From NCBI GenBank assembly GCA_900546885.1, contig UREN01000001.1, positions 1 through 64,000 of the forward strand: 64,000 nucleotides of DNA. The letters run 5' to 3'. The translations under genes and the position numbers were made by a program. The notes beneath the pieces are model-generated. The model did not search any database and was not told the DNA's origin. It saw only the letters and a list, made by a program, of their open reading frames with translations. Below, in pieces: positions 1-64,000 of this stretch. The DNA comes from an uncultured Oscillospiraceae bacterium (GTDB lineage: Bacteria > Bacillota > Clostridia > Oscillospirales > Ruminococcaceae). Position 1 is the stretch's first letter. Every line of letters begins with the position of its first letter.

Positions 1-2
1 GG

Positions 3-77
3 GCTAAGAACTCTTGGCAAATCGACGGAAATGGTTACAAAACGGTGGAGTGTTTAGAAAATGCACATTATAGTTAA
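3..77 (+). CDS. Possible 3' end of an upstream gene (partial)
   Basis: Reading frame 3 is open from the left edge to a TAA at 75-77 and gives a plausible C-terminus of 24 residues ending in NAHYS. The stretch is more AT-rich than the rest of the window. Frame 1 is also open, to a TAG at 55-57, so the assignment is uncertain. A possible terminator at 141-176 would fit a gene ending here. No function can be inferred. Confidence 0.3.
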   Translation, partial: AKNSWQIDGNGYKTVECLENAHYS

Positions 78-140
78 CCCATTTTTTTACTTTTTCCCGC
101 TTTGCCTTCGCAAATGGGTTTCCCCTGCATTCTACCTGCG

Positions 141-176
141 CCGGCGCGCGAAAAAGCGCGGGGCCGGTATTTTCTC
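141..176 (+). terminator. Possible terminator after the left-edge gene
   Basis: A GC-rich inverted repeat (CCGGCGCGC at 141-149 against GCGCG...CCGG at 156-167, with unpaired G residues) is followed by TATTTTCTC. The stem is imperfect and the T-run is short. Confidence 0.4.
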
Positions 177-227
177 ATGGCGGCAGGCAAAATGTTCCGG
201 GCCCGGCTGCGGCCGGGAAACACAGGG

Positions 228-256
228 TTGCAAATTTGGAAGACATCGCGTATACT
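228..256 (+). promoter_or_regulatory. Promoter of the mgtE leader
   Basis: TTGCAA at 228-233 and TATACT at 251-256 are separated by exactly 17 bp. Initiation near 263 would give an untranslated leader of about 345 nt before mgtE. Confidence 0.7.
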
Positions 257-308
257 GGGTTTGTCCATGAGAAACAAAACGATAATGTTATAAAAGGAGG
301 GAAAACAA

Positions 309-395
309 GTGGACGCAACTGGGCGAAGTACAGGCCTATATACGAAGTCTCACATAGGGCGCGCAGTCTGCGGGCCGCTTGTCTTCTTTTCATAA
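309..395 (+). CDS. Possible 28-residue leader peptide upstream of mgtE
   Basis: A GTG codon at 309 follows an excellent Shine-Dalgarno sequence (AAAAGGAGG at 293-301) and opens a 28-codon frame ending with TAA at 393-395. The peptide starts MDATGRSTGLYTK and ends VFFS. It resembles no family I know. It lies inside the predicted mgtE leader, upstream of a stable hairpin (404-434) and a terminator-like hairpin (522-563). That arrangement is typical of translation-coupled attenuation, but the ribosome site may instead be part of an RNA structure. Confidence 0.4.
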   Translation: MDATGRSTGLYTKSHIGRAVCGPLVFFS

Positions 396-403
396 AGGGG
401 AAA

Positions 404-434
404 GGTGCGCAGCAGGTTTGTGTTGCTGTGCGCC
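404..434 (+). other. Stable RNA hairpin in the mgtE leader
   Basis: An 11-bp stem (GGTGCGCAGCA at 404-414 with TGCTGTGCGCC at 424-434, including wobble pairs) closes a 9-nt loop. No T-run follows, so it is not a terminator. It lies just after the leader-peptide stop. Confidence 0.5.
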
Positions 435-521
435 TTGGAAGGAATTGCTGAAAGGCGTGCTGTTTTAATGGGGCATGCCCTGTTCTGTATTGCCAGAAAA
501 GCTGTTTTCCATCGTGTGGGG

Positions 522-563
522 CACCGCGAAAGGCTTTTAAGCCGGGCGCGGTGTTTTCGTTTT
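522..563 (+). terminator. Terminator-like hairpin just before mgtE (candidate attenuator)
   Basis: CACCGCG (522-528) pairs with CGCGGTG (547-553) around an inner stem GGCTT/AAGCC (532-536/539-543), followed by TTTTCGTTTT. It lies about 45 nt upstream of the mgtE start and would end transcription in the leader unless it is disrupted. Confidence 0.45.
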
Positions 564-609
564 GCCCTGTCTTCCTGCCGCGAATTGAAACGAACAGGAG
601 GAACTCACT

Positions 610-1959
610 ATGAAAAAAGCAATCGATTCTCAGGCCCTTTGTGCCCTTATCGGCACCCGCCGCCTGCATGCCCTTCGGGGCGCCCTGGCCAGGGAAAACA
701 AGGTGGATATCGCACGCTTTCTGGGCGAGCTCGCGCCAGAGCAGGCCGTGCTTGCCTTTCGCACCCTTCCCAAAGATAAGGCCAGTGACGTGTTTTCAGA
801 GCTGGGCAGCGAAATGCAGCAGGCTATTATTGCTTCCGTAACAGATGCGGAGATTGCAGGCATCATGGAAGATCTTGCCACAGATGACGCCGTAGATATG
901 CTGGAGGAAATGCCCGCCAATATTGTAAAGCGCGTTTTGAAAAACACCAGGCCGGATACACGGTCGCTGATCAATCAATTTCTGAAATATCCGGAAACGT
1001 CCGCCGGCAGCATGATGACGGCCGAATTTACCGATTTGCGCGCGGATATGACGGTTGCACAGGCCATCTGCCATATCCGGCGCACCGGCGAGGCGCGCGA
1101 GACCATCTATACCTGCTATGTCATTGACGCGGGCCGCAAGCTGGAAGGCGCCATCACACTAAAAGACCTTTTGCTTGCGCCGGACGGTGCGCATGTGCAC
1201 GAACTGATGAATCGCAGCGTCATCTCCATTGGCACGCTGGATGGCCGGGAGGCGGCCACACATTTGTTTCAAACATATGGGCTTCTGGCCCTTCCTGTGG
1301 TGGACCATGAAAACCGCCTGGTAGGCATCATCACGGTGGATGACGCCATGGAGGTAATGGAAGAGGACGCCGAAGAAGATTTTGAAGTGATGGGCGCCCT
1401 GCGCCCCTCCGAGGCCCCCTACCTGAAGACAAGTGTCCTTTTGCTGGCAAAAAACCGCATTGCCTGGCTGCTTGTCCTGATGATATCCGGCATGGTGACG
1501 GGCGGCATTTTGGGCCGGTATGAGGCTGCATTTTCCGCCATGCCCCTGCTTGTGACATTTATTCCCATGCTTACCGACACCGGCGGCAACGCGGGCAGCC
1601 AATCCAGCACGCTGGTCATCCGCGGCATTGCCATGGGAGAAATTGCCGGGCGCGATATTCCGGCTGTCCTGTGGAAAGAGCTGCGCGTTGCCGCCCTTGT
1701 GGGGGCCGTGCTTGGCGCCGTGAACTATGCACGCCTGATTTTCACCTACCCGGACTGCAGCATGATGGCGCTGACGGTGGCGCTTACCATGTTCTGCACC
1801 GTGGTGATTGCCAAAACCATCGGCGGGGTGCTTCCGCTTGTGGCCGGCTTTTTCCATGCAGACCCCGCCATTATGGCTGCGCCGCTTATCACCACCATTG
1901 TAGACGCCCTGGCGCTTGTCATTTATTTCAGCTTTGCCGTGCGCCTTCTTCCCCTTTAA
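610..1959 (+). CDS. mgtE: Magnesium transporter MgtE
   Basis: This 449-residue protein matches the MgtE family in full. It has an acidic helical N-domain (about 20-125), a pair of CBS domains (about 130-255), a plug helix, and five membrane helices (about 280-449). The family signature GGNAGSQ lies near residue 325 in the pore region, and proline-rich pore segments are present. In known MgtE proteins the cytosolic domains bind Mg2+ and close the pore when internal Mg2+ is high. The start is set by CAGGAGGAACTCACTATG. The gene is monocistronic, with its own promoter near 228-256, a long leader, and a strong terminator at 1996-2029. Confidence 0.97.
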   Translation: MKKAIDSQALCALIGTRRLHALRGALARENKVDIARFLGELAPEQAVLAFRTLPKDKASDVFSELGSEMQQAIIASVTDAEIAGIMEDLATDDAVDMLEEMPANIVKRVLKNTRPDTRSLINQFLKYPETSAGSMMTAEFTDLRADMTVAQAICHIRRTGEARETIYTCYVIDAGRKLEGAITLKDLLLAPDGAHVHELMNRSVISIGTLDGREAATHLFQTYGLLALPVVDHENRLVGIITVDDAMEVMEEDAEEDFEVMGALRPSEAPYLKTSVLLLAKNRIAWLLVLMISGMVTGGILGRYEAAFSAMPLLVTFIPMLTDTGGNAGSQSSTLVIRGIAMGEIAGRDIPAVLWKELRVAALVGAVLGAVNYARLIFTYPDCSMMALTVALTMFCTVVIAKTIGGVLPLVAGFFHADPAIMAAPLITTIVDALALVIYFSFAVRLLPL

Positions 1960-1995
1960 CCTTCGCCCGGGCTGCCGGCCGCAAAAGGCACAAAA

Positions 1996-2029
1996 GGCCC
2001 CCGCTGCACCATGCAGCGGGGGCCTTTTT
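1996..2029. terminator. Bidirectional terminator between mgtE and ppdK
   Basis: A perfect 13-bp stem (GGCCCCCGCTGCA at 1996-2008 with TGCAGCGGGGGCC at 2012-2024) has a 3-nt loop, TTTTT on the plus side and AAAA on the other. It serves the converging mgtE and ppdK genes. Confidence 0.9.
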
Positions 2030-2053
2030 CAGCTTATAAAGCCCTTGCGCAAC

Positions 2054-4693
2054 TTATTTGCGGGGGTTTTTGATGGCAGCCTGCGCGGCAGCCAGACGCG
2101 CAATGGGCACACGGAACGGAGAGCAGGAGACATAGTCCAGCCCAACGTTGTGGCAGAACTCGATGCTTGTGGGGTCGCCGCCGTGCTCGCCGCAGATGCC
2201 CAGGCCCAGGTTCGGACGGGTGGAACGGCCCAGCTTCGCAGCCATTTCCACCAGCTTGCCCACGCCCTTCTGGTCCAGATGCGCAAACGGGTCGTTCTCG
2301 TACACCTTGTTGTCATAGTAGTAGCTGAGGAACTTGCCGGCGTCGTCGCGGCTGAAGCCGAACGTCATCTGGGTAAGGTCGTTCGTGCCGAAGCTGAAGA
2401 ATTCGGCCTCGGTAGCAATCTCATCCGCCGTCAGGGCAGCACGCGGAATCTCGATCATGGTGCCCACTTCATACTTCATGTCCACACCGGCGTCCGCGAT
2501 GAGCTTATCGGCCGTCTTCACAACCACGTCCTTCACGAACTTCAGCTCTTTCACTTCGCCCACCAGGGGGATCATGATGTGCGGCACAATCTTCGCGCCC
2601 GTCTCTTTGCTGACGTTGATGGCAGCGTTAATCACGGCCGTGGTCTGCATCTCGGCAATCTCCGGGTAAGAGACAGCCAGGCGGCAGCCGCGGTGGCCCA
2701 TCATCGGGTTGAACTCATGCAGGCTGGCAATGACGTTGTGCAGCTCTTCCACGCTGATGCCAAGGTCTTCGGCCAGCTCCACAATCTCGCTTTCCTTCTG
2801 CGGCAGGAACTCGTGCAGAGGCGGGTCGAGGTAGCGGATGGTCATGGGGCGCTCGCCCATCACTTTATACATGGCCTCAAAGTCGCCCTGCTGGTACGGC
2901 AGAATCTTGGCCAGCGCCGCCTTGCGGGCGTCGGCCGTCTTGGCCACAATCATCTCACGCACAGCCTTGATGCGGTCTGCCTCAAAGAACATGTGCTCGG
3001 TGCGGCACAGGCCAATGCCCTCGGCGCCGAAGTTCACAGCCTGCTGGGCGTCGTGGGGGTTATCGGCGTTGGTGAACACCTTCATCTGGCGGGCAGCGTC
3101 AGCCCACTTCATGAAGCGCTCGAAATCGCCGGAGATGGAAGCCTCTGTGGTGGGGATGGCCTCGCCATAGATGTTGCCCGTAGAGCCGTCGATGGAAATC
3201 CAGTCGCCCTCGTGGTAGGTTTTGCCGGCAAGGGTGAAGCACTTCTTGTCGTAATCCACCACAATCTCGCCGCAGCCAGACACGCAGCACGTGCCCATGC
3301 CGCGGGCTACCACAGCGGCGTGGCTGGTCATGCCGCCGCGCACCGTCAGGATGCCCTGCGCCACCTGCATGCCCTCAATGTCCTCGGGGCTCGTCTCCAG
3401 GCGCACCAGAATAACCTTCGGCATTTTGCCGCTCTCCACAGCCTCTTTGGCCTCATCGGCAGTAAACACCACCTGGCCGCAGGCAGCGCCCGGGCTGGCG
3501 GCAAGGCCCTTGCCAATCACTTCCGCGGCCTTCAGGGCAGCGGCGTCAAACTGCGGGTGCAGCAGGCTGTCCAGCTGCTTGGGCTCTACGCGAAGCACAG
3601 CTTCCTGCTCGGTAATCATGCCCTCGTCCACAAGGTCCACCGCAATCTTCAGCGCGGCGGCAGCCGTGCGCTTGCCGTTGCGCGTCTGAAGCATGAACAG
3701 CTTGCCGTTCTCGATGGTGAACTCCATGTCCTGCATATCGCGGTAATGGTTCTCCAGGCGCTGAGCGATCTGCGCGAACTGCTCGTACACTTCGGGCATT
3801 TCCTCTTTCAGCTTGGAGATCGGGCTGGGCGTACGGATGCCGGCCACCACGTCTTCGCCCTGGGCGTTGATGAGGTATTCGCCGAACAGCGCCTTCTCGC
3901 CCGTGGCAGGGTTGCGCGTGAAAGCCACGCCGGTGCCGGAACGGTTGCCAGAGTTGCCGAACGCCATGCACTGCACGTTCACAGCGGTGCCCCAGTCGTA
4001 GGGGATCTCGTTCATGCGGCGGTACACATTGGCGCGGGGGTTATCCCAAGAGCGGAACACGGCCTTCACAGCCTCAATCAGCTGCTCTTTCGGGTCGGAG
4101 GGGAAGTCTTTGCCCATCTTTTCCTTGTACAGGTCCTTGAACTTCACCACCAGTTCCTTCATGTCGTCGGCATCCAGCTCCACGTCCTGCGTGACGCCTT
4201 TGGCCTCTTTCATCTCGTCGATGATCTTCTCGAAGTCGGATTTGGACATCTCCATCACAACGTCAGAGAACATCTGCACGAAACGGCGGTAGGAATCGTA
4301 AGCAAAGCGGGGGTTGTTCGTCAGCTTCGCAAGGCCCTCTACGGCCTCATCGTTCAGGCCCAGGTTCAGGATGGTGTCCATCATGCCGGGCATGGAAGCG
4401 CGCGCGCCAGAGCGCACAGATACCAGCAGGGGGTTGTTCACATCGCCGAACTTCTTGCCGGCAATTTCCTCCAGCTTGCCGATGTACTCGTAGATGTCGG
4501 CCATAATCTCTTCGTTGATCTGGCGGCCATCGTTGTAGTACTGCGTGCAGGCCTCGGTGGAAATGGTGAAGCCCTGGGGCACAGGCATGCCGGCGTTGGT
4601 CATCTCGGCCAGGTTTGCACCCTTGCCGCCGAGGATCTCGCGCATGTCCTTGTTGCCCTCGCTGAACAGGTACAGGTATTTCTTCTTGCTCAA
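2054..4693 (-). CDS. ppdK: Pyruvate, phosphate dikinase
   Basis: The 879-residue protein is full length for PPDK, which interconverts pyruvate, ATP and phosphate with phosphoenolpyruvate, AMP and pyrophosphate. The N-terminal ATP-grasp region is present (GGKGANLAEM near residue 23). The swivelling domain carries the phosphorylated histidine in GGMTSHAAVVARGMG near residue 457. The C-terminal PEP/pyruvate barrel has the catalytic cysteine in GICGEHGG near 835. The start is a TTG, set by GGAGG nine bases upstream and by the usual N-terminus MSKKKYLYLF. The gene is monocistronic. In anaerobes PPDK commonly works in PPi-dependent glycolysis. Confidence 0.98.
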   Translation of the reverse strand: MSKKKYLYLFSEGNKDMREILGGKGANLAEMTNAGMPVPQGFTISTEACTQYYNDGRQINEEIMADIYEYIGKLEEIAGKKFGDVNNPLLVSVRSGARASMPGMMDTILNLGLNDEAVEGLAKLTNNPRFAYDSYRRFVQMFSDVVMEMSKSDFEKIIDEMKEAKGVTQDVELDADDMKELVVKFKDLYKEKMGKDFPSDPKEQLIEAVKAVFRSWDNPRANVYRRMNEIPYDWGTAVNVQCMAFGNSGNRSGTGVAFTRNPATGEKALFGEYLINAQGEDVVAGIRTPSPISKLKEEMPEVYEQFAQIAQRLENHYRDMQDMEFTIENGKLFMLQTRNGKRTAAAALKIAVDLVDEGMITEQEAVLRVEPKQLDSLLHPQFDAAALKAAEVIGKGLAASPGAACGQVVFTADEAKEAVESGKMPKVILVRLETSPEDIEGMQVAQGILTVRGGMTSHAAVVARGMGTCCVSGCGEIVVDYDKKCFTLAGKTYHEGDWISIDGSTGNIYGEAIPTTEASISGDFERFMKWADAARQMKVFTNADNPHDAQQAVNFGAEGIGLCRTEHMFFEADRIKAVREMIVAKTADARKAALAKILPYQQGDFEAMYKVMGERPMTIRYLDPPLHEFLPQKESEIVELAEDLGISVEELHNVIASLHEFNPMMGHRGCRLAVSYPEIAEMQTTAVINAAINVSKETGAKIVPHIMIPLVGEVKELKFVKDVVVKTADKLIADAGVDMKYEVGTMIEIPRAALTADEIATEAEFFSFGTNDLTQMTFGFSRDDAGKFLSYYYDNKVYENDPFAHLDQKGVGKLVEMAAKLGRSTRPNLGLGICGEHGGDPTSIEFCHNVGLDYVSCSPFRVPIARLAAAQAAIKNPRK

Positions 4694-4815
4694 GTTTCTC
4701 TACCTCCAAAATTGTACTTCCGGCACGCTTTGCCCTGCCGCGAAACGTGCCCTTGTATGTCAGAACTTTTCCGCCTCTTTTTTAGAAAAATACGGAAAAG
4801 GCCATGGACAGTTTT

Positions 4816-4844
4816 ATTATATCAGAGTTGTTTTCTCTTTTCCA
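4816..4844 (-). promoter_or_regulatory. Promoter of ppdK
   Basis: On the minus strand TGGAAA (4844-4839) and TATAAT (4821-4816) are 17 bp apart, giving a leader of about 115 nt. The -10 is a perfect match and the -35 matches 4 of 6. Confidence 0.6.
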
Positions 4845-4906
4845 CAACAAAAACCCGAAAATTTAGGGATTTTTCTGGTTTTTTTCGCCTGTGCGCGCAC
4901 GCGCGC

Positions 4907-4934
4907 TTGCAAAATGCCGGTTTTCCGCTACAAT
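4907..4934 (+). promoter_or_regulatory. Promoter of pth
   Basis: TTGCAA (4907-4912) and TACAAT (4929-4934) are 16 bp apart. The predicted transcript start coincides with the first base of the hairpin at 4941. Confidence 0.65.
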
Positions 4935-4940
4935 AAAAAA

Positions 4941-4963
4941 GGGCCCGGCATAACGCCGGGCCC
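4941..4963. other. Hairpin at the predicted 5' end of the pth mRNA; terminator on the minus strand
   Basis: GGGCCCGGC (4941-4949) and GCCGGGCCC (4955-4963) form a perfect 9-bp stem with loop ATAAC. On the plus strand it would cap the pth mRNA. Read on the minus strand it is followed by six T residues and looks like an intrinsic terminator, which would shield ppdK from antisense read-through. Confidence 0.6.
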
Positions 4964-4994
4964 CTATCAAACCAGAAACCGGAGAATACAAGCC

Positions 4995-5582
4995 ATGTTG
5001 TTTGCAAAAAAAGCTGCGGTGGAATATATTGTAGCCGGCCTTGGCAACCCCGGAAAAAAGTATGATGGCACGCGCCATAACACCGGCTTTGCCGCGCTGG
5101 ACCACCTTGCGCAGCAGTGGGGCGTTCAGGTTACGAAGGCCAAATTTGACGCGCTGGCAGGCACCGCCAGCGTGGAGGGGGCGAAGGTGCTGCTGCTGAA
5201 ACCGCAGACCTTTATGAATTTATCCGGCGTTGCCGTGCAGAAAGCTGCCGATTTTTACAAGGTGCCCGCGCAGCATGTTATCGTGCTGTTTGACGACATT
5301 TCCCTTGCGCCCGGCAAGCTGCGTGTGCGGCCTGCCGGTTCTGCGGGCGGGCACAACGGCATCAAAAGCATCATTTCGGCCCTGGGGCAGGAATTTCCCC
5401 GCGTAAAAATTGGCGTAGGCGAGCGCCCCAGGCCGGAATACGACCTGGCAGACTGGGTGCTGAGCCGCTTTACCGCACAGGAGTGGGCCGCAGTTACAGC
5501 GCGCTTTGACGATGTGTGCAACGCCGTGTCGATGATTATGAAAGGGCAGCTTTCCGCTGCACAGAACAAGTATAATGGCTAA
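4995..5582 (+). CDS. pth: Peptidyl-tRNA hydrolase
   Basis: This 195-residue enzyme releases tRNA from stalled peptidyl-tRNAs. The family motifs are intact: VAGLGNPG near residue 12, the catalytic histidine in TRHNTGF near 28, LLKPQTFMNLSG near 70, and GSAGGHNGIKSI near 115. I chose the ATG at 4995 because upstream codons lie before the promoter and the conserved fold begins about 15 residues after this ATG. It overlaps the next gene by 8 bp and precedes mfd, an arrangement common in Firmicutes. Confidence 0.96.
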   Translation: MLFAKKAAVEYIVAGLGNPGKKYDGTRHNTGFAALDHLAQQWGVQVTKAKFDALAGTASVEGAKVLLLKPQTFMNLSGVAVQKAADFYKVPAQHVIVLFDDISLAPGKLRVRPAGSAGGHNGIKSIISALGQEFPRVKIGVGERPRPEYDLADWVLSRFTAQEWAAVTARFDDVCNAVSMIMKGQLSAAQNKYNG

Positions 5583-6153
5583 AAAGAACAACAGCAAAAA
5601 AGAAGCCCCTGCCGCCTGCGAGCTTGCCGCTTTGAAAAAGCGGTATGCTGTGCGCGCCGCCGCCGGCCTTTGTTCAGGCGCCGCGCTGGCGGCCTTGTAT
5701 GTTTGCTCCCGCTCTGGCTTTGCCGCCCTGGCCGTTCCCTTTGCCGCCGCGGCACTGTGCATAGGGCTGTGGGCACTGTTTGCCCGGCTGGTGCTGTGCC
5801 GCATGCCGCACCTGCTGCACAAACAGTTCACCCAGCCCATTCTGTGGGCGCTGAGCGTGCCCGCATGGCTGGGAAGCGCCTGCCTGCTGCTGATGCTGCC
5901 GGTCTCCTTTTCCGGCGAGGCCGAAGAGGCAGTTGCCCTCAGCATCATGCTGCTGGAGGCCGTGCTGCTTGCCCCGGCGGCCGCGCTGGCGGCGCTTGTG
6001 CTGGGCGTGCTTGCCGTGGTAAAGGCCGCCAGGCACCTTGCCAGTGCGCAGGGCACCCGCGCTTACACAGAGCTGCCCCTTGCCGTCAGCATCATCGCCC
6101 TGTTTGGCACTGTGGCGATGGTTGGCCTTGGCGCATGGAGCATTTTGCATTGA
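5575..6153 (+). CDS. Unknown membrane protein between pth and mfd
   Basis: I do not recognise this 192-residue protein. A lysine-rich N-terminus (MAKKNNSKKE) is followed by about four to five hydrophobic segments (roughly 32-55, 58-80, 95-115, 122-147 and 168-190), rich in alanine and leucine, so it is probably an integral membrane protein. It starts inside the last codons of pth (8-bp overlap) and ends 22 bp before mfd, so all three genes are probably translated from one mRNA. It has no visible catalytic motif. It is certainly coding by context and codon use. Confidence 0.8.
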   Translation: MAKKNNSKKEAPAACELAALKKRYAVRAAAGLCSGAALAALYVCSRSGFAALAVPFAAAALCIGLWALFARLVLCRMPHLLHKQFTQPILWALSVPAWLGSACLLLMLPVSFSGEAEEAVALSIMLLEAVLLAPAAALAALVLGVLAVVKAARHLASAQGTRAYTELPLAVSIIALFGTVAMVGLGAWSILH

Positions 6154-6175
6154 ACCCCGGGAAGGAGGCGCCGCC

Positions 6176-9100
6176 ATGCTGACACAGCCGCTGCGGCAAA
6201 CAGCTGAATATCAAAGCCTTCTGGCCGCTGTGGCAGGGCCTGTGCCCGCCGCTGCGGCCCTGTTCGGCCTGCCGCCCACCGCGCGCGCGCAGGTGCTGGC
6301 CGCCCTGTGCGAGGACACCGGGCGCCCCGCGCTGGTGATTTGCGCGGGCGAGGCGGATGCCGTGCGGTTTGCCACGGATGCCACGGCCTTCGGGCAGCGG
6401 GCCGAGGCCTTTCCCGCGCGGGATTTCACCTTCCGCTCTGTAGAGGGGCAAAGCCATGAATATGAATACCGCCGCCTTGCCGTTTTGGGCAATGTGGTGG
6501 GCGGCCGCACCAATATAGTGTGCGCGGGCGCTGAGGCCTTTTTGCAATACACCGTGCCCAAAGCGGATTTCTGCGAAAACACCATGACCATCCGCGCGGG
6601 GATGGCGCTTTCCATGAACAGCCTTACCCAGCGGCTGTTCAGCGCCGGCTACCAGCGGCGCTTTCAGGTGGAGGGGCCCGGCCAGTTCGCCGTGCGCGGC
6701 GGCATTGTAGACCTGTATGCCCCCGATATGCCAAAGCCATGCCGCATTGAGTTCTGGGGCGACGAGGTGGACAACATCCGCACGTTCGACCTTGTCAGCC
6801 AGCGCCGTGAAGGCGCGGTGAAAAAAATCTATCTTTCGCCTGCGCGCGAGGTGCTGTTTGGCGACACGGCCGAGACGGCCGCGCGCCTGCGCGCCGCCAT
6901 AGGCAGGGCAAAGGGGCCGCGGCGCGCGGCAATGGAGCATGCCGCTGCGGCAGACCTTGCCGCGCTGGACGCGGGCACCATGCCCTGCGCGCTGGATAAA
7001 TACCTGGGCCTGCGCTATGAAAAGCCCGCGCTGGTGCTGGAATATTTGGAGCACCCGCTTGTGTTCTTTTCAGAACCCAGCGCCATCCGCGAGGCGGCGC
7101 GCGCCCTGGCGTTCCGCTTTGGCGAAGAGATGAAAGGCCTGCTGGAAGAGGGCGTGCTGTGCGCCGGGCTGGATAAATTTTACGAGGATGGCGCCGCGCT
7201 GTGGCAGGCGGCCGGGAAACACAGCGCCGTGCTGTGCGAAAATTTTGCCCGCACTGTGCCGGACGTGCGCCTTACCGCCACGGTGAACATGCCCGCGCAT
7301 GCACTGCCGCCATGGGCGGGCGAAGTGCGCGCGCTGGCGGAAGAGCTGGAACCCCTGCTGGCCCAGAAATATGCCGTGTGCGTGCTGGCCGGCACCAGGC
7401 GCGCGGGCGAGGCCCTTGCGCGGGACCTTGCGCGCGCAGGCCTCTCTGCCGCCTTTTATGCAAAACTTCCGCAGGCCTGCCCGCCGGGGCATGTGGCCGT
7501 GGCGGCAGGCAGCGTGACGGCGGGCGCGGAATATCCGTTTGCCCGCTTTGCCCTGTTCACTGCGCGCCAGGGTGCGGCCGCGGCGCCGCAAAAGGCAAAA
7601 AGCGCGCGCAGAAAGGGGCTTTCCAGCCTGTCGGATATCAAGCCCGGCGACTATGTGGTGCATCAAAACCACGGCATTGGCGTTTATGCGGGCATCCGCA
7701 GGCTGGACCTGCAGGGCGTTGTCAAAGATTATTTAAAAATCGAATACGACAAGGGCGACAGCCTGTATGTGCCCGTGACGCAGCTGGACATTGTCAGCCG
7801 CTATACCGCGCCGGGCGACGGCGAGCGCGTAAAGCTGGCCAAGCTGGGCGGCGACGCATGGGCCAAAACCAAAACGCGCGTGCGCAAGGCCACGCAGGAA
7901 ATGGCCAAAGAGCTGATTGAACTTTACGCCCGGCGCCAGCAGGCCGCGGGGTTTGCCTTCCCCGCTGACGGCGATTGGCAGCGGGATTTTGAGACGCGCT
8001 TTGAATACGATGAGACAGACGACCAGCTTGCCTGTGCGGCCGAAATCAAAAAGGATATGGAGCGCCCCCACCCCATGGACCGCCTTCTGTGCGGCGACGT
8101 GGGCGTGGGCAAAACGGAAGTGGCCCTGCGCGCGGCTTTCAAATGCATCATGGGGGGCAAGCAATGCGCCATTCTGGTGCCCACCACCATCCTTGCCTGG
8201 CAGCACTACCAGACGGCCGCCGCGCGCATGCAGGCTTTCCCGGTCAAGATGGGGCTGTTATCCCGCTTTGCCACGCAAAAGCAGATGCGCGCCACCTTGC
8301 GCGGCCTTGCGGACGGCACGGTAGACCTTGTTGTGGGCACACACCGCCTTTTGCAAAAGGATGTGAAATTCAAAGACCTTGGCCTTGTCATTGTGGACGA
8401 AGAACAGCGCTTTGGCGTAAAGCACAAGGAAAAGCTGAAAGAGGCGTTTTTGGGCGTGGATATGCTGACGCTTTCTGCCACGCCCATCCCGCGCACACTG
8501 AGCATGGCCATGAGCGGCCTGCGCGACATGAGCACCATTGAGCAGCCGCCGGTAGAGCGCCGCCCGGTGGAGACCTATGTGATGGAATATGACGACGGCC
8601 TTGTGGCCGAGGCCCTGCGGCGCGAGCTGGACCGCGGCGGCCAGGCCTATTATATTCACAACCGCATTGACACCATTGAACAGTGCGCCGCCCATGTGGC
8701 GCAGATGTGCCCGGGCGCGCGCATTGCCACCGCGCACGGCCGCATGGACGAGGCCTCGCTTTCCCGCGTGTGGCAGCAGCTGCTGGACGGCGAAGTGGAT
8801 ATTCTTGTGTGCACAACGCTTATCGAGACAGGCGTGGACGTGCGCAACTGCAACACCCTCATCATTGAGGACGCCGACCGCATGGGCCTTGCACAGCTTT
8901 ATCAAATTCGCGGGCGCGTGGGCCGCTCGGGGCGCAAGGCGTATGCCTATTTCACCTTCCGGCGCGATAAAGTGCTGACGGATGTGGCCTCAAAGCGGCT
9001 TTCCGCCATACGAGAGTTCACCAGCTTCGGCTCCGGCTTCCGCATTGCCATGCGCGATCTGCAGATACGCGGCGCGGGCAACCTGTTGGGCCAAAGCCAG

Positions 9101-9652
9101 CACGGCCATATGGAGGCCGTGGGCTATGACATGTATATGAAGCTGCTGAACCAGGCCATTGCCGCCGAAAAGGGCGAGGCGCCCGCGCCGGACAAGACGG
9201 AATGCCTCATTGACATCACCGTGGACGCCTACATTCCCGAAAGTTATATTCAGGATGCGGCGGGGCGCATTGAGGCCTATAAGCGCATCGCAGCCGTGGC
9301 CGCGCGCGAGGACGCAGACGATGTGCTGGACGAATTGCGCGACCGCTACGGCAAAGTGCCCGCCAGTGTGGCCGGCCTGGTGGACATCAGCCTGGCCCGC
9401 GTGCTGGCTGCACAGCTTGGCATCTATGAGGTGACGCAAAAGCGCGATGACCTTATTTTGTATTCGGACGCGCTGGACCTTACCGCCGTCAAGCGCCTGC
9501 TGCGCGGCACCGCGCGGCGCATGATGGTGAACGCCTCGGCAAAGCCATACCTCTCGGTGCGGGTAGAGCCCGGCGAAAAGCCGCTGGATGTGCTTGGGGA
9601 AGCGCTGGCGCACCTGGAGGCCGCAAAGACAATTTCTTGCGAAGAACTGTGA
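6176..9652 (+). CDS. mfd: Transcription-repair coupling factor
   Basis: This 1158-residue protein is the expected length for Mfd, the DNA translocase that removes stalled RNA polymerase and recruits UvrA. Visible parts, in order, are a UvrB-like N-terminus, the RNA-polymerase-interacting domain (KPGDYVVHQNHGIGVY near 490), Walker A GDVGVGKT near 640, the helicase box DEEQRFG near 742, motif VGRSGRKAYAYF near 920, and a C-terminal TRCF domain. The start at 6176 has GGAAGGAGG nine bases upstream. Some family members start further upstream, but here that would overlap the preceding gene. Confidence 0.97.
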   Translation: MLTQPLRQTAEYQSLLAAVAGPVPAAAALFGLPPTARAQVLAALCEDTGRPALVICAGEADAVRFATDATAFGQRAEAFPARDFTFRSVEGQSHEYEYRRLAVLGNVVGGRTNIVCAGAEAFLQYTVPKADFCENTMTIRAGMALSMNSLTQRLFSAGYQRRFQVEGPGQFAVRGGIVDLYAPDMPKPCRIEFWGDEVDNIRTFDLVSQRREGAVKKIYLSPAREVLFGDTAETAARLRAAIGRAKGPRRAAMEHAAAADLAALDAGTMPCALDKYLGLRYEKPALVLEYLEHPLVFFSEPSAIREAARALAFRFGEEMKGLLEEGVLCAGLDKFYEDGAALWQAAGKHSAVLCENFARTVPDVRLTATVNMPAHALPPWAGEVRALAEELEPLLAQKYAVCVLAGTRRAGEALARDLARAGLSAAFYAKLPQACPPGHVAVAAGSVTAGAEYPFARFALFTARQGAAAAPQKAKSARRKGLSSLSDIKPGDYVVHQNHGIGVYAGIRRLDLQGVVKDYLKIEYDKGDSLYVPVTQLDIVSRYTAPGDGERVKLAKLGGDAWAKTKTRVRKATQEMAKELIELYARRQQAAGFAFPADGDWQRDFETRFEYDETDDQLACAAEIKKDMERPHPMDRLLCGDVGVGKTEVALRAAFKCIMGGKQCAILVPTTILAWQHYQTAAARMQAFPVKMGLLSRFATQKQMRATLRGLADGTVDLVVGTHRLLQKDVKFKDLGLVIVDEEQRFGVKHKEKLKEAFLGVDMLTLSATPIPRTLSMAMSGLRDMSTIEQPPVERRPVETYVMEYDDGLVAEALRRELDRGGQAYYIHNRIDTIEQCAAHVAQMCPGARIATAHGRMDEASLSRVWQQLLDGEVDILVCTTLIETGVDVRNCNTLIIEDADRMGLAQLYQIRGRVGRSGRKAYAYFTFRRDKVLTDVASKRLSAIREFTSFGSGFRIAMRDLQIRGAGNLLGQSQHGHMEAVGYDMYMKLLNQAIAAEKGEAPAPDKTECLIDITVDAYIPESYIQDAAGRIEAYKRIAAVAAREDADDVLDELRDRYGKVPASVAGLVDISLARVLAAQLGIYEVTQKRDDLILYSDALDLTAVKRLLRGTARRMMVNASAKPYLSVRVEPGEKPLDVLGEALAHLEAAKTISCEEL

Positions 9653-9665
9653 AAAGTCGTATAAT
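9637..9665 (+). promoter_or_regulatory. Promoter inside the 3' end of mfd for the PpiC-like lipoprotein
   Basis: TTGCGA (9637-9642) and TATAAT (9660-9665) are 17 bp apart and span the mfd stop codon. Confidence 0.6.
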
Positions 9666-9731
9666 CAAAAAGTATTTTTGAAATGCAAAGGCGGCCCGCC
9701 CCGCCTTCTGCAAGTTCGGAGGGTCAATATC

Positions 9732-10775
9732 TTGAAACTGAAACGCCTGTTGTGTGCGGCAAGCTGCGCCGCGTTTTGCCTTTCCCTTGCCGGGTGCGTC
9801 ATCTCTGCGCCGCAAACCGTCCTCACGGTGGACGGCGAGGCCATTCCGGCGGGGCTGTATCTCTCTTATCAGTACAGCGCCTACACCGAAGCTGCCTCGC
9901 AGCTTTCCTCCAACGAAACACTGGAGGACGCCACCATTGACGACGTGCCTGCCGACGAGTGGGTGCACAACCGCACCATAGAGCTTATTCGCCAGCACGT
10001 CTATGTAGAGCGCGCCTTTGAAGAGCAGGGCCTCACCATCCCGGAGGCCGAGGCCGCCAGCGCGCAGAGCACGGCGGACCAGTATTACGATGAAAACGAA
10101 GACCTGATTGCGGCAAACGGCATTGGCAAAGAAAGCTACCGCACCTTTTATATGAGCCAGGTAAAGTACAATGCCCTGCTGCAGGCCTACCTGGAAGAGC
10201 ACCGCAGCGAAGTAACGGTGGATGAGGCCAAGGAATACATGGACACCACCTATGCCCACATCATGCAGCTTACCCTGCCCAGCACGGATGCCTCTTACCA
10301 GCTGCTGGATGAAGACGCTGCTGCCGCCCTGATGGAGGCGGCCAACAACGCCATCGCCCAAATGGAGGACGAGGGCGCCACGCTGGACGAAGTGGCGGAC
10401 GATGTGCTGCAGGAGGTGCTGCCCCTGTCCGGGCGGGAGTACACCGACAGCTCTGTGTCGGAATACCTCAGCGAGCGCTATGTGTCTGAGAACAGCACCT
10501 TGTACGGCAACGATTTTTCGCTTGCCATGCTGGCCGCCGAGGTAGGCAGCTGCGGGCTGTACACCGCCTCTACCTCGCCTCTTCTGTATGAAAAACTGCC
10601 CAATTACGAGACAGACCAGCAGTTTGAAGAGGAACATTTTGCCGCAATGGCAGACGAAATCAACGCCAGGGCCTTTGAAGAGGAAGTAGACGAAAAGGCC
10701 GGGGCCCTTTCCCTGGAGGAAGACGCTGCTGCCGTGCGCACCTATTCCGTGTATAATATCAAGACAGAAGTGTGA
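9732..10775 (+). CDS. PpiC/SurA-like lipoprotein (putative extracytoplasmic foldase)
   Basis: The start is a TTG at 9732, preceded by CGGAGGG, and gives a 347-residue lipoprotein. The signal peptide begins KLKRLLCAAS and ends in the lipobox LAGC at about 20-23. The body is acidic and helical, with SurA/PrsA-type N-terminal features (a 'VDGEAIPAGLY' segment after the signal peptide, then long helices) and a weak parvulin-like region around 165-290. Homologues near mfd are often annotated as peptidylprolyl isomerases. The catalytic parvulin domain is not convincing here, so a chaperone role is as likely as isomerase activity. Confidence 0.75.
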   Translation: MKLKRLLCAASCAAFCLSLAGCVISAPQTVLTVDGEAIPAGLYLSYQYSAYTEAASQLSSNETLEDATIDDVPADEWVHNRTIELIRQHVYVERAFEEQGLTIPEAEAASAQSTADQYYDENEDLIAANGIGKESYRTFYMSQVKYNALLQAYLEEHRSEVTVDEAKEYMDTTYAHIMQLTLPSTDASYQLLDEDAAAALMEAANNAIAQMEDEGATLDEVADDVLQEVLPLSGREYTDSSVSEYLSERYVSENSTLYGNDFSLAMLAAEVGSCGLYTASTSPLLYEKLPNYETDQQFEEEHFAAMADEINARAFEEEVDEKAGALSLEEDAAAVRTYSVYNIKTEV

Positions 10776-10781
10776 GCCCGC

Positions 10782-10812
10782 GCGCCCCGCCGCATCGGCG
10801 GGGCGCCGTTTC
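10782..10812 (+). terminator. Possible terminator after the PpiC-like gene
   Basis: GCGCCCCGCCG (10782-10792) and CGGCGGGGCGC (10796-10806) form a perfect 11-bp stem, but the following CGTTTCTT is a weak T-run. Confidence 0.5.
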
Positions 10813-10844
10813 TTACCCAGAATGCTCACGCAAAAGAGGTTTTT

Positions 10845-11678
10845 ATGCAGACATTGTATATCACCGACCTGGACGGCACACTGCTTGGGGCGGACGGGCG
10901 CGTCTCTGCCGAAAGCGTGCGCATTCTGGCGCCCATGCTGCGGCGGGGGCTGCCCCTCACCGTGGCCACGGCCCGCTCGCCCGCCACGGTGGTGCAGCTT
11001 TTGCAGGCCCTGCCCATCACGCTGCCGGCCGTGCTGATGACAGGCACTATTTTATACGACCTGCCCGCCCGCCGCACCATTGGCACCCAGTGCCTTTCTG
11101 CACAAAGCGTTGCCGCCATGTGCGGCGTGCTGCGGCGCGAAGGGGCCGAAGCGCTGGCCTACAGTGCAAAGGGCGGCCAGCTGTATGTGTATTACAAACA
11201 GGTGTGCTGCCCCTTTGAAGAGGCCTTTATTGCCCAGCGCCGCGGCACGCCCTATAAGCTGTTCCGTCAGGTGCCGGAATACGAGGCGGCGCTGGCCGGC
11301 GGCGACACGCTGATGTTCCTGTTCTGTGTGCCAACGCTGCAGCGGGCGGAATATCTGTTCCGCGCGCTGGACGAGGTGCCGGGCATTGTGAAATACTTTT
11401 ACCCGGACGAATATGCCCGCGGCGGTTATCTGCTGGAGGTATACCCCGCCGGCGCATCGAAAGCAACCGCCATTGAAAAGGTAAAGGCCATGACGGGCGC
11501 CGCCGACATTGTGAGCTTTGGCGACAACATCAACGACCTGCCCATGTTTGCCGCCAGCCGCATCAGCTGCGCGGTGGCAAACGCCGCGCCCGAGGTGCGC
11601 CGGGCCGCAAGCTGCGTCATCGGCCACCACGACGAAGCCGCCGTGGCGCGCTGGCTGTGCGAGCATGCCGTGTTCTGA
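10845..11678 (+). CDS. HAD-superfamily phosphatase, Cof type (IIB)
   Basis: The 277-residue protein carries HAD motif I as DLDGTLLG near residue 8, a threonine motif II in the first third (VATARSPATV), the C2B cap domain of the Cof/YbiV group in the middle, lysine 'GASKATAIEKV' near 205, and motif IV 'FGDNINDLPMF' near 225. Such enzymes dephosphorylate sugar phosphates, nucleotides or flavin precursors, and the substrate cannot be told from sequence. The start has AGAGG upstream. It lies 23 bp before mutY and is probably co-transcribed with it. Confidence 0.9.
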   Translation: MQTLYITDLDGTLLGADGRVSAESVRILAPMLRRGLPLTVATARSPATVVQLLQALPITLPAVLMTGTILYDLPARRTIGTQCLSAQSVAAMCGVLRREGAEALAYSAKGGQLYVYYKQVCCPFEEAFIAQRRGTPYKLFRQVPEYEAALAGGDTLMFLFCVPTLQRAEYLFRALDEVPGIVKYFYPDEYARGGYLLEVYPAGASKATAIEKVKAMTGAADIVSFGDNINDLPMFAASRISCAVANAAPEVRRAASCVIGHHDEAAVARWLCEHAVF

Positions 11679-11701
11679 TATTTGCCAGGGAGGGAAAAGC
11701 C

Positions 11702-12799
11702 ATGCAGGAGATTGCACAGCCTTTGCTGCGCTGGTTTGATGAAAACAAGCGCAGCCTGCCCTTCCGCGCGCACAAAACGCCCTACCGGGTGTGGGTGAGC
11801 GAGGTGATGCTGCAGCAGACGCGTGTGGCGGCTGTGCTGCCGTATTACGAGCGCTTCATGCGCGAGCTGCCCACCGTGCAGGCCCTTGCCGCCTGCCCGC
11901 CGGAAAAGCTGGCCAAGCTTTGGGAGGGCCTGGGCTATTACAGCCGGGCGCGCAACCTGCAAAGGGCGGCGCAGGCCGTGGTGGAACAATACGGCGGCGA
12001 GCTGCCCGCCAGTTACGAAGCGCTTCGCGCATTGCCGGGCATTGGCGATTACACCGCCGGGGCTGTGGCAAGCCTTGCATTTGGCCTGCCGTACGCCGCG
12101 GTGGACGGCAATGTGCTGCGTGTGTGGAGCAGGCTGCACGCCGATGACGCAGATATTTCAGCCCCCGCCACAAAGCGCCGCATGGCTGCCGAGGTGCAGG
12201 CGGCCCAGCCGGCGCAGCGCCCGGGCGACTTCAACGAGGCCCTGATGGAGCTGGGCGCGCTGGTGTGCCTGCCCAATGGTGAGCCGTTGTGCGCGCAATG
12301 CCCCTGGGGCGGCATCTGCCTGGCCCGAAAACAGGGCAGGCAGGCCATGCTGCCGGTTAAGGCGCCGCGCAAAGCGCGCAAGGCGCTTTGCTATACGGTG
12401 GCGCTGGTGGTGCGCGGCGGGCCCAGGCCGGCCCTTCTGCTGGAACAGCGCCCCGCCTCCGGCCTGCTTGCAGGGCTGTGGCAGCCGCTGCTGCTTGAGG
12501 GCACGTTGCCAGAGGAAGCCGTGCGCCGCGCCCTTGCCGCGCGCGGCGTGCAGGGCCTTGCAAAGGGCCCCGCTGCGCAGCTGCCTGCGGCAAAGCATGT
12601 GTTCACGCACCTGGAATGGCACATGACGGGCTGGCACTTTTGCTGCGGGCCGGATGCGCCTGTGCCGGACGGCTGCGCGTTTGCCGCGCCGGAACAGCTG
12701 CAAGCACAATATTCTGTGCCGGGTGCTTTTCACGCATACAGACAATATGCAGAAAAAATACTTTTCGCATCTTGTAAAACAGAAAAAAACGGGCTATAA
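11702..12799 (+). CDS. mutY: Adenine DNA glycosylase MutY
   Basis: The 365-residue protein removes adenine paired with 8-oxoguanine. The catalytic glutamate lies in SEVMLQQTR near residue 33, the helix-hairpin-helix in LPGIGDYTAGAV near 111, and the catalytic aspartate in AVDGNVLRVW near 134. Four cysteines for a [4Fe-4S] cluster follow near 187-206, but spaced C-X7-C-X2-C-X5-C where six residues are usual in the first gap. The C-terminal half is the NUDIX-like oxoG-recognition domain (about 225-365). The start at 11702 follows AGGGAGGG. Its stop lies inside the next gene's promoter region. Confidence 0.95.
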   Translation: MQEIAQPLLRWFDENKRSLPFRAHKTPYRVWVSEVMLQQTRVAAVLPYYERFMRELPTVQALAACPPEKLAKLWEGLGYYSRARNLQRAAQAVVEQYGGELPASYEALRALPGIGDYTAGAVASLAFGLPYAAVDGNVLRVWSRLHADDADISAPATKRRMAAEVQAAQPAQRPGDFNEALMELGALVCLPNGEPLCAQCPWGGICLARKQGRQAMLPVKAPRKARKALCYTVALVVRGGPRPALLLEQRPASGLLAGLWQPLLLEGTLPEEAVRRALAARGVQGLAKGPAAQLPAAKHVFTHLEWHMTGWHFCCGPDAPVPDGCAFAAPEQLQAQYSVPGAFHAYRQYAEKILFASCKTEKNGL

Positions 12800-12800
12800 T
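12772..12800 (+). promoter_or_regulatory. Promoter of the small membrane protein
   Basis: TTGTAA (12772-12777) and TATAAT (12795-12800) are 17 bp apart and overlap the end of mutY. Confidence 0.7.
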
Positions 12801-12983
12801 AAGAAAAAGATTTCCATGCGGGGGTGTTTTGGTATGAGGCCGTTGCGGCACCGCATTGCCAAAAACGCCGCACAGCTGGCGCCCGCTGCCGTTGTGGCAG
12901 GCCATTTGCTGCACCAGAGCAGAAAACTTCGCCGCAATGTGCGCACCGCGTTCCATCCCAATGAGAGAAAGGATGTCATCACC

Positions 12984-13181
12984 ATGAAAAAGTCCACCTT
13001 TGCAGCCATCATTGCACTGCTGGCTGCCATTGCCGGTGCACTGGGCGCCGCTTTCTTCTATCTGCGCCGACGCGAAGAGGAGCTGGATGAATACGAACAG
13101 CTTCTGTTCAGCGAGGATTACAGCGATGAGATGGGCGAAATGCCCAAGCAGGCAGAGGAAGAACCTGCGGACGAAGAGTGA
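12984..13181 (+). CDS. Small membrane protein with an acidic tail
   Basis: The 65-residue product has one membrane helix (about 5-29, MKKSTFAAIIALL onward), a basic stop-transfer (FYLRRREEE) and a strongly acidic, probably cytosolic C-terminus. I do not recognise a functional family. I chose the ATG at 12984 (AAAGGA upstream) because the hydrophobic segment follows at once. An in-frame ATG at 12834, after GGGGGTG, would add 50 basic residues and cannot be excluded, because it also lies downstream of the promoter. The gene is monocistronic and ends before a terminator at 13216-13245. Confidence 0.7.
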   Translation: MKKSTFAAIIALLAAIAGALGAAFFYLRRREEELDEYEQLLFSEDYSDEMGEMPKQAEEEPADEE

Positions 13182-13215
13182 TCACGCGGCTTTTCTTCTT
13201 ACTTTGTCTCATGCG

Positions 13216-13245
13216 CCGGCCTCAGCGGAAGCTGAGGCCGGTTTT
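13216..13245 (+). terminator. Terminator after the small membrane protein
   Basis: CCGGCCTCAGC (13216-13226) and GCTGAGGCCGG (13231-13241) form a perfect 11-bp stem with a GGAA loop, followed by TTTT. Confidence 0.85.
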
Positions 13246-13300
13246 CTGTATCATTTGCCCCTGCGCATCTTCTGTGCAGCGGCACCTTACCGCAAGGCAG

Positions 13301-13340
13301 AAAAATACCGGCAAGCCCAAAGGGCATGCCGGTATTTTTA
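13301..13340. terminator. Terminator of the GntR operon (bidirectional)
   Basis: A long stem (AAAAATACCGGC..AGCCC pairing with GGGC..GCCGGTATTTTT, loop AAA at 13319-13321) has one mismatch and T-runs on both strands. It lies just after the minus-strand GntR stop. Confidence 0.85.
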
Positions 13341-13365
13341 TTTTTATGCAGGCGCCAGCCCGGCC

Positions 13366-14100
13366 TCACTCAATATGTGAGCGAATGGTAAAGGTATGGC
13401 TGTCTGTGACAATCAGCTCATCGTTGTGGTAAATCACATCGCCGTTCGCATCCAGCACCCACTGAAACACCCCCAGCAGGGGCTTATCCGGCGGGATGCC
13501 CAAATATTTCGCCTGCTGTGCGCTGGGGTACTGCACGCGAAATTCATCCACATAATTGCGCGGAAGAATGTTCATCTCTTCCGCCAAAATGCCGAAGATA
13601 GAGCGGTTGTCCAGCTGCATGCCCAGCAGCATTTCATATTTCATGGAAAAATAGTCTTCCTCGTAGATGGCCGGGACGCCGTCCACATAGCGGATGCGCA
13701 CCAGGCGCACCATCTGCGTGGGGCCGGGCAGTTGCAGCTTGTGCATCAGCTCGCCCCGCACGGTCACAACAGAATTGGCCACCACCTTGGTGCTGGGGCG
13801 CCGGTTCTGGTTCAGGCAGGAGCCTGTGAAGCTGTGTTCTTTCACCACCACATCGTCCATAAATGCCGGAAAACTGACATAGGTGCCCTTGCCCTGCCTG
13901 CGGGAGAGCACGCCGCTCTCCACAAGCCTGTCCACTGCGCGGCGCACCGTCACCCGGCTTACGCCGTAATGGCGGCTCATCTCTGCCTCAGACATAATCT
14001 TATCGCCGCAGCGAAGCTCGCCGCTGCTCACGGCCTGCTCCAGCTGCTGCGCCACCTGCTGGTAAAGCGGGGTGATGCTTTGTGTGTCCAATGGTGTCAT
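13366..14100 (-). CDS. GntR-family regulator with UTRA domain (HutC group)
   Basis: The 244-residue protein has an N-terminal winged helix-turn-helix (about 8-75, with MSEAEMSRHYGVSRVTVRRA) and a C-terminal UTRA ligand domain (about 95-240). Members of this group usually repress sugar or amino-acid catabolic genes and respond to a phosphorylated intermediate. The gene follows an AllA-like cupin and a PfkB kinase on the same strand (gap 93 bp), and that set faces the ECF transporter operon, so it probably controls this locus. The start follows GGAGTG. The ligand is unknown. A candidate operator is given at 15811-15820. Confidence 0.92.
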   Translation of the reverse strand: MTPLDTQSITPLYQQVAQQLEQAVSSGELRCGDKIMSEAEMSRHYGVSRVTVRRAVDRLVESGVLSRRQGKGTYVSFPAFMDDVVVKEHSFTGSCLNQNRRPSTKVVANSVVTVRGELMHKLQLPGPTQMVRLVRIRYVDGVPAIYEEDYFSMKYEMLLGMQLDNRSIFGILAEEMNILPRNYVDEFRVQYPSAQQAKYLGIPPDKPLLGVFQWVLDANGDVIYHNDELIVTDSHTFTIRSHIE

Positions 14101-14193
14101 ACCGTTTCACTCCAACTGGCGTTCTCGCCCTGCCATGGCGGGGCACAGCTCTATTCTAGCAGAAGCGCACGCTTTGTTCCAGATGCTATGCGG

Positions 14194-14676
14194 TCATTCT
14201 TCTACCGTAATTGGGCCCCCCTCAATGGGCTGCCATTCCGTCGGTTCGCCCTCGTATACATTCGCCAGCCAATAGTAATAGCTTTCTGTATACAGCCCGT
14301 GCGAGGCGCTGTGCCACACCCCGCGGTCCAGCACGGCAACATAGCCTTTGGGAATCATAACGGCCTTTACGTCTTTCGCATTGGGGCGCGGCGCATCCGT
14401 GGCAGGGGCAACCAGAAACACAATGGGCTGGCTTTCGGGTATCTGCGCCTCCTGTGTGTGGCCGTGGCGCTCCATCTGCTCTGCCGTAAAGGGCAGGCCG
14501 GCGCTTTTGGTATAGCCCAGACTGCCCAGGGTGTCAATCACAGGGGCGGCCGTATAGCTTCCCGTATAATCTGCCGCGCAGGAATAGCAAAGCCCTTCGC
14601 CCTCCGCGCGCAAATTAAACAGCTTTCCATAGGGGGTAAAATCAATGGTTCTTGCGTCTACAACCTTCAGTTTCAT
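14194..14676 (-). CDS. AllA/DUF4867-like cupin protein
   Basis: The 160-residue protein resembles the ureidoglycolate lyase-like cupins: an N-terminal 'DFTPYGKLFNL' segment, a central region 'QPIVFLVAP', and 'GVWHSASHGLY' with possible metal-ligand histidines near 130-134. The start at 14676 is set by TGGAGGAAAT. No other allantoin or purine catabolic gene lies nearby, so true ureidoglycolate lyase activity is doubtful. Linkage to a PfkB kinase and an ECF transporter suggests a sugar-related lyase or isomerase. It ends 93 bp before the GntR gene and starts 43 bp after the kinase. Confidence 0.7.
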   Translation of the reverse strand: MKLKVVDARTIDFTPYGKLFNLRAEGEGLCYSCAADYTGSYTAAPVIDTLGSLGYTKSAGLPFTAEQMERHGHTQEAQIPESQPIVFLVAPATDAPRPNAKDVKAVMIPKGYVAVLDRGVWHSASHGLYTESYYYWLANVYEGEPTEWQPIEGGPITVEE

Positions 14677-14719
14677 TTTTATTTCCTCCATTCTGTACCG
14701 GGGGCCGCCATGCCCCGCG

Positions 14720-15697
14720 TTATCGGTTCTGCCCCAGTGCCGCTGCAATCTCTCCGGCCCGGGGCTCTGCGCGCCGGCGCATAAATTCCAGCACGGGCTG
14801 CGTGCCCACAGCGCCGCTGCGCGCCCCCAGCGATGTGATGGCCAGCGACGCCGCATAGGTGGCAAAGGTGCCGGCCAGGGCAGGGTCGCCGCACGTCTCC
14901 ATCATGCTGACAAAGCTGCTGCAATAGGTGTCGCCCGCGCCCGTTACGTCCACCACGTCCACCGGCACGCCCGGCACGTCGATGGTGCGGCCCGGGCAAT
15001 AGATGCGGCTGCCGTGCTCGGCCAGCGTCACCACCAGCATACCCACACCGCTTTGCAGAATATCTGCACTGGCCTGTTCGGGCGCACGGCCTGCGCACAG
15101 GCGCGCAAAGCCAATCTCGTTCATGAACAGAATATCGGTGCTGGCAAAATAGGGGCGCAGGTCTTCCTCGATATCGGCCACGTCAATGTCGCAGCACACC
15201 CGCGCGCCCGCGGCCTTCCACTGGGCCATCACCTGCGGCCCCGCCAGCGCGCCGCAGCGCAGGTGGCGCACCTCGCAGTAGTTGGAATAAACCACAGAGG
15301 CCCCGCAGATCATTTGCTGGGTATGGGGCGGTATTTCGATGGTGTTCAGCTCTGTGTCAATGATGAACACGGTGTGTTCGTGCTCTTCCTTCGACAAAAA
15401 AATCAGGCATTTGGAATCTTTCAGGTTGTCATCGTAGATGATATGCTCTGTGCCAATACCCGCTTCGCGCAGGCCTGCGCACAGCTTCTCTGTGATGGCG
15501 CCCCGGTTCAGCGCGCTGACGAATTCGGTTTTATGGCCGAACGATGCATAAACTGCCGCGGCATTGGCCACCATGCCGCCCATCTGTGCGGGCAGCATGC
15601 GCGTGCCCACCTTTTCTTTTACGGCAGGGAAGCGCTGCACTTCATAGTATTCGTCCAGTGCCACATCCCCCACAAATACCGTATAGCCCTGCTTCAT
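14720..15697 (-). CDS. PfkB-family carbohydrate/nucleoside kinase
   Basis: The 325-residue kinase has the ribokinase fold signatures: an N-terminal 'GDVALDEYY' substrate strand, the first PfkB signature-like segment 'GGMVANAAAVYASFG' near 45, and the catalytic aspartate in VTGAGDTYCSSF near 253. The start at 15697 has GAAGGAGG upstream. Its substrate is unknown. It is the first gene of a minus-strand operon with the AllA-like cupin and the GntR regulator, divergent from the ECF transporter. It may phosphorylate the compound that the transporter brings in. Confidence 0.88.
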   Translation of the reverse strand: MKQGYTVFVGDVALDEYYEVQRFPAVKEKVGTRMLPAQMGGMVANAAAVYASFGHKTEFVSALNRGAITEKLCAGLREAGIGTEHIIYDDNLKDSKCLIFLSKEEHEHTVFIIDTELNTIEIPPHTQQMICGASVVYSNYCEVRHLRCGALAGPQVMAQWKAAGARVCCDIDVADIEEDLRPYFASTDILFMNEIGFARLCAGRAPEQASADILQSGVGMLVVTLAEHGSRIYCPGRTIDVPGVPVDVVDVTGAGDTYCSSFVSMMETCGDPALAGTFATYAASLAITSLGARSGAVGTQPVLEFMRRRAEPRAGEIAAALGQNR

Positions 15698-15739
15698 CCA
15701 AATGCCCTCCTTCGGCAAAATTCTAGGGTTTCTGCACAT

Positions 15740-15768
15740 ATCATATCATGAGAAATATACACTTGCAA
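15740..15768 (-). promoter_or_regulatory. Promoter of the kinase-cupin-GntR operon
   Basis: On the minus strand TTGCAA (15768-15763) and TATGAT (15745-15740) are 17 bp apart. Confidence 0.65.
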
Positions 15769-15796
15769 CAAAATTAAACAAATTTTTATAATTTTA

Positions 15797-15825
15797 TTGA
15801 TTAAATGAACAACATATGTTAACAT
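15797..15825 (+). promoter_or_regulatory. Promoter of the ECF transporter operon
   Basis: TTGATT (15797-15802) and TAACAT (15820-15825) are 17 bp apart, about 70 bp upstream of the S-component start. Confidence 0.55.
15811..15820. promoter_or_regulatory. Candidate GntR operator between divergent promoters
   Basis: AACATATGTT is a perfect 10-bp palindrome within the spacer of the ECF promoter. A repressor there would block RNA polymerase. Assignment to the neighbouring GntR is inference. Confidence 0.4.
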
Positions 15826-15898
15826 GTCTACAATATGATGCCGTGCCGGACCGGCAGGCATCGCGCCAATGTTCACAATATAAAAAGGAGGACTCATC

Positions 15899-16531
15899 AT
15901 GTCACAAATGAAAGGTTCCAAAAACGTAAGCAAAATGGCGTTCTTTCTGCTGCCGCTGGGCATTGCGGTAAACTTCATCGGCGGGCAGGTGGCCACGCTG
16001 CTGAACCTGCCCATCTACCTGGACGCCATTGGCACCATGGTGGTGGCCGCCCTGTGCGGGCCCGTCTACAGCGTGGCCACGGCGCTCGTCACGGGGCTTC
16101 TGATGTCCATCACTCACCCCACAAACCTCGTTTACATTGGCAACTATTTGGCGGTGGGCCTGTTCTCCGGCCTGTTTGCCTACTGGGGCTTTTACAAAAA
16201 CGTGTGGAAATCGTGCATCGCGGGCGCTGTGGTAGGCCTGTTCTGCGGTGTTGCCGGCTCCACCGTCACCGTGGCGGTTATGGGCGGCTACAGCGCCAGC
16301 ATCCGCGGCATCATCACCGCCTTCCTTGCCCAGACTTTCTCGCTGTCCATCCCGGTGGCCAACATGCTTTCCGAAATTTCCACCGATATCCTGGACAAGA
16401 TCCCCTCTGCCATCATCACCTATCTGCTTGTGTTCCGCATTCCCAACAAGTTCCTTCTGAAACTGCCCTATGGCAACAAATACATCTGGGGCGCCAAGAA
16501 AGAAGAAGCGAAAACCGAGCAGGCGAAATAA
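15899..16531 (+). CDS. ECF transporter S component (substrate-binding membrane protein)
   Basis: The 210-residue protein has about six membrane helices and resembles ECF-type S components ('VNFIGGQVATLLNLPIYLDAIGTM' region near 20-45, cut here to its sense). In such systems the S protein binds the substrate and sits beside the T protein. Because the T and both A genes follow directly, this is a dedicated (group I) ECF transporter. The vitamin or sugar it carries cannot be read from sequence. The start has AAAAAGGAGG upstream. The tail is lysine- and glutamate-rich. Confidence 0.88.
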   Translation: MSQMKGSKNVSKMAFFLLPLGIAVNFIGGQVATLLNLPIYLDAIGTMVVAALCGPVYSVATALVTGLLMSITHPTNLVYIGNYLAVGLFSGLFAYWGFYKNVWKSCIAGAVVGLFCGVAGSTVTVAVMGGYSASIRGIITAFLAQTFSLSIPVANMLSEISTDILDKIPSAIITYLLVFRIPNKFLLKLPYGNKYIWGAKKEEAKTEQAK

Positions 16532-16611
16532 GAAAACCGTCAGCCTTATGGGGCCGGCCCTGCGCTTTCTTCGGCAGGCCGGCCCCATCGGGCGGCAACA
16601 GGGTGTGAACT

Positions 16612-17397
16612 ATGAATACTGAATTTATCGATTCCTTTCGCAGGCCCAAACTGCACGGCAATTTTATTATGGACCTGAACCCCTTTTCCAAGCTGAACCT
16701 GTGCGCGCTGATTGCCGCCTTTGCAGGGGTTATCGGTGGGGTAGCTTCCTCTGTGGTTGCCATTCTGCTTTACATCGCCATCACGGCCGCGGCCGGGTGC
16801 CTGAAAAAGTTTTGGGGCCTGTTTTGGAAAGTGGGCGCGCTTTTGTTCTTCTTTATTTTCATGATTCGCTCTGCCTTCTGGCCCGGCACCACGCTGCTGT
16901 TTGAGTGGTGGATTGTGCACTGGACCGTAGAGGGCATGGAGAACGGCCTGTGGTTTGCTTTGCTGGTAATTCAAATTTGCGGCGCAGTGATGCTGTTTTA
17001 CAACATCACCCCCATGAAAGATTTGATGTATGCCATCGAGATGCTGGGTGTTTCTCATTCGGCCTCGTTCGTGGTGCTTTCTGCCATGCAGACCATCACA
17101 GACCTTGGCAAAACAGCCAACGTCATTATGGATTCCCAAAGCGCGCGCGGCATTGAAACCACCGGCAACCTGAAAACGCGTTTCAAGGCCTTCATCCCGA
17201 TTTTGGGGCCGCTTGTGCTGGGGGCCATTGGTTCCACGGAAGAAAAGACCATTGCCATGGAGACGCGCGCCTTTTCTTCCCATAAGCATACCACGCATAT
17301 CTACGAGCTGCGCAAAACGCCGCTCTGGGAAAAAGCAGGGTGCATCCTGTTGGACATTGCCTTTGTGGCAGCCCTGGTGTGGAGGATCGCAGCATGA
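16612..17397 (+). CDS. ECF transporter T component
   Basis: The 261-residue protein has five or so membrane helices and the coupling-helix motifs that contact the ATPases: SARGIE near residue 182 and METRAFS near 220. It forms the scaffold between the S protein and the ATPase pair. It lies 80 bp after the S gene, and its stop overlaps the ATG of the first ATPase (ATGA). The Shine-Dalgarno site is weak (AGGGTG). Confidence 0.93.
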   Translation: MNTEFIDSFRRPKLHGNFIMDLNPFSKLNLCALIAAFAGVIGGVASSVVAILLYIAITAAAGCLKKFWGLFWKVGALLFFFIFMIRSAFWPGTTLLFEWWIVHWTVEGMENGLWFALLVIQICGAVMLFYNITPMKDLMYAIEMLGVSHSASFVVLSAMQTITDLGKTANVIMDSQSARGIETTGNLKTRFKAFIPILGPLVLGAIGSTEEKTIAMETRAFSSHKHTTHIYELRKTPLWEKAGCILLDIAFVAALVWRIAA

Positions 17398-18239
17398 ACA
17401 GCATCGTATTATCGAATATCACCTACCGTTACCCGCTTACCGATTTTGACGCCCTGCACAATGTCAACTTCTGCTTTGAAGAGGGGAAATTTTACGGCGT
17501 CATCGGGCCGAACGGCGCGGGCAAAACCACGCTTTGCAGCCTTGTGAAAGGGCTGATTCCCGGGTTTTTCCAGGGCGAGCTGACCGGCGAAGTGCAGATA
17601 TTGGGCAAGCGTATGGAAGATTGGGACGAAAGCGAGCTTACCTCGCGCGTAGGCTATATCTTCCAAAACCCCTTCACACAAATCAGCGGCGTAAAAGACA
17701 CCGTGTTTGAAGAAATCGCCATTGGCCTGGAAAACCTGCGCATGCCCAAGGAAGAGATTATTTCGCGCGTGGTAGACATTGTGCGCCTGATTGGCATTGA
17801 AGACCTGATTGAGCTGAACCCGAACGAGCTTTCCGGCGGGCAGCGCCAGCGCGTGGCCTTTGCCTCGATTCTGGCCATGAACTGCGATATTTACGTCATT
17901 GATGAACCCACGTCCCAGCTGGATCCGGATGGCACAGAAAAGGTGTTCCAAATTATTTCCGCGCTGAAAGAACAGAAAAAAACCGTCATTTTGGTAGAAC
18001 ACAAAATAGACCTGCTGGCGCAATATGCCGACGAGATTCTGGTGATAGAAAAGGGCTCTATTTTGAAAAGCGGGCCCACCGCCGAGGTGCTGGCAGACCT
18101 TTCCCTGCTGGAACACGAGGTGGCGCTGCCGCAAACCGTGCTGTTCGCGCGCGACATGGCGGCGGCGGGCAAGCCGCTGCGCGAGGCACCCATTACTTTA
18201 GAGCAGGCCCGAAGTCTTGTGCTGGAAAGGGGGCAGTGA
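17394..18239 (+). CDS. ECF transporter ATPase, intact subunit (A1)
   Basis: The 281-residue ABC ATPase has all motifs: Walker A GPNGAGKTT near 40, Q-loop IFQNPFTQ near 92, signature ELSGGQRQRV near 147, Walker B YVIDEPTSQLD near 168, and the switch histidine in ILVEHKID near 203. It starts in the ATGA overlap with the T gene. It probably pairs with the next gene product, which has lost its signature motif. The C-terminal 50 residues are an extension after the ABC core. Confidence 0.95.
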   Translation: MNSIVLSNITYRYPLTDFDALHNVNFCFEEGKFYGVIGPNGAGKTTLCSLVKGLIPGFFQGELTGEVQILGKRMEDWDESELTSRVGYIFQNPFTQISGVKDTVFEEIAIGLENLRMPKEEIISRVVDIVRLIGIEDLIELNPNELSGGQRQRVAFASILAMNCDIYVIDEPTSQLDPDGTEKVFQIISALKEQKKTVILVEHKIDLLAQYADEILVIEKGSILKSGPTAEVLADLSLLEHEVALPQTVLFARDMAAAGKPLREAPITLEQARSLVLERGQ

Positions 18240-18242
18240 ACA

Positions 18243-19037
18243 TTGGATTGCATCGAATTTAAAAACGCTTCGTTCCGTTACCCGAACGGCACGCTTGCCA
18301 ATGAAGAACTGAACCTGCGCATTGAGCAGGGCGAGCGCGTGGCCATTATTGGGCAAAACGGCGCGGGCAAAACCACGGCCGTCAAAATGATGAACGGCCT
18401 GCACAAGCCCACGCAGGGTGACGTAATTGTAAACGGCGTGAACACCAAAGAGCGCACCACGGCGCAAATTTCGCACATGGTGGGCTATGTGTTTCAAAAC
18501 CCGGATGACCAAATCTTCAACACCACCGTGCGCGCAGAGCTGGAGTTCTGGCCCAAATATCAAAAGCTGCCGCAGGAGGATATGGATGCGCGCGTGGCGC
18601 GCGCAGTGGAGATGACGGGCATTCGCCAGTATATGGACCTGAACCCGTACGAGATTCCTTATTCCACCAAAAAATTCGTGTCCATCGCGGCCATTCTTGC
18701 AGTGCAGACGCCTTATCTTGTGCTGGACGAGCCCACTGCCGGGCAGGATATCCATGGCGTAAACTGCCTGGTGCACATCATGGACACCCTTCGCAGCGAG
18801 GGCAAAGGCGTCATTGTCATCACGCATGACATGGAATTTGTCGCCCGCAATTTCGAGCGCGTAATTGTAATGGCGCACAGGCATATCATTGCCGACGGGC
18901 CTGTGCACGAAGTGTTTCAGAATGACGAAGTGCTGCGTGCGGCGGCCATTCAAAAGCCGCAAATTGGCCAGCTTGCGGCCAGCCTGGGCCACCCGGATAT
19001 TTTGTTTAGCGAAGACCTTGTGAAAGTGCTGCATTGA
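18243..19037 (+). CDS. ECF transporter ATPase with degenerate signature motif (A2)
   Basis: The 264-residue ABC ATPase starts at a TTG preceded by GAAAGGGGG, three bases after the first ATPase gene. Walker A (GQNGAGKTT), the Q-loop (VFQNPDDQ), Walker B (LVLDEPTAGQD) and the switch histidine (VITHDME) are intact. However, the ABC signature, LSGGQ in almost all family members, reads IPYSTKK near residue 140. In a dimer with A1, one of the two ATP sites would therefore lack its signature. It could still support transport through the other site, as in asymmetric ABC exporters. Confidence 0.93.
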   Translation: MDCIEFKNASFRYPNGTLANEELNLRIEQGERVAIIGQNGAGKTTAVKMMNGLHKPTQGDVIVNGVNTKERTTAQISHMVGYVFQNPDDQIFNTTVRAELEFWPKYQKLPQEDMDARVARAVEMTGIRQYMDLNPYEIPYSTKKFVSIAAILAVQTPYLVLDEPTAGQDIHGVNCLVHIMDTLRSEGKGVIVITHDMEFVARNFERVIVMAHRHIIADGPVHEVFQNDEVLRAAAIQKPQIGQLAASLGHPDILFSEDLVKVLH

Positions 19038-19070
19038 AAAAGACTTTGATAAGAAAGAAGCGTAGAGTTT

Positions 19071-19805
19071 ATGAAACAACCGGATTTTTTGTCGTTGTTC
19101 CCCAGAAAAAAGCCCATTCTTGCCATGCTGCACCTGCGCGGGGAAAGCCGCCAGGAGAAATATGAGCACGCCCTGTTAGAGGCCGGGCAGCTGATTGGCG
19201 GCGGCGCAGACGCTGTGATTGTGGAAAATTACTTTGGCGATTACGAGGATATGGAAACGGTGCTGGAGGCATTTTCCCGGGAAAAAGTAGACTTTATCTA
19301 TGGCGTAAACGCCCTGCACAACGACGCCCTGGGTTTTGAACTTGCCAAAAAGTACGGTGCAAGCTTCATTCAGCTGGATTCTGTTGCCGGGCATTTGACG
19401 CCGGAAGACGACGCTGTCTTTGGCGAATCCATTGCCAAATGGCGCGCAGGGTATGACGGCTTTGTCATTGGCGGTGTGCGCTTCAAATATCAGCCCTACC
19501 TCTCTGGCCGCACCCTGGAGGAAGATTTGCACATTGGCATGAGCCGCTGCGATGCCATTGCCGTCACCGGCGAGGGCACCGGCAAAAACACGCCCATGGA
19601 TAAGGTGCGGGAATTCCGACGCATTGTGGGCGATTTTCCCCTTGTGATTGCAGCCGGTATGACACCGGAAAGCTGTGCGGAGCATTTGGCCATAGGAGAT
19701 GCCGCCATTGTGGGCAGCTATTTCAAGAAAGAGTATCTGGACGACGGATATGTAGACCCGGCGCATGTGCGCACCTTTATGCAGGCGGTGGAGCGCTGCC
19801 GCTGA
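19071..19805 (+). CDS. BtpA/SgcQ-family TIM-barrel protein
   Basis: The 244-residue protein matches the BtpA/SgcQ family: 'PILAMLHLRGESR' near 16, 'GADAVIVENYFGD' near 45, 'DAIAVTGEGTGKNT' near 163 and 'VIAAGMTPE' near 193. Cyanobacterial BtpA was linked to photosystem I assembly. Elsewhere these proteins occur with sugar or nucleoside genes (for example sgcQ in E. coli) and their reaction is not settled. It is the last gene of the ECF operon, 33 bp after the second ATPase, so it probably acts on the imported compound or a phosphorylated form. Confidence 0.82.
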   Translation: MKQPDFLSLFPRKKPILAMLHLRGESRQEKYEHALLEAGQLIGGGADAVIVENYFGDYEDMETVLEAFSREKVDFIYGVNALHNDALGFELAKKYGASFIQLDSVAGHLTPEDDAVFGESIAKWRAGYDGFVIGGVRFKYQPYLSGRTLEEDLHIGMSRCDAIAVTGEGTGKNTPMDKVREFRRIVGDFPLVIAAGMTPESCAEHLAIGDAAIVGSYFKKEYLDDGYVDPAHVRTFMQAVERCR

Positions 19806-19832
19806 GCATCCTCCCTTTTCCCAAAAACGCAA

Positions 19833-19868
19833 AAAACGGCAGGGGCCTTGCATCCCCTGCCGTTTTAT
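19833..19868. terminator. Bidirectional terminator between btpA-like and htrA-like genes
   Basis: AAAACGGCAGGGG (19833-19845) pairs with CCCCTGCCGTTTT (19854-19866). Both strands carry T-runs, suiting the converging genes. Confidence 0.88.
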
Positions 19869-19879
19869 TATCTATATCA

Positions 19880-21133
19880 TCAGCCCTCCACGGGTTGTGC
19901 CGTGGTGCCGGCTGTTTTCTCTTGCAGCGTCACATTCAGGCTGAGCACCTGTTTATCACGCACGACCTGCACCTCAATGACATCGCCCACCTGGTGTTCA
20001 TCCAGCACGGCCGTCACATCACTGGTGGTAGACACCGCTGTGCCATCCACGCTCACGAACAAATCGCCCACTTGCAGGCCCGCCTGCTCTGCGGCCGAGC
20101 CCGGGTCTACGCTTTGCACATAGACGCCCAGCTGGGAAACGCCTGCCTGCATGGCTGTCTGCAAATCTGTAATGGCAATCACCTGAATGCCCATGGCCGG
20201 GCGCCCGCTGACATAGCCGTTTGCAATCAGCTGCTCTGCCACCTCCATGGCGGTGTTGATGGGCACGGCAAACCCGATGCCTTCTACATTATCACCGCCG
20301 GACTTTGCGTTCACAATGCCCACCAGTTCGCCCTTTTCGTTGAACAGGCCGCCGCCAGAGTTGCCCGGGCTTACGGCTGCCGAAGTTTGCAGAAGCGTCA
20401 TGTTTTTGCCTTCCACCGTAACCTCGCGGTCCAGTGCCGAAATAATGCCGTCCGTCACAGTACCGCCCAGCTCACCCAGCGGGTTGCCCACGGCCACGGC
20501 CGTCTCGCCCACCACAAGGCTGTCGGAATCGCCAATCACGGCGGGCGTCAGGCCGCTGGCCTCTATTTTCAGCACGGCAATGTCCGTTTTGTCATCGGTG
20601 CCCACAACGGTGGCATCGTATTCCTGTCCGTCGCTGGTGGTCACTTTGATGGAGCTTTGGCCCTCTATCACATGGTTATTGGTCAGAATATAGCCGTCTT
20701 CCGAGATAATCACGCCAGAACCCGCGCCCTCTGTGACATACTGTGCAAAAATGCCGTTGGTCTGCACAGAACTGGTGGTCACTTCCACCACGCTGGGCTT
20801 TACTTTTTCGGCAATTTGCGCAATGGTCAGCGCATCGCCGCTGGCAGCGGTTGTGCTGGCGCTGGTGCTGCCGTCGCTCTGCACGGCCTTATATACCACC
20901 GGCCCGGACGTGCTGCGCATCAGTGCAGCGCCCAGCACGCCGCCGCCAACACCTGCCAGCGCGCACACCAGCACCAGTGCAACGGCCGCCAGCGTCTTTT
21001 TGGTGCCCGGGCGCTTTTTCTTCGGCTGCTGGTCTGACGGCTCGGGCCCGCCCATCGAGGGGTCGGGCGACGGTTGTGTATACTGCGGCTGTGCATAGCC
21101 GTTCGAATAATCATATTGCCAATTGTTATCCAT
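19880..21133 (-). CDS. HtrA/DegP-like serine protease with PDZ domain (first copy)
   Basis: The 417-residue protein has a long cytosolic Pro/Gln/Asp-rich N-terminus (about 1-45), one membrane anchor (about 47-70), a trypsin-like domain with the triad His (TNNHVIEG), Asp (DKTDIAVL) and Ser (VSPGNSGGG), and one C-terminal PDZ domain (about 310-400). It is a surface quality-control protease of the HtrA family. The start follows GGGAGG. It is transcribed alone. A second copy lies at 25890-27086 within the two-component operon. Confidence 0.95.
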   Translation of the reverse strand: MDNNWQYDYSNGYAQPQYTQPSPDPSMGGPEPSDQQPKKKRPGTKKTLAAVALVLVCALAGVGGGVLGAALMRSTSGPVVYKAVQSDGSTSASTTAASGDALTIAQIAEKVKPSVVEVTTSSVQTNGIFAQYVTEGAGSGVIISEDGYILTNNHVIEGQSSIKVTTSDGQEYDATVVGTDDKTDIAVLKIEASGLTPAVIGDSDSLVVGETAVAVGNPLGELGGTVTDGIISALDREVTVEGKNMTLLQTSAAVSPGNSGGGLFNEKGELVGIVNAKSGGDNVEGIGFAVPINTAMEVAEQLIANGYVSGRPAMGIQVIAITDLQTAMQAGVSQLGVYVQSVDPGSAAEQAGLQVGDLFVSVDGTAVSTTSDVTAVLDEHQVGDVIEVQVVRDKQVLSLNVTLQEKTAGTTAQPVEG

Positions 21134-21275
21134 AATCCATGCCTCCCTGGCAGATGAATCGGCCCGGCCCTCCGGCCGGCCCTGTTAACCTTTTGCTCTG
21201 GTATCATCATATCCAGCGAGTGTGAAAGAAATATCATAGCCAAGTGAAAAAAGCGTGAAAGCGGCGCGGGGGCGC

Positions 21276-22175
21276 TCAGGGCGCCGGCCGCATCTCTTTC
21301 AGAAGGCACACCGCTATGGGCGGCTGCCCGGCCTCGTGCCGGAACAGATGCACTGCCACCTTGCAGCCCTGCCCGCGCAGGGCACCCGCCCAGGCCAGCA
21401 CCGCGTCGCGCTCGGCCGTGCCCTGCATGCCGCCGGAATACGCACACACGGTCAGTGCGCCGCCCGGCAAAAGGGCCCGCCATGCGGCATCCAGTGCGGG
21501 CAGGCTGTGCTGCGGGGTGGTGAACACCGCGTGGCTGCCGCCCGGCAGATAGCCCAAATTAAACATCACCGCGCACGGCCGCCCCTCTTTTTCGAAAATA
21601 TCTGCCAGCCCGGCATGGTCTGCCTTTATGGCCCGGCCAATTTGGGCAAGGCCCATCTTCTGCAGGCGCATGTTGGTGGCGTCTACTGCTTTCTGCTGAA
21701 TATCCAGCGCCAGCACGCGCCCCTGCGGGCCCACCGCATGGCACAGAAACACCGTATCGTGCCCATTGCCCGCCGTGGCGTCCACGGCAAAGCCGCCCGG
21801 CACAAGATGGGCGCGCACAAAAGCGTGGGCACAGGCCACGGCGTTATCTGCCGCGGTGCGCACGCCGCGGCACAGCACCGGCCCGGCACCCTGAAACCCG
21901 CATTGGCGCAAAAACGCCTGTGCGGCGCCGTTTTCTGCGCGCGCCCAAAGCCCGCGCGGGCCTACCCTGCACACACGGCGCAAAAGGAATGTGCCATAGC
22001 CACGGCGGCGCCACTCCGGCACGATATAAAGCCTTTGCACCCACGCGCCCTCCCGCAGGGCGGCGCCAATGGCAATGCCGTCCTTTTCCAGCACCAGCGC
22101 GTCAAAGCGGCCGGAAAGGCCGGCCGCACACAACAGCGGCCCGTCACCCGGCACCGCCTGCCGCACCTGCATCAT
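21276..22175 (-). CDS. GNAT acetyltransferase fused to an MnmM (YtqB)-type tRNA methyltransferase
   Basis: Two domains share one 299-residue chain. Residues 1-115 are a GNAT fold ('LYIVPEWRRRGYGTFLL' acetyl-CoA loop near 60-70, 'QCGFQGAGP' near 103). Residues 118-299 are a class I SAM-dependent methyltransferase ('AVDATAGNGHDTVFLC' motif I near 140, 'MFNLGYLPGG' near 215) of the group known as rRNA methylase YtqB, recently shown in Firmicutes to be MnmM, which makes the last step of mnm5s2U34 in tRNA. The order is unusual. The start follows AAAAGGGGGTGG. The function of the GNAT half is unknown. Confidence 0.85.
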   Translation of the reverse strand: MMQVRQAVPGDGPLLCAAGLSGRFDALVLEKDGIAIGAALREGAWVQRLYIVPEWRRRGYGTFLLRRVCRVGPRGLWARAENGAAQAFLRQCGFQGAGPVLCRGVRTAADNAVACAHAFVRAHLVPGGFAVDATAGNGHDTVFLCHAVGPQGRVLALDIQQKAVDATNMRLQKMGLAQIGRAIKADHAGLADIFEKEGRPCAVMFNLGYLPGGSHAVFTTPQHSLPALDAAWRALLPGGALTVCAYSGGMQGTAERDAVLAWAGALRGQGCKVAVHLFRHEAGQPPIAVCLLKEMRPAP

Positions 22176-22295
22176 CTGCCACCCCCTTTTGCCGCTTTGG
22201 CGGCCCGCCAAAACGGGCGCTGCCATTTTGAAAAAAGCCTGCGAAGGGCAGCAAGCCCCCGCAGGCCAGCCGGCACACCTGCGCCGGCGCACAAT

Positions 22296-22724
22296 TTACT
22301 GCATGGTGCGCACAAAACCATACCGCTCTTTTAAAAAGCCGCGCTTTTCCAAAAAATCCTGGCTGGAGCCATCCACCTTCCGGCAGGATGCCGTAATGGC
22401 TGCACAGCCCGCGGCTTTCAGCTGCGTGGTAAGCGTCACTAAAAGCGCCGTGCCCACATTGCGGCGTCGGCGGTCTTCCCGCACAAAAAAATCCTGAATT
22501 ACGCCCACCTTTTTGCCAAGCATCAGGCTGTCGCGCTGCTGTGCGTCTGCAAACCCCACCGCCTCGTCGCCTTCCCAGGCAATCAGCAAACGGCGGGTAG
22601 GGTCCTCCAAAGCCAGGGCATAATAGGCGTCAAACACCTCGCGCGGCGGCGCCGCGCGGCTGTAAAGGCAGACAAGGCCATACAGCGCACGGGCGTCCTC
22701 CAACCTTGCTTTTCGTGCCACCAT
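22296..22724 (-). CDS. GNAT-family N-acetyltransferase
   Basis: The 142-residue protein is a single GNAT domain. The acetyl-CoA-binding segment 'REDRRRRNVGTALLVTLT' lies near 82-99, strand 'GVIQDFFVRE' just before it, and 'FLEKRGFLKERYGF' near the end. I placed the start at the ATG 22724, before the conserved first strand ('VARKARLEDARALYG') and after AGAGGAAGGCGAGG. It lies downstream of rnfA and of a run of ten G residues (22798-22807). The substrate is unknown. Confidence 0.88.
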   Translation of the reverse strand: MVARKARLEDARALYGLVCLYSRAAPPREVFDAYYALALEDPTRRLLIAWEGDEAVGFADAQQRDSLMLGKKVGVIQDFFVREDRRRRNVGTALLVTLTTQLKAAGCAAITASCRKVDGSSQDFLEKRGFLKERYGFVRTMQ

Positions 22725-22797
22725 ACTGCCTCGCCTTCCTCTCTGTGCCGGCGGCAGCGGGGCTGCCGCACATGAAATATTTTTCCCGGCTGCGCCA

Positions 22798-22807
22798 GGG
22801 GGGGGGG
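22798..22807. repeat. Homopolymer of ten G residues upstream of the GNAT gene
   Basis: A run of ten G lies between the rnfA-like stop (22822) and the GNAT start (22724), read as ten C on the coding strand. Such runs slip in replication and in sequencing. Confidence 0.9.
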
Positions 22808-22821
22808 TAAAAGCGCCCGGC

Positions 22822-23433
22822 TTAGAAAGCCGCCATGTGGCCGGTAAACCCGTAAATGGCCAGCGCCAGAATGCCAATGTACAAAAGCGTGATGGGCAGC
22901 CCGCGGAACATGGCGGGGATTTTTTCACTCTCCAGCCGCTTTTCGCCGCCCATCACCACCACAACAGCCAGCACATAGCCAATGCCGCTGCCCAGCGCAA
23001 AGCCAAGCGTCTGTGCAAAATTAAAATTTTGCACAGAGCTGATGAGCAATGTGCCCAAAAGACAGGTGTTGAACGTGGCCATGGGCAGCACCGCCACCGC
23101 GCGGCGGGCGCCGTCCACCCGGAAGATAACCACAGAAAACAGCAGCACCACAAAAAAGGCCACAGCCGCACAGCCAAGGAACACCAGCGGGCGAATATAG
23201 TCGCGGTACGGCAGCTGCGAAATCCACCCGCTGGCAAAATAGCCCAGCGGCGCGCTGATAAGCTGCACCGCGCACAAAAGCGAGCCAAACATCACGGTAT
23301 CCACCGTGCCGTCATCCACCAGTTTCACCACGCGCGAAACACCCAGCGCGCGGGTAAACACGGCGTTTTGTGCAAACACAGCCACCACTGCATATACAAA
23401 GAACGAGGCCAGGGCCTGCAACACTTCTTCCAT
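22822..23433 (-). CDS. RnfA-like membrane subunit lacking the expected iron-sulphur ligands
   Basis: The 203-residue protein has six membrane helices and follows RnfA/NqrE in layout ('FAQNAVFTRALGVSR' near 20, 'ATFNTCLLGTLL' near 120, C-terminal 'PAMFRGLPITLLYIGILALA'). The canonical 'LGLCPFMGVS' loop, whose cysteine binds the intramembrane [2Fe-2S] cluster, is shortened to 'ALGVSR' with no cysteine. In the second site the usual 'TTNCAVLG' reads 'TFNTCLLG', so the cysteine is one residue off. It starts 3 bp before the rnfE-like stop-side end. Only the D, E and A type subunits are present here. Confidence 0.85.
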   Translation of the reverse strand: MEEVLQALASFFVYAVVAVFAQNAVFTRALGVSRVVKLVDDGTVDTVMFGSLLCAVQLISAPLGYFASGWISQLPYRDYIRPLVFLGCAAVAFFVVLLFSVVIFRVDGARRAVAVLPMATFNTCLLGTLLISSVQNFNFAQTLGFALGSGIGYVLAVVVVMGGEKRLESEKIPAMFRGLPITLLYIGILALAIYGFTGHMAAF

Positions 23434-23435
23434 GT

Positions 23436-24077
23436 TCAGCCCTCCTCTACCCCAAGCTGGTGTTTGGCCGCCGTGACAAAGCCGCGCCACAGCGCCACAA
23501 GAACCGCCAGGAAAATGAAGCCGCCGCTGGGCAGCGTGGCAATGGGCAGAATAGGCTGCTGAAACACCACCACGCCATACAGCGTGCCCGCGCCAATCAG
23601 CTCGCGCATCGCACCCACAATCAGCATCACCAGCACATAGCCAATGCTGGTAATGATGCCCTTGCGCAGGGCCGTGCCCACGCGCTCGCGCTGCGGGCGC
23701 TCGTACCGTTTCAAAATGATGGGGTCTGCCACCAAAAGCGGCAGGTACAGCCCCAGGGGTGCAATGTCGGTGGCGGGGAACAGCTGCCCCACACACCAGC
23801 GCACACCCACATAGATGAGCGCCGAGCTGAACGCATAGGTAAGCCCGCGAAAACGAAAATACGAAAACCGGCTCAGCATGGCTGCCAGAATGCGCGTGGG
23901 CGTAAGTAAAAGCAAAACGGCCACGCCCAGAATCACAGCGTTTTTCAGGCTGGTGGCCGCCACCACCAGGGGCGCCAGGCCAAGGCCCTGCATCACCACA
24001 GGGTTGTTCAGAAATACGCGGTCGCGCTTGATTTTTCTTCGCAGCTCTTCCGAGCGCCTGCGCTCTTCATTCGTCAT
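23436..24077 (-). CDS. RnfE-like membrane subunit lacking the expected iron-sulphur ligands
   Basis: The 213-residue protein is the RnfE/NqrD counterpart: a charged N-terminus, 'NNPVVMQGLGLAPLVVAATS' near 25-44, 'LYLPLLVADPIILKRYERP' near 115, and 'REL IGAGTLYG' near 165 with six membrane helices. The cysteine of the canonical 'LGLCPL' is alanine here, and 'VTNCIVVGRAE' is replaced by 'VADPIILKRYE', so both iron-sulphur ligands are absent. It overlaps the rnfD-like gene by 4 bp and is followed at once by the rnfA-like gene. Confidence 0.86.
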   Translation of the reverse strand: MTNEERRRSEELRRKIKRDRVFLNNPVVMQGLGLAPLVVAATSLKNAVILGVAVLLLLTPTRILAAMLSRFSYFRFRGLTYAFSSALIYVGVRWCVGQLFPATDIAPLGLYLPLLVADPIILKRYERPQRERVGTALRKGIITSIGYVLVMLIVGAMRELIGAGTLYGVVVFQQPILPIATLPSGGFIFLAVLVALWRGFVTAAKHQLGVEEG

Positions 24078-25063
24078 CGCGCCACGCCCCCTTTCCTGTG
24101 CTGCCGTGAGGTAAACAGCTTGTCCAGAAAGCCGGTCAGGGCGTTCACGCCCAAAACAGCGAAACACACGCTGTTGTCATATGTGCCGAAATAGCGGAAC
24201 ATCATGGCCATAAAGCCCATCAGCAGCCCGTAGGCAAAGTGCGCCTTTGCCACCCGCGGGCGTGTGACAGGCTCGTTTACCAAAAACACGCCTGCAAACA
24301 GCAGTGTGCCGGTAAGCAGCTCATATTTCACAGACTGGTAGCGCATATACAGCTCCTGCCACGGCCAGGCAAGGCCCACGTCGCCAATGCGCGGGAAGAA
24401 AAACGCCACGCACACAATGGAGAGGAAGAAACCCGCCGGAATGGACACCGTAATATCGCGCCGCACCCACAAATACAGCGCGCAGGCAATAATCACCAGC
24501 ACAGACGTTGTGCCAATGGCGCCCGCATAGTTGCCCAGCACCAAATCCAGCGCGCGAAGGTTGGGTGTGCCGCCCGCGCGCAGCGCCATGGCGGGCGATT
24601 CCACCAGCGTGGCATTCTGCGTGCTGGCAATGGTAAGCTGTGTGAAGGGCGCCGGGTAGCGGAACACCTGCTGCGGCCAGCTTACCGCAACCACCGCATA
24701 GCCCAGCGCAGAGGGATTGAAGGGGTATTCGCCCCAGCCGCCGAACGCCTCTTTGCCCAGCACCACGCCCACGGCCACAGCCACAATCACAATATAATAG
24801 CTTACCGACGCAGGCAGCATCATGGTGGTGACAAGCGCCATGGGAATGCTGGAATTTTCGGCAGAATCGTGCGTGCGGCCGCGCATCCACGCCGTGAGGT
24901 GGTCGCACACCACAGCCGTGGCCACGGCCACACAGCACATCACAGCGGGCCGCCCGCCGTACAAATAACAGGCCACCACCAAAAGCGGCAGCATCATAAA
25001 GATGATGTCACGGTTTGCCTCGCGCGCGGGCGGCGCACTGGGCAGGCTGTAAGTACCGTTCAT
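24074..25063 (-). CDS. RnfD-like membrane subunit lacking the flavinylation site
   Basis: The 329-residue protein has about ten membrane helices and RnfD/NqrB landmarks: 'EAFGGWGEYPFNPSALGYAV' near 105-125, 'GNYAGAIGTTSVLVI' near 190 and 'NEPVTRPRVAK' near 265. In RnfD an S-G-A-T motif carries FMN on its threonine. The aligned stretch here reads 'VESPAMAL' near 165, and no S-G-A-T occurs anywhere in the chain. It begins 18 bp after rpe, and its last 4 bp overlap the rnfE-like gene. Function is open: redox, transport or assembly. Confidence 0.86.
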   Translation of the reverse strand: MNGTYSLPSAPPAREANRDIIFMMLPLLVVACYLYGGRPAVMCCVAVATAVVCDHLTAWMRGRTHDSAENSSIPMALVTTMMLPASVSYYIVIVAVAVGVVLGKEAFGGWGEYPFNPSALGYAVVAVSWPQQVFRYPAPFTQLTIASTQNATLVESPAMALRAGGTPNLRALDLVLGNYAGAIGTTSVLVIIACALYLWVRRDITVSIPAGFFLSIVCVAFFFPRIGDVGLAWPWQELYMRYQSVKYELLTGTLLFAGVFLVNEPVTRPRVAKAHFAYGLLMGFMAMMFRYFGTYDNSVCFAVLGVNALTGFLDKLFTSRQHRKGGVAR

Positions 25064-25081
25064 CGTGTCGCCTCTTTCCGG

Positions 25082-25750
25082 TCAGATTTTTGCCGCTTCA
25101 CAGGCGGCGCGCAAAGCCTTCACCGCAGCGGCAGGGTCTGGCGCGCCAAACACGGCGCTGCCCGCCACCAGCGCGTTCGCGCCCGCGGCGGCGCACTGGG
25201 CGCCGGTGGCCTCCTGAATGCCGCCGTCCACTTCCAAAATCAGGCCCTGCTTGCCGCGCGCTTCGGCCGCGCTGTGCAAAAAGCGCAGCTTGTCCAGCGC
25301 CTGCGGCATAAACTTCTGGCCGCCAAAGCCAGGCTCTACACTCATCACCAGCACAAGGTCCAGCTCGTCCAAATACGGCAGCACCGCTTCGGGCGAAGTG
25401 GCCGGCTTGATGGAAAGCCCCGCCAGCACGCCCTGCGCGCGGATGGCGCGCAGCGTCTGGCGCACGTCGCTTTTTGCCTCCAGATGAAAGGTGATGGCGT
25501 TCGCCCCCGCCTTTGCAAACTGGGGAACATACTCCAGCGGGCGCTCAATCATCAAATGCACATCATAAAAAGCGTCCAGGTCTTTGGCAAGCCCCGCCAG
25601 CACAGGGATGCCCAACGAGATGTTCGGCACAAAAATGCCGTCCATCACGTCCACATGCAGCATGTCGGCCCCTGCCTGCACCACGCGCCGGCAGCTCTCG
25701 CCAAGCCTTGCAAAATCTGCCGACAAAATGGAAGGTGATATCCGTATCAT
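25082..25750 (-). CDS. rpe: Ribulose-phosphate 3-epimerase
   Basis: The 222-residue TIM-barrel enzyme interconverts ribulose-5-phosphate and xylulose-5-phosphate. Motifs are intact: SPSILSADFARLGE near 5, 'LHVDVMDGIFVPNIS' near 31 (metal-binding His and Asp), 'HLMIERP' near 65, 'SVEPGFGGQKFMP' near 136, and 'EVDGGI' near 172. It has its own promoter after the HtrA stop and is the first gene of the set with the Rnf-like trio. Most genomes place rpe elsewhere (near rsgA and prpC), so this linkage is unusual. Confidence 0.97.
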   Translation of the reverse strand: MIRISPSILSADFARLGESCRRVVQAGADMLHVDVMDGIFVPNISLGIPVLAGLAKDLDAFYDVHLMIERPLEYVPQFAKAGANAITFHLEAKSDVRQTLRAIRAQGVLAGLSIKPATSPEAVLPYLDELDLVLVMSVEPGFGGQKFMPQALDKLRFLHSAAEARGKQGLILEVDGGIQEATGAQCAAAGANALVAGSAVFGAPDPAAAVKALRAACEAAKI

Positions 25751-25855
25751 ACCTTGCGCCCCCCGCTTCCCGTTGTTTCAAAGTTTCCGGCCGCCGTGCC
25801 ATGCCGCGGCCAATATGGCCCACACCGCACACAGGGCACCGCAGGCCATTTTTGT

Positions 25856-25884
25856 ATTGTACCGCATCTGCCCAAGAAAAGCAA
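25856..25884 (-). promoter_or_regulatory. Promoter of the rpe-rnfDEA-like operon
   Basis: On the minus strand TTGCTT (25884-25879) and TACAAT (25861-25856) are 17 bp apart, within the gap after the HtrA gene. Confidence 0.55.
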
Positions 25885-25889
25885 ACGCC

Positions 25890-27086
25890 TTAGCCCTCTT
25901 CCAGGCTCTCTACCAGGGCGGCATCCACCTCTATGACGCTGCCGCTGCCATATTTCTGCACTTTCAGGTGCACAGTTTCGCCCAGCTTATGGCTCTGCAC
26001 CACGGCGCTCAGGTCCGCCGCGGTCTCCATCACCTGGCCGTCCGCTTCCAGGATGATATCCCCCACCGTCACATCACTGCGCACAAGGTCGCTGTTGGCG
26101 GCAATTTCCGAGATGTAAAGCCCCTGTGCGGGCAAGCCATTGGGCGGGCCGTTCACGCCCGTGAGGGCGATGACGGTTACGCCAAGCACGCCGCGGTCCC
26201 GCACATAGCCGTATGCAATCAGGTTTTCCACCACAGGCTGCGCGGTGCGCGTGGGGATGGCAAAGCAGATGCCCTCAAAAAAGGCGCTGTTCATGCGGGC
26301 AGAGTTGATGCCCACCACCTGGCCAAAGCGGTTTACCAGCGCGCCGCCGGAGTTGCCGGGGTTGATGGCCGCATCCGTCTGAATCAGCGACATGGTGACG
26401 TCGCGGCCGCCAACGGTGACTGTAACCTCCCGGTCCAGCCCAGAGATGACCCCCTGGGTCACCGTCCCGTCAAATTGCCCGGCGGCATTGCCAATGGCCA
26501 CAGCGCGCTCGCCCACGGCAAGGGCGCCGGAATCGCCGAATTCCGCGGGCACAAGGCCTTCCCCGGCCACTTTAATTACCGCAAGGTCTGTTTTTTCGTC
26601 CACGCCAATTATGCGCGCGTCCATCTCGGTGCCGTCGGCAAACAGCACATTGATGCCGGACGCCCCCTCCACCACATGGGCGTTGGTAATGATATACCCG
26701 TCTTGCGTCAGCACAACACCGCTGCCCATGGAAGAAGGCGCGAGGGAATCCTGCTCATAAATATGAACAGACACCACACTGGGCGCCACGCGCTGGGCAA
26801 TTTCCGCCGTGGTGAGGCCGCCATCGGCCGTCTCTGGCAAATCGTCCAGCTGCATGGTCACAGGCTTTTCGCCGCCGGCGTCCGGCTGGCTGGCCGGCAC
26901 CCCGGCGGCAAGCCGCCACACCAGGCCACCCAGGGCCACAATGGCCGCCAGAGCCAGGCACAGCAGCGTCACCGTCACGCTCAGCGCCCAGCGCGGCGTG
27001 TGCGTGTGGCGCGGCCGGGTGCCCTGTGCGCCGTGCACCGGCGCAGCCTCTTCACTGCCCGTCTGCCGGGTCTGCTCCTGCTCCAT
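25890..27086 (-). CDS. HtrA/DegP-like serine protease with PDZ domain (second copy)
   Basis: The 398-residue protein has a short charged N-terminus, one membrane helix (about 34-57), a trypsin-like domain with His (TNAHVVEG), Asp (EKTDLAVIK) and Ser (INPGNSGGA), and a PDZ domain near 295-390. It overlaps the histidine kinase gene by 35 bp, so both are translated from one mRNA. By analogy with CssRS-HtrA of Bacillus, the two-component system probably drives this protease under secretion or envelope stress. That link is inferred from gene order only. Its copy at 19880-21133 is not in this operon. Confidence 0.95.
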   Translation of the reverse strand: MEQEQTRQTGSEEAAPVHGAQGTRPRHTHTPRWALSVTVTLLCLALAAIVALGGLVWRLAAGVPASQPDAGGEKPVTMQLDDLPETADGGLTTAEIAQRVAPSVVSVHIYEQDSLAPSSMGSGVVLTQDGYIITNAHVVEGASGINVLFADGTEMDARIIGVDEKTDLAVIKVAGEGLVPAEFGDSGALAVGERAVAIGNAAGQFDGTVTQGVISGLDREVTVTVGGRDVTMSLIQTDAAINPGNSGGALVNRFGQVVGINSARMNSAFFEGICFAIPTRTAQPVVENLIAYGYVRDRGVLGVTVIALTGVNGPPNGLPAQGLYISEIAANSDLVRSDVTVGDIILEADGQVMETAADLSAVVQSHKLGETVHLKVQKYGSGSVIEVDAALVESLEEG

Positions 27087-28581
27087 CTTCCGGCCCCCCT
27101 TTCAGCCTTTCCGGCCCTGTTTTCTCTTTTTCGCCCTTTTCTCGGCGCTTTTGCGGTTTCTGCCCCGCGGGAAGCGTGAACAGGAACTCTGTATACTCGC
27201 CCGCTTTGCTGTCGGCCCATATCTTCCCGCCGGACAAATTCACCAGCACCTTGCAGATATGCAGGCCCAGCCCGGCGCCGGATGTGTTCAGCCCGCGGCT
27301 TTTGTCCTCTTTATAAAACCGGTCGAACACATGGGGCAGCGCCTCGGGCGCAATGCCCTCGCCCGTGTTGCGCACGGCCACGGTGACAGCGCCCTTGCTT
27401 TGCGTGACAGAAAAGCGGATTTCGCCGCCCACGCCGCAGAATTTGATGGCGTTATCCACCAGGTTGTACACCACCTGGTACACAAGGTCTTCATCGGCAT
27501 ACACCATCGTTTTGGAGGGCGCAAAGCCCGTAATTTGGATGCTGTTTGCCTCAATGCGCTGCTCGGCAGCGAACACCACGCCGGTGATGGTTTGCCAGAT
27601 GTCATAGCTGTGGGCGTTCACTTTATATTCGCCCGCCTCCAGCTTTGTGATGTCCAGCATATTTTTGATAAGCCGCGTCAGGCGGCCCACTTCCTGCGAG
27701 ACAATCTCCAGATAATGCTGGTGGTTCTCGGGCGGGATGGTTCCGTCCAGCATCCCATCCACAAAGCCCTTCACAGTCGTCATGGGCGTGCGCAGCTCGT
27801 GCGCAATATTGCCCATAAAGCTGTAGCGCGAAGAATCGATTTTCTCCAAATTTTCCGCCATGCGGTTAAACGTGGCGGCCAGCTGCGCCACCTCATCGTC
27901 CCCCTCTACCGGCACCCGGGCGGCAAAATCGCCGTTGCCGAATTTCTGCGCCGCGTCCGAAATGCGGCGCAGCGGGGTTGTCATGTGCGAGGTAAGCACA
28001 ATGGACAGCACGCTGGACACCAGCAGCATCAGCCCTGCCGACAGAATAAACATGGAAAACAGGTTTGCAATATATTCGTTCAGCCGCCGCGCATCTGAAG
28101 AGGCAAAGGCATAGCCGCTGGCGCCGTTTTCGCCAATGGGCTTGCAGGCCACATAGTGGCGTGTTCCAAACAGCCCGTCCAGGGTTCCAAGCTCGGTATA
28201 AGTGCCGCGGCTTGCCGCGCTGGCCAGCACGCGGGGCGAAATAGCCTGCCCCAGGTAGTTTTCCTCCTCGCCCTGGGTGCTGCACACCACAACCACGCCG
28301 TCTGCGTCCGTCAAAAAGATCTGGCCGCCGGACGCACGCGCCGTAATGAGAATCTCGCGCTTAATGGCCTCCACGGCCTCCTCATCCCCCGGGGCGGCGC
28401 TGCCCCCTGCCTCCTGCAGGATGCGAATGGTGTTGTCTACAGTGGCCAGCAGGTTTTCATCGTTTTCCGTGCGGAAATAGCCCATGGCCAGGTACATCTG
28501 AATAAACCACATCAGCGCCACGCCGCACACCAGCAAGAACGCCGTGGAATAGAAATAGCGCGTGGTAATGCTTTTTCTCAC
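27052..28581 (-). CDS. Two-component sensor histidine kinase
   Basis: The 509-residue kinase has a membrane helix near 8-30, an extracytoplasmic sensor region (about 31-165), a second helix (about 168-192), a HAMP linker, the phospho-accepting histidine in IAHELRTPMT near 265, and an ATPase domain (DNAIKF, NTGEGI, SGAGLGLH). The start is a GTG, with GAAGGGGG upstream. The last 35 residues are charged and low in complexity, and their codons overlap the HtrA start. It follows its response regulator by 49 bp. The sensed signal is unknown. Confidence 0.93.
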   Translation of the reverse strand: MRKSITTRYFYSTAFLLVCGVALMWFIQMYLAMGYFRTENDENLLATVDNTIRILQEAGGSAAPGDEEAVEAIKREILITARASGGQIFLTDADGVVVVCSTQGEEENYLGQAISPRVLASAASRGTYTELGTLDGLFGTRHYVACKPIGENGASGYAFASSDARRLNEYIANLFSMFILSAGLMLLVSSVLSIVLTSHMTTPLRRISDAAQKFGNGDFAARVPVEGDDEVAQLAATFNRMAENLEKIDSSRYSFMGNIAHELRTPMTTVKGFVDGMLDGTIPPENHQHYLEIVSQEVGRLTRLIKNMLDITKLEAGEYKVNAHSYDIWQTITGVVFAAEQRIEANSIQITGFAPSKTMVYADEDLVYQVVYNLVDNAIKFCGVGGEIRFSVTQSKGAVTVAVRNTGEGIAPEALPHVFDRFYKEDKSRGLNTSGAGLGLHICKVLVNLSGGKIWADSKAGEYTEFLFTLPAGQKPQKRREKGEKEKTGPERLKGGPEDGAGADPADGQ

Positions 28582-28630
28582 CGGCCCGCGCCCCCTTCCC
28601 CGGCGTGCCGTGACGCCGGTTTTGCTCTGC

Positions 28631-29320
28631 TCAGTCTTTCACCTCAAATTTATAGCCCACGCCCCAAACGGTCTTCAGGCCCCATGCGTCCGAAGCGCCC
28701 TCCAGCTTTTCACGCAGGCGCTTCACATGTACGTCGATGGTGCGGGAATCGCCATAATATTCAAACCCCCACACCTCGTCCAGCAGCTGGTCGCGCGTGA
28801 ACACGCGGTTGGGGTGGCTGGCAAGGTAATACAGCAGCTCCAGCTCTTTGGGCGGGGCCTCTACCGTCTTGCCCTTCACTTTCAGCTCGTAGCGCGCCAG
28901 GTCCACCGAGAGGTTGTCGTATGTGATAAGCCCTTCGCGCGCCTGCTCTGCCGGCGCGCAGCGGCGCAGCACCGCCTTGATGCGCGCCACCACCTCTTTT
29001 GAATCAAACGGCTTTACCACATAGTCGTCGGCGCCAAGTTCCAGCCCCAGCACCTTGTCAAACGTCTCGCCCTTTGCCGTAAGCATAATCACCGGTGTGT
29101 TGCCCTTTTCGCGTATTTTCCGGCACACTTCCCAGCCGTCCATTTTCGGCATCATCACGTCCAGCAGAACAAGGTTTGGCTTTTCGCGCTCGAACGCCTC
29201 GAACGCGGCCTCGCCGTCATATGCCTGCGTGACGGCATACCCCTCTTTTTCCAGATACAGCCGCAGCAGTTCACAGATATTCTTGTCGTCGTCCACAATC
29301 AGGATTTTTTCCCCTGCCAT
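28631..29320 (-). CDS. OmpR-family response regulator
   Basis: The 229-residue regulator has a receiver domain with the acidic pocket (IVDDDKN near 8), the phosphorylated aspartate in LVLLDVMMPKMDG near 52, the switch threonine in MLTAKG and lysine in VVKPF near 105, then a winged-helix DNA-binding domain (about 130-227, ending VWGVGYKFE). The start at 29320 has AAAAAAGGAGG upstream. It leads the operon with the histidine kinase and HtrA. A dyad at 29401-29417 in its upstream region may be its own site. Confidence 0.95.
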   Translation of the reverse strand: MAGEKILIVDDDKNICELLRLYLEKEGYAVTQAYDGEAAFEAFEREKPNLVLLDVMMPKMDGWEVCRKIREKGNTPVIMLTAKGETFDKVLGLELGADDYVVKPFDSKEVVARIKAVLRRCAPAEQAREGLITYDNLSVDLARYELKVKGKTVEAPPKELELLYYLASHPNRVFTRDQLLDEVWGFEYYGDSRTIDVHVKRLREKLEGASDAWGLKTVWGVGYKFEVKD

Positions 29321-29400
29321 GCCGTCGCCTCCTTTTTTGCACGCCCCGCACACCCGGCGCAGGGCACAAAACACCATGTTATCAAAATACTTTTTCATTA

Positions 29401-29417
29401 TACACGATAATTGTGTA
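29401..29417. promoter_or_regulatory. Candidate operator upstream of the response regulator
   Basis: TACAC-N7-GTGTA is a perfect 5-bp dyad between the divergent response-regulator and ychF genes. On the minus strand a TATAAT-like -10 (29403-29398) lies next to it. Autoregulation is a guess. Confidence 0.35.
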
Positions 29418-29457
29418 CAAAAAAAGTATTTCTGCCGTTTCGCACCGGAAACCGCAG

Positions 29458-29486
29458 TTGCGCGCGGGCCCCGCTTTGTTTATAAT
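29458..29486 (+). promoter_or_regulatory. Promoter of ychF-mtnN
   Basis: TTGCGC (29458-29463) and TATAAT (29481-29486) are 17 bp apart, about 36 bp upstream of ychF. Confidence 0.65.
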
Positions 29487-29521
29487 AAGAAAGAACATTA
29501 CCGGAAAAGAGGAACAATGTT

Positions 29522-30631
29522 ATGAAACTGGGCATTCTGGGGCTTCCCAACGTGGGCAAATCCACTTTGTTCAATGCCATCACCAACGCCGGGGCGGGGG
29601 CGGCAAATTACCCGTTCTGCACCATCGAACCCAATGTCGGCGTGGTGCCCGTGCCGGACGCACGGCTGGACAAGCTGGCCGAAATATGGCAGACCAACAA
29701 AAAAACGCCTGCCATTGTGGAATTTGTTGATATTGCCGGTCTTGTAAAAGGCGCCTCGAAAGGCGAGGGGCTTGGCAACAAGTTTTTGGGCAACATTCGC
29801 GAATGCGATGCCCTGGTGCATGTGGTGCGCTGTTTTGACGGCACAGATATTGTGCATGTGGAGGGCAGCGTAGACCCTGTGCGCGACATTGAGACCATTG
29901 ACACCGAGCTGATTTTAAGCGACTTGGAAGTGGTGGAAAACCGCCTTGCCAAAATGGAGAAGGCCGGCAAAACGGGCGACAAAAAGGCCGCGGCGGCCGC
30001 CGCCTGGCTGGCCCCCCTGGCCCAGCACCTGGGCCAGGGCAAAAACGCCCGCACGTTTGCCTTTGACGAAGAGGATGACGAGCAGGCGGCCATGGTGCGC
30101 GAGATGGGCCTGCTGACCAAAAAGCCCATCATCTATGCCGCCAACATGAGCGAGGACGACCTTCTGGGCGGCATGCAGGAAAACCCGCACTATCAAACCG
30201 TGAAGCGGCTGGCCGAGGGCGAAGGGGCAAAGTGCATCCCCATCTGCGCCAAAACGGAAGAGGACATTGCCGATTATTCCCCCGAGGAAAAAAAGGCTTT
30301 TCTGGCAGAAATGGGCATTGAGGCCACCGGCCTCGACAACCTCATCCAGGCCAGTTACAGCCTGCTGGGGCTCATCAGCTTCCTGACGGATGGCAAAAAA
30401 GAGTGCCGCGCATGGACCATTCGCGCCGGCACCAAGGCCCCGCAGGCCGCAGGCAAAATCCATTCCGATTTCGAGCGCGGCTTCATCCGCGCGTCGGTGG
30501 TCGCCTATGACGATTTCGCTGCGTGCGGCTTCAGCATGGCCACCGTAAAGGCCAAGGGCCTGCAGCGCACCGAGGGCAAGGAATATGTGGTAAAAGACGG
30601 CGACATCATTGAATTTCTGTTCAATGTATAA
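29522..30631 (+). CDS. ychF: Ribosome-associated ATPase/GTPase YchF (OLA1 family)
   Basis: The 369-residue protein has G1 GLPNVGKST at residue 6, 'FVDIAGLVKGAS' (G3) near 68, a coiled-coil insertion (about 125-170), and a C-terminal TGS domain (about 280-369). YchF binds the 50S ribosome and 70S particles and is linked to oxidative stress control. The start uses AGAGGAAC. It precedes mtnN by 38 bp and the two are probably one transcript. Confidence 0.97.
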   Translation: MKLGILGLPNVGKSTLFNAITNAGAGAANYPFCTIEPNVGVVPVPDARLDKLAEIWQTNKKTPAIVEFVDIAGLVKGASKGEGLGNKFLGNIRECDALVHVVRCFDGTDIVHVEGSVDPVRDIETIDTELILSDLEVVENRLAKMEKAGKTGDKKAAAAAAWLAPLAQHLGQGKNARTFAFDEEDDEQAAMVREMGLLTKKPIIYAANMSEDDLLGGMQENPHYQTVKRLAEGEGAKCIPICAKTEEDIADYSPEEKKAFLAEMGIEATGLDNLIQASYSLLGLISFLTDGKKECRAWTIRAGTKAPQAAGKIHSDFERGFIRASVVAYDDFAACGFSMATVKAKGLQRTEGKEYVVKDGDIIEFLFNV

Positions 30632-30669
30632 TTGCCCGCCGCCGGAACCCGAAAAGGAGCATTGATTGT

Positions 30670-31356
30670 ATGGATATCATTGGCCTGATGGGCGCCATGG
30701 AGGATGAAATTGCCCCTCTGGCAGCCTGCATGGTGGCAAAAGAAAGCACCTCCCTTGGCGGCATCCGCTTTACCAGCGGCCTGCTGGGCGGCAAAAAGGT
30801 GGTGCTGTGCTGTGCCGGCATGGGCAAGGCACAGGCTGCGGCTGCTACACAGCTGCTGTGCACCCATTTTGGGGCCACGGCCATTGTGTTTTCCGGCATT
30901 GCCGGCAACATGACAGACAAAATTGGCGTGGGCGATGTGTGCCTGGGCGGTACGCTGGTTTACCACGACGGCGAGCCGCGCATGTTTGCCGAGACATACC
31001 CCCACCAGCAGGAATTTCACTCGGACGCGCGCCTGCTGGCCGCAGCCGCCTCAGCCTGCGAAGTGGCCGGGGTAAAACATATCGTAGGCAAAATTGCCAC
31101 CGGAGACCGGTTTGTGGGCGACAAGGCCACCAAAGAGGCCATTGCCGCAAAATGCGCGCCCGATTGCGTGGAGATGGAGGGGGCGGCCGTGGCGCACATT
31201 GCAGCAAAGAACAACGTGCCGTTCGTCATTCTGCGCGCCATGAGCGACAACGCAGATGAAAGCGCATATGAAACGCTGGTGGTAAAACAGTTTGATGTGG
31301 GCGAATATTGCCGCACCGCCGCCAAAATCAGCGCCGCCCTCATTGCGGCACTGTAA
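30670..31356 (+). CDS. mtnN: 5'-methylthioadenosine/S-adenosylhomocysteine nucleosidase
   Basis: The 228-residue enzyme hydrolyses MTA and SAH, and supplies S-ribosylhomocysteine for methionine recycling and autoinducer-2. Its signatures are GLMGAMEDEI at residue 5, 'VFSGIAGNM' near 75, 'TGDRFVG' near 148, 'CVEMEGAAVAH' near 170 and 'RAMSDNADE' near 195 (catalytic aspartate). The start follows AAAAGGAG. A terminator at 31368-31399 ends the transcript. No luxS was seen in this window. Confidence 0.96.
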   Translation: MDIIGLMGAMEDEIAPLAACMVAKESTSLGGIRFTSGLLGGKKVVLCCAGMGKAQAAAATQLLCTHFGATAIVFSGIAGNMTDKIGVGDVCLGGTLVYHDGEPRMFAETYPHQQEFHSDARLLAAAASACEVAGVKHIVGKIATGDRFVGDKATKEAIAAKCAPDCVEMEGAAVAHIAAKNNVPFVILRAMSDNADESAYETLVVKQFDVGEYCRTAAKISAALIAAL

Positions 31357-31367
31357 CCGCAAAAAAC

Positions 31368-31402
31368 AAACGGCACAGCCCCGCGGGGCTGTGCCGTTTT
31401 CC
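31368..31402. terminator. Bidirectional terminator after mtnN
   Basis: AAACGGCACAGCCCC (31368-31382) and GGGGCTGTGCCGTTT (31385-31399) form a perfect 15-bp stem with a 2-nt spacer, and T-runs on both strands. Confidence 0.88.
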
Positions 31403-31432
31403 ATTTTCAGGCGCAAAGGCCCGCCATGCCGG

Positions 31433-32161
31433 CTATGGAATGTCAAACGCGTAGCGGCTGGCGACAATGAAGTTATCTGACACGGTTACCGGCCTGCCGT
31501 TTTCCAGCGTAAGGCACGAGCGCATCTCAAACAGCGGCTCGCCCTCCGGCACGCCAAGCAGGCGGGCGTTTTCGGCGTCTGCCCGCACCATCTCCAAATG
31601 GCAGGTGCTTGTGCCCACGGGGCACAGGCCCTTGCGCTGCAAAAGCGGGTACAGAGGGGCGTTTAAATTTTCCTTTTGCAAAAACGCATACGGCTCGTAG
31701 GGGTATATGGCGTTCTCTACCATCACGGGTTCTGCGTCCGCCGTAAGCAGGCGCTGCGTCTGCAGCACCCGCGCCCCGGCAGCAAGGCCAAACTGCTGCT
31801 GTTCCTCCGGCGTGGCTCTGCGCGCCGCGCAGGCCAGCAGCCGGTGCGCCGCGCGCATACCGCACTTGTCACAGGCGTCCTGAAAACTCAACACGTTCAC
31901 AATTTTGCGGTGAAGCTTCGGCTTCGAGACAAACGTCCCCTTGCCCTGTTTGCGCACCAGGCAGCCCTGGCCGCACAGCTCGTCCACAGCCGTGCGCACC
32001 GTGCGGCGGCTTACCTGGTAGTGCTCCATCAGTTCCTGCTCGCTGGGCAGCCTGTCGCCTGCCTTCAGCTCGCCCGCTTCTATTTTCTGCTTGATGCCTT
32101 CCAAAATCTGCCTGTATAACGGAATGGTAGATTGCCGCAAACGGCCTGCGCTTTGTTCCAT
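31433..32161 (-). CDS. GntR-family regulator with UTRA domain (HutC group), second copy
   Basis: The 242-residue protein has an N-terminal winged helix (about 12-80, MEHYQVSRRTVRTAVDEL) and a UTRA domain (about 95-240, 'VLQTQRLLTADAEPVM'). It faces the NagB-like and kinase genes and probably represses them. The start at 32161 was chosen because earlier codons (in-frame at 32203) lie in the AT-rich upstream region and lack a good ribosome site. The ligand is probably a sugar phosphate, by family habit. Confidence 0.9.
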   Translation of the reverse strand: MEQSAGRLRQSTIPLYRQILEGIKQKIEAGELKAGDRLPSEQELMEHYQVSRRTVRTAVDELCGQGCLVRKQGKGTFVSKPKLHRKIVNVLSFQDACDKCGMRAAHRLLACAARRATPEEQQQFGLAAGARVLQTQRLLTADAEPVMVENAIYPYEPYAFLQKENLNAPLYPLLQRKGLCPVGTSTCHLEMVRADAENARLLGVPEGEPLFEMRSCLTLENGRPVTVSDNFIVASRYAFDIP

Positions 32162-32404
32162 GTTCTCGTCCCTTTTCCCAACAGGCGGCAATTCTGCACA
32201 CAAACAAGGCGGCCCTGCCGCCTTTGCCTGCTGGCCGCACTATTTTGGGGATATCATAGCATACCCTGTATTGCTTTTCAAGAAAGGCGCCTGGCATTGT
32301 CAGCTTTTTTCATCCGTTTTGAGTTGTCTCTCCGGTTCTATTGGTAAGAGCGCACAAAACGTGCCGCAGATATTTAGTAAAATGCCTATTTCATTGCACA
32401 TCGC

Positions 32405-32433
32405 TTGAAAAGAGGCATTTTGGCCTTTATACT
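32405..32433 (+). promoter_or_regulatory. Promoter of the NagB-like/kinase operon
   Basis: TTGAAA (32405-32410) and TATACT (32428-32433) are 17 bp apart, about 80 bp upstream of the first gene. Confidence 0.7.
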
Positions 32434-32451
32434 TATAACGTAACATAACGT
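32427..32451. promoter_or_regulatory. Candidate operator overlapping the -10 region
   Basis: TTATA-CT-TATAA (32427-32438) is a 12-bp dyad on the -10 box, and TAACGT is repeated directly at 32436-32441 and 32446-32451 near the start point. A repressor such as the divergent GntR could bind here. Confidence 0.4.
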
Positions 32452-32511
32452 CCCGTATCATTCCGGCCGAGCAGCCGCCGGGGCGTATGAAACGGAAAGG
32501 AACGATGTGGT

Positions 32512-33417
32512 ATGCAGGAATACCGTATTTCCCGGGAAGAGATGCTGCACTGGTGCAGCATCCCGAAAGAAGAGCTGGCGCACCACCCCGAGAGCAAAGT
32601 GCAGCATTTCATCATGAAAAAAGAGCGGCAGCAGGTCATGAATGTGGCCGCCGACATGATGTGTGAAGAACTTGTGCGCAACAATGCCGCGGGCAGGCCC
32701 ACCAAGTGGGTGCTGGGCAGCGGCCCGGCAGACCATTACCCCCGTTTCATCGAGCGCGTGAACCGCGAGCGCATCAGCCTGAAAAACTTATATGTGTTCC
32801 AAATGGACGAATGCCTGGACTGGGAAGGGCGCAAATACCCTTTGGGCGTGCACAAAATGAGCTGCGAAGGCCGTATGCGCGCACAGTTTTACGACCAGAT
32901 AGACCCCGAGCTGAATGTGCCGGAAAGCCAGCGCATCTGGCCCACACTGGAGGACCTGGACGGCCCGGACAGGCTGTGCGAGCAGATGGGCGGCATTGAC
33001 ACCGTGTGGGCCGGCGTGGGCTACAAGGGCCTGGTGGCCAACAACGAAACCCCGCTGGACCCTTATCAGCGCGTGACGCTGGAGCAATACGCCAACTCGC
33101 GCACGCGCGTGGTGTACTGCACACCGGATAATATCATCCAGTACAGCGAGCGGGATTTTGGGGGCTGCTACGACCTGTGCAACCCCATGATGCTCACCAT
33201 CGGCATGAAGGTGATGCTTTCGGCAAAGCGCGCCGTATATATGATTACCACCGGCTCGTGGAAAAAAACCGTGCTGCGCGTGGCCATGTTCAGCGAGCCC
33301 ACGCTGGAATATCCGGTGACGCTGTTCCCCAAATATGTGCCGGACATTACGCTTTTGTGCGATGAATTCACGGCAGACCATCCGCTGAGCCACCCGAACA
33401 ACCTTGTGTGCGAATGA
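32512..33417 (+). CDS. NagB-like sugar isomerase/deaminase family protein with altered active site
   Basis: The 301-residue protein follows glucosamine-6-phosphate deaminase (NagB/6PGL fold): 'KWVLGSGPADHY' near 67, 'VFQMDECLDWEGR' near 97 (like NMDEY) and 'VWAGVGYKGLVANNETP' near 165, the loop that in NagB reads GVGVDGHIAFNEP. Catalytic Asp and His of that loop are Lys and Leu here, so ordinary deamination is unlikely. It may be an isomerase for another sugar phosphate, or a binding protein. The start has AAAGGAA. It is followed after 13 bp by a PfkB kinase. Confidence 0.78.
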   Translation: MQEYRISREEMLHWCSIPKEELAHHPESKVQHFIMKKERQQVMNVAADMMCEELVRNNAAGRPTKWVLGSGPADHYPRFIERVNRERISLKNLYVFQMDECLDWEGRKYPLGVHKMSCEGRMRAQFYDQIDPELNVPESQRIWPTLEDLDGPDRLCEQMGGIDTVWAGVGYKGLVANNETPLDPYQRVTLEQYANSRTRVVYCTPDNIIQYSERDFGGCYDLCNPMMLTIGMKVMLSAKRAVYMITTGSWKKTVLRVAMFSEPTLEYPVTLFPKYVPDITLLCDEFTADHPLSHPNNLVCE

Positions 33418-33430
33418 AAGGAAGGCGCGT

Positions 33431-34381
33431 ATGAAGCCTGTGGATGTGCTGGTGCTGAACAACATTGGCGGCGGGTTTGACATTCTGGTAAAGCGCCTGC
33501 CGAACCCGCATGAAACCATTATGATGAAGCAGATGCGCCTGACAGAAGACCTTGCCAAGGGCGGCAACGTGGCCGTGGCCCTTGCGCGCCTGGGTGTTTC
33601 GTGCGCCATCATTGGCAAAATTGGGGACGACGAGGCCGGAAAGCGAGACCTTGGCTGGATGCAGGCCGCCGGGGTGGACACCGGCGAAGTGCTTGTAAGC
33701 CCGGACGTGGCCACCGGCCAGGGCATTGGCATCATTGCCGAAAACGGCGATAATATCCTCATCACGGGCGAGAGCTCCAGCGAAAAGCTCACCTGGGAAG
33801 AGGTGCAGGCCGCCATGCTGCGCCGCAGGGGCGCAGGGTATTTCATCACCGGCCTTGAAGTGCGCATGCCGCTGGTGCTGCGCGCCATCCAGCTGGCCAA
33901 ACAGCTGGGCATGCGGGTGATGTTCAACCCCAGCCCTGTGCCGGAGGGCGGCCTGCCCGCCCCGCTGCACGATGTGGACGACTTTTTCGTGAACGAGGTG
34001 GAAGCCCAGCTGCTTTTGGGCCTGCCCGCCGCCGAAATAGACAACACCTTTGACCCGCGCGGCGTGTGCGAGGCGCTGCGCGCGCGTTACCAGCCCGCCC
34101 GCGTGTTCCTCACGCTGGGCGCCAAAGGCAGCTATTGCCTGGACGGGCGGCAATTCTTTTTCACGCCGCCCGTGCCCGTCACTGCAGTGGACAGCTGCGG
34201 CGCAGGCGACGGTTACCTTGCCGCCGTGGCAGCAAACCTGGTGTGGGGCAAGCCGCTGCCGCAGGCTTGCCGCTGGGCTGCGGGCTATTCCGCCTATGCT
34301 GTTACGCAGCGCGAGTGCCTGCCCGGCTATGCCAGCCGGGCCACTGTGGAAGCATTTCTGGCCGCACATGGCGGCGCCTGA
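33431..34381 (+). CDS. PfkB-family carbohydrate kinase (second locus)
   Basis: The 316-residue kinase shows 'LTEDLAKGGNVAVALARLG' near 40 (PfkB signature 1), 'KIGDDEAGKRDLGWMQAAGV', and the catalytic aspartate in DSCGAGDGYLAAV near 255. The start at 33431 follows GAAAGGAAGG. It is the second gene of the NagB-like operon. Its substrate is unknown, and it differs from the kinase at 14720-15697. A strong terminator follows at 34503-34536. Confidence 0.88.
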   Translation: MKPVDVLVLNNIGGGFDILVKRLPNPHETIMMKQMRLTEDLAKGGNVAVALARLGVSCAIIGKIGDDEAGKRDLGWMQAAGVDTGEVLVSPDVATGQGIGIIAENGDNILITGESSSEKLTWEEVQAAMLRRRGAGYFITGLEVRMPLVLRAIQLAKQLGMRVMFNPSPVPEGGLPAPLHDVDDFFVNEVEAQLLLGLPAAEIDNTFDPRGVCEALRARYQPARVFLTLGAKGSYCLDGRQFFFTPPVPVTAVDSCGAGDGYLAAVAANLVWGKPLPQACRWAAGYSAYAVTQRECLPGYASRATVEAFLAAHGGA

Positions 34382-34502
34382 AGGCGTGTTTTGCCGCGGC
34401 CCCGGCCGCGCTTGCTTCACCTTTCTGATGCTTTGTCTCTATCCATGTTTCTTCATGCGGCAAGCTTTCTCTCCGCCTGACGCATGCCGGGGCACAGAAA
34501 AA

Positions 34503-34536
34503 GCCGCGCCCATTTTACAATGGGCGCGGCTTTTTT
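34503..34536. terminator. Bidirectional terminator after the PfkB kinase
   Basis: GCCGCGCCCATT (34503-34514) and AATGGGCGCGGC (34519-34530) form a perfect 12-bp stem, with six T after it and a run of A before it. It lies between converging genes. Confidence 0.9.
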
Positions 34537-34546
34537 AAAAAAGGCG

Positions 34547-34978
34547 TCACAAGAACTGGGCAAGCTGGCCTGCATAGGCATTTTCCGCATGCTGCAGGCG
34601 CTGGGCCAACGCCACGGCGCCGGGGTTGGCGTTCTCGGCCTCCTTGATGGCCATCGTGAGGTCTGTCACGCCCATATGGTTGCCCTCTATCATCATTTGG
34701 GCCAGGTTGCGCGAAGAGGCATCGCGCATTGTTTTCATGGCAATACCCATCTGGGCGCTCATCTTTGCCATGGCGCTTTCGGGCTTTACCTCACAGCCGT
34801 CCGCCGCCAGCATCGCGCGGGCGCGGTTCGATATATCCTCGTGGGTGGCAAGCTGCTCGTGTATCTTCTTTTTCAGCTCGGCGTCCTTGGTAATGCCAAT
34901 CAGCTTGTTCAGCGTGGTTTGGCACATCTGTGTGTTCTTCACCACAGCGCCCAGCAGTTTCTGCGTCTGGCTGTCCAT
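34547..34978 (-). CDS. Ferritin-like four-helix protein (unknown function)
   Basis: The 143-residue protein is almost entirely helical with heptad-like patterns, in the style of DUF2383/PA2169-type ferritin-like bundles ('MDSQTQKLLGAVVKNTQM', 'LATHEDISNRARAML', 'MMIEGNHMGVTDLTMAIKEAE'). Histidines and glutamates near 45 and 99 could bind metal, but a di-iron motif is not clear. The start follows GAAGGAGAG. No operon partner. Function not known. Confidence 0.75.
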   Translation of the reverse strand: MDSQTQKLLGAVVKNTQMCQTTLNKLIGITKDAELKKKIHEQLATHEDISNRARAMLAADGCEVKPESAMAKMSAQMGIAMKTMRDASSRNLAQMMIEGNHMGVTDLTMAIKEAENANPGAVALAQRLQHAENAYAGQLAQFL

Positions 34979-35113
34979 ATCGCGTCTCTCCTTCTCTGCG
35001 GTTTGGCTTGGCTTTGGCGCGCCAGGCGTCTGCGGCCTTTGCGCGCCGTGGTTAGTATGCGCAGGTGCAGCCTGAAAATACCTGTTCGCAGAGAATGGGG
35101 CGGCGCCGCAGGC

Positions 35114-36592
35114 TTACGCCCTGCCGTACCTTTCGCACACAGTGCGGATGTGCCTTGCCAGCTTGGGCGTCAAAGCGTCCGCTTCACAGCGCCAGCGCCA
35201 GTTGCTGCCGCCTATGGTGCCCGGGGTGTTGATGCGCCCCGCTTTGCCAAGGCCCAGCCAATCAGCCATGGGCACCACGGCCAGCCGGGCCGGGCTTTGC
35301 AGCACCCCGCGCAGAAGGCCCGCGGTCTCGCCCTCTTCGGCAGAAAGGCCCAAATATGCCCGCGCGTGGCGCTTTTCCTTTGCGCGGGCGGTGCGCCACC
35401 AGTCCAGCAGGGTGGTGTTGTCGTGCGTGCCCGGGTATGCCACGCAGTTTTCCGTATAGTTGTGGGGCAAATGGTCGTTGCCAGGGCCCGCGCCGAAAGC
35501 AAACTGCAGCACCTTCATGCCGGGGAAGCCTGTCTCATTCCGCAGCACGCGCACACTTTCAAACATCTCGCCCAAATCTTCCGCCACGATGCCGGCGCCC
35601 GGCACAGCGCGCAGCACCTCGCGCCACAGACGCATGCCCGGCCCCTGCCGCCATTCGCCTTTCCGCGCGTTGGGCGCACCATAGGGGATGGCGTAATAGG
35701 TGTCAAACCCGCGGAAGTGGTCGATGCGCACGGCATCGTACAATTCCAGCGCAAAGCGCACGCGCTTGATCCACCACGCATACTGTGTATGTTCATGCCA
35801 GGCCCAGTTATACAGCGGGTTGCCCCACAGCTGGCCGTCGGCCGAAAAATAATCTGGCGGGCAGCCCGCCACCTCTTTGGGCAGGCCCGCCTCGTCCAGC
35901 CAGAACAGTTCGCGCCCGGCCCAGACATCGGCAGAATCGGGCGAGACATAAATGGGGATATCCCCCAAAATGCGCACGCCCTTTTCATTCGCATAAGCTT
36001 TCAGCGCACGCCACTGGGCAAAAAACTGGTACTGGCAGAATTTCCAAAAGTGCACCTCGGTTTCGTGCCGGGCATACAGCTCTTGAATGGCGCCTGCCTC
36101 ATGCATGCGCAGCGCCTCGGGCCACTGCTGGTAATGCCTGCCCCCCTCAAGGCCCTTTGCCGTCATGAACAGGGCATAGTCTTCCAGCCACCAGCCCTGT
36201 TCGTAACAAAAGTGATAGTAATCGTCCGGGTACCATTTGGAAAACCGTGCAAATGCCTTGCGCAGCACAGAAAAATGCGTCTCGCGCACGGCGTCATAAT
36301 CCACCGCGGCGGGCGTTTTTCCAAAGGGCAGGGCGGCATATTCTTCCCGCTTCAAAAGGCCCTTTTTGCGCAAAGGCTCAAAATCGATAAAATAAGGGCT
36401 GGCCGCAAAGGCCGAACAGCTTTGATACGGGCTGTTGCCAAACCCTGTGGGCGACAGCGGCAATATCTGCCACACGCGCTGGCCCGCGCGGGCCAGAAAA
36501 TCTACAAAATCATAAGCACTCTTGCCCAGCGTGCCAATGCCAAACGGCCCCGGCAGGCTGGAAACCGGCATCAGAATGCCGCTCTCCCGCAT
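35114..36592 (-). CDS. malQ: 4-alpha-glucanotransferase (amylomaltase, GH77)
   Basis: The 492-residue enzyme transfers glucan segments between maltooligosaccharides. Family markers are 'MPVSSLPGPFGIGTLG' near 8, 'RIDHFRGFDTYYAIP' near 290 (nucleophile Asp), 'IVAEDLGEM' near 335 (acid/base Glu) and 'YPGTHDNTTLLDWW' near 390 (transition-state Asp). I chose the ATG at 36592 because it follows GGGAGG and starts the family N-terminus. A longer in-frame extension upstream lacks similarity. The gene is divergent from the alanyl-tRNA editing protein and stands alone. Confidence 0.97.
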   Translation of the reverse strand: MRESGILMPVSSLPGPFGIGTLGKSAYDFVDFLARAGQRVWQILPLSPTGFGNSPYQSCSAFAASPYFIDFEPLRKKGLLKREEYAALPFGKTPAAVDYDAVRETHFSVLRKAFARFSKWYPDDYYHFCYEQGWWLEDYALFMTAKGLEGGRHYQQWPEALRMHEAGAIQELYARHETEVHFWKFCQYQFFAQWRALKAYANEKGVRILGDIPIYVSPDSADVWAGRELFWLDEAGLPKEVAGCPPDYFSADGQLWGNPLYNWAWHEHTQYAWWIKRVRFALELYDAVRIDHFRGFDTYYAIPYGAPNARKGEWRQGPGMRLWREVLRAVPGAGIVAEDLGEMFESVRVLRNETGFPGMKVLQFAFGAGPGNDHLPHNYTENCVAYPGTHDNTTLLDWWRTARAKEKRHARAYLGLSAEEGETAGLLRGVLQSPARLAVVPMADWLGLGKAGRINTPGTIGGSNWRWRCEADALTPKLARHIRTVCERYGRA

Positions 36593-36778
36593 AAAAGGTC
36601 CCTCCCACCGCGCGCCGCCCGGGCAGCACGCCTTGCAATTATTTGCATTATAGTACAAAACCGGTGGTTTTGGTATACAAAAAATCGGCGCTTTATTTAG
36701 TGCTTTTGCCAAAAACGTATGATAAAATTGAAAAAAGACGACACGCGGCCGCCAGCGGCCCAAAAAGGAGGGCCTGCC

Positions 36779-37948
36779 ATGGCCGGGACAAAAAGGCTGT
36801 ACCATCAAGACGCATACCTGCGGGAATTCTGTGCCAAAGTGCTTTCCTGTACGCCCTGCCCGGACGGCCGCTTCGCCGTGGCGCTGGACGAAACGGCCTT
36901 TTACCCCGAGGGCGGCGGCCAGCCTGCCGACCACGGCGCACTGGGGCCCGCCCGCGTGGTGGACGTGCAGCTTCAGGGCGAAACCATTCTGCACTACACC
37001 ACTGCGCCGCTGCACACGGGCGAGACGGTGCAGGGAAATATCGACTGGGCGCGCCGGTTCGACCATATGCAGCAGCACACGGGCGAGCACATCACCAGCG
37101 GCCTCATCAAAAGCCGCTTCGGCTTTGACAACCTGGGCTTTCACATGGGGCGCGAAAGCGTTGTGCTGGAATGTTCCGGCCAGCTGGATGCCGCCCAGCT
37201 GGAGGAGCTGGAGCTTGCCGTCAACGAGGTGATCTGCCGCGACGGTGAAGTGCGCGCCTGGTTCCCACGGCCGGATGAGCTGGCCGCGCTTACTTACCGC
37301 AGCAAAAAAGAGATAACGGGTGATGTGCGCATTGTGGACGCCGCCGGGGCGGACGTTTGCGCCTGCTGCGGCACGCATGTGGCGCGCGCAGGCGAAGTGC
37401 AGCTTGCCAAATTTATTGACATCACGCGCCACAAGGGCCACACGGTGATTGAGGCCCTGTTTGGGGGGCGCGCTTTGGCCGATTACCGCAAAAAGCATGC
37501 GGCGCTTATGCAGCTTAGCGCTTTTTATTCCGCCCCGCCGCTGGAGGTGCCGCAGCGCGCGCAGGCCGAGCGCACCGCATGGGAGCAAGGCGCCCTTGCC
37601 GCGGCGCGCGTGCAACAGGCCCTGTTTGAGGCCGAGGCAAAGCTGTGCCCGCCCGGCAGGCCCGCCGTGCGCTTTTGCGAGGGCCTTTCACCGGACGGCG
37701 CGCGCCGCTATGCCTGCGCCCTGGCGGAAACCTGCCCTGCGGCGCTGGTGTTTGGCGGCAGCGAGGGCGCCTATGCCTGTGCCCTGGCCAGCCGCACGGC
37801 GGATATGCGCCCGCTGGGCACGGCGCTGGCCGCAGCGCTGGGCGGCAAGGGCGGCGGCAAGCCCGCGCTGTGGCAGGGGCGCGTTGCCTGTGCGCACAGC
37901 GACGCCGAGCGTGAAGCCGCGCGCATTTTCTCGGAGGCCAGGCTATGA
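36779..37948 (+). CDS. Alanyl-tRNA editing protein, AlaX-L type with DHHA1 domain
   Basis: The 389-residue free-standing editing protein hydrolyses mischarged Ser- or Gly-tRNA(Ala). The zinc site is intact: histidines in DHMQQHTGEH near 98-102 and Cys/His in CCGTH near 200. A beta-barrel domain precedes it and a DHHA1-like domain with a coiled-coil linker follows (about 235-389). The start at 36779 follows AGGAGGGC. Its stop overlaps the next start by 4 bp. Confidence 0.93.
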   Translation: MAGTKRLYHQDAYLREFCAKVLSCTPCPDGRFAVALDETAFYPEGGGQPADHGALGPARVVDVQLQGETILHYTTAPLHTGETVQGNIDWARRFDHMQQHTGEHITSGLIKSRFGFDNLGFHMGRESVVLECSGQLDAAQLEELELAVNEVICRDGEVRAWFPRPDELAALTYRSKKEITGDVRIVDAAGADVCACCGTHVARAGEVQLAKFIDITRHKGHTVIEALFGGRALADYRKKHAALMQLSAFYSAPPLEVPQRAQAERTAWEQGALAAARVQQALFEAEAKLCPPGRPAVRFCEGLSPDGARRYACALAETCPAALVFGGSEGAYACALASRTADMRPLGTALAAALGGKGGGKPALWQGRVACAHSDAEREAARIFSEARL

Positions 37949-38703
37949 GCCGGCTGCCTGCAAAAGGGCGCATTGCCCTGCTGGACTGGGTGAAAGCCGC
38001 GGCCATCGTGAACATGGTGTTATACCATGCGCTGTACGATGCGGCATTTCTGTTTGGGGCAAGCGGAGCGCAGGAATTCATGCGCTCTGCCTTTGCCCAT
38101 TGGTGGGAGCGTGGCATCTGCGGCGCGTTCATTCTGGTGTCGGGCGCGCTGGCGCTGCACAGCCGCAGGCCCTACCGCCGGGCACTGGTGGTGTTCGGCG
38201 CCGGCATGCTTATCACCGCCGTGACGCTGGTGTTCACGCCGCAGTTTTCCATCTGGTTCGGCATCCTCCATTTTCTGGGGCTGGCGGGGCTTGTTACCGC
38301 GCTGGCCGCGCCCGTCCTGCGGCGTGTGCCGCCCTGGGCCGGCCTTGCCGTATGTGCGGCGCTGTTCTGGCTGACGCACACCATCCCCTATGGTCACTGG
38401 CCCTGGGGCACGCCGCTGCCGCAGGCGCTGTATGACGCAAAGTTCTTTCTGTTTCTGGGGTTTTGGCCCATGAACAGCGGCCTTACCTCCAGCGATTATT
38501 TCCCGCTGATGCCCTGGCTGTTTTTGTTCTGGGCAGGGCTATTTGCCCGGCGTGCCGCCAGCGGCACGCCCCTTGCAGCGGCATGCGCCCGCGTGCCGCG
38601 CGGCCGGGCCGCAGAATGGCTGGCACGCCACGCCCTTGTCATTTATGTGCTGCATCAGCCCCTTGCGGCGGCGCTTGTTTGGTCTATTCTGCGCTTTGCT
38701 TGA
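37945..38703 (+). CDS. DUF1624/HGSNAT-like membrane acyltransferase
   Basis: The 252-residue protein has about seven membrane helices and resembles the catalytic domain of heparan-alpha-glucosaminide N-acetyltransferase ('IALLDWVKAAAIVNMVLYHALYD' near 9-31, with a histidine). This bacterial family is uncharacterised. Its start overlaps the AlaX stop (ATGA), so the two are translationally coupled. The link to tRNA editing is not explained. Confidence 0.82.
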   Translation: MSRLPAKGRIALLDWVKAAAIVNMVLYHALYDAAFLFGASGAQEFMRSAFAHWWERGICGAFILVSGALALHSRRPYRRALVVFGAGMLITAVTLVFTPQFSIWFGILHFLGLAGLVTALAAPVLRRVPPWAGLAVCAALFWLTHTIPYGHWPWGTPLPQALYDAKFFLFLGFWPMNSGLTSSDYFPLMPWLFLFWAGLFARRAASGTPLAAACARVPRGRAAEWLARHALVIYVLHQPLAAALVWSILRFA

Positions 38704-38728
38704 AAGGGCACTGAAAACCTGTTAAAAT
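38700..38728 (+). promoter_or_regulatory. Promoter of the AI-2E-family permease and cysE
   Basis: TTGAAA (38700-38705) and TAAAAT (38723-38728) are 17 bp apart. Confidence 0.6.
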
Positions 38729-38815
38729 GAAAGTGTTAACGTACAAACGGCCGCCGGGCGCGCAAAAAGGCCAAAGGGCCGGCGCGGCTGCGCGGGGAAT
38801 GTGAGGCGAGACGGT

Positions 38816-40093
38816 TTGAAGCTGGAAAAGGGTACGGTGCGCACGCTTGCGTTTGTTCTGTTCGGCGCCATTTTGTTCTACTGGGCGCTGGACCATTGGG
38901 AGTTGCTGTGGAATGCGGTGCGCCTGTGCGCCAGGCTGACGTTTCCGTTCTTTCTGGGCTTTTGCATTGCCTTTGTGCTGAATGTGCCCATGCGGGCGCT
39001 GGAAAAAAAATTCTGGCCGGAAACCGATAAAAAAGCACTGAACGCCCTGCGCCGGCCCATGTGTATTCTGGTTTCGCTGGTGCTTATTCTGGCCATTCTC
39101 ACCGCAGTGGTGATGCTGGTGGTGCCCGAGCTGGTGAATGCATTTGGCGTGCTGGCAGACCAGATTCCCGTTTTTCTGAAAAATGCGCAGGCCTGGCTTC
39201 TGGCCAATGGGGACGCCTTCCCCGCTTTGCAAGATTGGCTGTCTGCCGCGCAAATCGACTGGAACAGCATTGGCCAAACCCTGCTTGGCTATGTAACCAC
39301 CGGCGCGGGCAACCTGCTGGGCGGCACGGTGCATGTGGTAACCGGCATTGCCGGCGGCGCCACCAACACCATCATCGCTTTCATTTTTGCTTTGTATATC
39401 CTGCTTGGAAAAGAAAAGTTCAAACACCAGCTTATTGTGCTGGGGCAGGCATTTTTGCCGCAGCGCGCCTGCAACGCGCTGGCCCATGTGGGCAAGGTGG
39501 CGGCGCGCACATTTGCCAAATTTGTGTCGGGGCAGTGTATCGAGGCCTGTATTTTGGGCACGCTGTGTTGGCTTGGCATGCTGCTGTTCCGCTTTCCCTA
39601 TGCGCCCATGGTGGGCGCGCTGGTGGGCATCTCGGCGCTGGTGCCCATTGTGGGCGCGCTGGTGGGCACCGTGGTGGGGGCCTTTATGATTATGATGGTA
39701 GACCCCATTTTGGCCGTATGGTTTGTGGTGTTCCTGCTGGTGCTGCAGCAAATTGAGGGCAACCTCATTTACCCGCGTGTGGTGGGCTCTTCGGTGGGGC
39801 TGCCGCCGGTATGGGTGCTGGTGGCCGTCACTGTGGGCGGCAGCTTGTACGGTGTTGCGGGCATGCTGTTTGGCGTGCCCACGGCCAGCGTGGCCTACAC
39901 GCTGGTAAAAGAGGCCGCTGCCCGGCGCCTGGCCGCAAAGGCGGCGGGCAATGCGCCCGCAGGCGGCACTTTGCCGCAAAGCGCACAGCCCGGCGCGCCC
40001 GGTGCCAAAGAGGAAAAGCCCGTGCCTCAGCCTGCCGCAAAACGTGCGCGGCAGCCGAAGAAGAGCGGCACCGGGCCGCAGGAAGGCCGGTGA
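38816..40093 (+). CDS. AI-2E transporter-family membrane protein
   Basis: The 425-residue protein has about eight membrane helices and the family 'YPRVVGSSVGLPP' motif near 320. Members move autoinducer-2 or, in some cases, act as Na+/H+ antiporters, so the substrate is open. The C-terminal 60 residues are Ala/Pro/Lys-rich and disordered. The TTG at 38816 is preferred because GAGGCGAG lies nine bases upstream, while a GTG at 38801 has its G-rich site too close. It has a promoter of its own and is followed after 30 bp by cysE. Confidence 0.88.
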   Translation: MKLEKGTVRTLAFVLFGAILFYWALDHWELLWNAVRLCARLTFPFFLGFCIAFVLNVPMRALEKKFWPETDKKALNALRRPMCILVSLVLILAILTAVVMLVVPELVNAFGVLADQIPVFLKNAQAWLLANGDAFPALQDWLSAAQIDWNSIGQTLLGYVTTGAGNLLGGTVHVVTGIAGGATNTIIAFIFALYILLGKEKFKHQLIVLGQAFLPQRACNALAHVGKVAARTFAKFVSGQCIEACILGTLCWLGMLLFRFPYAPMVGALVGISALVPIVGALVGTVVGAFMIMMVDPILAVWFVVFLLVLQQIEGNLIYPRVVGSSVGLPPVWVLVAVTVGGSLYGVAGMLFGVPTASVAYTLVKEAAARRLAAKAAGNAPAGGTLPQSAQPGAPGAKEEKPVPQPAAKRARQPKKSGTGPQEGR

Positions 40094-40123
40094 GCCTTGC
40101 GCCACGGCCGGAAAGGAATTTTC

Positions 40124-40753
40124 ATGAGTTTATTGTCAGATGCGAAAAGCATGCTGAAAAAAGACCCCGCGGCCCGCAGCCTTGCGGAAGTGATGCTTTT
40201 GTACCCGGGGTTCCACGCGCTTATTTTTTACCGCATCTCTCACTGGCTGTTCGGCCACCGGCGCTTTTTTCTGGCGCGCACCGTCAGCCAGTGGGGCCGG
40301 GGCTTTACCGGCATTGAGATCCATCCCGGCGCCACCATAGGCGACGGGCTTTTCATCGACCACGGCGCGGGCGTTGTGGTGGGCGAAACGGCCGAGATCG
40401 GCAACAATGTCACAATTTACCACGGCGTTACGCTGGGCGGCACGGGCAAGGACGAGGGCAAACGCCACCCCACGGTGTGCGACAATGTGCTGATTGGCAC
40501 GGGCTGCAAAGTGCTGGGGCCCATCACCATTGGGGAAAACAGCCGCATCGGCGCCAACAGCGTGGTGCTTACCGATATTCCCGCCAACGCCACTGCCATC
40601 GGCATCCCCGCCAGCGTAGTGCGCATCAACGGCAACAAAGTGGTGCACGAAAGCGAAGTGCTGAACCAGCGCGATTACCCGGACGTGGTGCATGCCGAGC
40701 TGGCCGCCCTGAAACAGCGCCTGGATGCACTGGAACAGCAAGATGGGAAATAG
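40124..40753 (+). CDS. cysE: Serine O-acetyltransferase (EpsC type)
   Basis: The 209-residue enzyme makes O-acetylserine for cysteine synthesis. The left-handed beta-helix hexapeptide repeats are clear: '[18 protein letters not shown]', '[17 protein letters not shown]', 'TLGGTGK' and '[12 protein letters not shown]'. It is the short form lacking the longer N-terminal domain of E. coli CysE, as in Firmicutes EpsC. The start at 40124 follows GGAAAGGAA. A terminator lies at 40760-40787. Confidence 0.96.
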
Positions 40754-40759
40754 GCATAC

Positions 40760-40787
40760 AAAAGCCATGGGCGCGCCCATGGCTTTT
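40760..40787. terminator. Bidirectional terminator after cysE
   Basis: AAAAGCCATGGGC and GCCCATGGCTTTT form a nearly perfect palindrome with T-runs on both strands, between converging cysE and arsR-type genes. Confidence 0.87.
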
Positions 40788-40837
40788 CTGTTCTCTTTCT
40801 TTTCTGCAAAAGCCCCGGCCAGGCACCAGGGCGGCCC

Positions 40838-41188
40838 CTATCGCTCGCAGAGATGCTCCAGCGCCTTTTCCAGAATATCTTTCACATGGGCATCATTCAG
40901 GGAATAATACACATTCTTGCCCTCTTTGCGCGAGCGAATCAGTTTTGCCGTGCGCAGTGCGCGCAGCTGATGCGACACGGCGCTGGTGGTCATGTTCAGC
41001 AGCGCGGCCAAATCACCCACGCACAGCTCGCCCTGCTCCAGCGCCCAAAGAAGCTGAATGCGCGTGCCGTCACCCATCACTTTGAAAAAATCGGATAAAT
41101 CGTACAGCACAGACGTATCCGGCATGCTGGGGCGCACAGCTTCCAGCCTCTGCTGCTGCCCGCTGGCACGTTTTTCCTTGTTTTCCAT
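40838..41188 (-). CDS. ArsR/SmtB-family zinc-type repressor
   Basis: The 116-residue protein has the ArsR winged helix (LAALLNMTTSAVSHQLRAL near 62-80) and, in helix alpha-5, the metal-site pattern D-X-H-X10-H-X2-E ('DAHVKDILEKALEHLCE' near 98-114), the known Zn/Co site of CzrA/SmtB relatives. The ELCVCDL cadmium site of CadC reads ELCVGDL and has one cysteine. It is divergent from the HMA and P1B ATPase genes and has a matching operator in their promoter. Confidence 0.93.
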   Translation of the reverse strand: MENKEKRASGQQQRLEAVRPSMPDTSVLYDLSDFFKVMGDGTRIQLLWALEQGELCVGDLAALLNMTTSAVSHQLRALRTAKLIRSRKEGKNVYYSLNDAHVKDILEKALEHLCER

Positions 41189-41277
41189 ATGCTTCGGCGC
41201 CCCCGTTTCGCTGTTCGTTCAAGTAAAAAATGGCGCGGCCCTGTTGCCGCCGCACCCAAAACAGCACGTTTTTTCTT

Positions 41278-41306
41278 AGTATAATCTTTTTTTGCGGGAA
41301 ATGCAA
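41278..41306 (-). promoter_or_regulatory. Promoter of the ArsR-type gene
   Basis: On the minus strand TTGCAT (41306-41301) and TATACT (41283-41278) are 17 bp apart. Confidence 0.6.
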
Positions 41307-41324
41307 AATTTTTTCTGAAATATA

Positions 41325-41354
41325 TTGACATTTGAGCAAATATTCAAGTATAAT
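41325..41354 (+). promoter_or_regulatory. Promoter with ArsR-type operator for the metal-efflux genes
   Basis: TTGACA (41325-41330) and TATAAT (41349-41354), both perfect, are 18 bp apart. The spacer holds TTGAGCAAATATTCAA (41332-41347), a near-dyad matching the TGA.CA..TATTCA operator pattern of SmtB/CzrA repressors. Confidence 0.8.
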
Positions 41355-41407
41355 GGCAGCAGAACGAACCGCGGCCTGCCCGCGGCCGACTGATGGAGGG
41401 AATCGAT

Positions 41408-41626
41408 ATGAAAAAGACATTCAAGCTGGACGAAATTGACTGCGCGAACTGCGCGCTGAAGCTGGAAGACGCCCTGCGCAAAGTGGACGGTGTGCAGGAC
41501 GTAAAAGTAAACTTCCTTTCCCAGAAGCTGACACTGGCCGCCGCGGACGATGCCTTTGACAGCGTGCTGAAGCAGGTGGTGAAAACCGCCCGCAAGGTAG
41601 AGCCAGACTGCGAAATCATCCTGTAA
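41408..41626 (+). CDS. Stand-alone heavy-metal-associated (HMA) domain protein
   Basis: The 72-residue protein is one HMA domain (MKKTFKLDEIDCANCALKLED) with metal-binding CXXC as CANC near 13-16. It is translated first in the metal-efflux operon (GGAGGGAA upstream), and the ATPase that follows lacks its own N-terminal HMA domain. It probably delivers or senses metal for the pump. It sits 84 bp before the ATPase gene. Confidence 0.9.
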   Translation: MKKTFKLDEIDCANCALKLEDALRKVDGVQDVKVNFLSQKLTLAAADDAFDSVLKQVVKTARKVEPDCEIIL

Positions 41627-41710
41627 AACGGGCGCGCAGGGCTGTGCGGCAGCCAGTTTGCCGCCCGCGCCTGCGGCCGCATCTTATCAGAAGGAAAGGG
41701 GCTTTTTTCC

Positions 41711-43567
41711 ATGAGCAAAAAGCAGAAGAAAGGCCTTGTGCGCATTGGCGCAGGCGCCGTTCTGCTGGTGGCCGCATACCTGCTGCCGGTGGAGGGCTGG
41801 GCCGCGCTGGTGGCATTCCTTGTGCCGTACGCTGTGGTTGGCTGGGACGTGCTGTGGAAAGCTGTGCGCAACATTCTGCACGGGCAGGTGTTTGACGAAA
41901 ACTTTTTAATGGCCCTGGCCACCATAGGCGCCTTTGCCACAGGCGAATATTCCGAGGGCGTGGCCGTGATGCTGTTCTACCAGGTGGGCGAATGGTTCCA
42001 GCGCTATGCCGTGGGGCGCTCGCGCCGGTCCATCGCGGCGCTGATGGATATCCGGCCGGACCACGCCAACCTTGTGGGCCCGGACGGCACCGCCCGGCAG
42101 GTGGACCCGGATGAAGTTCAAGTGGGAGATGTCATTCTGGTGAAGCCGGGCGAACGCGTGCCGCTGGACGGCACTGTGCTGGAGGGCAACAGCATGATGG
42201 ACACGGCGGCCCTCACCGGTGAAAGCGTGCCGCGCCGCACGGCGGAAGGCGACACCGTCATCAGCGGCTGCATCAACGGCAGCGGGCTGCTGCGCGTGCG
42301 TGTGGAGAAGCCGTACGGGGAATCTACGGTGGCCAAAATACTGGACCTTGTGGAAAACGCCGGTGAGAAAAAGGCCAAAGCGGAAAACTTCATTACAAAA
42401 TTTGCCCGCTGGTATACCCCCGCCGTGGTGATTGCCGCGCTGGCATTGGCCGTATTGCCCCCGATGGTGCTGGGTGGCGGCTGGGCCGATTGGGTGCGCC
42501 GCGCGCTGATTTTCCTTGTCATCAGCTGCCCGTGTGCGCTGGTCATCAGTGTGCCGCTCTCGTTCTTTGGGGGAATTGGCGGCGCCTCGAAGCGCGGCAT
42601 ACTGGTGAAGGGCGGCGCTTATATGGAGGTGCTGGCCAACGCCCGCACGGTGGTGTTTGACAAAACGGGCACGCTGACGAAGGGTGTGTTCAGCGTGACG
42701 GCCGTGCACCCGCACGAAATTGACAAAACCCATCTTGTGGAGTTGGCCGCGCTGGCCGAAAGCTATTCCACACACCCCATTGCCGTCTCGCTGCGCGCGG
42801 CATACGGCAAAACGCCGGACGCCGCCCGTGTGGCCGGCTATGAAGAGCTTTCCGGCCGGGGTGTGCGCGCCAGGGTGGACGGCCACACCGTATGTGTGGG
42901 CAACGGCAGGCTGATGGACGAAGCCGGGGCCCAATGGCATGAATGCCATTTGACAGGCACGGTGGCGCATGTGGCGGTGGACGGCAGCTATGCCGGGCAC
43001 ATCGTCATTTCCGACGAAGTGAAGCCGGACGCCGCAGCGGCCATTGCCGCACTGAAAGAAGCGGGCGTGAAAAAAACGGTGATGCTGACGGGCGACGCCA
43101 GGGAAGTAGGCGAGGCTGTGGCAAAACAGCTTGGCATAGACGAAGCTTACACCCAGCTGCTTCCGGCCGATAAGGTAGAGCACATGGAACGTTTGCTGGC
43201 CCGGCAGCCGAAAGGTGAGGCACTGGCCTTTGTGGGTGACGGCGTGAACGATGCCCCGGTGCTGGCCCGCGCCGATGTGGGCATTGCCATGGGCGGCATT
43301 GGCTCGGACGCGGCCATTGAGGCAGCGGACGTCGTGCTGATGGACGACAAGCCCTCCAAGCTGGCCGAGGCCGTGCGCATCTCGCGGCGCACACTGCGCA
43401 TTGTGCATCAGAACATTGCGTTCGCGCTGGTGGTAAAAGCGCTGGTGCTGGCGCTGGGCGCGCTGGGCATGGCCACTATGTGGGAGGCTGTGTTTGCCGA
43501 TGTGGGCGTGATGGTGCTTGCCATTTTGAACGCCATGCGCGCGCTGAAAGCACCGCAGGAGCCATGA
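41711..43567 (+). CDS. P1B-type heavy-metal ATPase, Zn/Cd class
   Basis: The 618-residue pump has all the marks: TGES near 180, the membrane CPC site in ISCPCALVISVP near 273, phosphorylated DKTGTLTKG near 317, the HP locus 'STHPIAVSL' near 355, and 'MLTGD' plus 'VGDGVNDAPVLARADVG' near 510. Eight membrane helices are visible. The metal class, zinc or cadmium export, is inferred from the CPC motif and the zinc-type ArsR. It lacks an N-terminal metal-binding domain, which is encoded by the separate 72-residue gene. Confidence 0.95.
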   Translation: MSKKQKKGLVRIGAGAVLLVAAYLLPVEGWAALVAFLVPYAVVGWDVLWKAVRNILHGQVFDENFLMALATIGAFATGEYSEGVAVMLFYQVGEWFQRYAVGRSRRSIAALMDIRPDHANLVGPDGTARQVDPDEVQVGDVILVKPGERVPLDGTVLEGNSMMDTAALTGESVPRRTAEGDTVISGCINGSGLLRVRVEKPYGESTVAKILDLVENAGEKKAKAENFITKFARWYTPAVVIAALALAVLPPMVLGGGWADWVRRALIFLVISCPCALVISVPLSFFGGIGGASKRGILVKGGAYMEVLANARTVVFDKTGTLTKGVFSVTAVHPHEIDKTHLVELAALAESYSTHPIAVSLRAAYGKTPDAARVAGYEELSGRGVRARVDGHTVCVGNGRLMDEAGAQWHECHLTGTVAHVAVDGSYAGHIVISDEVKPDAAAAIAALKEAGVKKTVMLTGDAREVGEAVAKQLGIDEAYTQLLPADKVEHMERLLARQPKGEALAFVGDGVNDAPVLARADVGIAMGGIGSDAAIEAADVVLMDDKPSKLAEAVRISRRTLRIVHQNIAFALVVKALVLALGALGMATMWEAVFADVGVMVLAILNAMRALKAPQEP

Positions 43568-43596
43568 GCCTGCGGCATGACGGAACCATAAAAAGA

Positions 43597-43630
43597 GGCG
43601 GCCTGTGGGTTTCACAGGCCGCCCCTTTTT
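43597..43630. terminator. Bidirectional terminator after the P1B ATPase
   Basis: GGCGGCCTGTG (43597-43607) and CACAGGCCGCC (43613-43623) form a perfect 11-bp stem, with T-runs on both strands, between converging genes. Confidence 0.88.
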
Positions 43631-43704
43631 GCTGTTTTTTGCAACCGCGCCCTGGCTGCCCCCTGCGCAGAGCACGCTGAAAACACCCGCGCCCCGCACG
43701 GCGG

Positions 43705-44571
43705 TTAGCCCAGCATGGGCTTTAAAAGGAAGAAATAAACCAGCACGATGGCGCCCAGCACAATGCGGTACCAGCCGAACACTTTGAAATCGTGCCGCTT
43801 CACATAGTTCATCAGAAAACGAATGGACAGCATGCTTACCACAAAGGCCGTCAGCATGCCCACGCCCAGCACGGCCAGTTCGGCCGCCGAGAATGAAAAA
43901 CCAAATTTCAACAGCTTGATAAGGCTGGCACCCGCCATGACGGGGATGGCAAGAAAGAACGTGAATTCCGCCGCCAGCGTGCGTGAACAGCCCAGCAGAA
44001 TGCCCCCCAGAATGGTGGCGCCGGAGCGGGATGTGCCCGGCACCAGGCTAAGCACCTGAAACAGGCCAATGCCAAACGCCGTGGCCCAGCTGAGGCTTTC
44101 CACCGTGGCCATTTTCACCCGGCGCGGGCTCGATTCCACCACAATGAACAGCACGCCATACAAAATAAGCATGGCGGCCACCACGGGCGGGTTATGCAGG
44201 TGTTCGGTCATCCAGTCGTCCAGCGGAAGGCCAACCAGCATGGCGGGCAAAACCGCCACCAGCACCTTGAACCACATCAGCCACACATCCTGCCTGCAAT
44301 AGCGGCGCACAAGGTAATGGCCCGCCCCCTCGCCGTTATGGCGCACGGCCCTGCGGTTGCAGAAGGGCCACAGCTTGCCCCAGAACAGCACCACCACCGC
44401 CAGAATGGCCCCAAACTGGATAACCACATCGAACATCTCTTTAAATGCGTCCGACATGCCCAGCGAAATAAATTCATCCACCAGAATCAGATGGCCTGTG
44501 CTGGAAATGGGCAGCCATTCCGTAATGCCCTCCACAATGCCCAAAATGGCCGCTTTCAACAAATCTAGCAT
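43705..44571 (-). CDS. uppP: Undecaprenyl-diphosphatase
   Basis: The 288-residue membrane enzyme recycles the lipid carrier for cell-wall synthesis. Its conserved loops are EGITEWLPISSTGH near 15-28 and 'LVPGTSRSGATI' near 180. Eight or so helices are visible. The start at 44571 follows CGGAGG. It confers bacitracin tolerance in many species. It is divided from exoA by 84 bp on the same strand. Confidence 0.96.
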   Translation of the reverse strand: MLDLLKAAILGIVEGITEWLPISSTGHLILVDEFISLGMSDAFKEMFDVVIQFGAILAVVVLFWGKLWPFCNRRAVRHNGEGAGHYLVRRYCRQDVWLMWFKVLVAVLPAMLVGLPLDDWMTEHLHNPPVVAAMLILYGVLFIVVESSPRRVKMATVESLSWATAFGIGLFQVLSLVPGTSRSGATILGGILLGCSRTLAAEFTFFLAIPVMAGASLIKLLKFGFSFSAAELAVLGVGMLTAFVVSMLSIRFLMNYVKRHDFKVFGWYRIVLGAIVLVYFFLLKPMLG

Positions 44572-44655
44572 AATGAAAAAACCTCCGTTTTGGCGGCCGG
44601 GCAAAGGTGCGCTTCGGGCCCCGTACGGGGCCCGCCATTTGCCCGGCCAATGCTG

Positions 44656-45411
44656 TCAATCACGCAGAAGCACGCCCACCGGGCAATGGTCCGAGCCCAG
44701 CACATCCGAATAGATCATGGCGTCCTCCAGCTGCGGCACAAGCCGGTTGGAAATGACAAAATAGTCAATGCGCCAGCCGGCATTGGTGTCGCGCGCACGG
44801 CGGAAATAGCTCCACCAAGTATATGCGCCCGTTTTGTCCGGATATTTCTGGCGGAAGGTGTCGGCAAAGCCGCTTTCCAGAAGCTGGGTAAACTTGCCGC
44901 GCTCTTCATCGGAAAAGCCGGCCGACCCCCGGTTCGGCCCGGGGTTTTTCAAATCGATGGGCTGGTGTGCCACGTTCAAATCGCCGCAGTACACCACGGG
45001 TTTTTTGGCATCCAGCCCAAGCAGGTATTCGCGCAGCGCGTCTTCCCACTGCATGCGGTATGCAATGCGGCGCAGGCCGTCCTGACTGTTGGGCGTGTAG
45101 ACGTTTACCAGGTAAAAGTTTTCAAATTCCAGCGTGATGGCCCTGCCTTCATGGCTGTGCTCTTCCGCACCGATGCCGTAGCAGACGGCCAGCGGGGCGC
45201 GCCTTGTAAACACCGCCGTGCCGGAGTAACCCTTCTTTTCCGCCGAATACCAGTATTGCTCATAGCCGGGCGCGTCAAACTGCGCCTGCCCGGGCTGCAT
45301 TTTTGTCTCTTGAATACAGAATACGTCTGCATCCAGCTTGCGGAATGTCTCTTCAAAACCCTTGTTCAGCACGGCGCGAAAGCCATTTACATTCCAGGAG
45401 ATAAGCTTCAC
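44656..45411 (-). CDS. exoA: Exodeoxyribonuclease III / AP endonuclease
   Basis: The 251-residue enzyme cuts at abasic sites and trims 3' ends. The start is a GTG at 45411 (AGGAAAGGTGG upstream), before 'KLISWNVNGFRAVL'. Motifs are 'FCIQETKM' (metal Glu near 35), 'LVNVYTPNSQDGL' near 103, 'YCGDLNVAHQPID' near 144 (catalytic Asp and Asn), 'RIDYFVIS' and 'GSDHCPV' near the C-terminus (catalytic His). A hairpin in its leader at 45475-45515 is described separately. Confidence 0.96.
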   Translation of the reverse strand: MKLISWNVNGFRAVLNKGFEETFRKLDADVFCIQETKMQPGQAQFDAPGYEQYWYSAEKKGYSGTAVFTRRAPLAVCYGIGAEEHSHEGRAITLEFENFYLVNVYTPNSQDGLRRIAYRMQWEDALREYLLGLDAKKPVVYCGDLNVAHQPIDLKNPGPNRGSAGFSDEERGKFTQLLESGFADTFRQKYPDKTGAYTWWSYFRRARDTNAGWRIDYFVISNRLVPQLEDAMIYSDVLGSDHCPVGVLLRD

Positions 45412-45474
45412 TGTCCTTGCCACCTTTCCTGTCGTTCTGCGGCACATTGCGCACAGCATTTTTGCCTGTGCCAT

Positions 45475-45515
45475 AAAAAGCCCCGCCATGCGGCCCAAAG
45501 CCTGGCTTGCGGGGC
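45475..45515 (-). terminator. Terminator-like hairpin in the exoA leader
   Basis: On the minus strand GCCCCGC (45515-45509) pairs with GCGGGGC (45486-45480), followed by five T residues. It lies between an extended -10 promoter (45625-45620) and exoA, so it may be an attenuator or the end of a small RNA of about 140 nt. Confidence 0.4.
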
Positions 45516-45619
45516 CGCTTACAGGCCTTGGCACCGCATTGGGGCCTGCCCTGCCGCCGCAAGGCGGGCGCACTTGTTTCAAAAAGCCTTGGCCTTTTGG
45601 GCCCGCCGGGCGCGGAAAC

Positions 45620-45628
45620 ATTATACCA
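45620..45628 (-). promoter_or_regulatory. Extended -10 promoter upstream of exoA
   Basis: On the minus strand TGG directly precedes TATAAT (45625-45620), an extended -10 element. The -35 region is only a T-run. The 401-bp gap between exoA and the next gene otherwise holds nothing I can assign, apart from the hairpin below and the dyad at 45720. Confidence 0.45.
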
Positions 45629-45719
45629 TAAAACCAGGCGGGAAAAAAGCCGCAGGCGGCCTGCCATTTGTAACTCTTTTGCAAACAGATTTTCGCAGGT
45701 CTGATACAAATTGTTCGCA

Positions 45720-45745
45720 GAATGTTCAAACATTCATTGTATGAT
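45720..45745 (+). promoter_or_regulatory. Dyad and -10 box upstream of the Ser/Thr-rich lipoprotein
   Basis: GAATGTT-CA-AACATTC (45720-45735) is a perfect 7-bp inverted repeat just upstream of TATGAT (45740-45745). No good -35 box is found, so a regulator bound at the dyad may be needed. Confidence 0.4.
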
Positions 45746-45812
45746 ACGTCATGTGCTGTGAGAGGGATTTGAACGCAGCACACCATTGGAGAAAAAGGAG
45801 TGTATTCAGATT

Positions 45813-46067
45813 ATGAAAAAGATGTTAGCCGTTCTGGTGGCTGCCTGTGTTCTGGCGCTGGGCCTTGTTGCCTGCAGCTCTACTACAAGCAGCAGCACGC
45901 CTGCTTCCACGTCTTCCAGCGTGGCCAGCACCAGCGAACCTGCTTCCACCTCTACCAGTGAGCCCGCTTCCACCTCTACCAGCGAGCCCGCTTCTGCTTC
46001 CACCAGCGAGTCTGCTTCCACATCTGAGTCTGGCAGCAGCTCTCTGTCTGCTTCCACAGCCGAGTAA
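45813..46067 (+). CDS. Ser/Thr-rich small lipoprotein
   Basis: The 84-residue product has a signal peptide (MKKMLAVLVAACVLALG) ending in lipobox LVAC near 20-23. The mature part is only Ser, Thr, Pro, Ala, Glu and a few Val/Leu, with a repeated unit STSEPA. Such stalks are often glycosylated and surface exposed. The start at 45813 follows GGAG. An in-frame TTG at 45786 is another option. No enzyme domain is present. A terminator lies just after it. Confidence 0.75.
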   Translation: MKKMLAVLVAACVLALGLVACSSTTSSSTPASTSSSVASTSEPASTSTSEPASTSTSEPASASTSESASTSESGSSSLSASTAE

Positions 46068-46089
46068 GCAGCAACACCGGCAAACAGCC

Positions 46090-46135
46090 AAAGCCCGCAG
46101 GGCACGCCAAATTCGGCGCGCCCTGCGGGCTTTTC
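46090..46135. terminator. Bidirectional terminator after the Ser/Thr-rich lipoprotein
   Basis: AAAGCCCGCAGGGC and GCCCTGCGGGCTTT pair in a long stem (46090-46103 with 46120-46133) around a CGCC/GGCG inner stem, with T-runs on both sides. It lies between converging genes. Confidence 0.88.
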
Positions 46136-46213
46136 ATTTTGAGCCCCGGCCCTGTCCCAAAAAGGCAGGCGGCAGTGAAAAGCAGGCTTTGCCTTTCCGC
46201 TGTGCGCCGGGGT

Positions 46214-47017
46214 TCAGCCAAGGGCCACATCCATCACCATCATAATAACAAAGCCAGCCAGCACGCCCCATGTGCCGGTGTGAGAATGCTCGCCCAAATT
46301 TGCCTCGGGAATCAGCTCTTCCACCACCACATAAATCATGGCGCCCGCCGCAAAGCTTAAAAACCAGGGCATCAGCGGCTGCACACCACCTGCCACCAGC
46401 ACGGCCAAAATGCCGCCCACAGGCTCTACAATGCCAGAGAGTGCGCCGTATGCAAAGCTGCGCGTGCGGGAAAGGCCCTCTCTTCGCAGCGGCAGGCTGA
46501 TGGCCGCCCCCTCGGGGAAATTTTGCAGGCCGATGCCAAGCGCCAGCGCAAGGGCCGAGGCCATTGTCACTGCTCCGCCGGGCACACTTTCCGCCGAGGC
46601 TGCCAGGGCGCATGTAAGGCCCACGGCCATACCCTCTGGAATATTATGCAGCGTCACAGCCAGCACCAGCAGCGTGGTGCGCTTCAGCGGTGTGTGCGGG
46701 CCCTCCGGCTCTCTGGCGCCGGGGTGCAGGTGCGGCATCACCGCATCCAGCACCAGCAGAAACGCCGCGCCCAGCAAAAAGCCGCCCGCCGCGGGCACCC
46801 AGCCGGGCAGGCCGCCGGCCTCTTCCGCCATTTCAATGGCCGGAATCAGAAGGCTCCATACACTGGCCGCCACCATCACCCCGGCGGCAAAGCCCAGAAA
46901 TACCCGCTGAAAAGCGTGGCTGACCTCTTTGCGGAAAAAGAACACCACGCTGGCACCGGCCGCCGTCATCAAAAAGGTAAACCCTGTGCCCAGGGCCGTC
47001 ATACTCAATGCATTCAT
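46214..47017 (-). CDS. ZIP-family divalent metal transporter
   Basis: The 267-residue membrane protein has eight helices and the ZIP metal motifs HNIPEGMAVGL near 140 and 'GLQNFPEGAAISLP' near 170, with a His/Pro-rich loop near 110 ('PHLHPGAREPEGPHT'). It most likely imports zinc or another divalent metal. It has a possible promoter (TTCACA-18-TATGAT at 47138-47109, minus). The start follows AGAGGAGAG. It is separate from the zinc-efflux locus. Confidence 0.93.
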   Translation of the reverse strand: MNALSMTALGTGFTFLMTAAGASVVFFFRKEVSHAFQRVFLGFAAGVMVAASVWSLLIPAIEMAEEAGGLPGWVPAAGGFLLGAAFLLVLDAVMPHLHPGAREPEGPHTPLKRTTLLVLAVTLHNIPEGMAVGLTCALAASAESVPGGAVTMASALALALGIGLQNFPEGAAISLPLRREGLSRTRSFAYGALSGIVEPVGGILAVLVAGGVQPLMPWFLSFAAGAMIYVVVEELIPEANLGEHSHTGTWGVLAGFVIMMVMDVALG

Positions 47018-47108
47018 ATTATCTCTCCTCTTGCCCGGCAAACGCCCGGCGCATGGGGCCGGCAGATGCCCGGCGCCCGCAGGCGGCTGCCTGCAGCCCT
47101 CTGCTGTT

Positions 47109-47138
47109 ATCATATCACATCTGCACGGTGCGTGTGAA
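47109..47138 (-). promoter_or_regulatory. Promoter of the ZIP transporter gene
   Basis: On the minus strand TTCACA (47138-47133) and TATGAT (47114-47109) are 18 bp apart. Confidence 0.5.
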
Positions 47139-47151
47139 TCCTGCGCAAAAA

Positions 47152-47182
47152 AAGAAAAGCCGGGGGCACGCTGTGCCCCCGG
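47152..47182 (-). terminator. Terminator after ftsH
   Basis: On the minus strand CCGGGGGCAC (47182-47173) pairs with GTGCCCCCGG (47169-47160), followed by CTTTTCTTT. It lies just past the ftsH stop. Confidence 0.85.
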
Positions 47183-47191
47183 AAAACGGTG

Positions 47192-49060
47192 TCAGGCCGC
47201 TTTTTCGTCATTCAAAATGCGCATGAACTCTTCGCCGGTGATGGTTTCTTTTTCCAGCAGGTACCGGGCCAGCTCGTGCAGTTTATCCATATTTTCTTTC
47301 AAAATCCCCACGGCCTTTTCGTGCGCTTTGCGAATGATGGCCGTCACCTCTTTGTCCACCTCGGCGGCCGTCTGTTCACTGCAGGCCAGCGAGGCATCGC
47401 CGCCCAGATATTTGTTGTTCACCGTCTCAAGCGCGGTCATGTCAAATTTCTCGCTCATGCCAAGGCGTGTCACCATGCTGCGCGCCAGCTTGGTGGCCTG
47501 CTCGATATCGTTGGACGCGCCGGAGGTGACACTGCCGAAAATAAGCTCTTCGGCGCTGCGCCCGCCGGTGAGGGTGGCAATTTTGGCCAGCGCCTCTTCC
47601 TTGGAAAGCAGCACCTGGTCTGTCTCCGGCGTCTGCATGGTATAGCCCAGCGCGCCGGAAGTGCGCGGCACGATGGTGATTTTGGTGACAGGCGCCGAAT
47701 TGCTCTGTTTGGCCGCCACCAGGGCGTGGCCCACCTCGTGATACGCCACAATTTCTTTTTCATGCGGCGTGAGGATGGCGTTTTTCCGCTCGTAACCGGC
47801 CAGCACCACATCCACCGATTCGGTCAGGTCTTCCTGCGTAACAATGCGGCGGCTGTGCTTTACCGCGCGCAGCGCCGCCTCGTTGATCAGGTTGGCAAGG
47901 TCTGCGCCGGAAGAGCCCGCCGTGGCGCGCGCCACGGCAAGAAAATCCACGTTATCCGCCATCATCACATTTTTGGCGTGCACCTTCAAAATGGCCTCGC
48001 GGCCCTTCAAATCCGGCAGTTCCACCGGGATGCGCCGGTCAAAGCGGCCCGGGCGCAGCAGCGCCGCGTCCAGCGTTTCGGGGCGGTTTGTGGCCGCCAG
48101 AATGATGATGCCCGTGGTGCCGTCAAAGCCGTCCATCTCGCTCAAAAGCTGGTTCAGCGTCTGCTCCCGCTCGTCGTTGCCGCCAATGCCCGCGCCATCG
48201 CGTTTTTTGCCAATGGTGTCAATCTCGTCAATAAACACAATGCACGGGGCCTTTTCCTTGGCCTGCTTAAACAAATCGCGCACGCGCGCGGCGCCCTGCC
48301 CCACAAACATCTCCACAAACTCGCTGCCCGCAATGGAGAAAAACGGCACGCCGGCCTCGCCCGCCACCGCCTTTGCAAGCAGCGTTTTGCCTGTGCCCGG
48401 CGGGCCCACCAGCAGGGCGCCCTTGGGCATGGTTGCGCCAATGCTGTTATATTTGGCGGGCGAGTGCAGGAAATCCACAATTTCGCTCAGGGCTTCCTTG
48501 GCCTCGTCCTGCCCGGCCACATCTGCAAAGCGCTTGCCCGTCTGGTTTTCCACATACAGTTTGGCGCTCGACTTGCCCATGCCAAACATTCCGCCGCCTC
48601 TTTTTTGCAGATAGCGCATCATCCAAACCATGGGCAGCATCAAAATCAGCGTGGGCAGCACCCAGCTAACCAGAAAATCCATCAGGAAACCATTTTCCTG
48701 CGGGGTTACTTTTGTGAATTTGATGTCTTCATTTGCGCTCAGCCTGTCCACCAGTTCGGCATCCGGAAAAGCACCGGTGGAGTAATAGGACACCTGCCCC
48801 GTGGAATCTTTGGCGCTGAAGATGATCTCTTGCCCATTTTCATCAATTTGGACGGTGTCTACTGTCACGCCCTCCACTTCGCCGTCCACCATGCGCAAAA
48901 AGGTGCCGTAATCCACCTCGGTGATATTGGCGCCATGCAGCATTGGCATTACAAAGGCGTTCAAAAGCATCATAATCAGCAGCGCAATGGCCGCGTATAG
49001 AAAGAAATTGCGCCGGTTCTGGTTCGGCGTCTGCGGGCCAAGGCCCGGTTGGTCGTTCAT
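47192..49060 (-). CDS. ftsH: ATP-dependent zinc metalloprotease FtsH
   Basis: The 622-residue protein has an N-terminal membrane helix (near 18-38), an extracytoplasmic domain, a second helix (near 125-145), an AAA domain (Walker A GPPGTGKT near 221, Walker B '[14 protein letters not shown]' near 275, '[19 protein letters not shown]' near 320), and a zinc protease domain (HEVGH near 440). It degrades misfolded membrane and regulatory proteins. I prefer the ATG at 49060 because GGAAGGAG lies eight bases upstream. An ATG at 49066 is too close to that site. Confidence 0.97.
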
Positions 49061-49182
49061 TTGCATATCTCCTTCCGGCGGCCCCTGCCGCCTTCTTAAC
49101 ACAAGGATACGGTAAAATTATGAAGGTTTCTGCCACGCTGTGTGAAAACACGGTGAAAGGCACCGTGCCGCCCGGCACAGCC

Positions 49183-50415
49183 TTAGAACACCCACTCTCC
49201 CCGGGCAAACAGCGGCACGGTGCGGCCGTCTTTCGTTTGCCCTGTAATGGTGGTGTCGGCCGCGCCAATCATCACGTCCTCATGCACCAGTGAATCGTTC
49301 ACGCCAAGGGCCAGAAGCTGTTCCTTGCTCATGGCGTTGCCGCCCTTCACCGTGCCGGGGTACCCGGCGCCGAAAGCAATGTGGCAGGCGGCGTTTTCGT
49401 CAAACAGCGTGCTGTAGAACAAAATGCCGCTTTGGTTGATGGGGCTGGAGGCAGGCACCAGCGCAACCTCGCCAATGTGGCGCGCACCCTCGTCTGTATC
49501 CAGCAGATGGCCCAACAGCGCCTCGTTCTTTTCTGCGTGATATTCCACCACGCGGCCGTGCTCAAAGCGCACCCAGAAGCCGTCAATAATTTCGCCGTTG
49601 TACACATAGGGCTTTGTGCCGTGCACGATGCCGTCCACCTTGTCTTTGTGGGGGGCGGTGAACACCTCTTCTGTGGGGATATTGGGCAAAAACTCGTAGC
49701 CCTGGGGCGTGCGGCCGCCCGCGGCCTCCCAGGTGTGGTTCTCGGCCAGGCCCACGGTGAGGTTTGTGCCGTTGGCGCTTTCAAAGTGAACGCTTTCCAG
49801 CTGCAGCTCGTTCAGGCGGTTGCGGCGCGCCTCCAGCTTTGCCAGATGTTCACGCCAGGCGGCGGTGACGTCGGTGCCCTCCTGGACGCGGCACACCTGA
49901 AAAATGGCCTGCCACAGCTTTTCCTCTGCGTTTTCATCGCCGGGGAACACCTTTTTGGCCCAGGCCGGGCCGGGGATGGCCACGATGCTCCACTGCACCT
50001 TATCCTTCATGGTGTAATCGCGCCAGGCGGCCAGCGCCTCGCGGCGCGCCTTGTTGGCGCGTGCAATCTTCTGTGCGTCCAGCCCCTTGAACACCTCCGG
50101 GTCGGAATCGTGGATGTTCAGAATGCAGGCGCCGCCCTCGCTCTCGGCATAGTCCAGATAGCTGCGCAGTATATAGGGCTTCACGTCTTCCAGCGTCTCC
50201 ACACTTGCATTTTCCATCCGGATGCGGGCAATCTGCTCGTCCGTATACTTCATCACCACATCGCGCGCGCCGGCCTCAAAGGCAACTTGGGCGCACAGGC
50301 GGGCAAAGGGGGCGCTCTCTACCGAGCAGGAAATCAGCATTGTCTGCCCCTTCTGGGGGTTCACGCCCACCTTAACGGCAAATTCGGCATATTGTTTCAG
50401 CAGGTCTTCTCTCAT
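49183..50415 (-). CDS. M29-family aminopeptidase (AmpS/AmpT type)
   Basis: The 410-residue enzyme matches family M29 aminopeptidases throughout ('LLKQYAEFAVKVGVNPQKGQ' at the N-terminus, 'PTEEVFTAPHKDKVDG' near 240, 'SGILFYSTLFDENAACHIAFG' near 330, 'LVHEDVMIG' near 380). These are broad, two-metal aminopeptidases with Glu, His and Asp ligands. The start follows AAAAGGAGAA. It probably shares a transcript or region with the M20 peptidase upstream. Its role is peptide turnover. Confidence 0.92.
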   Translation of the reverse strand: MREDLLKQYAEFAVKVGVNPQKGQTMLISCSVESAPFARLCAQVAFEAGARDVVMKYTDEQIARIRMENASVETLEDVKPYILRSYLDYAESEGGACILNIHDSDPEVFKGLDAQKIARANKARREALAAWRDYTMKDKVQWSIVAIPGPAWAKKVFPGDENAEEKLWQAIFQVCRVQEGTDVTAAWREHLAKLEARRNRLNELQLESVHFESANGTNLTVGLAENHTWEAAGGRTPQGYEFLPNIPTEEVFTAPHKDKVDGIVHGTKPYVYNGEIIDGFWVRFEHGRVVEYHAEKNEALLGHLLDTDEGARHIGEVALVPASSPINQSGILFYSTLFDENAACHIAFGAGYPGTVKGGNAMSKEQLLALGVNDSLVHEDVMIGAADTTITGQTKDGRTVPLFARGEWVF

Positions 50416-50477
50416 GGTGTTGTTCTCCTTTTTCTGCCGCGCACGGCGGAGCGGTTTGCATGATATTGCGCCCTTTG

Positions 50478-51926
50478 TTACAAGCTTTTCTCAAGGCGCG
50501 TGAAAAATTCCACCGTTTTCGCAACTTCTGCCACCGGGATGCGCTCGTCATCGTTGTGAATGAGCCCGCGCTGCTGCGCGGAAAGATGCATGGCGCTGAA
50601 CTTGTATACATCCTCACAGAAGCCGGCATAGTGACGGCTGTCGGAACAGGCAATCATCAAATAGGGCGAGACAAGGCAGCCCTGCCAGGTGTGGGCCACC
50701 GCCTTTGCCAGCTTGTTCCAATGCTCGCCCTCAGTGGACGCATAGGGGCTTGCCTGCTGGGCATCGCGCACCGTGACGGTGACGTTTTCGCCGCCAGCCA
50801 CCTGCTGCATATACGCCTGCACGCTGTCGGGCGTATCCGCATTGATCAGGCGCACATTCACACCCGCCGTGGCCTCGTTGGGCATGACATTGATTTGCTT
50901 CGAGCCCTGGGCCATGGTAAAGGCAAAGGTGGTGCGCATCATGGCATTGATCTCGCCGCCCAGCTTTTCCGCCAGGGCGCACAGCAGGCCGCCAAAGCAC
51001 CACAGGTTTGCCAGCACCAGCCGCAGGCCGAAGGGCGTGTGCGGCGCCACCACGCGCAGAAATTCCCGCACGGGCTTGGTGAGGTGCGCCTTCATGGGCT
51101 TTGCCTCCAGCTTGGCAACGGCCCTGGCCATGCTGCCCACAGCGCTGGGCCGCGTGGGGTGGCTGGCATGGCCGCCTTCGCTTTTGGCCGTAAGCGTCAC
51201 GTCCATCATGCCCTTTTCCCCAATGCCAACCACTGCAAGCGGCCGCGTCAGGCCGGGGAACACGCCGTCCACCACAGCGCCGCCTTCGTCCAGCACAAAA
51301 GCGGGCTTCACGCCCTGCTGCTGCAGGTAGGCAATGATGTCCTTTGCCCCGTGGCCAAACACCTCTTCATCGCCGCCAAAGGCAAAGTAGACGTCCCGCT
51401 TCGGGACAAACCCCTGTTTGATCAGGCTTTCCGCCGCCTCCATCACGCCCAGCAGCGTAATCTTTGTGTCCAGCGTGCCGCGGCCCCACAGTTCCCCGTC
51501 AAACACTTCGCCGCAGAACGGCGGGTGCTTCCAGCGGGCCTCTTCCACCGGCACCACGTCATAATGTGCCATCAACACCGTGGGCCCGGCACTGCTTTCC
51601 CCTTTCCAGCGGAACAAAAGGCCTGTGGTGCGCCCCTCGCCCTGGCACAGCACAGGCGGGCACGCCTCGTGCACGGCCGGGTAAAGTTCTTTCAGCGTTT
51701 CGCGGAACGTTTCGAACGGCGCTTCATCCACCTTTGCCTCGTCATAATTTGACACCGTGGGGATGCGCACCAGCTGCGCCAGGCGCCGCACAGCGCCTTC
51801 GCCGTCCACCGAAATTTCTTCGCGCTGCCCCCAGTCCTCTTCCACCGGCCTGCAGGCCGCGGCGCGCACGGCAAGCACGGCCACAAACATGGCAAGCGCA
51901 GCAAAGATCAGCCAGATCCACATCAT
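50478..51926 (-). CDS. M20-family metallopeptidase with N-terminal membrane anchor
   Basis: The 482-residue enzyme starts with one membrane helix (near 2-22, 'MMWIWLIFAALAMF') and continues with the M20 fold: 'MAHYDVVPVEEARW' near 128 (zinc His and Asp), 'WGRGTLDTK' near 155, 'EGGAVVDG' near 208 and 'AGVNVRLINAD' near 355. It resembles membrane-anchored PM20D1/carboxypeptidase-S relatives, though substrate is uncertain. The start follows AGAAGGGG. It leads a minus-strand pair with the M29 peptidase. Confidence 0.88.
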   Translation of the reverse strand: MMWIWLIFAALAMFVAVLAVRAAACRPVEEDWGQREEISVDGEGAVRRLAQLVRIPTVSNYDEAKVDEAPFETFRETLKELYPAVHEACPPVLCQGEGRTTGLLFRWKGESSAGPTVLMAHYDVVPVEEARWKHPPFCGEVFDGELWGRGTLDTKITLLGVMEAAESLIKQGFVPKRDVYFAFGGDEEVFGHGAKDIIAYLQQQGVKPAFVLDEGGAVVDGVFPGLTRPLAVVGIGEKGMMDVTLTAKSEGGHASHPTRPSAVGSMARAVAKLEAKPMKAHLTKPVREFLRVVAPHTPFGLRLVLANLWCFGGLLCALAEKLGGEINAMMRTTFAFTMAQGSKQINVMPNEATAGVNVRLINADTPDSVQAYMQQVAGGENVTVTVRDAQQASPYASTEGEHWNKLAKAVAHTWQGCLVSPYLMIACSDSRHYAGFCEDVYKFSAMHLSAQQRGLIHNDDERIPVAEVAKTVEFFTRLEKSL

Positions 51927-52155
51927 TCCAGAACACCCCTTCTGCCTGTGCGCCCGCCGGCGCGGGCCAGGGCGGCCGCAGCGCAGCGTGCCGGCGGCGT
52001 CAAAAGGCCCCGGCAGCCGCGGCGCACAGAACATGTTTATTTTATCATAGCACAAACGCACTGGAATGGAAAGCGACAAAGTCACACACCGCGGGCACAT
52101 GCCGCAAACTTTCCTCTGCTTCAAGTTCTGGCCGCTAAAATAGAACACGCCTCCA

Positions 52156-52184
52156 TTGTGCGGCGCGGCACACGGCCGTATAAT
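52156..52184 (+). promoter_or_regulatory. Promoter of the Xre-type regulator
   Basis: TTGTGC (52156-52161) and TATAAT (52179-52184) are 17 bp apart. On the other strand TTTCCA (52076-52071 approximately) and TATGAT (near 52048) may drive the M20 peptidase. The rest of this 302-bp gap shows no gene. Confidence 0.6.
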
Positions 52185-52228
52185 AAAGCTGACCGGCCGG
52201 GACAACATCAAATTTAGGAGGCAGCCAG

Positions 52229-53311
52229 ATGAAATTTCAGGATATTGTGCGCTGCAAGCGCCGCGAGCTGGGCCTGACGCAGGAGCAGGCGGCCCGCAGG
52301 CTGGGCGTTTCGCCTGCCGCCGTAAGCAAATGGGAAAGTGGGCAAAGCCTGCCGGACACACCCCTGTTCGCCCCGCTGGCAAGGCTTTTGCACACGGACC
52401 TCAACACCCTGCTTTCCTTTGAAGAAGAGCCGGAGCCCGCGCGCGTGGCGCAGCTGCTAAACGAGGTTGCACGCCTGCTTCAGGCAGAGGGCTATGAGGC
52501 AGCCTTTGCCTATGCCATGGATGTGCTGCGGGAATACCCCTCCTGCGACATGCTGGCCTATGGGTTTGCAGCCTCGCTGTTGGGCGGGTTGGAACTGGCC
52601 CCGCCTGCGCAGGGGCGCGAAACCTTTGAAGCGGAGCTGGACAGCCTGCTGGAGCGCGCGGCTGGTGCCGGGGACGCCGGGGTGCGCGTGCCCGCCCAAC
52701 AGCTGTTGATCAACCGCTGCATTCAAAAAAAGGACACGGCGCGCGCCGAGGCCCTGCTGGGCCAGCTGCCGCAGGCAACGTTTGAGCCGGCCCTCATCCG
52801 CGCTTCCATCCACCGCGCCAAAGGCGAGGACGGGCAGGCCGCCCGCCTGCTGGAGGGGTTTTTGGCGCAAAGTGCGGCCAACCTGCAGGGGGCGCTGATG
52901 CAGTTGAGCGAAATTGCCCTGAAAGAAGGTGACAGCCAGGCCGCCTGCACCATTGCGCATACGGCGCAGGAAGTATTCCGCTTGCTGGGGCTTTGGGGCC
53001 CCAGCCTGGTAACGCCCATGCTGCAGCTGAATGCACAGAAAAAAGATGTGCCCGGCACGCTGGCCTGCCTGGAAGAATTTCTGGCCGCGCTGCAGCAGCC
53101 CTGGCAGGCAAATGCCACGCCGCTATACCGCCATGTGCCTGCCAAAAATGCAGATTTTGGGCCCAATTTTGCCGCCATGATTGCACGCGCGCTGCGCACA
53201 GACAAAGATTTTGCCTTTCTGCACGGGGAGCCCGGCTTCGAGGCCATTCTGCAACAATTTGAGCAGGCGGCCGCCTGCGGGCAGCGGGCGGCAGAACCTG
53301 TTGAAATGTAA
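52229..53311 (+). CDS. Xre-family HTH regulator with TPR-like C-terminal region
   Basis: The 360-residue protein has an N-terminal HTH (about 4-58, 'LGLTQEQAARRLGVSPAAVSKWE') and a long alpha-helical body of repeated pairs resembling tetratricopeptide repeats (about 75-330). Such regulators often respond to peptides or protein partners. It has its own promoter and is divergent from an M20 peptidase. The start follows TAGGAGGCAG. The target genes are unknown. Confidence 0.86.
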   Translation: MKFQDIVRCKRRELGLTQEQAARRLGVSPAAVSKWESGQSLPDTPLFAPLARLLHTDLNTLLSFEEEPEPARVAQLLNEVARLLQAEGYEAAFAYAMDVLREYPSCDMLAYGFAASLLGGLELAPPAQGRETFEAELDSLLERAAGAGDAGVRVPAQQLLINRCIQKKDTARAEALLGQLPQATFEPALIRASIHRAKGEDGQAARLLEGFLAQSAANLQGALMQLSEIALKEGDSQAACTIAHTAQEVFRLLGLWGPSLVTPMLQLNAQKKDVPGTLACLEEFLAALQQPWQANATPLYRHVPAKNADFGPNFAAMIARALRTDKDFAFLHGEPGFEAILQQFEQAAACGQRAAEPVEM

Positions 53312-53347
53312 AACCGGGCAGGGGTGTTGCCCTGCTCGGCCTTTGCC

Positions 53348-53395
53348 AAAGCGCCCCGCTCTGCCGTTTACCCGGCAGGGCGGGGCGCTTTTCTG
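53348..53395. terminator. Bidirectional terminator between the Xre-type gene and recG
   Basis: AAAGCGCCCCGC...CTGCCG (53348-53366) pairs with CGGCAG..CGGGGCGCTTTT (53373-53392), with one short internal mismatch and T-runs on both strands. Confidence 0.85.
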
Positions 53396-53502
53396 TTTTT
53401 TATAAAAGGCACGCAGCCCCAGCCCCATGGAAACAGAGGCCAGCTGCCTGGCCGCAAAGCGGCACGGCACCCGGCCGCTGCATTTAAGCAAAGCTGCCGG
53501 CC

Positions 53503-55524
53503 TCAGTTCAAAGCCGTCTTTTCTGCAAACAGGCGCTGTGCCGCCGCGCGCAGGGGCGCATTTTCTTCGCTTTGCAGGGCGGGGTCTTGTTCCAGAAGGG
53601 CCTGCGCCTCGCTTTGCGCGGCATACAGTGCGCGCGTATCCGTGGCCAGGTTCGCCACCCGCAGGCTGGGCAGGCCGTGCTGGCGGCTGCCAAAAAAGTC
53701 GCCTGGGCCACGCGTCTCCAAATCAAATTTGGCAACCTCAAACCCGTCCGTGGTGTGGCACAAAAACGACAGGCGCTTTTTAACACTGTCTGTCACATGG
53801 TCTGAAATCAGGATGCAGAAGGCCTCCCCGCCGCCGCGCCCCACACGGCCCCGCAGCTGGTGCAGGGCAGAAAGGCCATAGCGCTCGGCGTTTTCAATCA
53901 CGATGCAGGTTGCATTGGGCACGTCCACCCCCACTTCAATCACCGTTGTGGATACAAGCACATCCAGCTCGTGCGCCTTAAAGCTCTGCATCACAGCCGC
54001 CTTTTCCGGGCCCTTCATGCGGCCGTGCAGCAGGCCGATGCGCCTGCCGGGCAGAAGGGGACGCGCCACTTCGTCAATATACGCCGAAGCGGCCTGCATG
54101 TCGCTTTCGCCCTCTTCAATCAGCGGGCACACAATATATGCCTGCCGCCCCGCGCCAAGCTGCCGGGCCAGAAAGCCGTACATATCGGCCCGCTTTCTGC
54201 CCGTGATGGCATATGTCTTTACCGGGGTGCGGCCGGGCGGCAGCTCGTCCAGCACCGAAATGTCCAAATCGCCAAACAAAAGCAGCCCCAGTGTGCGCGG
54301 AATGGGCGTGGCGCTCATCACCAGCAGGTGGGGGTTGTCGGCCTTATCGGCCAGCGCCGCGCGCTGGCGCACGCCAAAACGGTGCTGTTCGTCCGTCACG
54401 GCAAGCCCAAGGCGCGCAAACCGCACGCCCTCGCCCAGCACGGCGTGCGTGCCCACCACAAGCTGTGCCGCCCCCGTGCGGATGGCGTCCAGTGCGCTTT
54501 GGCGCGCGGCGCCCTTTACCCCGGCCGTCAGCAGAGCCACCGAAATGCCCATTGGCTCCAGCATATCCGCCAATGTGGCCGCATGTTGCGAGGCCAGAAT
54601 TTCCGTGGGGGCCATCAGCACGCTTTGGTAGCCATTGCGCGCCGCCATATACACGGCCGCGGCGGCCACCAAGGTTTTGCCGCTGCCCACGTCGCCCTGC
54701 AGCAGGCGGTTCATGGGGCTTTGGCCAGCCATGTCGCGGGCAATCTCCTGCACGGCGCGGCGCTGCGCCCCCGTGGGGGTAAAGGGCAGCGAGGCCCAAA
54801 AGGGCGCAAAATTCACCGCCTGCATCTGTGCGCCGGTGCGCACAGCCTCGCGCCCGCGCAAAAGCAGCAGCCCCAGCTGAAGCACCAGCAGTTCTTCGTA
54901 AATCAGCCGCCTGCGCGCCGCATGCACCTCGGCCATCGAGCGCGGAAAATGCATGCTGCGCACCGCCTGCTCTTTGCTGCACAGGCGGTATTTTTCCACC
55001 ATCCAGGCGGGCAGAGGGTCTTCGATATGTGGAACCGCCTCAAACGCCGCACGCACGCATTTTTGAATTGACCGGCTGTTAAGCCCCTCGGTTTGCGGGT
55101 AGACAGGCACAAAAGGCGTGGCCGACGCCTCGGCAGGGGACACCACGGTGGGGTTTACCATCTCGCGCTGGGCAAACCCGCCCGCCACCTTGCCGAAGAA
55201 CAAATAGCTGCGCCCAACCTCCAGTTTCTGAGTGGCGTAGCGGCTGTTGAAATAGGTGAGCACCAGGCCGGCCGTCTCATCGCCCGCCATTACGCGCGCC
55301 ATCAGCTTGCCGCCCTTTACGCGCACGGGCGCATGCTTTTCATACACCTGCGCGCGCACCACACACTTGGTGTCAAACGGGGCGCTTGCCACCGGGTAGG
55401 GTTTGGAATAATCCACATAGTCGCGCGGGTAAAACTCCAGAAGGTCTTCCACACAGTGGATGCCCAGCTTTTGCAAAAGCGCGGCGCGCTTTTCTCCCAC
55501 GCCTTTCAAATAACGTATTTCCAT
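53503..55524 (-). CDS. recG: ATP-dependent DNA helicase RecG
   Basis: The 673-residue helicase reverses stalled replication forks. The wedge/OB domain fills about 1-250, then Walker A GDVGSGKT near 276, 'VTDEQHRFG' near 376, 'SATPIPRTLGL' near 406, 'STTVIEVGVDVPNA' near 530 and 'QLRGRVGRGG' near 565. The start at 55524 was chosen because GGAGGGCC lies nine bases upstream. It follows yloV and yloU on the same strand, as in many Firmicutes. Confidence 0.97.
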   Translation of the reverse strand: MEIRYLKGVGEKRAALLQKLGIHCVEDLLEFYPRDYVDYSKPYPVASAPFDTKCVVRAQVYEKHAPVRVKGGKLMARVMAGDETAGLVLTYFNSRYATQKLEVGRSYLFFGKVAGGFAQREMVNPTVVSPAEASATPFVPVYPQTEGLNSRSIQKCVRAAFEAVPHIEDPLPAWMVEKYRLCSKEQAVRSMHFPRSMAEVHAARRRLIYEELLVLQLGLLLLRGREAVRTGAQMQAVNFAPFWASLPFTPTGAQRRAVQEIARDMAGQSPMNRLLQGDVGSGKTLVAAAAVYMAARNGYQSVLMAPTEILASQHAATLADMLEPMGISVALLTAGVKGAARQSALDAIRTGAAQLVVGTHAVLGEGVRFARLGLAVTDEQHRFGVRQRAALADKADNPHLLVMSATPIPRTLGLLLFGDLDISVLDELPPGRTPVKTYAITGRKRADMYGFLARQLGAGRQAYIVCPLIEEGESDMQAASAYIDEVARPLLPGRRIGLLHGRMKGPEKAAVMQSFKAHELDVLVSTTVIEVGVDVPNATCIVIENAERYGLSALHQLRGRVGRGGGEAFCILISDHVTDSVKKRLSFLCHTTDGFEVAKFDLETRGPGDFFGSRQHGLPSLRVANLATDTRALYAAQSEAQALLEQDPALQSEENAPLRAAAQRLFAEKTALN

Positions 55525-55801
55525 CTGTACGGCCCTCCTTCCGCCTGTTTTCCCCGGCCGGGGCATTGCCCGGTTTTGGGGGTAAGAAAACATTGCCCGC
55601 AGCCTGCGGCCTTGCGCTATTACAGGCTCAAAGCGCTTTGACAGCCGCCTGTGGGCGTGCCTGCCGCACTTCCTGGTAATAACATCAAAACCGCCGGGCT
55701 GCGGGTGTTTTCAGGGCCTGGCCGCGGCGAACCACAGCCAGGCCCAATCTGTTTTGCCCAAAGGCAGCCGTTCCGGGCACAGCCCTGGCCGCTCTCTTTT
55801 T

Positions 55802-57493
55802 TTATTCCACGCTGATGATATAATAATACACCGGCTGGCCGCCAGCCAGCTGTGTCACTTCAATGCCGCTGGGGCATTTTGCCTGCACCAGCTGTGCAGT
55901 GCGGGCTGCATCTTCCTCGCTGACATCACAGCCGGAAATGACGGTGATAAAGCTGGTGTCTTTTTTGCACATGCTGCGCGCAAGGCGATAGGTGGTTTTG
56001 GTAATATCGGTGCCGGTGGCAACCAGCTTGCCGTTTTCAAGCGCCAAAATCTCGCCCTTTTTGATTTTTCTGCCGTCAAAATCGCTGTCGCGCGCGGCGA
56101 ACGTCACAAGGCCGGTGGCAACCTTGTCGGCCGCCTGCTGCATAGCCACGGCGTTGGCGCCGGCGTCGGCCTCCGGGTCGAAGTTCAGCATGGCGGTGAT
56201 GCCCTGCGGAATGGTGCGCGTGGGCAGCACCACCACCGTGCGGTCTGCCAGCTTCTGGGCCTGCTCGGCCGCCATAATAATGTTTTTGTTATTGGGCAGC
56301 ACAAACACCGTTTTGGCAGGCACGCTTTGCACGGCCGCCAGAATATCCGCTGTGGCGGGGTTCATCGTCTGCCCGCCGCTTACCACGGCGTCCGCCCCAA
56401 GGTCCATAAACACGGCCTTCAGGCCCTCGCCCGCCGCCACGGCCACAAAGCCATAGGTGCGCTCCGGATCTACCGCGGCATAGGGAAATTCCGCGCTGGG
56501 GGCTTTTTCCTCGGCCTCGGCCTGCTTTTTCAGGCCCTCGCCCTGCTTCTGGCGCGCCAGGAACTGCTCGTGCATGTTCTCAATTTTAAAATTGGTCAAA
56601 TATCCATATTCGATGGCGTGGCTGATGATTTTGCCTGGGTCTGCCGTGTGCACATGGCAGTTGATGACCTCGTCATCTTCAATCACCACCACCGAATCGC
56701 CATTCGATTCCAAAAATGCCCGCAGCTTTGCCGAAGAGGCCCCCTCGTTCTTATTCACTAAGAACTGTGTGCAGTAGCCGTTCTTGATGTCTTCCACCTT
56801 CATCAGGTCATCGGTGAACACGCCGCGGCCCGCCGCGTGGGAAGACACCTTGGCCTTCTTTTCCGCCGGCTCGTCGGCGGCAATCAGCTTGCCATCGCGG
56901 AACACGGAAAGCATGCCGTCAAAAATGTACACAAGGCCCTGGCCGCCTGCGTCCACTACGCCGGCTTTTTTCAGCACGGGCAGCTGTTCGGGCGTGTGGG
57001 CCAGCGCGTCGCGCGCCGCTTCGCACACCAGCGCCCACAGGGCCACGGCGTCCTGCTCGGTGCTTTCGGCAGCCTTTTCCCCCGCCACGCGCGCCACGGT
57101 GAGCATGGTGCCTTCGGTGGGTTTCATCACGGCCTTGTAGGCGCCCTCCACACCCTTTTGCAGGGCAGCCGTCAGGTCGGCCGCCCCGGCGGTGCGCTTG
57201 CCCGCCAGCGCCTTGGAAAAGCCGCGGAACAAAAGGCTGGAAATCACGCCAGAGTTGCCCCTGGCCCCGCGCAGCATGGCGCTTGCCGTCACCTTGGCGG
57301 CAGCCTCCACCGTGCAGTCGTCGGGCAGGGCCTGCAGCTCGGCCACGGCGGCGCCGATGGTCATGCTCATGTTTGTGCCGGTGTCGCCGTCCGGCACGGG
57401 GAACACGTTCAGCTCGTCCACGCTTGCACGGCGGTTGGAAAGGTTATGGGCACCAGAGAGGATGCCGTCTCGTAAAATAGCACCAGTGATCAT
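55802..57493 (-). CDS. yloV: DAK2-domain fatty-acid kinase-like protein (FakA/YloV family)
   Basis: The 563-residue protein has an N-terminal DhaL-like kinase domain (about 1-200, 'NVFPVPDGDTGTNMSM' near 30), a middle FakA-type linking domain, and a C-terminal domain found in FakA (near 330-560). Related FakA proteins phosphorylate fatty acids bound to a FakB partner. No FakB lies here. The start follows GAGGTGG. It follows the Asp23-family gene and precedes recG. Confidence 0.93.
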   Translation of the reverse strand: MITGAILRDGILSGAHNLSNRRASVDELNVFPVPDGDTGTNMSMTIGAAVAELQALPDDCTVEAAAKVTASAMLRGARGNSGVISSLLFRGFSKALAGKRTAGAADLTAALQKGVEGAYKAVMKPTEGTMLTVARVAGEKAAESTEQDAVALWALVCEAARDALAHTPEQLPVLKKAGVVDAGGQGLVYIFDGMLSVFRDGKLIAADEPAEKKAKVSSHAAGRGVFTDDLMKVEDIKNGYCTQFLVNKNEGASSAKLRAFLESNGDSVVVIEDDEVINCHVHTADPGKIISHAIEYGYLTNFKIENMHEQFLARQKQGEGLKKQAEAEEKAPSAEFPYAAVDPERTYGFVAVAAGEGLKAVFMDLGADAVVSGGQTMNPATADILAAVQSVPAKTVFVLPNNKNIIMAAEQAQKLADRTVVVLPTRTIPQGITAMLNFDPEADAGANAVAMQQAADKVATGLVTFAARDSDFDGRKIKKGEILALENGKLVATGTDITKTTYRLARSMCKKDTSFITVISGCDVSEEDAARTAQLVQAKCPSGIEVTQLAGGQPVYYYIISVE

Positions 57494-57578
57494 GTATATT
57501 CCACCTCAATGATAATTGTCGCGCGCCGCTTTGCAAAAGGCGCAGGAACGCCCGCGTGCGGGCGGAAAGAAAAGCTTG

Positions 57579-57926
57579 TTACACAATATCGTCCACGCAC
57601 ACGTCGATGCGCTGCACCTTCAGGCCGGTGGCATCCTCCACTGCATATTTCACCTTGTGGGTGATGCTGCGCACAATGGCCGCAATATTCAGCCCGAACG
57701 TCACCTTGATATGAAGCTCGATCACCAGGCGCCCGTCCTCTTCCGTGACGCGCACACCCTTATCGGGGAAATCTTTGCCAAGCACAAGCGTCTTAAAACT
57801 GTCGGACGTACCGCCTGTCGCCATGCCGGAAACGCCGTAGCAGCTTTTTGCCGCCTCGCCCACAAGGCCCGAAAAATATTCGCCTGTCATGGAAACCTTG
57901 CCCAAAGGGGTAAACATTTTGATCAA
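57579..57926 (-). CDS. yloU: Asp23/Gls24-family protein YloU
   Basis: The 115-residue protein is the small conserved partner of yloV ('GKVSMTGEYFSGLVGEAA', 'VIELHIKVTFGLNIAAIVRSI' region). The family is tied to envelope stress and lipid biology, with no defined catalysis. The start is a TTG at 57926, with GGAGTGGAG upstream, preferred to the ATG at 57917. It has a promoter (TCGACA-17-TATAAT at 58014-57986, minus strand) and heads the yloU-yloV-recG set. Confidence 0.9.
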   Translation of the reverse strand: MIKMFTPLGKVSMTGEYFSGLVGEAAKSCYGVSGMATGGTSDSFKTLVLGKDFPDKGVRVTEEDGRLVIELHIKVTFGLNIAAIVRSITHKVKYAVEDATGLKVQRIDVCVDDIV

Positions 57927-57985
57927 AACCGCTCCACTCCTTTTCAGAGCCGCAGCAAATGCGGCCGGAACAGATATTTCATCTT

Positions 57986-58014
57986 ATTATACAACGCCGC
58001 GGCCGCATTGTCGA
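57986..58014 (-). promoter_or_regulatory. Promoter of yloU-yloV-recG
   Basis: On the minus strand TCGACA (58014-58009) and TATAAT (57991-57986) are 17 bp apart. Confidence 0.65.
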
Positions 58015-58038
58015 GAGAAACCCCCATTTTTTTGGCGC

Positions 58039-58067
58039 TTGCCTTTTCCCTGTGCGGCGCGTACAAT
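58039..58067 (+). promoter_or_regulatory. Promoter of the lipoprotein gene
   Basis: TTGCCT (58039-58044) and TACAAT (58062-58067) are 17 bp apart, divergent from the yloU promoter. Confidence 0.55.
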
Positions 58068-58147
58068 AAAGATGAAATGCGGGCCGCACGGCCGGCCGCG
58101 CATGCAGCGGCGCTGTGCGCCGCATGGAAAAGGAAGTGAGAACTGGT

Positions 58148-58807
58148 ATGAAACCAAAGAAAATATTCCTCGCCGCAGCCGCCTGCGCAGTGTGCGCCGC
58201 GCTGTGCGCCTGCAGCCTGAATTTCTGGGACAAGCCGGAGCCATACGGCACGCATCAGGATACCTCCGGCCAGCAGCCGCCCGTTTATGAAGACATGACA
58301 CCCTCGTCTGTGCCTGCTTCCGGCAGCCAGGCCGCAGTGCAGCACACGCTGGAGGGCACGGTGCAGGCCGCAGGCATGAGCGCCGTCACCATCCGGCAGG
58401 ATTCCGGCGCCGACATCTCTTTTGCGCTGGAGGGCGCAGAAACGGAAGAGGGGGCCCTGGTGCAGGGCGCCCGTGTGCGCGCCACCTATGAGGGTGAGCT
58501 GGATATGGGCCTTGCCGGCGGCGTGACGCTTTTGAAGCTGGAACTGCTGGAGGCCGCGCCTGCGTCCTCTTCCAGCACAGGCACTGCCGCAACCCAAAGC
58601 GTCACCGGCGAAGTGGTAAGCGCCGCCACCTCCAGCCTGTCTCTTATGGCGGAGGGCGACATGGTGTACGATTTTGATTTTTCCGACACAGGCTGGCCCA
58701 CCGCCAATGTACCCGGCGGCGTAACCGTGGGCGCGCGGGTGACGGTGTATTACACCGGCACCTTGGGCGAAAGGGACTGTGTGGTTACACTGATTGACGC
58801 GGCCTGA
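58148..58807 (+). CDS. Lipoprotein of unknown function
   Basis: The 219-residue protein has a signal peptide (MKPKKIFLAAAACAVCA) and lipobox LCAC near 19-22. The mature part starts with a Pro/Ser-rich spacer, then shows two similar strand-rich units separated by a Ser/Thr-rich linker (about 75-135 and 155-215), each with a 'V-x-G-x-V' turn and a threonine/tyrosine-rich strand ('VRATYEGELD', 'VTVYYTGTLGE'). That suggests an internal repeat of an OB- or beta-barrel-like domain. I know no family. The start at 58148 follows AAAAGGAAG. Confidence 0.75.
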   Translation: MKPKKIFLAAAACAVCAALCACSLNFWDKPEPYGTHQDTSGQQPPVYEDMTPSSVPASGSQAAVQHTLEGTVQAAGMSAVTIRQDSGADISFALEGAETEEGALVQGARVRATYEGELDMGLAGGVTLLKLELLEAAPASSSSTGTAATQSVTGEVVSAATSSLSLMAEGDMVYDFDFSDTGWPTANVPGGVTVGARVTVYYTGTLGERDCVVTLIDAA

Positions 58808-58828
58808 ACTTGTGCCCCCAACAAAGTG

Positions 58829-58873
58829 CACAGGGGGCCCCGGCTGTTCCGGGGCCCCCTGTGTTAATTTTTT
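58829..58873 (+). terminator. Terminator after the lipoprotein gene
   Basis: CACAGGGGGCCCCGG (58829-58843) and CCGGGGCCCCCTGTG (58849-58863) form a perfect 15-bp stem, followed by TTAATTTTTTT. Confidence 0.9.
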
Positions 58874-58925
58874 TAACCCTTACCCGGGCAGCCGCACCCG
58901 GGCGCCGCGGGCCCATGCATAGGGC

Positions 58926-59372
58926 CTACACCGTGCCGCGGCCGCCCTGCAAAGCCGTGCGGGCATTTTTCAGCATCTTGTGAAAAGCAGCTTTCAGCAC
59001 GGCGCGCTCGGCCGGGGCAAGGCCCTTTTGCAGCGTGGCAAAAAAGCTTTGCTGGGCGCGGCGCCCCTGTTCCACCACAGGGCCCGCCGCCGGGGTAAGG
59101 CGCAGATGCACCGTTTTGTGATTACCGGCAAGGAACACGCGCTGCAAATACCCCCGCGCCTGCAGTGTTTTCACACTGGCCGACACATGCGATTTTGTGA
59201 GGTGCCGCACCTCTACAATGTCGGTGGCCGTGTCGTGCACCGGGTTGTTGGCCAGAAACAGAAGGATATTCAGCTCCATGCGCGTCAGCGAGTATTCGCT
59301 GCACACGGGCTCCAGCTTTTCCTGATACAGCCGCTTGAAAAGCGGCAGGCTCTCCCAGTATTCCGCGAGCAT
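58926..59372 (-). CDS. MarR-family regulator
   Basis: The 148-residue protein has the MarR winged helix: 'LTRMELNILLFLANNP' near 30, 'ATDIVEVRHLTKSHVSASVKTLQARGYL' near 54 to 80, and the wing near 85-100. The ATG at 59372 is preferred because AAGGGGG lies seven bases upstream. A GTG at 59375 is an alternative. The promoter is a perfect consensus and a large dyad overlaps the start point, so it probably represses itself. It is divergent from the NagD-type phosphatase. Confidence 0.9.
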   Translation of the reverse strand: MLAEYWESLPLFKRLYQEKLEPVCSEYSLTRMELNILLFLANNPVHDTATDIVEVRHLTKSHVSASVKTLQARGYLQRVFLAGNHKTVHLRLTPAAGPVVEQGRRAQQSFFATLQKGLAPAERAVLKAAFHKMLKNARTALQGGRGTV

Positions 59373-59391
59373 CACGCGGCCCCCTTGGTTC

Positions 59392-59413
59392 TTTTTTGAA
59401 CAATATCAAAAAA
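59392..59413. promoter_or_regulatory. Candidate MarR operator
   Basis: TTTTTTGA-ACAATA-TCAAAAAA is a perfect 8-bp dyad, located at the predicted start point of the MarR transcript (about 59407). Confidence 0.6.
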
Positions 59414-59442
59414 ATTATAAGCCGCCCTGCGCGCTTTGTCAA
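59414..59442 (-). promoter_or_regulatory. Consensus promoter of the MarR gene
   Basis: On the minus strand TTGACA (59442-59437) and TATAAT (59419-59414) are 17 bp apart, a perfect sigma-A promoter. A strong repressor site next to it fits autoregulation. Confidence 0.85.
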
Positions 59443-59463
59443 GAAGCAGGGCGCCCGTGCCCC

Positions 59464-59492
59464 TTGGAAAAACGCCGGGTTTGTCGTATACT
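59464..59492 (+). promoter_or_regulatory. Promoter of the NagD-like phosphatase
   Basis: TTGGAA (59464-59469) and TATACT (59487-59492) are 17 bp apart, divergent from the MarR promoter. Confidence 0.65.
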
Positions 59493-59576
59493 GAAAGAAA
59501 GGCCGCACGGCGTGGCCTTGCATGGCGAGAAGATATGGCGCGCAAAGCGCGCTTTGGACAGAAAAGGGGTTTTGGT

Positions 59577-60359
59577 ATGGAACAACTTCGGCAGAGAAAA
59601 GGCTTTTTCATTGACATGGACGGCGTTATTTATCACGGCAACCGGCTTTTGCCCGGCGTAAAGGAATTTGTGCAGTGGCTGTACGACGAGGACAAGGCGT
59701 TTTTGTTTTTGACCAACTCCAGCCGGTATACGCCCAAAGAGCTGCAGCAAAAGCTGGCGCGCATGGGCCTTGAAGTGGACCACACGCACTTTTACACCAG
59801 TGCGCTGGCCACGGCGCGCTTTCTTTCCACCCAGGCGCCGGGCTCCAGCGCATATGTGGTGGGTGAGCACGGCCTGTTCAACGCCCTGTATGACGCGGGC
59901 ATCACATTCAACGAAATAGACCCGGATTATGTGGTAATCAGCGAATCGGACAATTTCAACTACGACAGCATTGTAAAAGCCATGCGCTTTGTGAACAACG
60001 GCGCAAAGCTGATTGGCACAAACTACGACCTCACCGGCCCCGCCGAGGACGGCCTTGTGCCCGCCTGCCGCGCACTGATGGCACCCATTGAGCTTACCAC
60101 CGGCAAAAGCGCTTATTATGTGGGCAAACCCAACCCCCTGATGATGCGCACCGGCCTGCGCCTTTTAAACACCCACTCGGCCGAGACAGCCATGATAGGC
60201 GACCGCATGGACACCGATATTGTGGCGGGCATTGAAACCGGGTTGGACCCCATTCTGGTGCTGAGCGGCGTAACCACACGCGCCATGATGGCCGAATACC
60301 CCTACCGCCCCCGCCTTGTGCTGAACGGGGTGGGCGATATTGTGCCGGGCACGCACTGA
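59577..60359 (+). CDS. HAD-IIA (NagD/PNPase) family phosphatase
   Basis: The 260-residue phosphatase has motif I FIDMDGVIYHG near 11-20, motif II 'LTNSSRY' near 45, the large alpha/beta cap of the IIA group, lysine 'YYVGKPNPLMM' near 180, and motif III 'MIGDRMDTDIVAG' near 208. Relatives remove phosphate from nucleotides, ribonucleotides or sugar phosphates. The start at 59577 follows AGGGGTTTTGGT. It has its own promoter and a strong terminator at 60380-60420. Confidence 0.92.
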   Translation: MEQLRQRKGFFIDMDGVIYHGNRLLPGVKEFVQWLYDEDKAFLFLTNSSRYTPKELQQKLARMGLEVDHTHFYTSALATARFLSTQAPGSSAYVVGEHGLFNALYDAGITFNEIDPDYVVISESDNFNYDSIVKAMRFVNNGAKLIGTNYDLTGPAEDGLVPACRALMAPIELTTGKSAYYVGKPNPLMMRTGLRLLNTHSAETAMIGDRMDTDIVAGIETGLDPILVLSGVTTRAMMAEYPYRPRLVLNGVGDIVPGTH

Positions 60360-60379
60360 TGCCCGGTAACAACAGAAAC

Positions 60380-60424
60380 AAACGCCCGCGGGCCAGGCAA
60401 TGCCTGGCCCGCGGGCGTTTTATT
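60380..60424. terminator. Bidirectional terminator after the NagD-like gene
   Basis: A 19-bp perfect stem (60380-60398 with 60402-60420, built of GCCCGCGGGCCAGGC and its complement) is followed by TTTTATTTA and preceded by A residues. Confidence 0.9.
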
Positions 60425-60452
60425 TATGTGCGCACACAGCGCCGTGTGCCGG

Positions 60453-63400
60453 TTATTTCTTCGCGGGCGGGGCGCCTTTGCGCCGCCTGCCCCATGCCAG
60501 TGCACCGGCAAAGCCCGCAAGGCAGGCCGCCAGAAGCCCTGCATACAAAAGCGGGTTGGCGCCGTCCCCTGTTTTTACGATGCCGCCGCCCGGCGGATCC
60601 TTCCGGTTTGTGAACAGCGCCGCCGCCGTGCCGCCTGCAGGGATGGTGCCGCTTTCCCCTGTCTGGGTTGTGGCATAGCCGTCTGCGTTTGCCTCCTGCT
60701 CTGCCACGGTATAGCGCACGCCGCCGGGCAGGCCCTGTGCCTGCACGCTTTCGCCGTGTTTCAGCGCAAAACCGGCCACGCCGTTGTGGAAGGTCATACC
60801 TCCATAAGTGCCGTTGACAGAGGTGTCGCTGAGGGTGACGGTGAAGTGGAACGCACGGCTTTTATCGCCCTGGGCGCCCTCCACCTTCTTTTCCACACGC
60901 AGCCCGCCCAGGGCCACGTTTTCCACCGTGAAGCCTGCCCCGGCGTTTCCGCCGTAAATCACCTCGCCATAGCCGTCCGGCAGAGCCACTTCCTCCACGG
61001 TATAGGTGATAAAGCTGCCGTTTGCATCATACTGCGGCAGGCCGGTGAAGGTGTAGCTCCAGGCGTCGTTTTGCCGTGTCATGCCGCGCACAAGGCGCTG
61101 CCACAGGCTGGGCGCGGCGGTTTCTTCTGCCTCGCCCGCCCCGGATGTCAGAAGCTGGCCGCCCTGCGGGGTAAGGCGCACGCGGGCCGCCTCTGTGCCG
61201 TTTGCATACAGCGCTATATCGATGCTGGCCGGGCGTATGCCGGCGGCATTGCCGCTGTCTGTCCACAGTTTTTTCACCGGGATATCTATCACCAGCGTGT
61301 TCTTCAGCGCATAGCCCGTCTGCTGCACCTCATAGCCCGCCACAGGCTCTTCCTTCACCGCATAGGTATACAGGTTGCCCTGTTCGTCTGCAGCAGGCAG
61401 CTTGTAATAGGTGTAGCGCCAAACTTCCGTATCCGTACCGGTCCATACGGGCTGGGCGTCTGTCACCTGTTCCGGCTGGCCGCCCGCGGCAGTGCGCCAC
61501 AGGGTGAGCGAAATGGCATCCGGCCGCAGGCCGGCGGCGTTGCTGCCGTCGTTCCAGGTTTTGGTGCCGCTAAGCTCCTGCAGCCAGGTGTTCGTCACCG
61601 TAGTTTTGCCCTGTGCATCCTCGTAGTGCACGGCAAAGCAAAAATCCGGGTCCTTCACAGGGCGGCCGCCCACAGAGAGTTCGCGCGCATAATAAGTGTA
61701 TGCCTGGCCTGCCGCGTCATATTTGGGCAGGTTTGCAAAGCTGCCCTGCCAGTGGTTTGCCCTGGTGAGCACAAGGGTTTTCTGCCCATCGGCGCCCGCC
61801 ACCTCTTCCGAAGCGGCATCGCCCGGCGTGCCGGTGGTGCGCCACAGGCCCACCACCACATCGCCCTGCTGGGCCTGCGGGGTGCCGTGCCACACCTTTT
61901 CCACCGCCAGGCGGGTGGCTTCCACATTGACATAGCGGAACAGGGGGTACTCTGTGCCGCCCGTTTCTATGGTTGCCTGCTCGCTTGCCTGCTGAAGGTA
62001 GCCGCCGGGCAGTGTTTCTGTTACGCGGTACTGTGTTTTGCCGCCCTGGGCAAGGCTGCTGCCCGGCATGGCCTGCGGCAGGTTTTCCCAGACGGCATTC
62101 CACGCCTTGTACTCATAATAGGGTGCCTGCGGCTGCGTGTCGGCTGTGCCGTACACCGTCACCTGCGCCAGCTTCGTCCAGGCGCCCCCTTCGGCCAGAT
62201 ATTCCAGCGCAAAGGTGACAGGCACCGGCGCAGCCGAGGGATTCCACTGCTTTTCGGCATAGATGCGGGTGGGCCGCAGCGTGTTAGAGACGATTTGGGC
62301 GGCATCGTCATACGCCGCCGTATAGGCGGTGTTGTAAATGGCATTGGCGTCCAGAATGTCGGCCGCATTCACCCGGCCGGCCTGTTCCCGCTGCTGCCAG
62401 CCGGTTTGCAGCTCGCGCACGCGGTAGGCATACTGGCGGCCGCTCTCGTCCGCCTGGGGAAGGCCCGCAACGGCCGCGCTGGCATAGCTTTGCCGGTTTG
62501 TGCCATACAGCGTCAGGGTGAGGTCTTGCTCCGCCCCGTTTTGGTACACGGTCACATTCTCCCAGCTGGCCCCGCCATCTGCCGAGCGCTGGATGACAAA
62601 GCTTGCCTCCCAGTCAAAGCCGGTGCGCCCCGTTTCGGGCCGGGTGCCGTAGGCGTTGCCGCCGTCGCCCACCCATTGCTTTGCCACCGAAAACTCTGTG
62701 GTTTCAAGCCGGTTATACAGCGCCTGCGTTTTGAACAGGTTGTATTCCGTTTCCGGCTGGTTTTTCCCGTTTGCCCAATAGGCCGGGCTGAACAAACCGG
62801 GGCTGAACTCATACTGGTAAGTGCCCGCGGCCTCATCTTCGTTTACCACCGTGACGGTTTGAACCGCCCCGTTGTATGCAATGCCGGCCTCTACCACACG
62901 GTAGCGCAGGTAGGTAAGCCCGCCCGTGCTGTTTGAAATGACGGACGGCAGGTTTGCGAAGGAATACGTTTTGCCCCACACCGCGCTGTCGTTGATGCGG
63001 CCCGTTTGGGTTTGGGTAAAGGAATAGCTGCCAAAAAGTGCCTGATAGGCCTGCGGAGAAAGCGCCTTTTCAAAATAGGTGCCCGCATCGGCCCACTTTG
63101 CCCCGCTGGCCGGTTGGCCGCCCTTGCCGTCGGCCTCTATCACTTGCAGCTGGAAGGTGACGGCCAAATCAAAGCCAAGGTAATCTTCGGTGATGATGCC
63201 GCCTGCGCTGTCCACCCAGCCTTTGCTGTAAGGTGCGCTGGTAAGGATGGTGTTTGTAAGCGGGCGCATGGTGACGGAAAGGGCGCCGCCCGCCTCGCTG
63301 CGGCTTTGTTCGCCCACCGTGCCGTTTGCCGGCGACATGGTGTATTCGCTGCCGGCAGGCAGGGTTTCTGTCACCTCATAGCGCCACGGCATGCCGTTGG

Positions 63401-64000
63401 GGGCATAGCGCTCCAGCTCACCGGCCCGTGCGCCTGTGACAGAATAGCGCCAGGTATCCCCTGCCTTGCTTGCTTCGTCCCACACCACTGCATAGCTGCC
63501 CGCAGGCATTTCCTCTTTGGCAATGGCGTTGCCCTGGCCGGGCTGGGCGTCGGCATAGCGGCTTACGGTAAGCGTGACGTCCCCGGGGCGCAGGCCGAAC
63601 TGGTTGCTGTAATCGCGCCATTGTTTTGTGCCGGAAAGCGCCACGGTCTCGCGCGCCGGCTGCGGGGCGTTCAGGAAGGTGGCCCCCACATACACTTCGT
63701 CTGCCGTCTGCCCGCGGCCGTTGCCCTCATTCAGGGTAATGCGCACTTTTTCCACAGAAGTTTGCCCCGCATAGCCGGGCTGGCCGCGCAGAATCTCCGG
63801 CGTGCCGTCCCCGGGCATGCCCCATGTGTCATAGCCGCCCAGGGCCTGTTTGTCTTCCGAGATGGCGTATTGGTACGCTTCGCCGTTGGGCGCATAGATA
63901 TCCAAATTTTCAAACCGCAGGGTCACTTCCAGCGGGGCCGTTTTATTTTGTGCCGCCTGGTAGGCCGCTTGCACCTCGGCCGAGCTCCACGTCAGGCGCT
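60453..64000 (-). CDS. Large Cna-B repeat surface protein, 5' end beyond the window
   Basis: About 1180 residues are visible, and the reading frame stays open to the edge, so the N-terminus is missing. At least six Cna-B-type beta domains are seen, each starting with a K-x-W or W-N-type motif ('KQWRDYSNQFGLRP', 'KQWVGDGGNAYG', 'EKQWNPSAAPV', 'EKVWHGTPQAQ', 'TKTWNDGSNAAGL', 'KKLWTDSGNAAGI'). The end has a Gly-rich 'GGGIVKTGDG', a 20-residue hydrophobic stretch and 'GRRRKGAPPAKK', as in sortase substrates, but the motif is VKTGD, not LPXTG. It is likely a pilus or adhesin subunit. Confidence 0.9.
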   Translation of the reverse strand, partial: RLTWSSAEVQAAYQAAQNKTAPLEVTLRFENLDIYAPNGEAYQYAISEDKQALGGYDTWGMPGDGTPEILRGQPGYAGQTSVEKVRITLNEGNGRGQTADEVYVGATFLNAPQPARETVALSGTKQWRDYSNQFGLRPGDVTLTVSRYADAQPGQGNAIAKEEMPAGSYAVVWDEASKAGDTWRYSVTGARAGELERYAPNGMPWRYEVTETLPAGSEYTMSPANGTVGEQSRSEAGGALSVTMRPLTNTILTSAPYSKGWVDSAGGIITEDYLGFDLAVTFQLQVIEADGKGGQPASGAKWADAGTYFEKALSPQAYQALFGSYSFTQTQTGRINDSAVWGKTYSFANLPSVISNSTGGLTYLRYRVVEAGIAYNGAVQTVTVVNEDEAAGTYQYEFSPGLFSPAYWANGKNQPETEYNLFKTQALYNRLETTEFSVAKQWVGDGGNAYGTRPETGRTGFDWEASFVIQRSADGGASWENVTVYQNGAEQDLTLTLYGTNRQSYASAAVAGLPQADESGRQYAYRVRELQTGWQQREQAGRVNAADILDANAIYNTAYTAAYDDAAQIVSNTLRPTRIYAEKQWNPSAAPVPVTFALEYLAEGGAWTKLAQVTVYGTADTQPQAPYYEYKAWNAVWENLPQAMPGSSLAQGGKTQYRVTETLPGGYLQQASEQATIETGGTEYPLFRYVNVEATRLAVEKVWHGTPQAQQGDVVVGLWRTTGTPGDAASEEVAGADGQKTLVLTRANHWQGSFANLPKYDAAGQAYTYYARELSVGGRPVKDPDFCFAVHYEDAQGKTTVTNTWLQELSGTKTWNDGSNAAGLRPDAISLTLWRTAAGGQPEQVTDAQPVWTGTDTEVWRYTYYKLPAADEQGNLYTYAVKEEPVAGYEVQQTGYALKNTLVIDIPVKKLWTDSGNAAGIRPASIDIALYANGTEAARVRLTPQGGQLLTSGAGEAEETAAPSLWQRLVRGMTRQNDAWSYTFTGLPQYDANGSFITYTVEEVALPDGYGEVIYGGNAGAGFTVENVALGGLRVEKKVEGAQGDKSRAFHFTVTLSDTSVNGTYGGMTFHNGVAGFALKHGESVQAQGLPGGVRYTVAEQEANADGYATTQTGESGTIPAGGTAAALFTNRKDPPGGGIVKTGDGANPLLYAGLLAACLAGFAGALAWGRRRKGAPPAKK

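Follow-up and report, generated by a model that had tools for sequence, protein, structure and literature searches.

Among the closest known systems to the genes studied here is the Rnf complex (ferredoxin:NAD+ oxidoreductase, RnfABCDGE). According to the available extracts of PMC11889175, Na+ passes through the A/E pair of Rnf, where RnfE contributes the ion pair R67-E115 and RnfA the residue N112; in A. woodii the [2Fe-2S] cluster is held by RnfA through C25 and C113 and by RnfE through C25 and C108, and RnfD, which only carries electrons, bears FMN on T156 and contacts riboflavin through N123 and D249. Two-subunit Nqr/Rnf-like flavinylation complexes, as they appear in extracts of PMC8238504 and PMC11334425, have an RnfD-like domain without the flavinylation threonine: they consist of two subunits only, an RnfD-like protein carrying a NAD-binding domain and an extracytosolic FMN-bind subunit. 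Finally, a figure legend of PMC10781979 places, in Faecalibacterium duncaniae A2-165, genes called ‘rnfDEA’ (CG447_09840-830) beside a full rnfCDGEAB, and this part of the source names them a putative rnf operon for energy conservation.

The locus described here lies in a stretch of 64,000 nucleotides, called the window below, and contains a trio of genes, D, E and A, homologous to rnfD, rnfE and rnfA, with shared folds and the same order D..E-A. The ion-pair and riboflavin positions of Rnf, as the extracts give them, are partly kept in the trio; what it lacks is the [2Fe-2S] ligand set, the FMN-threonine motif and, at its loci, RnfB and RnfG, RnfC being absent or degenerate. The NqrB, NqrD and NqrE core of Na+-NQR (NqrABCDEF) is homologous as well, and its solved chains match the trio; whereas Na+-NQR keeps its redox function, the cluster cysteines of NqrD and NqrE are missing from the window trio, and no subunit of NqrC/RnfG type is found at trio loci. 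Unlike the two-subunit complexes, window D has PF03116 as its sole Pfam domain and is accompanied by E and A, with no RnfG match in the window. The genes of F. duncaniae match the trio in content, by their names, and the extracts of their source make no mention of cofactor loss. The fold of D is probably also related to that of ammonium and urea transporters (AmtB, UT).

In the open-licence literature, as far as its extracts go, we found no description of Rnf DEA trios without cofactors, nor of an E/A pair that lacks the cluster cysteines, and the name ‘rnfDEA’ is printed only by PMC10781979. Where sources name the trio proteins, the label is that of Rnf subunits. As Rnf relatives, these proteins are of an already known kind; what is new is that they have lost the chemistry by which Rnf is defined.

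An operon of rpe, D, E and A

The four genes form a tight operon, in which D, E and A are intact homologues of RnfD, RnfE and RnfA; the start codons of E and A are ATG codons that we picked inside longer open frames.

25082..25750, minus strand: rpe, ribulose-phosphate 3-epimerase, 18 bp upstream of D (TIGR01163, 259 bits)
24074..25063, minus strand: D, RnfD/NqrB-family membrane protein without flavinylation motif, 329 aa (PF03116, 208.9 bits)
23436..24077, minus strand: E, RnfE/NqrD-family membrane protein with the two cluster cysteines replaced, 213 aa (PF02508, 97.6 bits)
22822..23433, minus strand: A, RnfA/NqrE-family membrane protein with the two cluster cysteines replaced, 203 aa (PF02508, 66.3 bits)

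All three Pfam scores are above their cut-offs, and together with the alignment to solved chains they confirm the resemblance to RnfD, RnfE and RnfA from which an earlier note on this DNA had started. The NCBIfam Rnf cut-offs, on the other hand, are missed widely: 141 bits against 207 for rnfD, 68.5 against 213 for rnfE, and 63 against 229 for rnfA. The same note had found RnfB, RnfC and RnfG missing from the locus. With canonical RnfC, RnfG and RnfB and a degenerate RnfC as tblastn queries, no match appears within the 64 kb at E<=1e-4, so that the absence holds at the locus and no rnfBCG set is found in the window outside the operon; this result covers RnfG as the NqrC-like subunit.

Two other gene groups of the window deserve mention. 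Positions 14720-19805 contain a pfkB kinase, a small protein without Pfam match, a CbiQ-type protein, two ABC-type ATPases, which are our own reading of the open frames, and a BtpA-family protein; this cassette looks like an ECF-type importer. At positions 30670-34381, a phosphorylase-superfamily protein, a GntR/UTRA regulator, a second pfkB kinase and a 301-aa protein adjoin; the latter has no Pfam match and reads like a glucosamine-6-phosphate isomerase.

Cofactor and sodium-path positions

The four ligand positions of the [2Fe-2S] cluster, in A. woodii numbering as given in the extracts of PMC11889175, were located by alignment to the solved RnfE and RnfA chains, with which profile-profile alignment agrees. 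We call them E1, E2, A1 and A2, in the order of the following lines.

23973..23975, minus strand: E Ala35, equivalent of RnfE Cys25
23721..23723, minus strand: E Pro119, equivalent of RnfE Cys108
23335..23337, minus strand: A Ser33, equivalent of RnfA Cys25
23065..23067, minus strand: A Thr123, equivalent of RnfA Cys113, with Cys next to it at 124

None of the four positions is a cysteine in the window. In E, the motif LGMCP has become LGLAP and VVNCI has become VADPI, which are the alanine and proline that the earlier note had read in place of the RnfE cysteine pair. In A, the change from LGICP to LGVSR is ungapped at that site: the loop cysteine was substituted, and not deleted as that note had it. 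Its remark that the second RnfA cysteine is shifted by one is right for the window, where TNCA has become FNTC with the cysteine at +1, and does not extend to all relatives: among 94 distinct ones, cysteine occurs 0, 0, 0 and 37 times at E1, E2, A1 and A2, and within two positions of these sites it is found in 0, 1, 0 and 56 of them. Both cysteines are present in all 20 canonical E rows and all 4 canonical A rows from the same genomes. These counts include some genomes twice and exclude locus L126, which lacks A at a contig end and had fallen among the canonical rows.

The thought that an ion pair has replaced the cluster was entertained and rejected as unproven. Most relatives have an acid at position E118, the neighbour of the lost cysteine, and Arg at A34, and the contingency table [[73,10],[2,9]] is striking before the tree is considered (Fisher p 3.8e-6). 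On the tree, the E118 trait changes once and the A34 trait six times; since there is a single change at E118 and there are 0 concordant independent pairs, the claim was dropped.

For the flavins, the positions to consider in D, with roles again taken from the extracts of PMC11889175, are the following.

24587..24598, minus strand: D Ser156-Met159, region of the FMN threonine, at Ser156 in the profile register and at Met159 in the register of the earlier note
24716..24718, minus strand: D Asn116, equivalent by alignment of RnfD Asn123, a riboflavin contact
24272..24274, minus strand: D Glu264, equivalent by alignment of RnfD Asp249, a riboflavin contact

In the register given by hhalign and MAFFT, the FMN threonine falls on Ser156 (ATPL against ESPA) and not on Met159. 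The register of D is uncertain, and Ser156 appears the more likely counterpart, so that the earlier reading of S-G-A-T as S-P-A-M, one of two registers, is probably not right. In either register, the letters ATP are absent: they occur in 0 of 111 trio D proteins against 22 of 23 on the canonical side. The exception, L033 (G010:C27), is an extra copy of the RnfD/NqrB family with a 423-aa open frame and STPL for ATPL; it scores between canonical and trio proteins and looks NqrB-like. In the profile register, position 156 is S in 47 of the 94 relatives, G in 33, T in 8, A in 5 and N in 1, and T in all 22 canonical rows. A flavin on Ser156 of the window is unlikely; it is kept as a slim possibility because serine is a substrate of ApbE, at lower yield than threonine (extracts of PMC12052999).

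At the riboflavin contacts, 89 of 94 relatives have an acidic residue at position 264, while asparagine stands at position 116 in 34 of them and histidine in 47. The sodium path, also in terms of the extracts of PMC11889175, is represented by three more positions.

23853..23855, minus strand: E Arg75, equivalent by alignment of RnfE Arg67, of the sodium-gating ion pair
23700..23702, minus strand: E Glu126, equivalent by alignment of RnfE Glu115, of the sodium-gating ion pair
23068..23070, minus strand: A Asn122, equivalent by alignment of RnfA Asn112, a sodium site

Among the relatives, position 126 of E is glutamate in 71/94, position 75 is R or K in 59/94, and position 122 of A is asparagine in 87/94; R75 and E126 are invariant in a 46-sequence alignment of closer relatives. 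The column of R75 is alignment-sensitive, with K in 19 of 20 canonical rows, and RnfA E88, the third member of the ion-pair network, is not kept, being hydrophobic in the trio. Since the trio retains most of the riboflavin-contact positions (Asn116 and Glu264 of window D) and of the ion-pair positions, the statement that every visible cofactor site is lost was too strong: it is the [2Fe-2S] site that is gone.

Distribution, selection and origin

A scan of genome contigs with the E alignment yielded 20 loci, among them ones from Ruthenibacterium, Pygmaiobacter, Subdoligranulum and Fournierella massiliensis. When 396 genomes of G019's family were surveyed, 30 more appeared, 15 of which are second reads of the first 20 genomes, and 60 further loci were then added: the 43 that ranked next by E score and 17 chosen among weaker matches, the lowest at 92 bits. 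Of the loci read, 110 contain all three genes, which amounts to 94 distinct trios. A script found D, E and A collinear in 78 of 80 loci, and reading showed the same for the other two (L130 and L134). In these two deep-branching trios, at 548-2488 on the plus strand of L130 and 2880-4193 on the minus strand of L134, D has a long charged C-terminal extension, and D, E and A adjoin. The gene rpe lies within 400 bp upstream of D, directly adjoining it, in 64 of 76 testable loci. In 15 of 41 loci, A or E is followed by a gene for a putative glycosyl hydrolase with DUF4015 (PF13200), which does not follow the trio in the window; this count, alone among those given, comes from our own gene-calling scripts, which misassigned some strands in GC-rich loci, the others being tblastn or profile counts.

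Other peculiarities concern E and D. Proteins E of G231, G326, G393, G363, G284 and G163 (L138, which is G231, L088 and L096-L100) have a long N-terminal extension, mostly rich in Pro and Ala; in one clade, the extended E has a short segment like TLIIPHITKEM/SQTLIIPQISPEM. Examination of the long extensions gave no functional clue. Proteins P0255, P0259 and P0263 are D-E double-domain proteins, either true fusions or frameshifts, and were excluded from the evidence.

A profile of D separates the two classes: trio proteins score at least 333 bits, apart from a truncated copy at 231, and canonical ones no more than 196, apart from an NqrB-like copy at 226. At E<=1e-75, trio-type D is found in 232 of the 396 genomes of G019's family, a count made by score, on at most 5-7 candidates of each genome, residue-level reading covering part of the 232. 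In a sample of the phylum, 1 of 299 genomes has it, G019 itself; in a sample of the class, 7 of 291, G019 included. The six class-sample matches besides G019 have no cysteine at E1, E2 or A1 (two of them, L179 and L180, have one two residues before E2), and it is on their account that the trio, mainly confined to G019's family, is perhaps not found there only.

Ratios dN/dS range from 0.035 to 0.41 (33 values, 11 close pairs): the trio is under purifying selection. The survey for orphan DEA trios that the earlier note had proposed thus turned up 94 distinct trios without cysteine at E1, E2 and A1, and local decay is ruled out because these relatives share the loss at the three positions, dN/dS is low, and 232 of 396 genomes carry a trio D.

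The relatives usually have canonical Rnf elsewhere, a possibility that the same note had raised: on other contigs, all 20 named relatives have canonical-scoring E/A and 19 of them a canonical-scoring D, and among 30 further genomes 25 have canonical D. In G007, locus L158 is a complete rnfCDGEAB, every gene of which is above its NCBIfam rnf subfamily cut-off. Six of nine tested genomes, G147, G182, G060, G371, G335 and G246, have trio-type E/A only, the family model having detected E alone in G182 and G246; for D, five have the trio type only and G246 has one D match. Four of the six, G182, G246, G371 and G335, group together on the trio tree, whereas G147 and G060 are found in other parts of it, and these separate places exclude a single bad assembly. 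Because canonical D, E and A were not detected in these six genomes, which are drafts and may be incomplete, the trio seems not to depend on canonical Rnf. One of them, G182, which is without canonical D/E/A, has at L173 (G182:C14) a 661-aa open frame containing RnfC_N, with no D/E/A motif nearby.

In a tree of D and E, a branch with support 100/100 separates 36 trios from the 11 canonical copies that these genomes also contain. Nearest to the canonical side are the trios of G113, G075, G082 and G328 (supports 84-93, not starred), and in these four an RnfC-like gene lies directly upstream of D (L123, L128, L130, L134; also L150, L151, L154). RnfC was tested in the longer loci, and could be missed in L045-L074 because only about 0.5 kb upstream of D is present there; RnfG and RnfB have no tblastn match at any trio locus. 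The degenerate RnfC keeps its two four-cysteine [4Fe-4S] motifs in all four genomes, and in the three alignable copies the canonical motifs GLGGAGFPT and NGAECEP, which we take to be the NADH/FMN site, are replaced; the G075 copy scores 183.6 bits against the NCBIfam rnfC cut-off of 246. The simplest history is then a duplication of rnf, followed by the loss of G and B with the cofactors, and then by the loss of C. A part of PMC4014512 likewise explains NQR as a duplicate of rnf with changed partners and function.

What the trio may do

With no [2Fe-2S] ligand set, no flavinylation motif and no B, C or G gene nearby, the trio, judged by its residues and neighbours, cannot run the known Rnf electron path. 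On this point, and in proposing a distinct system, which conservation across relatives supports, the earlier note holds. Since the iron-sulphur and covalent-flavin sites are lost and the trio is nevertheless kept by selection, ions or solutes are probably moved without electrons. To our preferred reading, a redox-free transporter derived from Rnf and probably for cations, we would give even chances. E and A would retain the inverted-pair architecture that carries Na+ by alternating access in Rnf, and would now serve, free of redox control, to move either a cation, most likely Na+ but perhaps H+, or a solute coupled to a cation; D, whose fold is probably related to that of ammonium and urea channels, may be a structural partner or a path for the solute. 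Several observations sit uneasily with this transporter: a considerable minority of the relatives have lost R75 and E126, in addition to the hydrophobic residue at E88 and the alignment-sensitive column of R75; the genomes without canonical Rnf are drafts; and D is left without an obvious job, because RnfD only carries electrons in the extracts of PMC11889175.

The riboflavin-contact positions of D, with the acid at 264 so widely kept, leave room for a flavin role. It is thus conceivable, if rather improbable, that the trio is a minimal redox system in which E and A are only a scaffold and D still holds riboflavin, perhaps together with FMN on Ser156, and exchanges electrons with some further partner. 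Position 116, N or H in most relatives, Ser or Thr at position 156 in 55 of 94, and the lesser activity of ApbE on serine speak for it, as do the two four-cysteine motifs in the degenerate RnfC of the four deep branches and the two-subunit complexes without the RnfD threonine, which are proposed to carry electrons in the extracts of PMC11334425. Against it stand the lack of the letters ATP in every trio D, of an RnfG match at every trio locus, and the 33 relatives with glycine at position 156. We hold about the same low expectation for a transporter of metabolites, for example a sugar phosphate, a polyol or an amine, with D as the channel, as in the ammonium/urea family, and E and A structural. 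The recurring neighbours rpe and DUF4015 point to no substrate, which is a weakness of the cation transporter.

That trio subunits swap into the canonical complex or cap it, and so tune it, is a still less probable role, although canonical D co-occurs in 19/20 and 25/30 genomes and E/A in 20/20. The trio has its own operon with rpe, and the six draft genomes spread over the trio tree, with E/A and D of trio type only, weaken the partnership with canonical Rnf that had been proposed as an alternative. As for pseudogenes or a sequencing artefact, we give them almost no credit: nothing speaks in favour, and open frames, collinearity, low dN/dS and presence in 232 of 396 genomes speak against.

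Returning to the cation transporter, its fuller history has, in our estimate, somewhat less than an even chance: after an rnf duplication in Oscillospiraceae, RnfG and RnfB, then RnfC, the [2Fe-2S] cluster and the covalent flavin would have been discarded, and the A/E pair and D kept as a cation-coupled transporter or channel, which would have outlived the pump in at least one lineage.

The trio is a natural experiment on the Na+ route in Rnf and NQR, in which the electron path has been taken away by evolution and everything else kept; the residues that are still conserved may therefore show where transport takes place. Made of three genes and needing no FeS assembly, such a complex would also be much easier to express and study than Rnf. 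Many gut Clostridia have such a second copy of D, E and A, usually beside a normal electron-driven Rnf sodium pump, and it is probably annotated as Rnf by mistake; one physiology paper, in the extracts of PMC10781979, treats an rnfDEA as one more Rnf operon that conserves energy. If the trio is without redox cofactors, reconstructions of this kind would be wrong for a large share of an important gut family, that of G019, where trio-type D occurs in 232 of 396 genomes.
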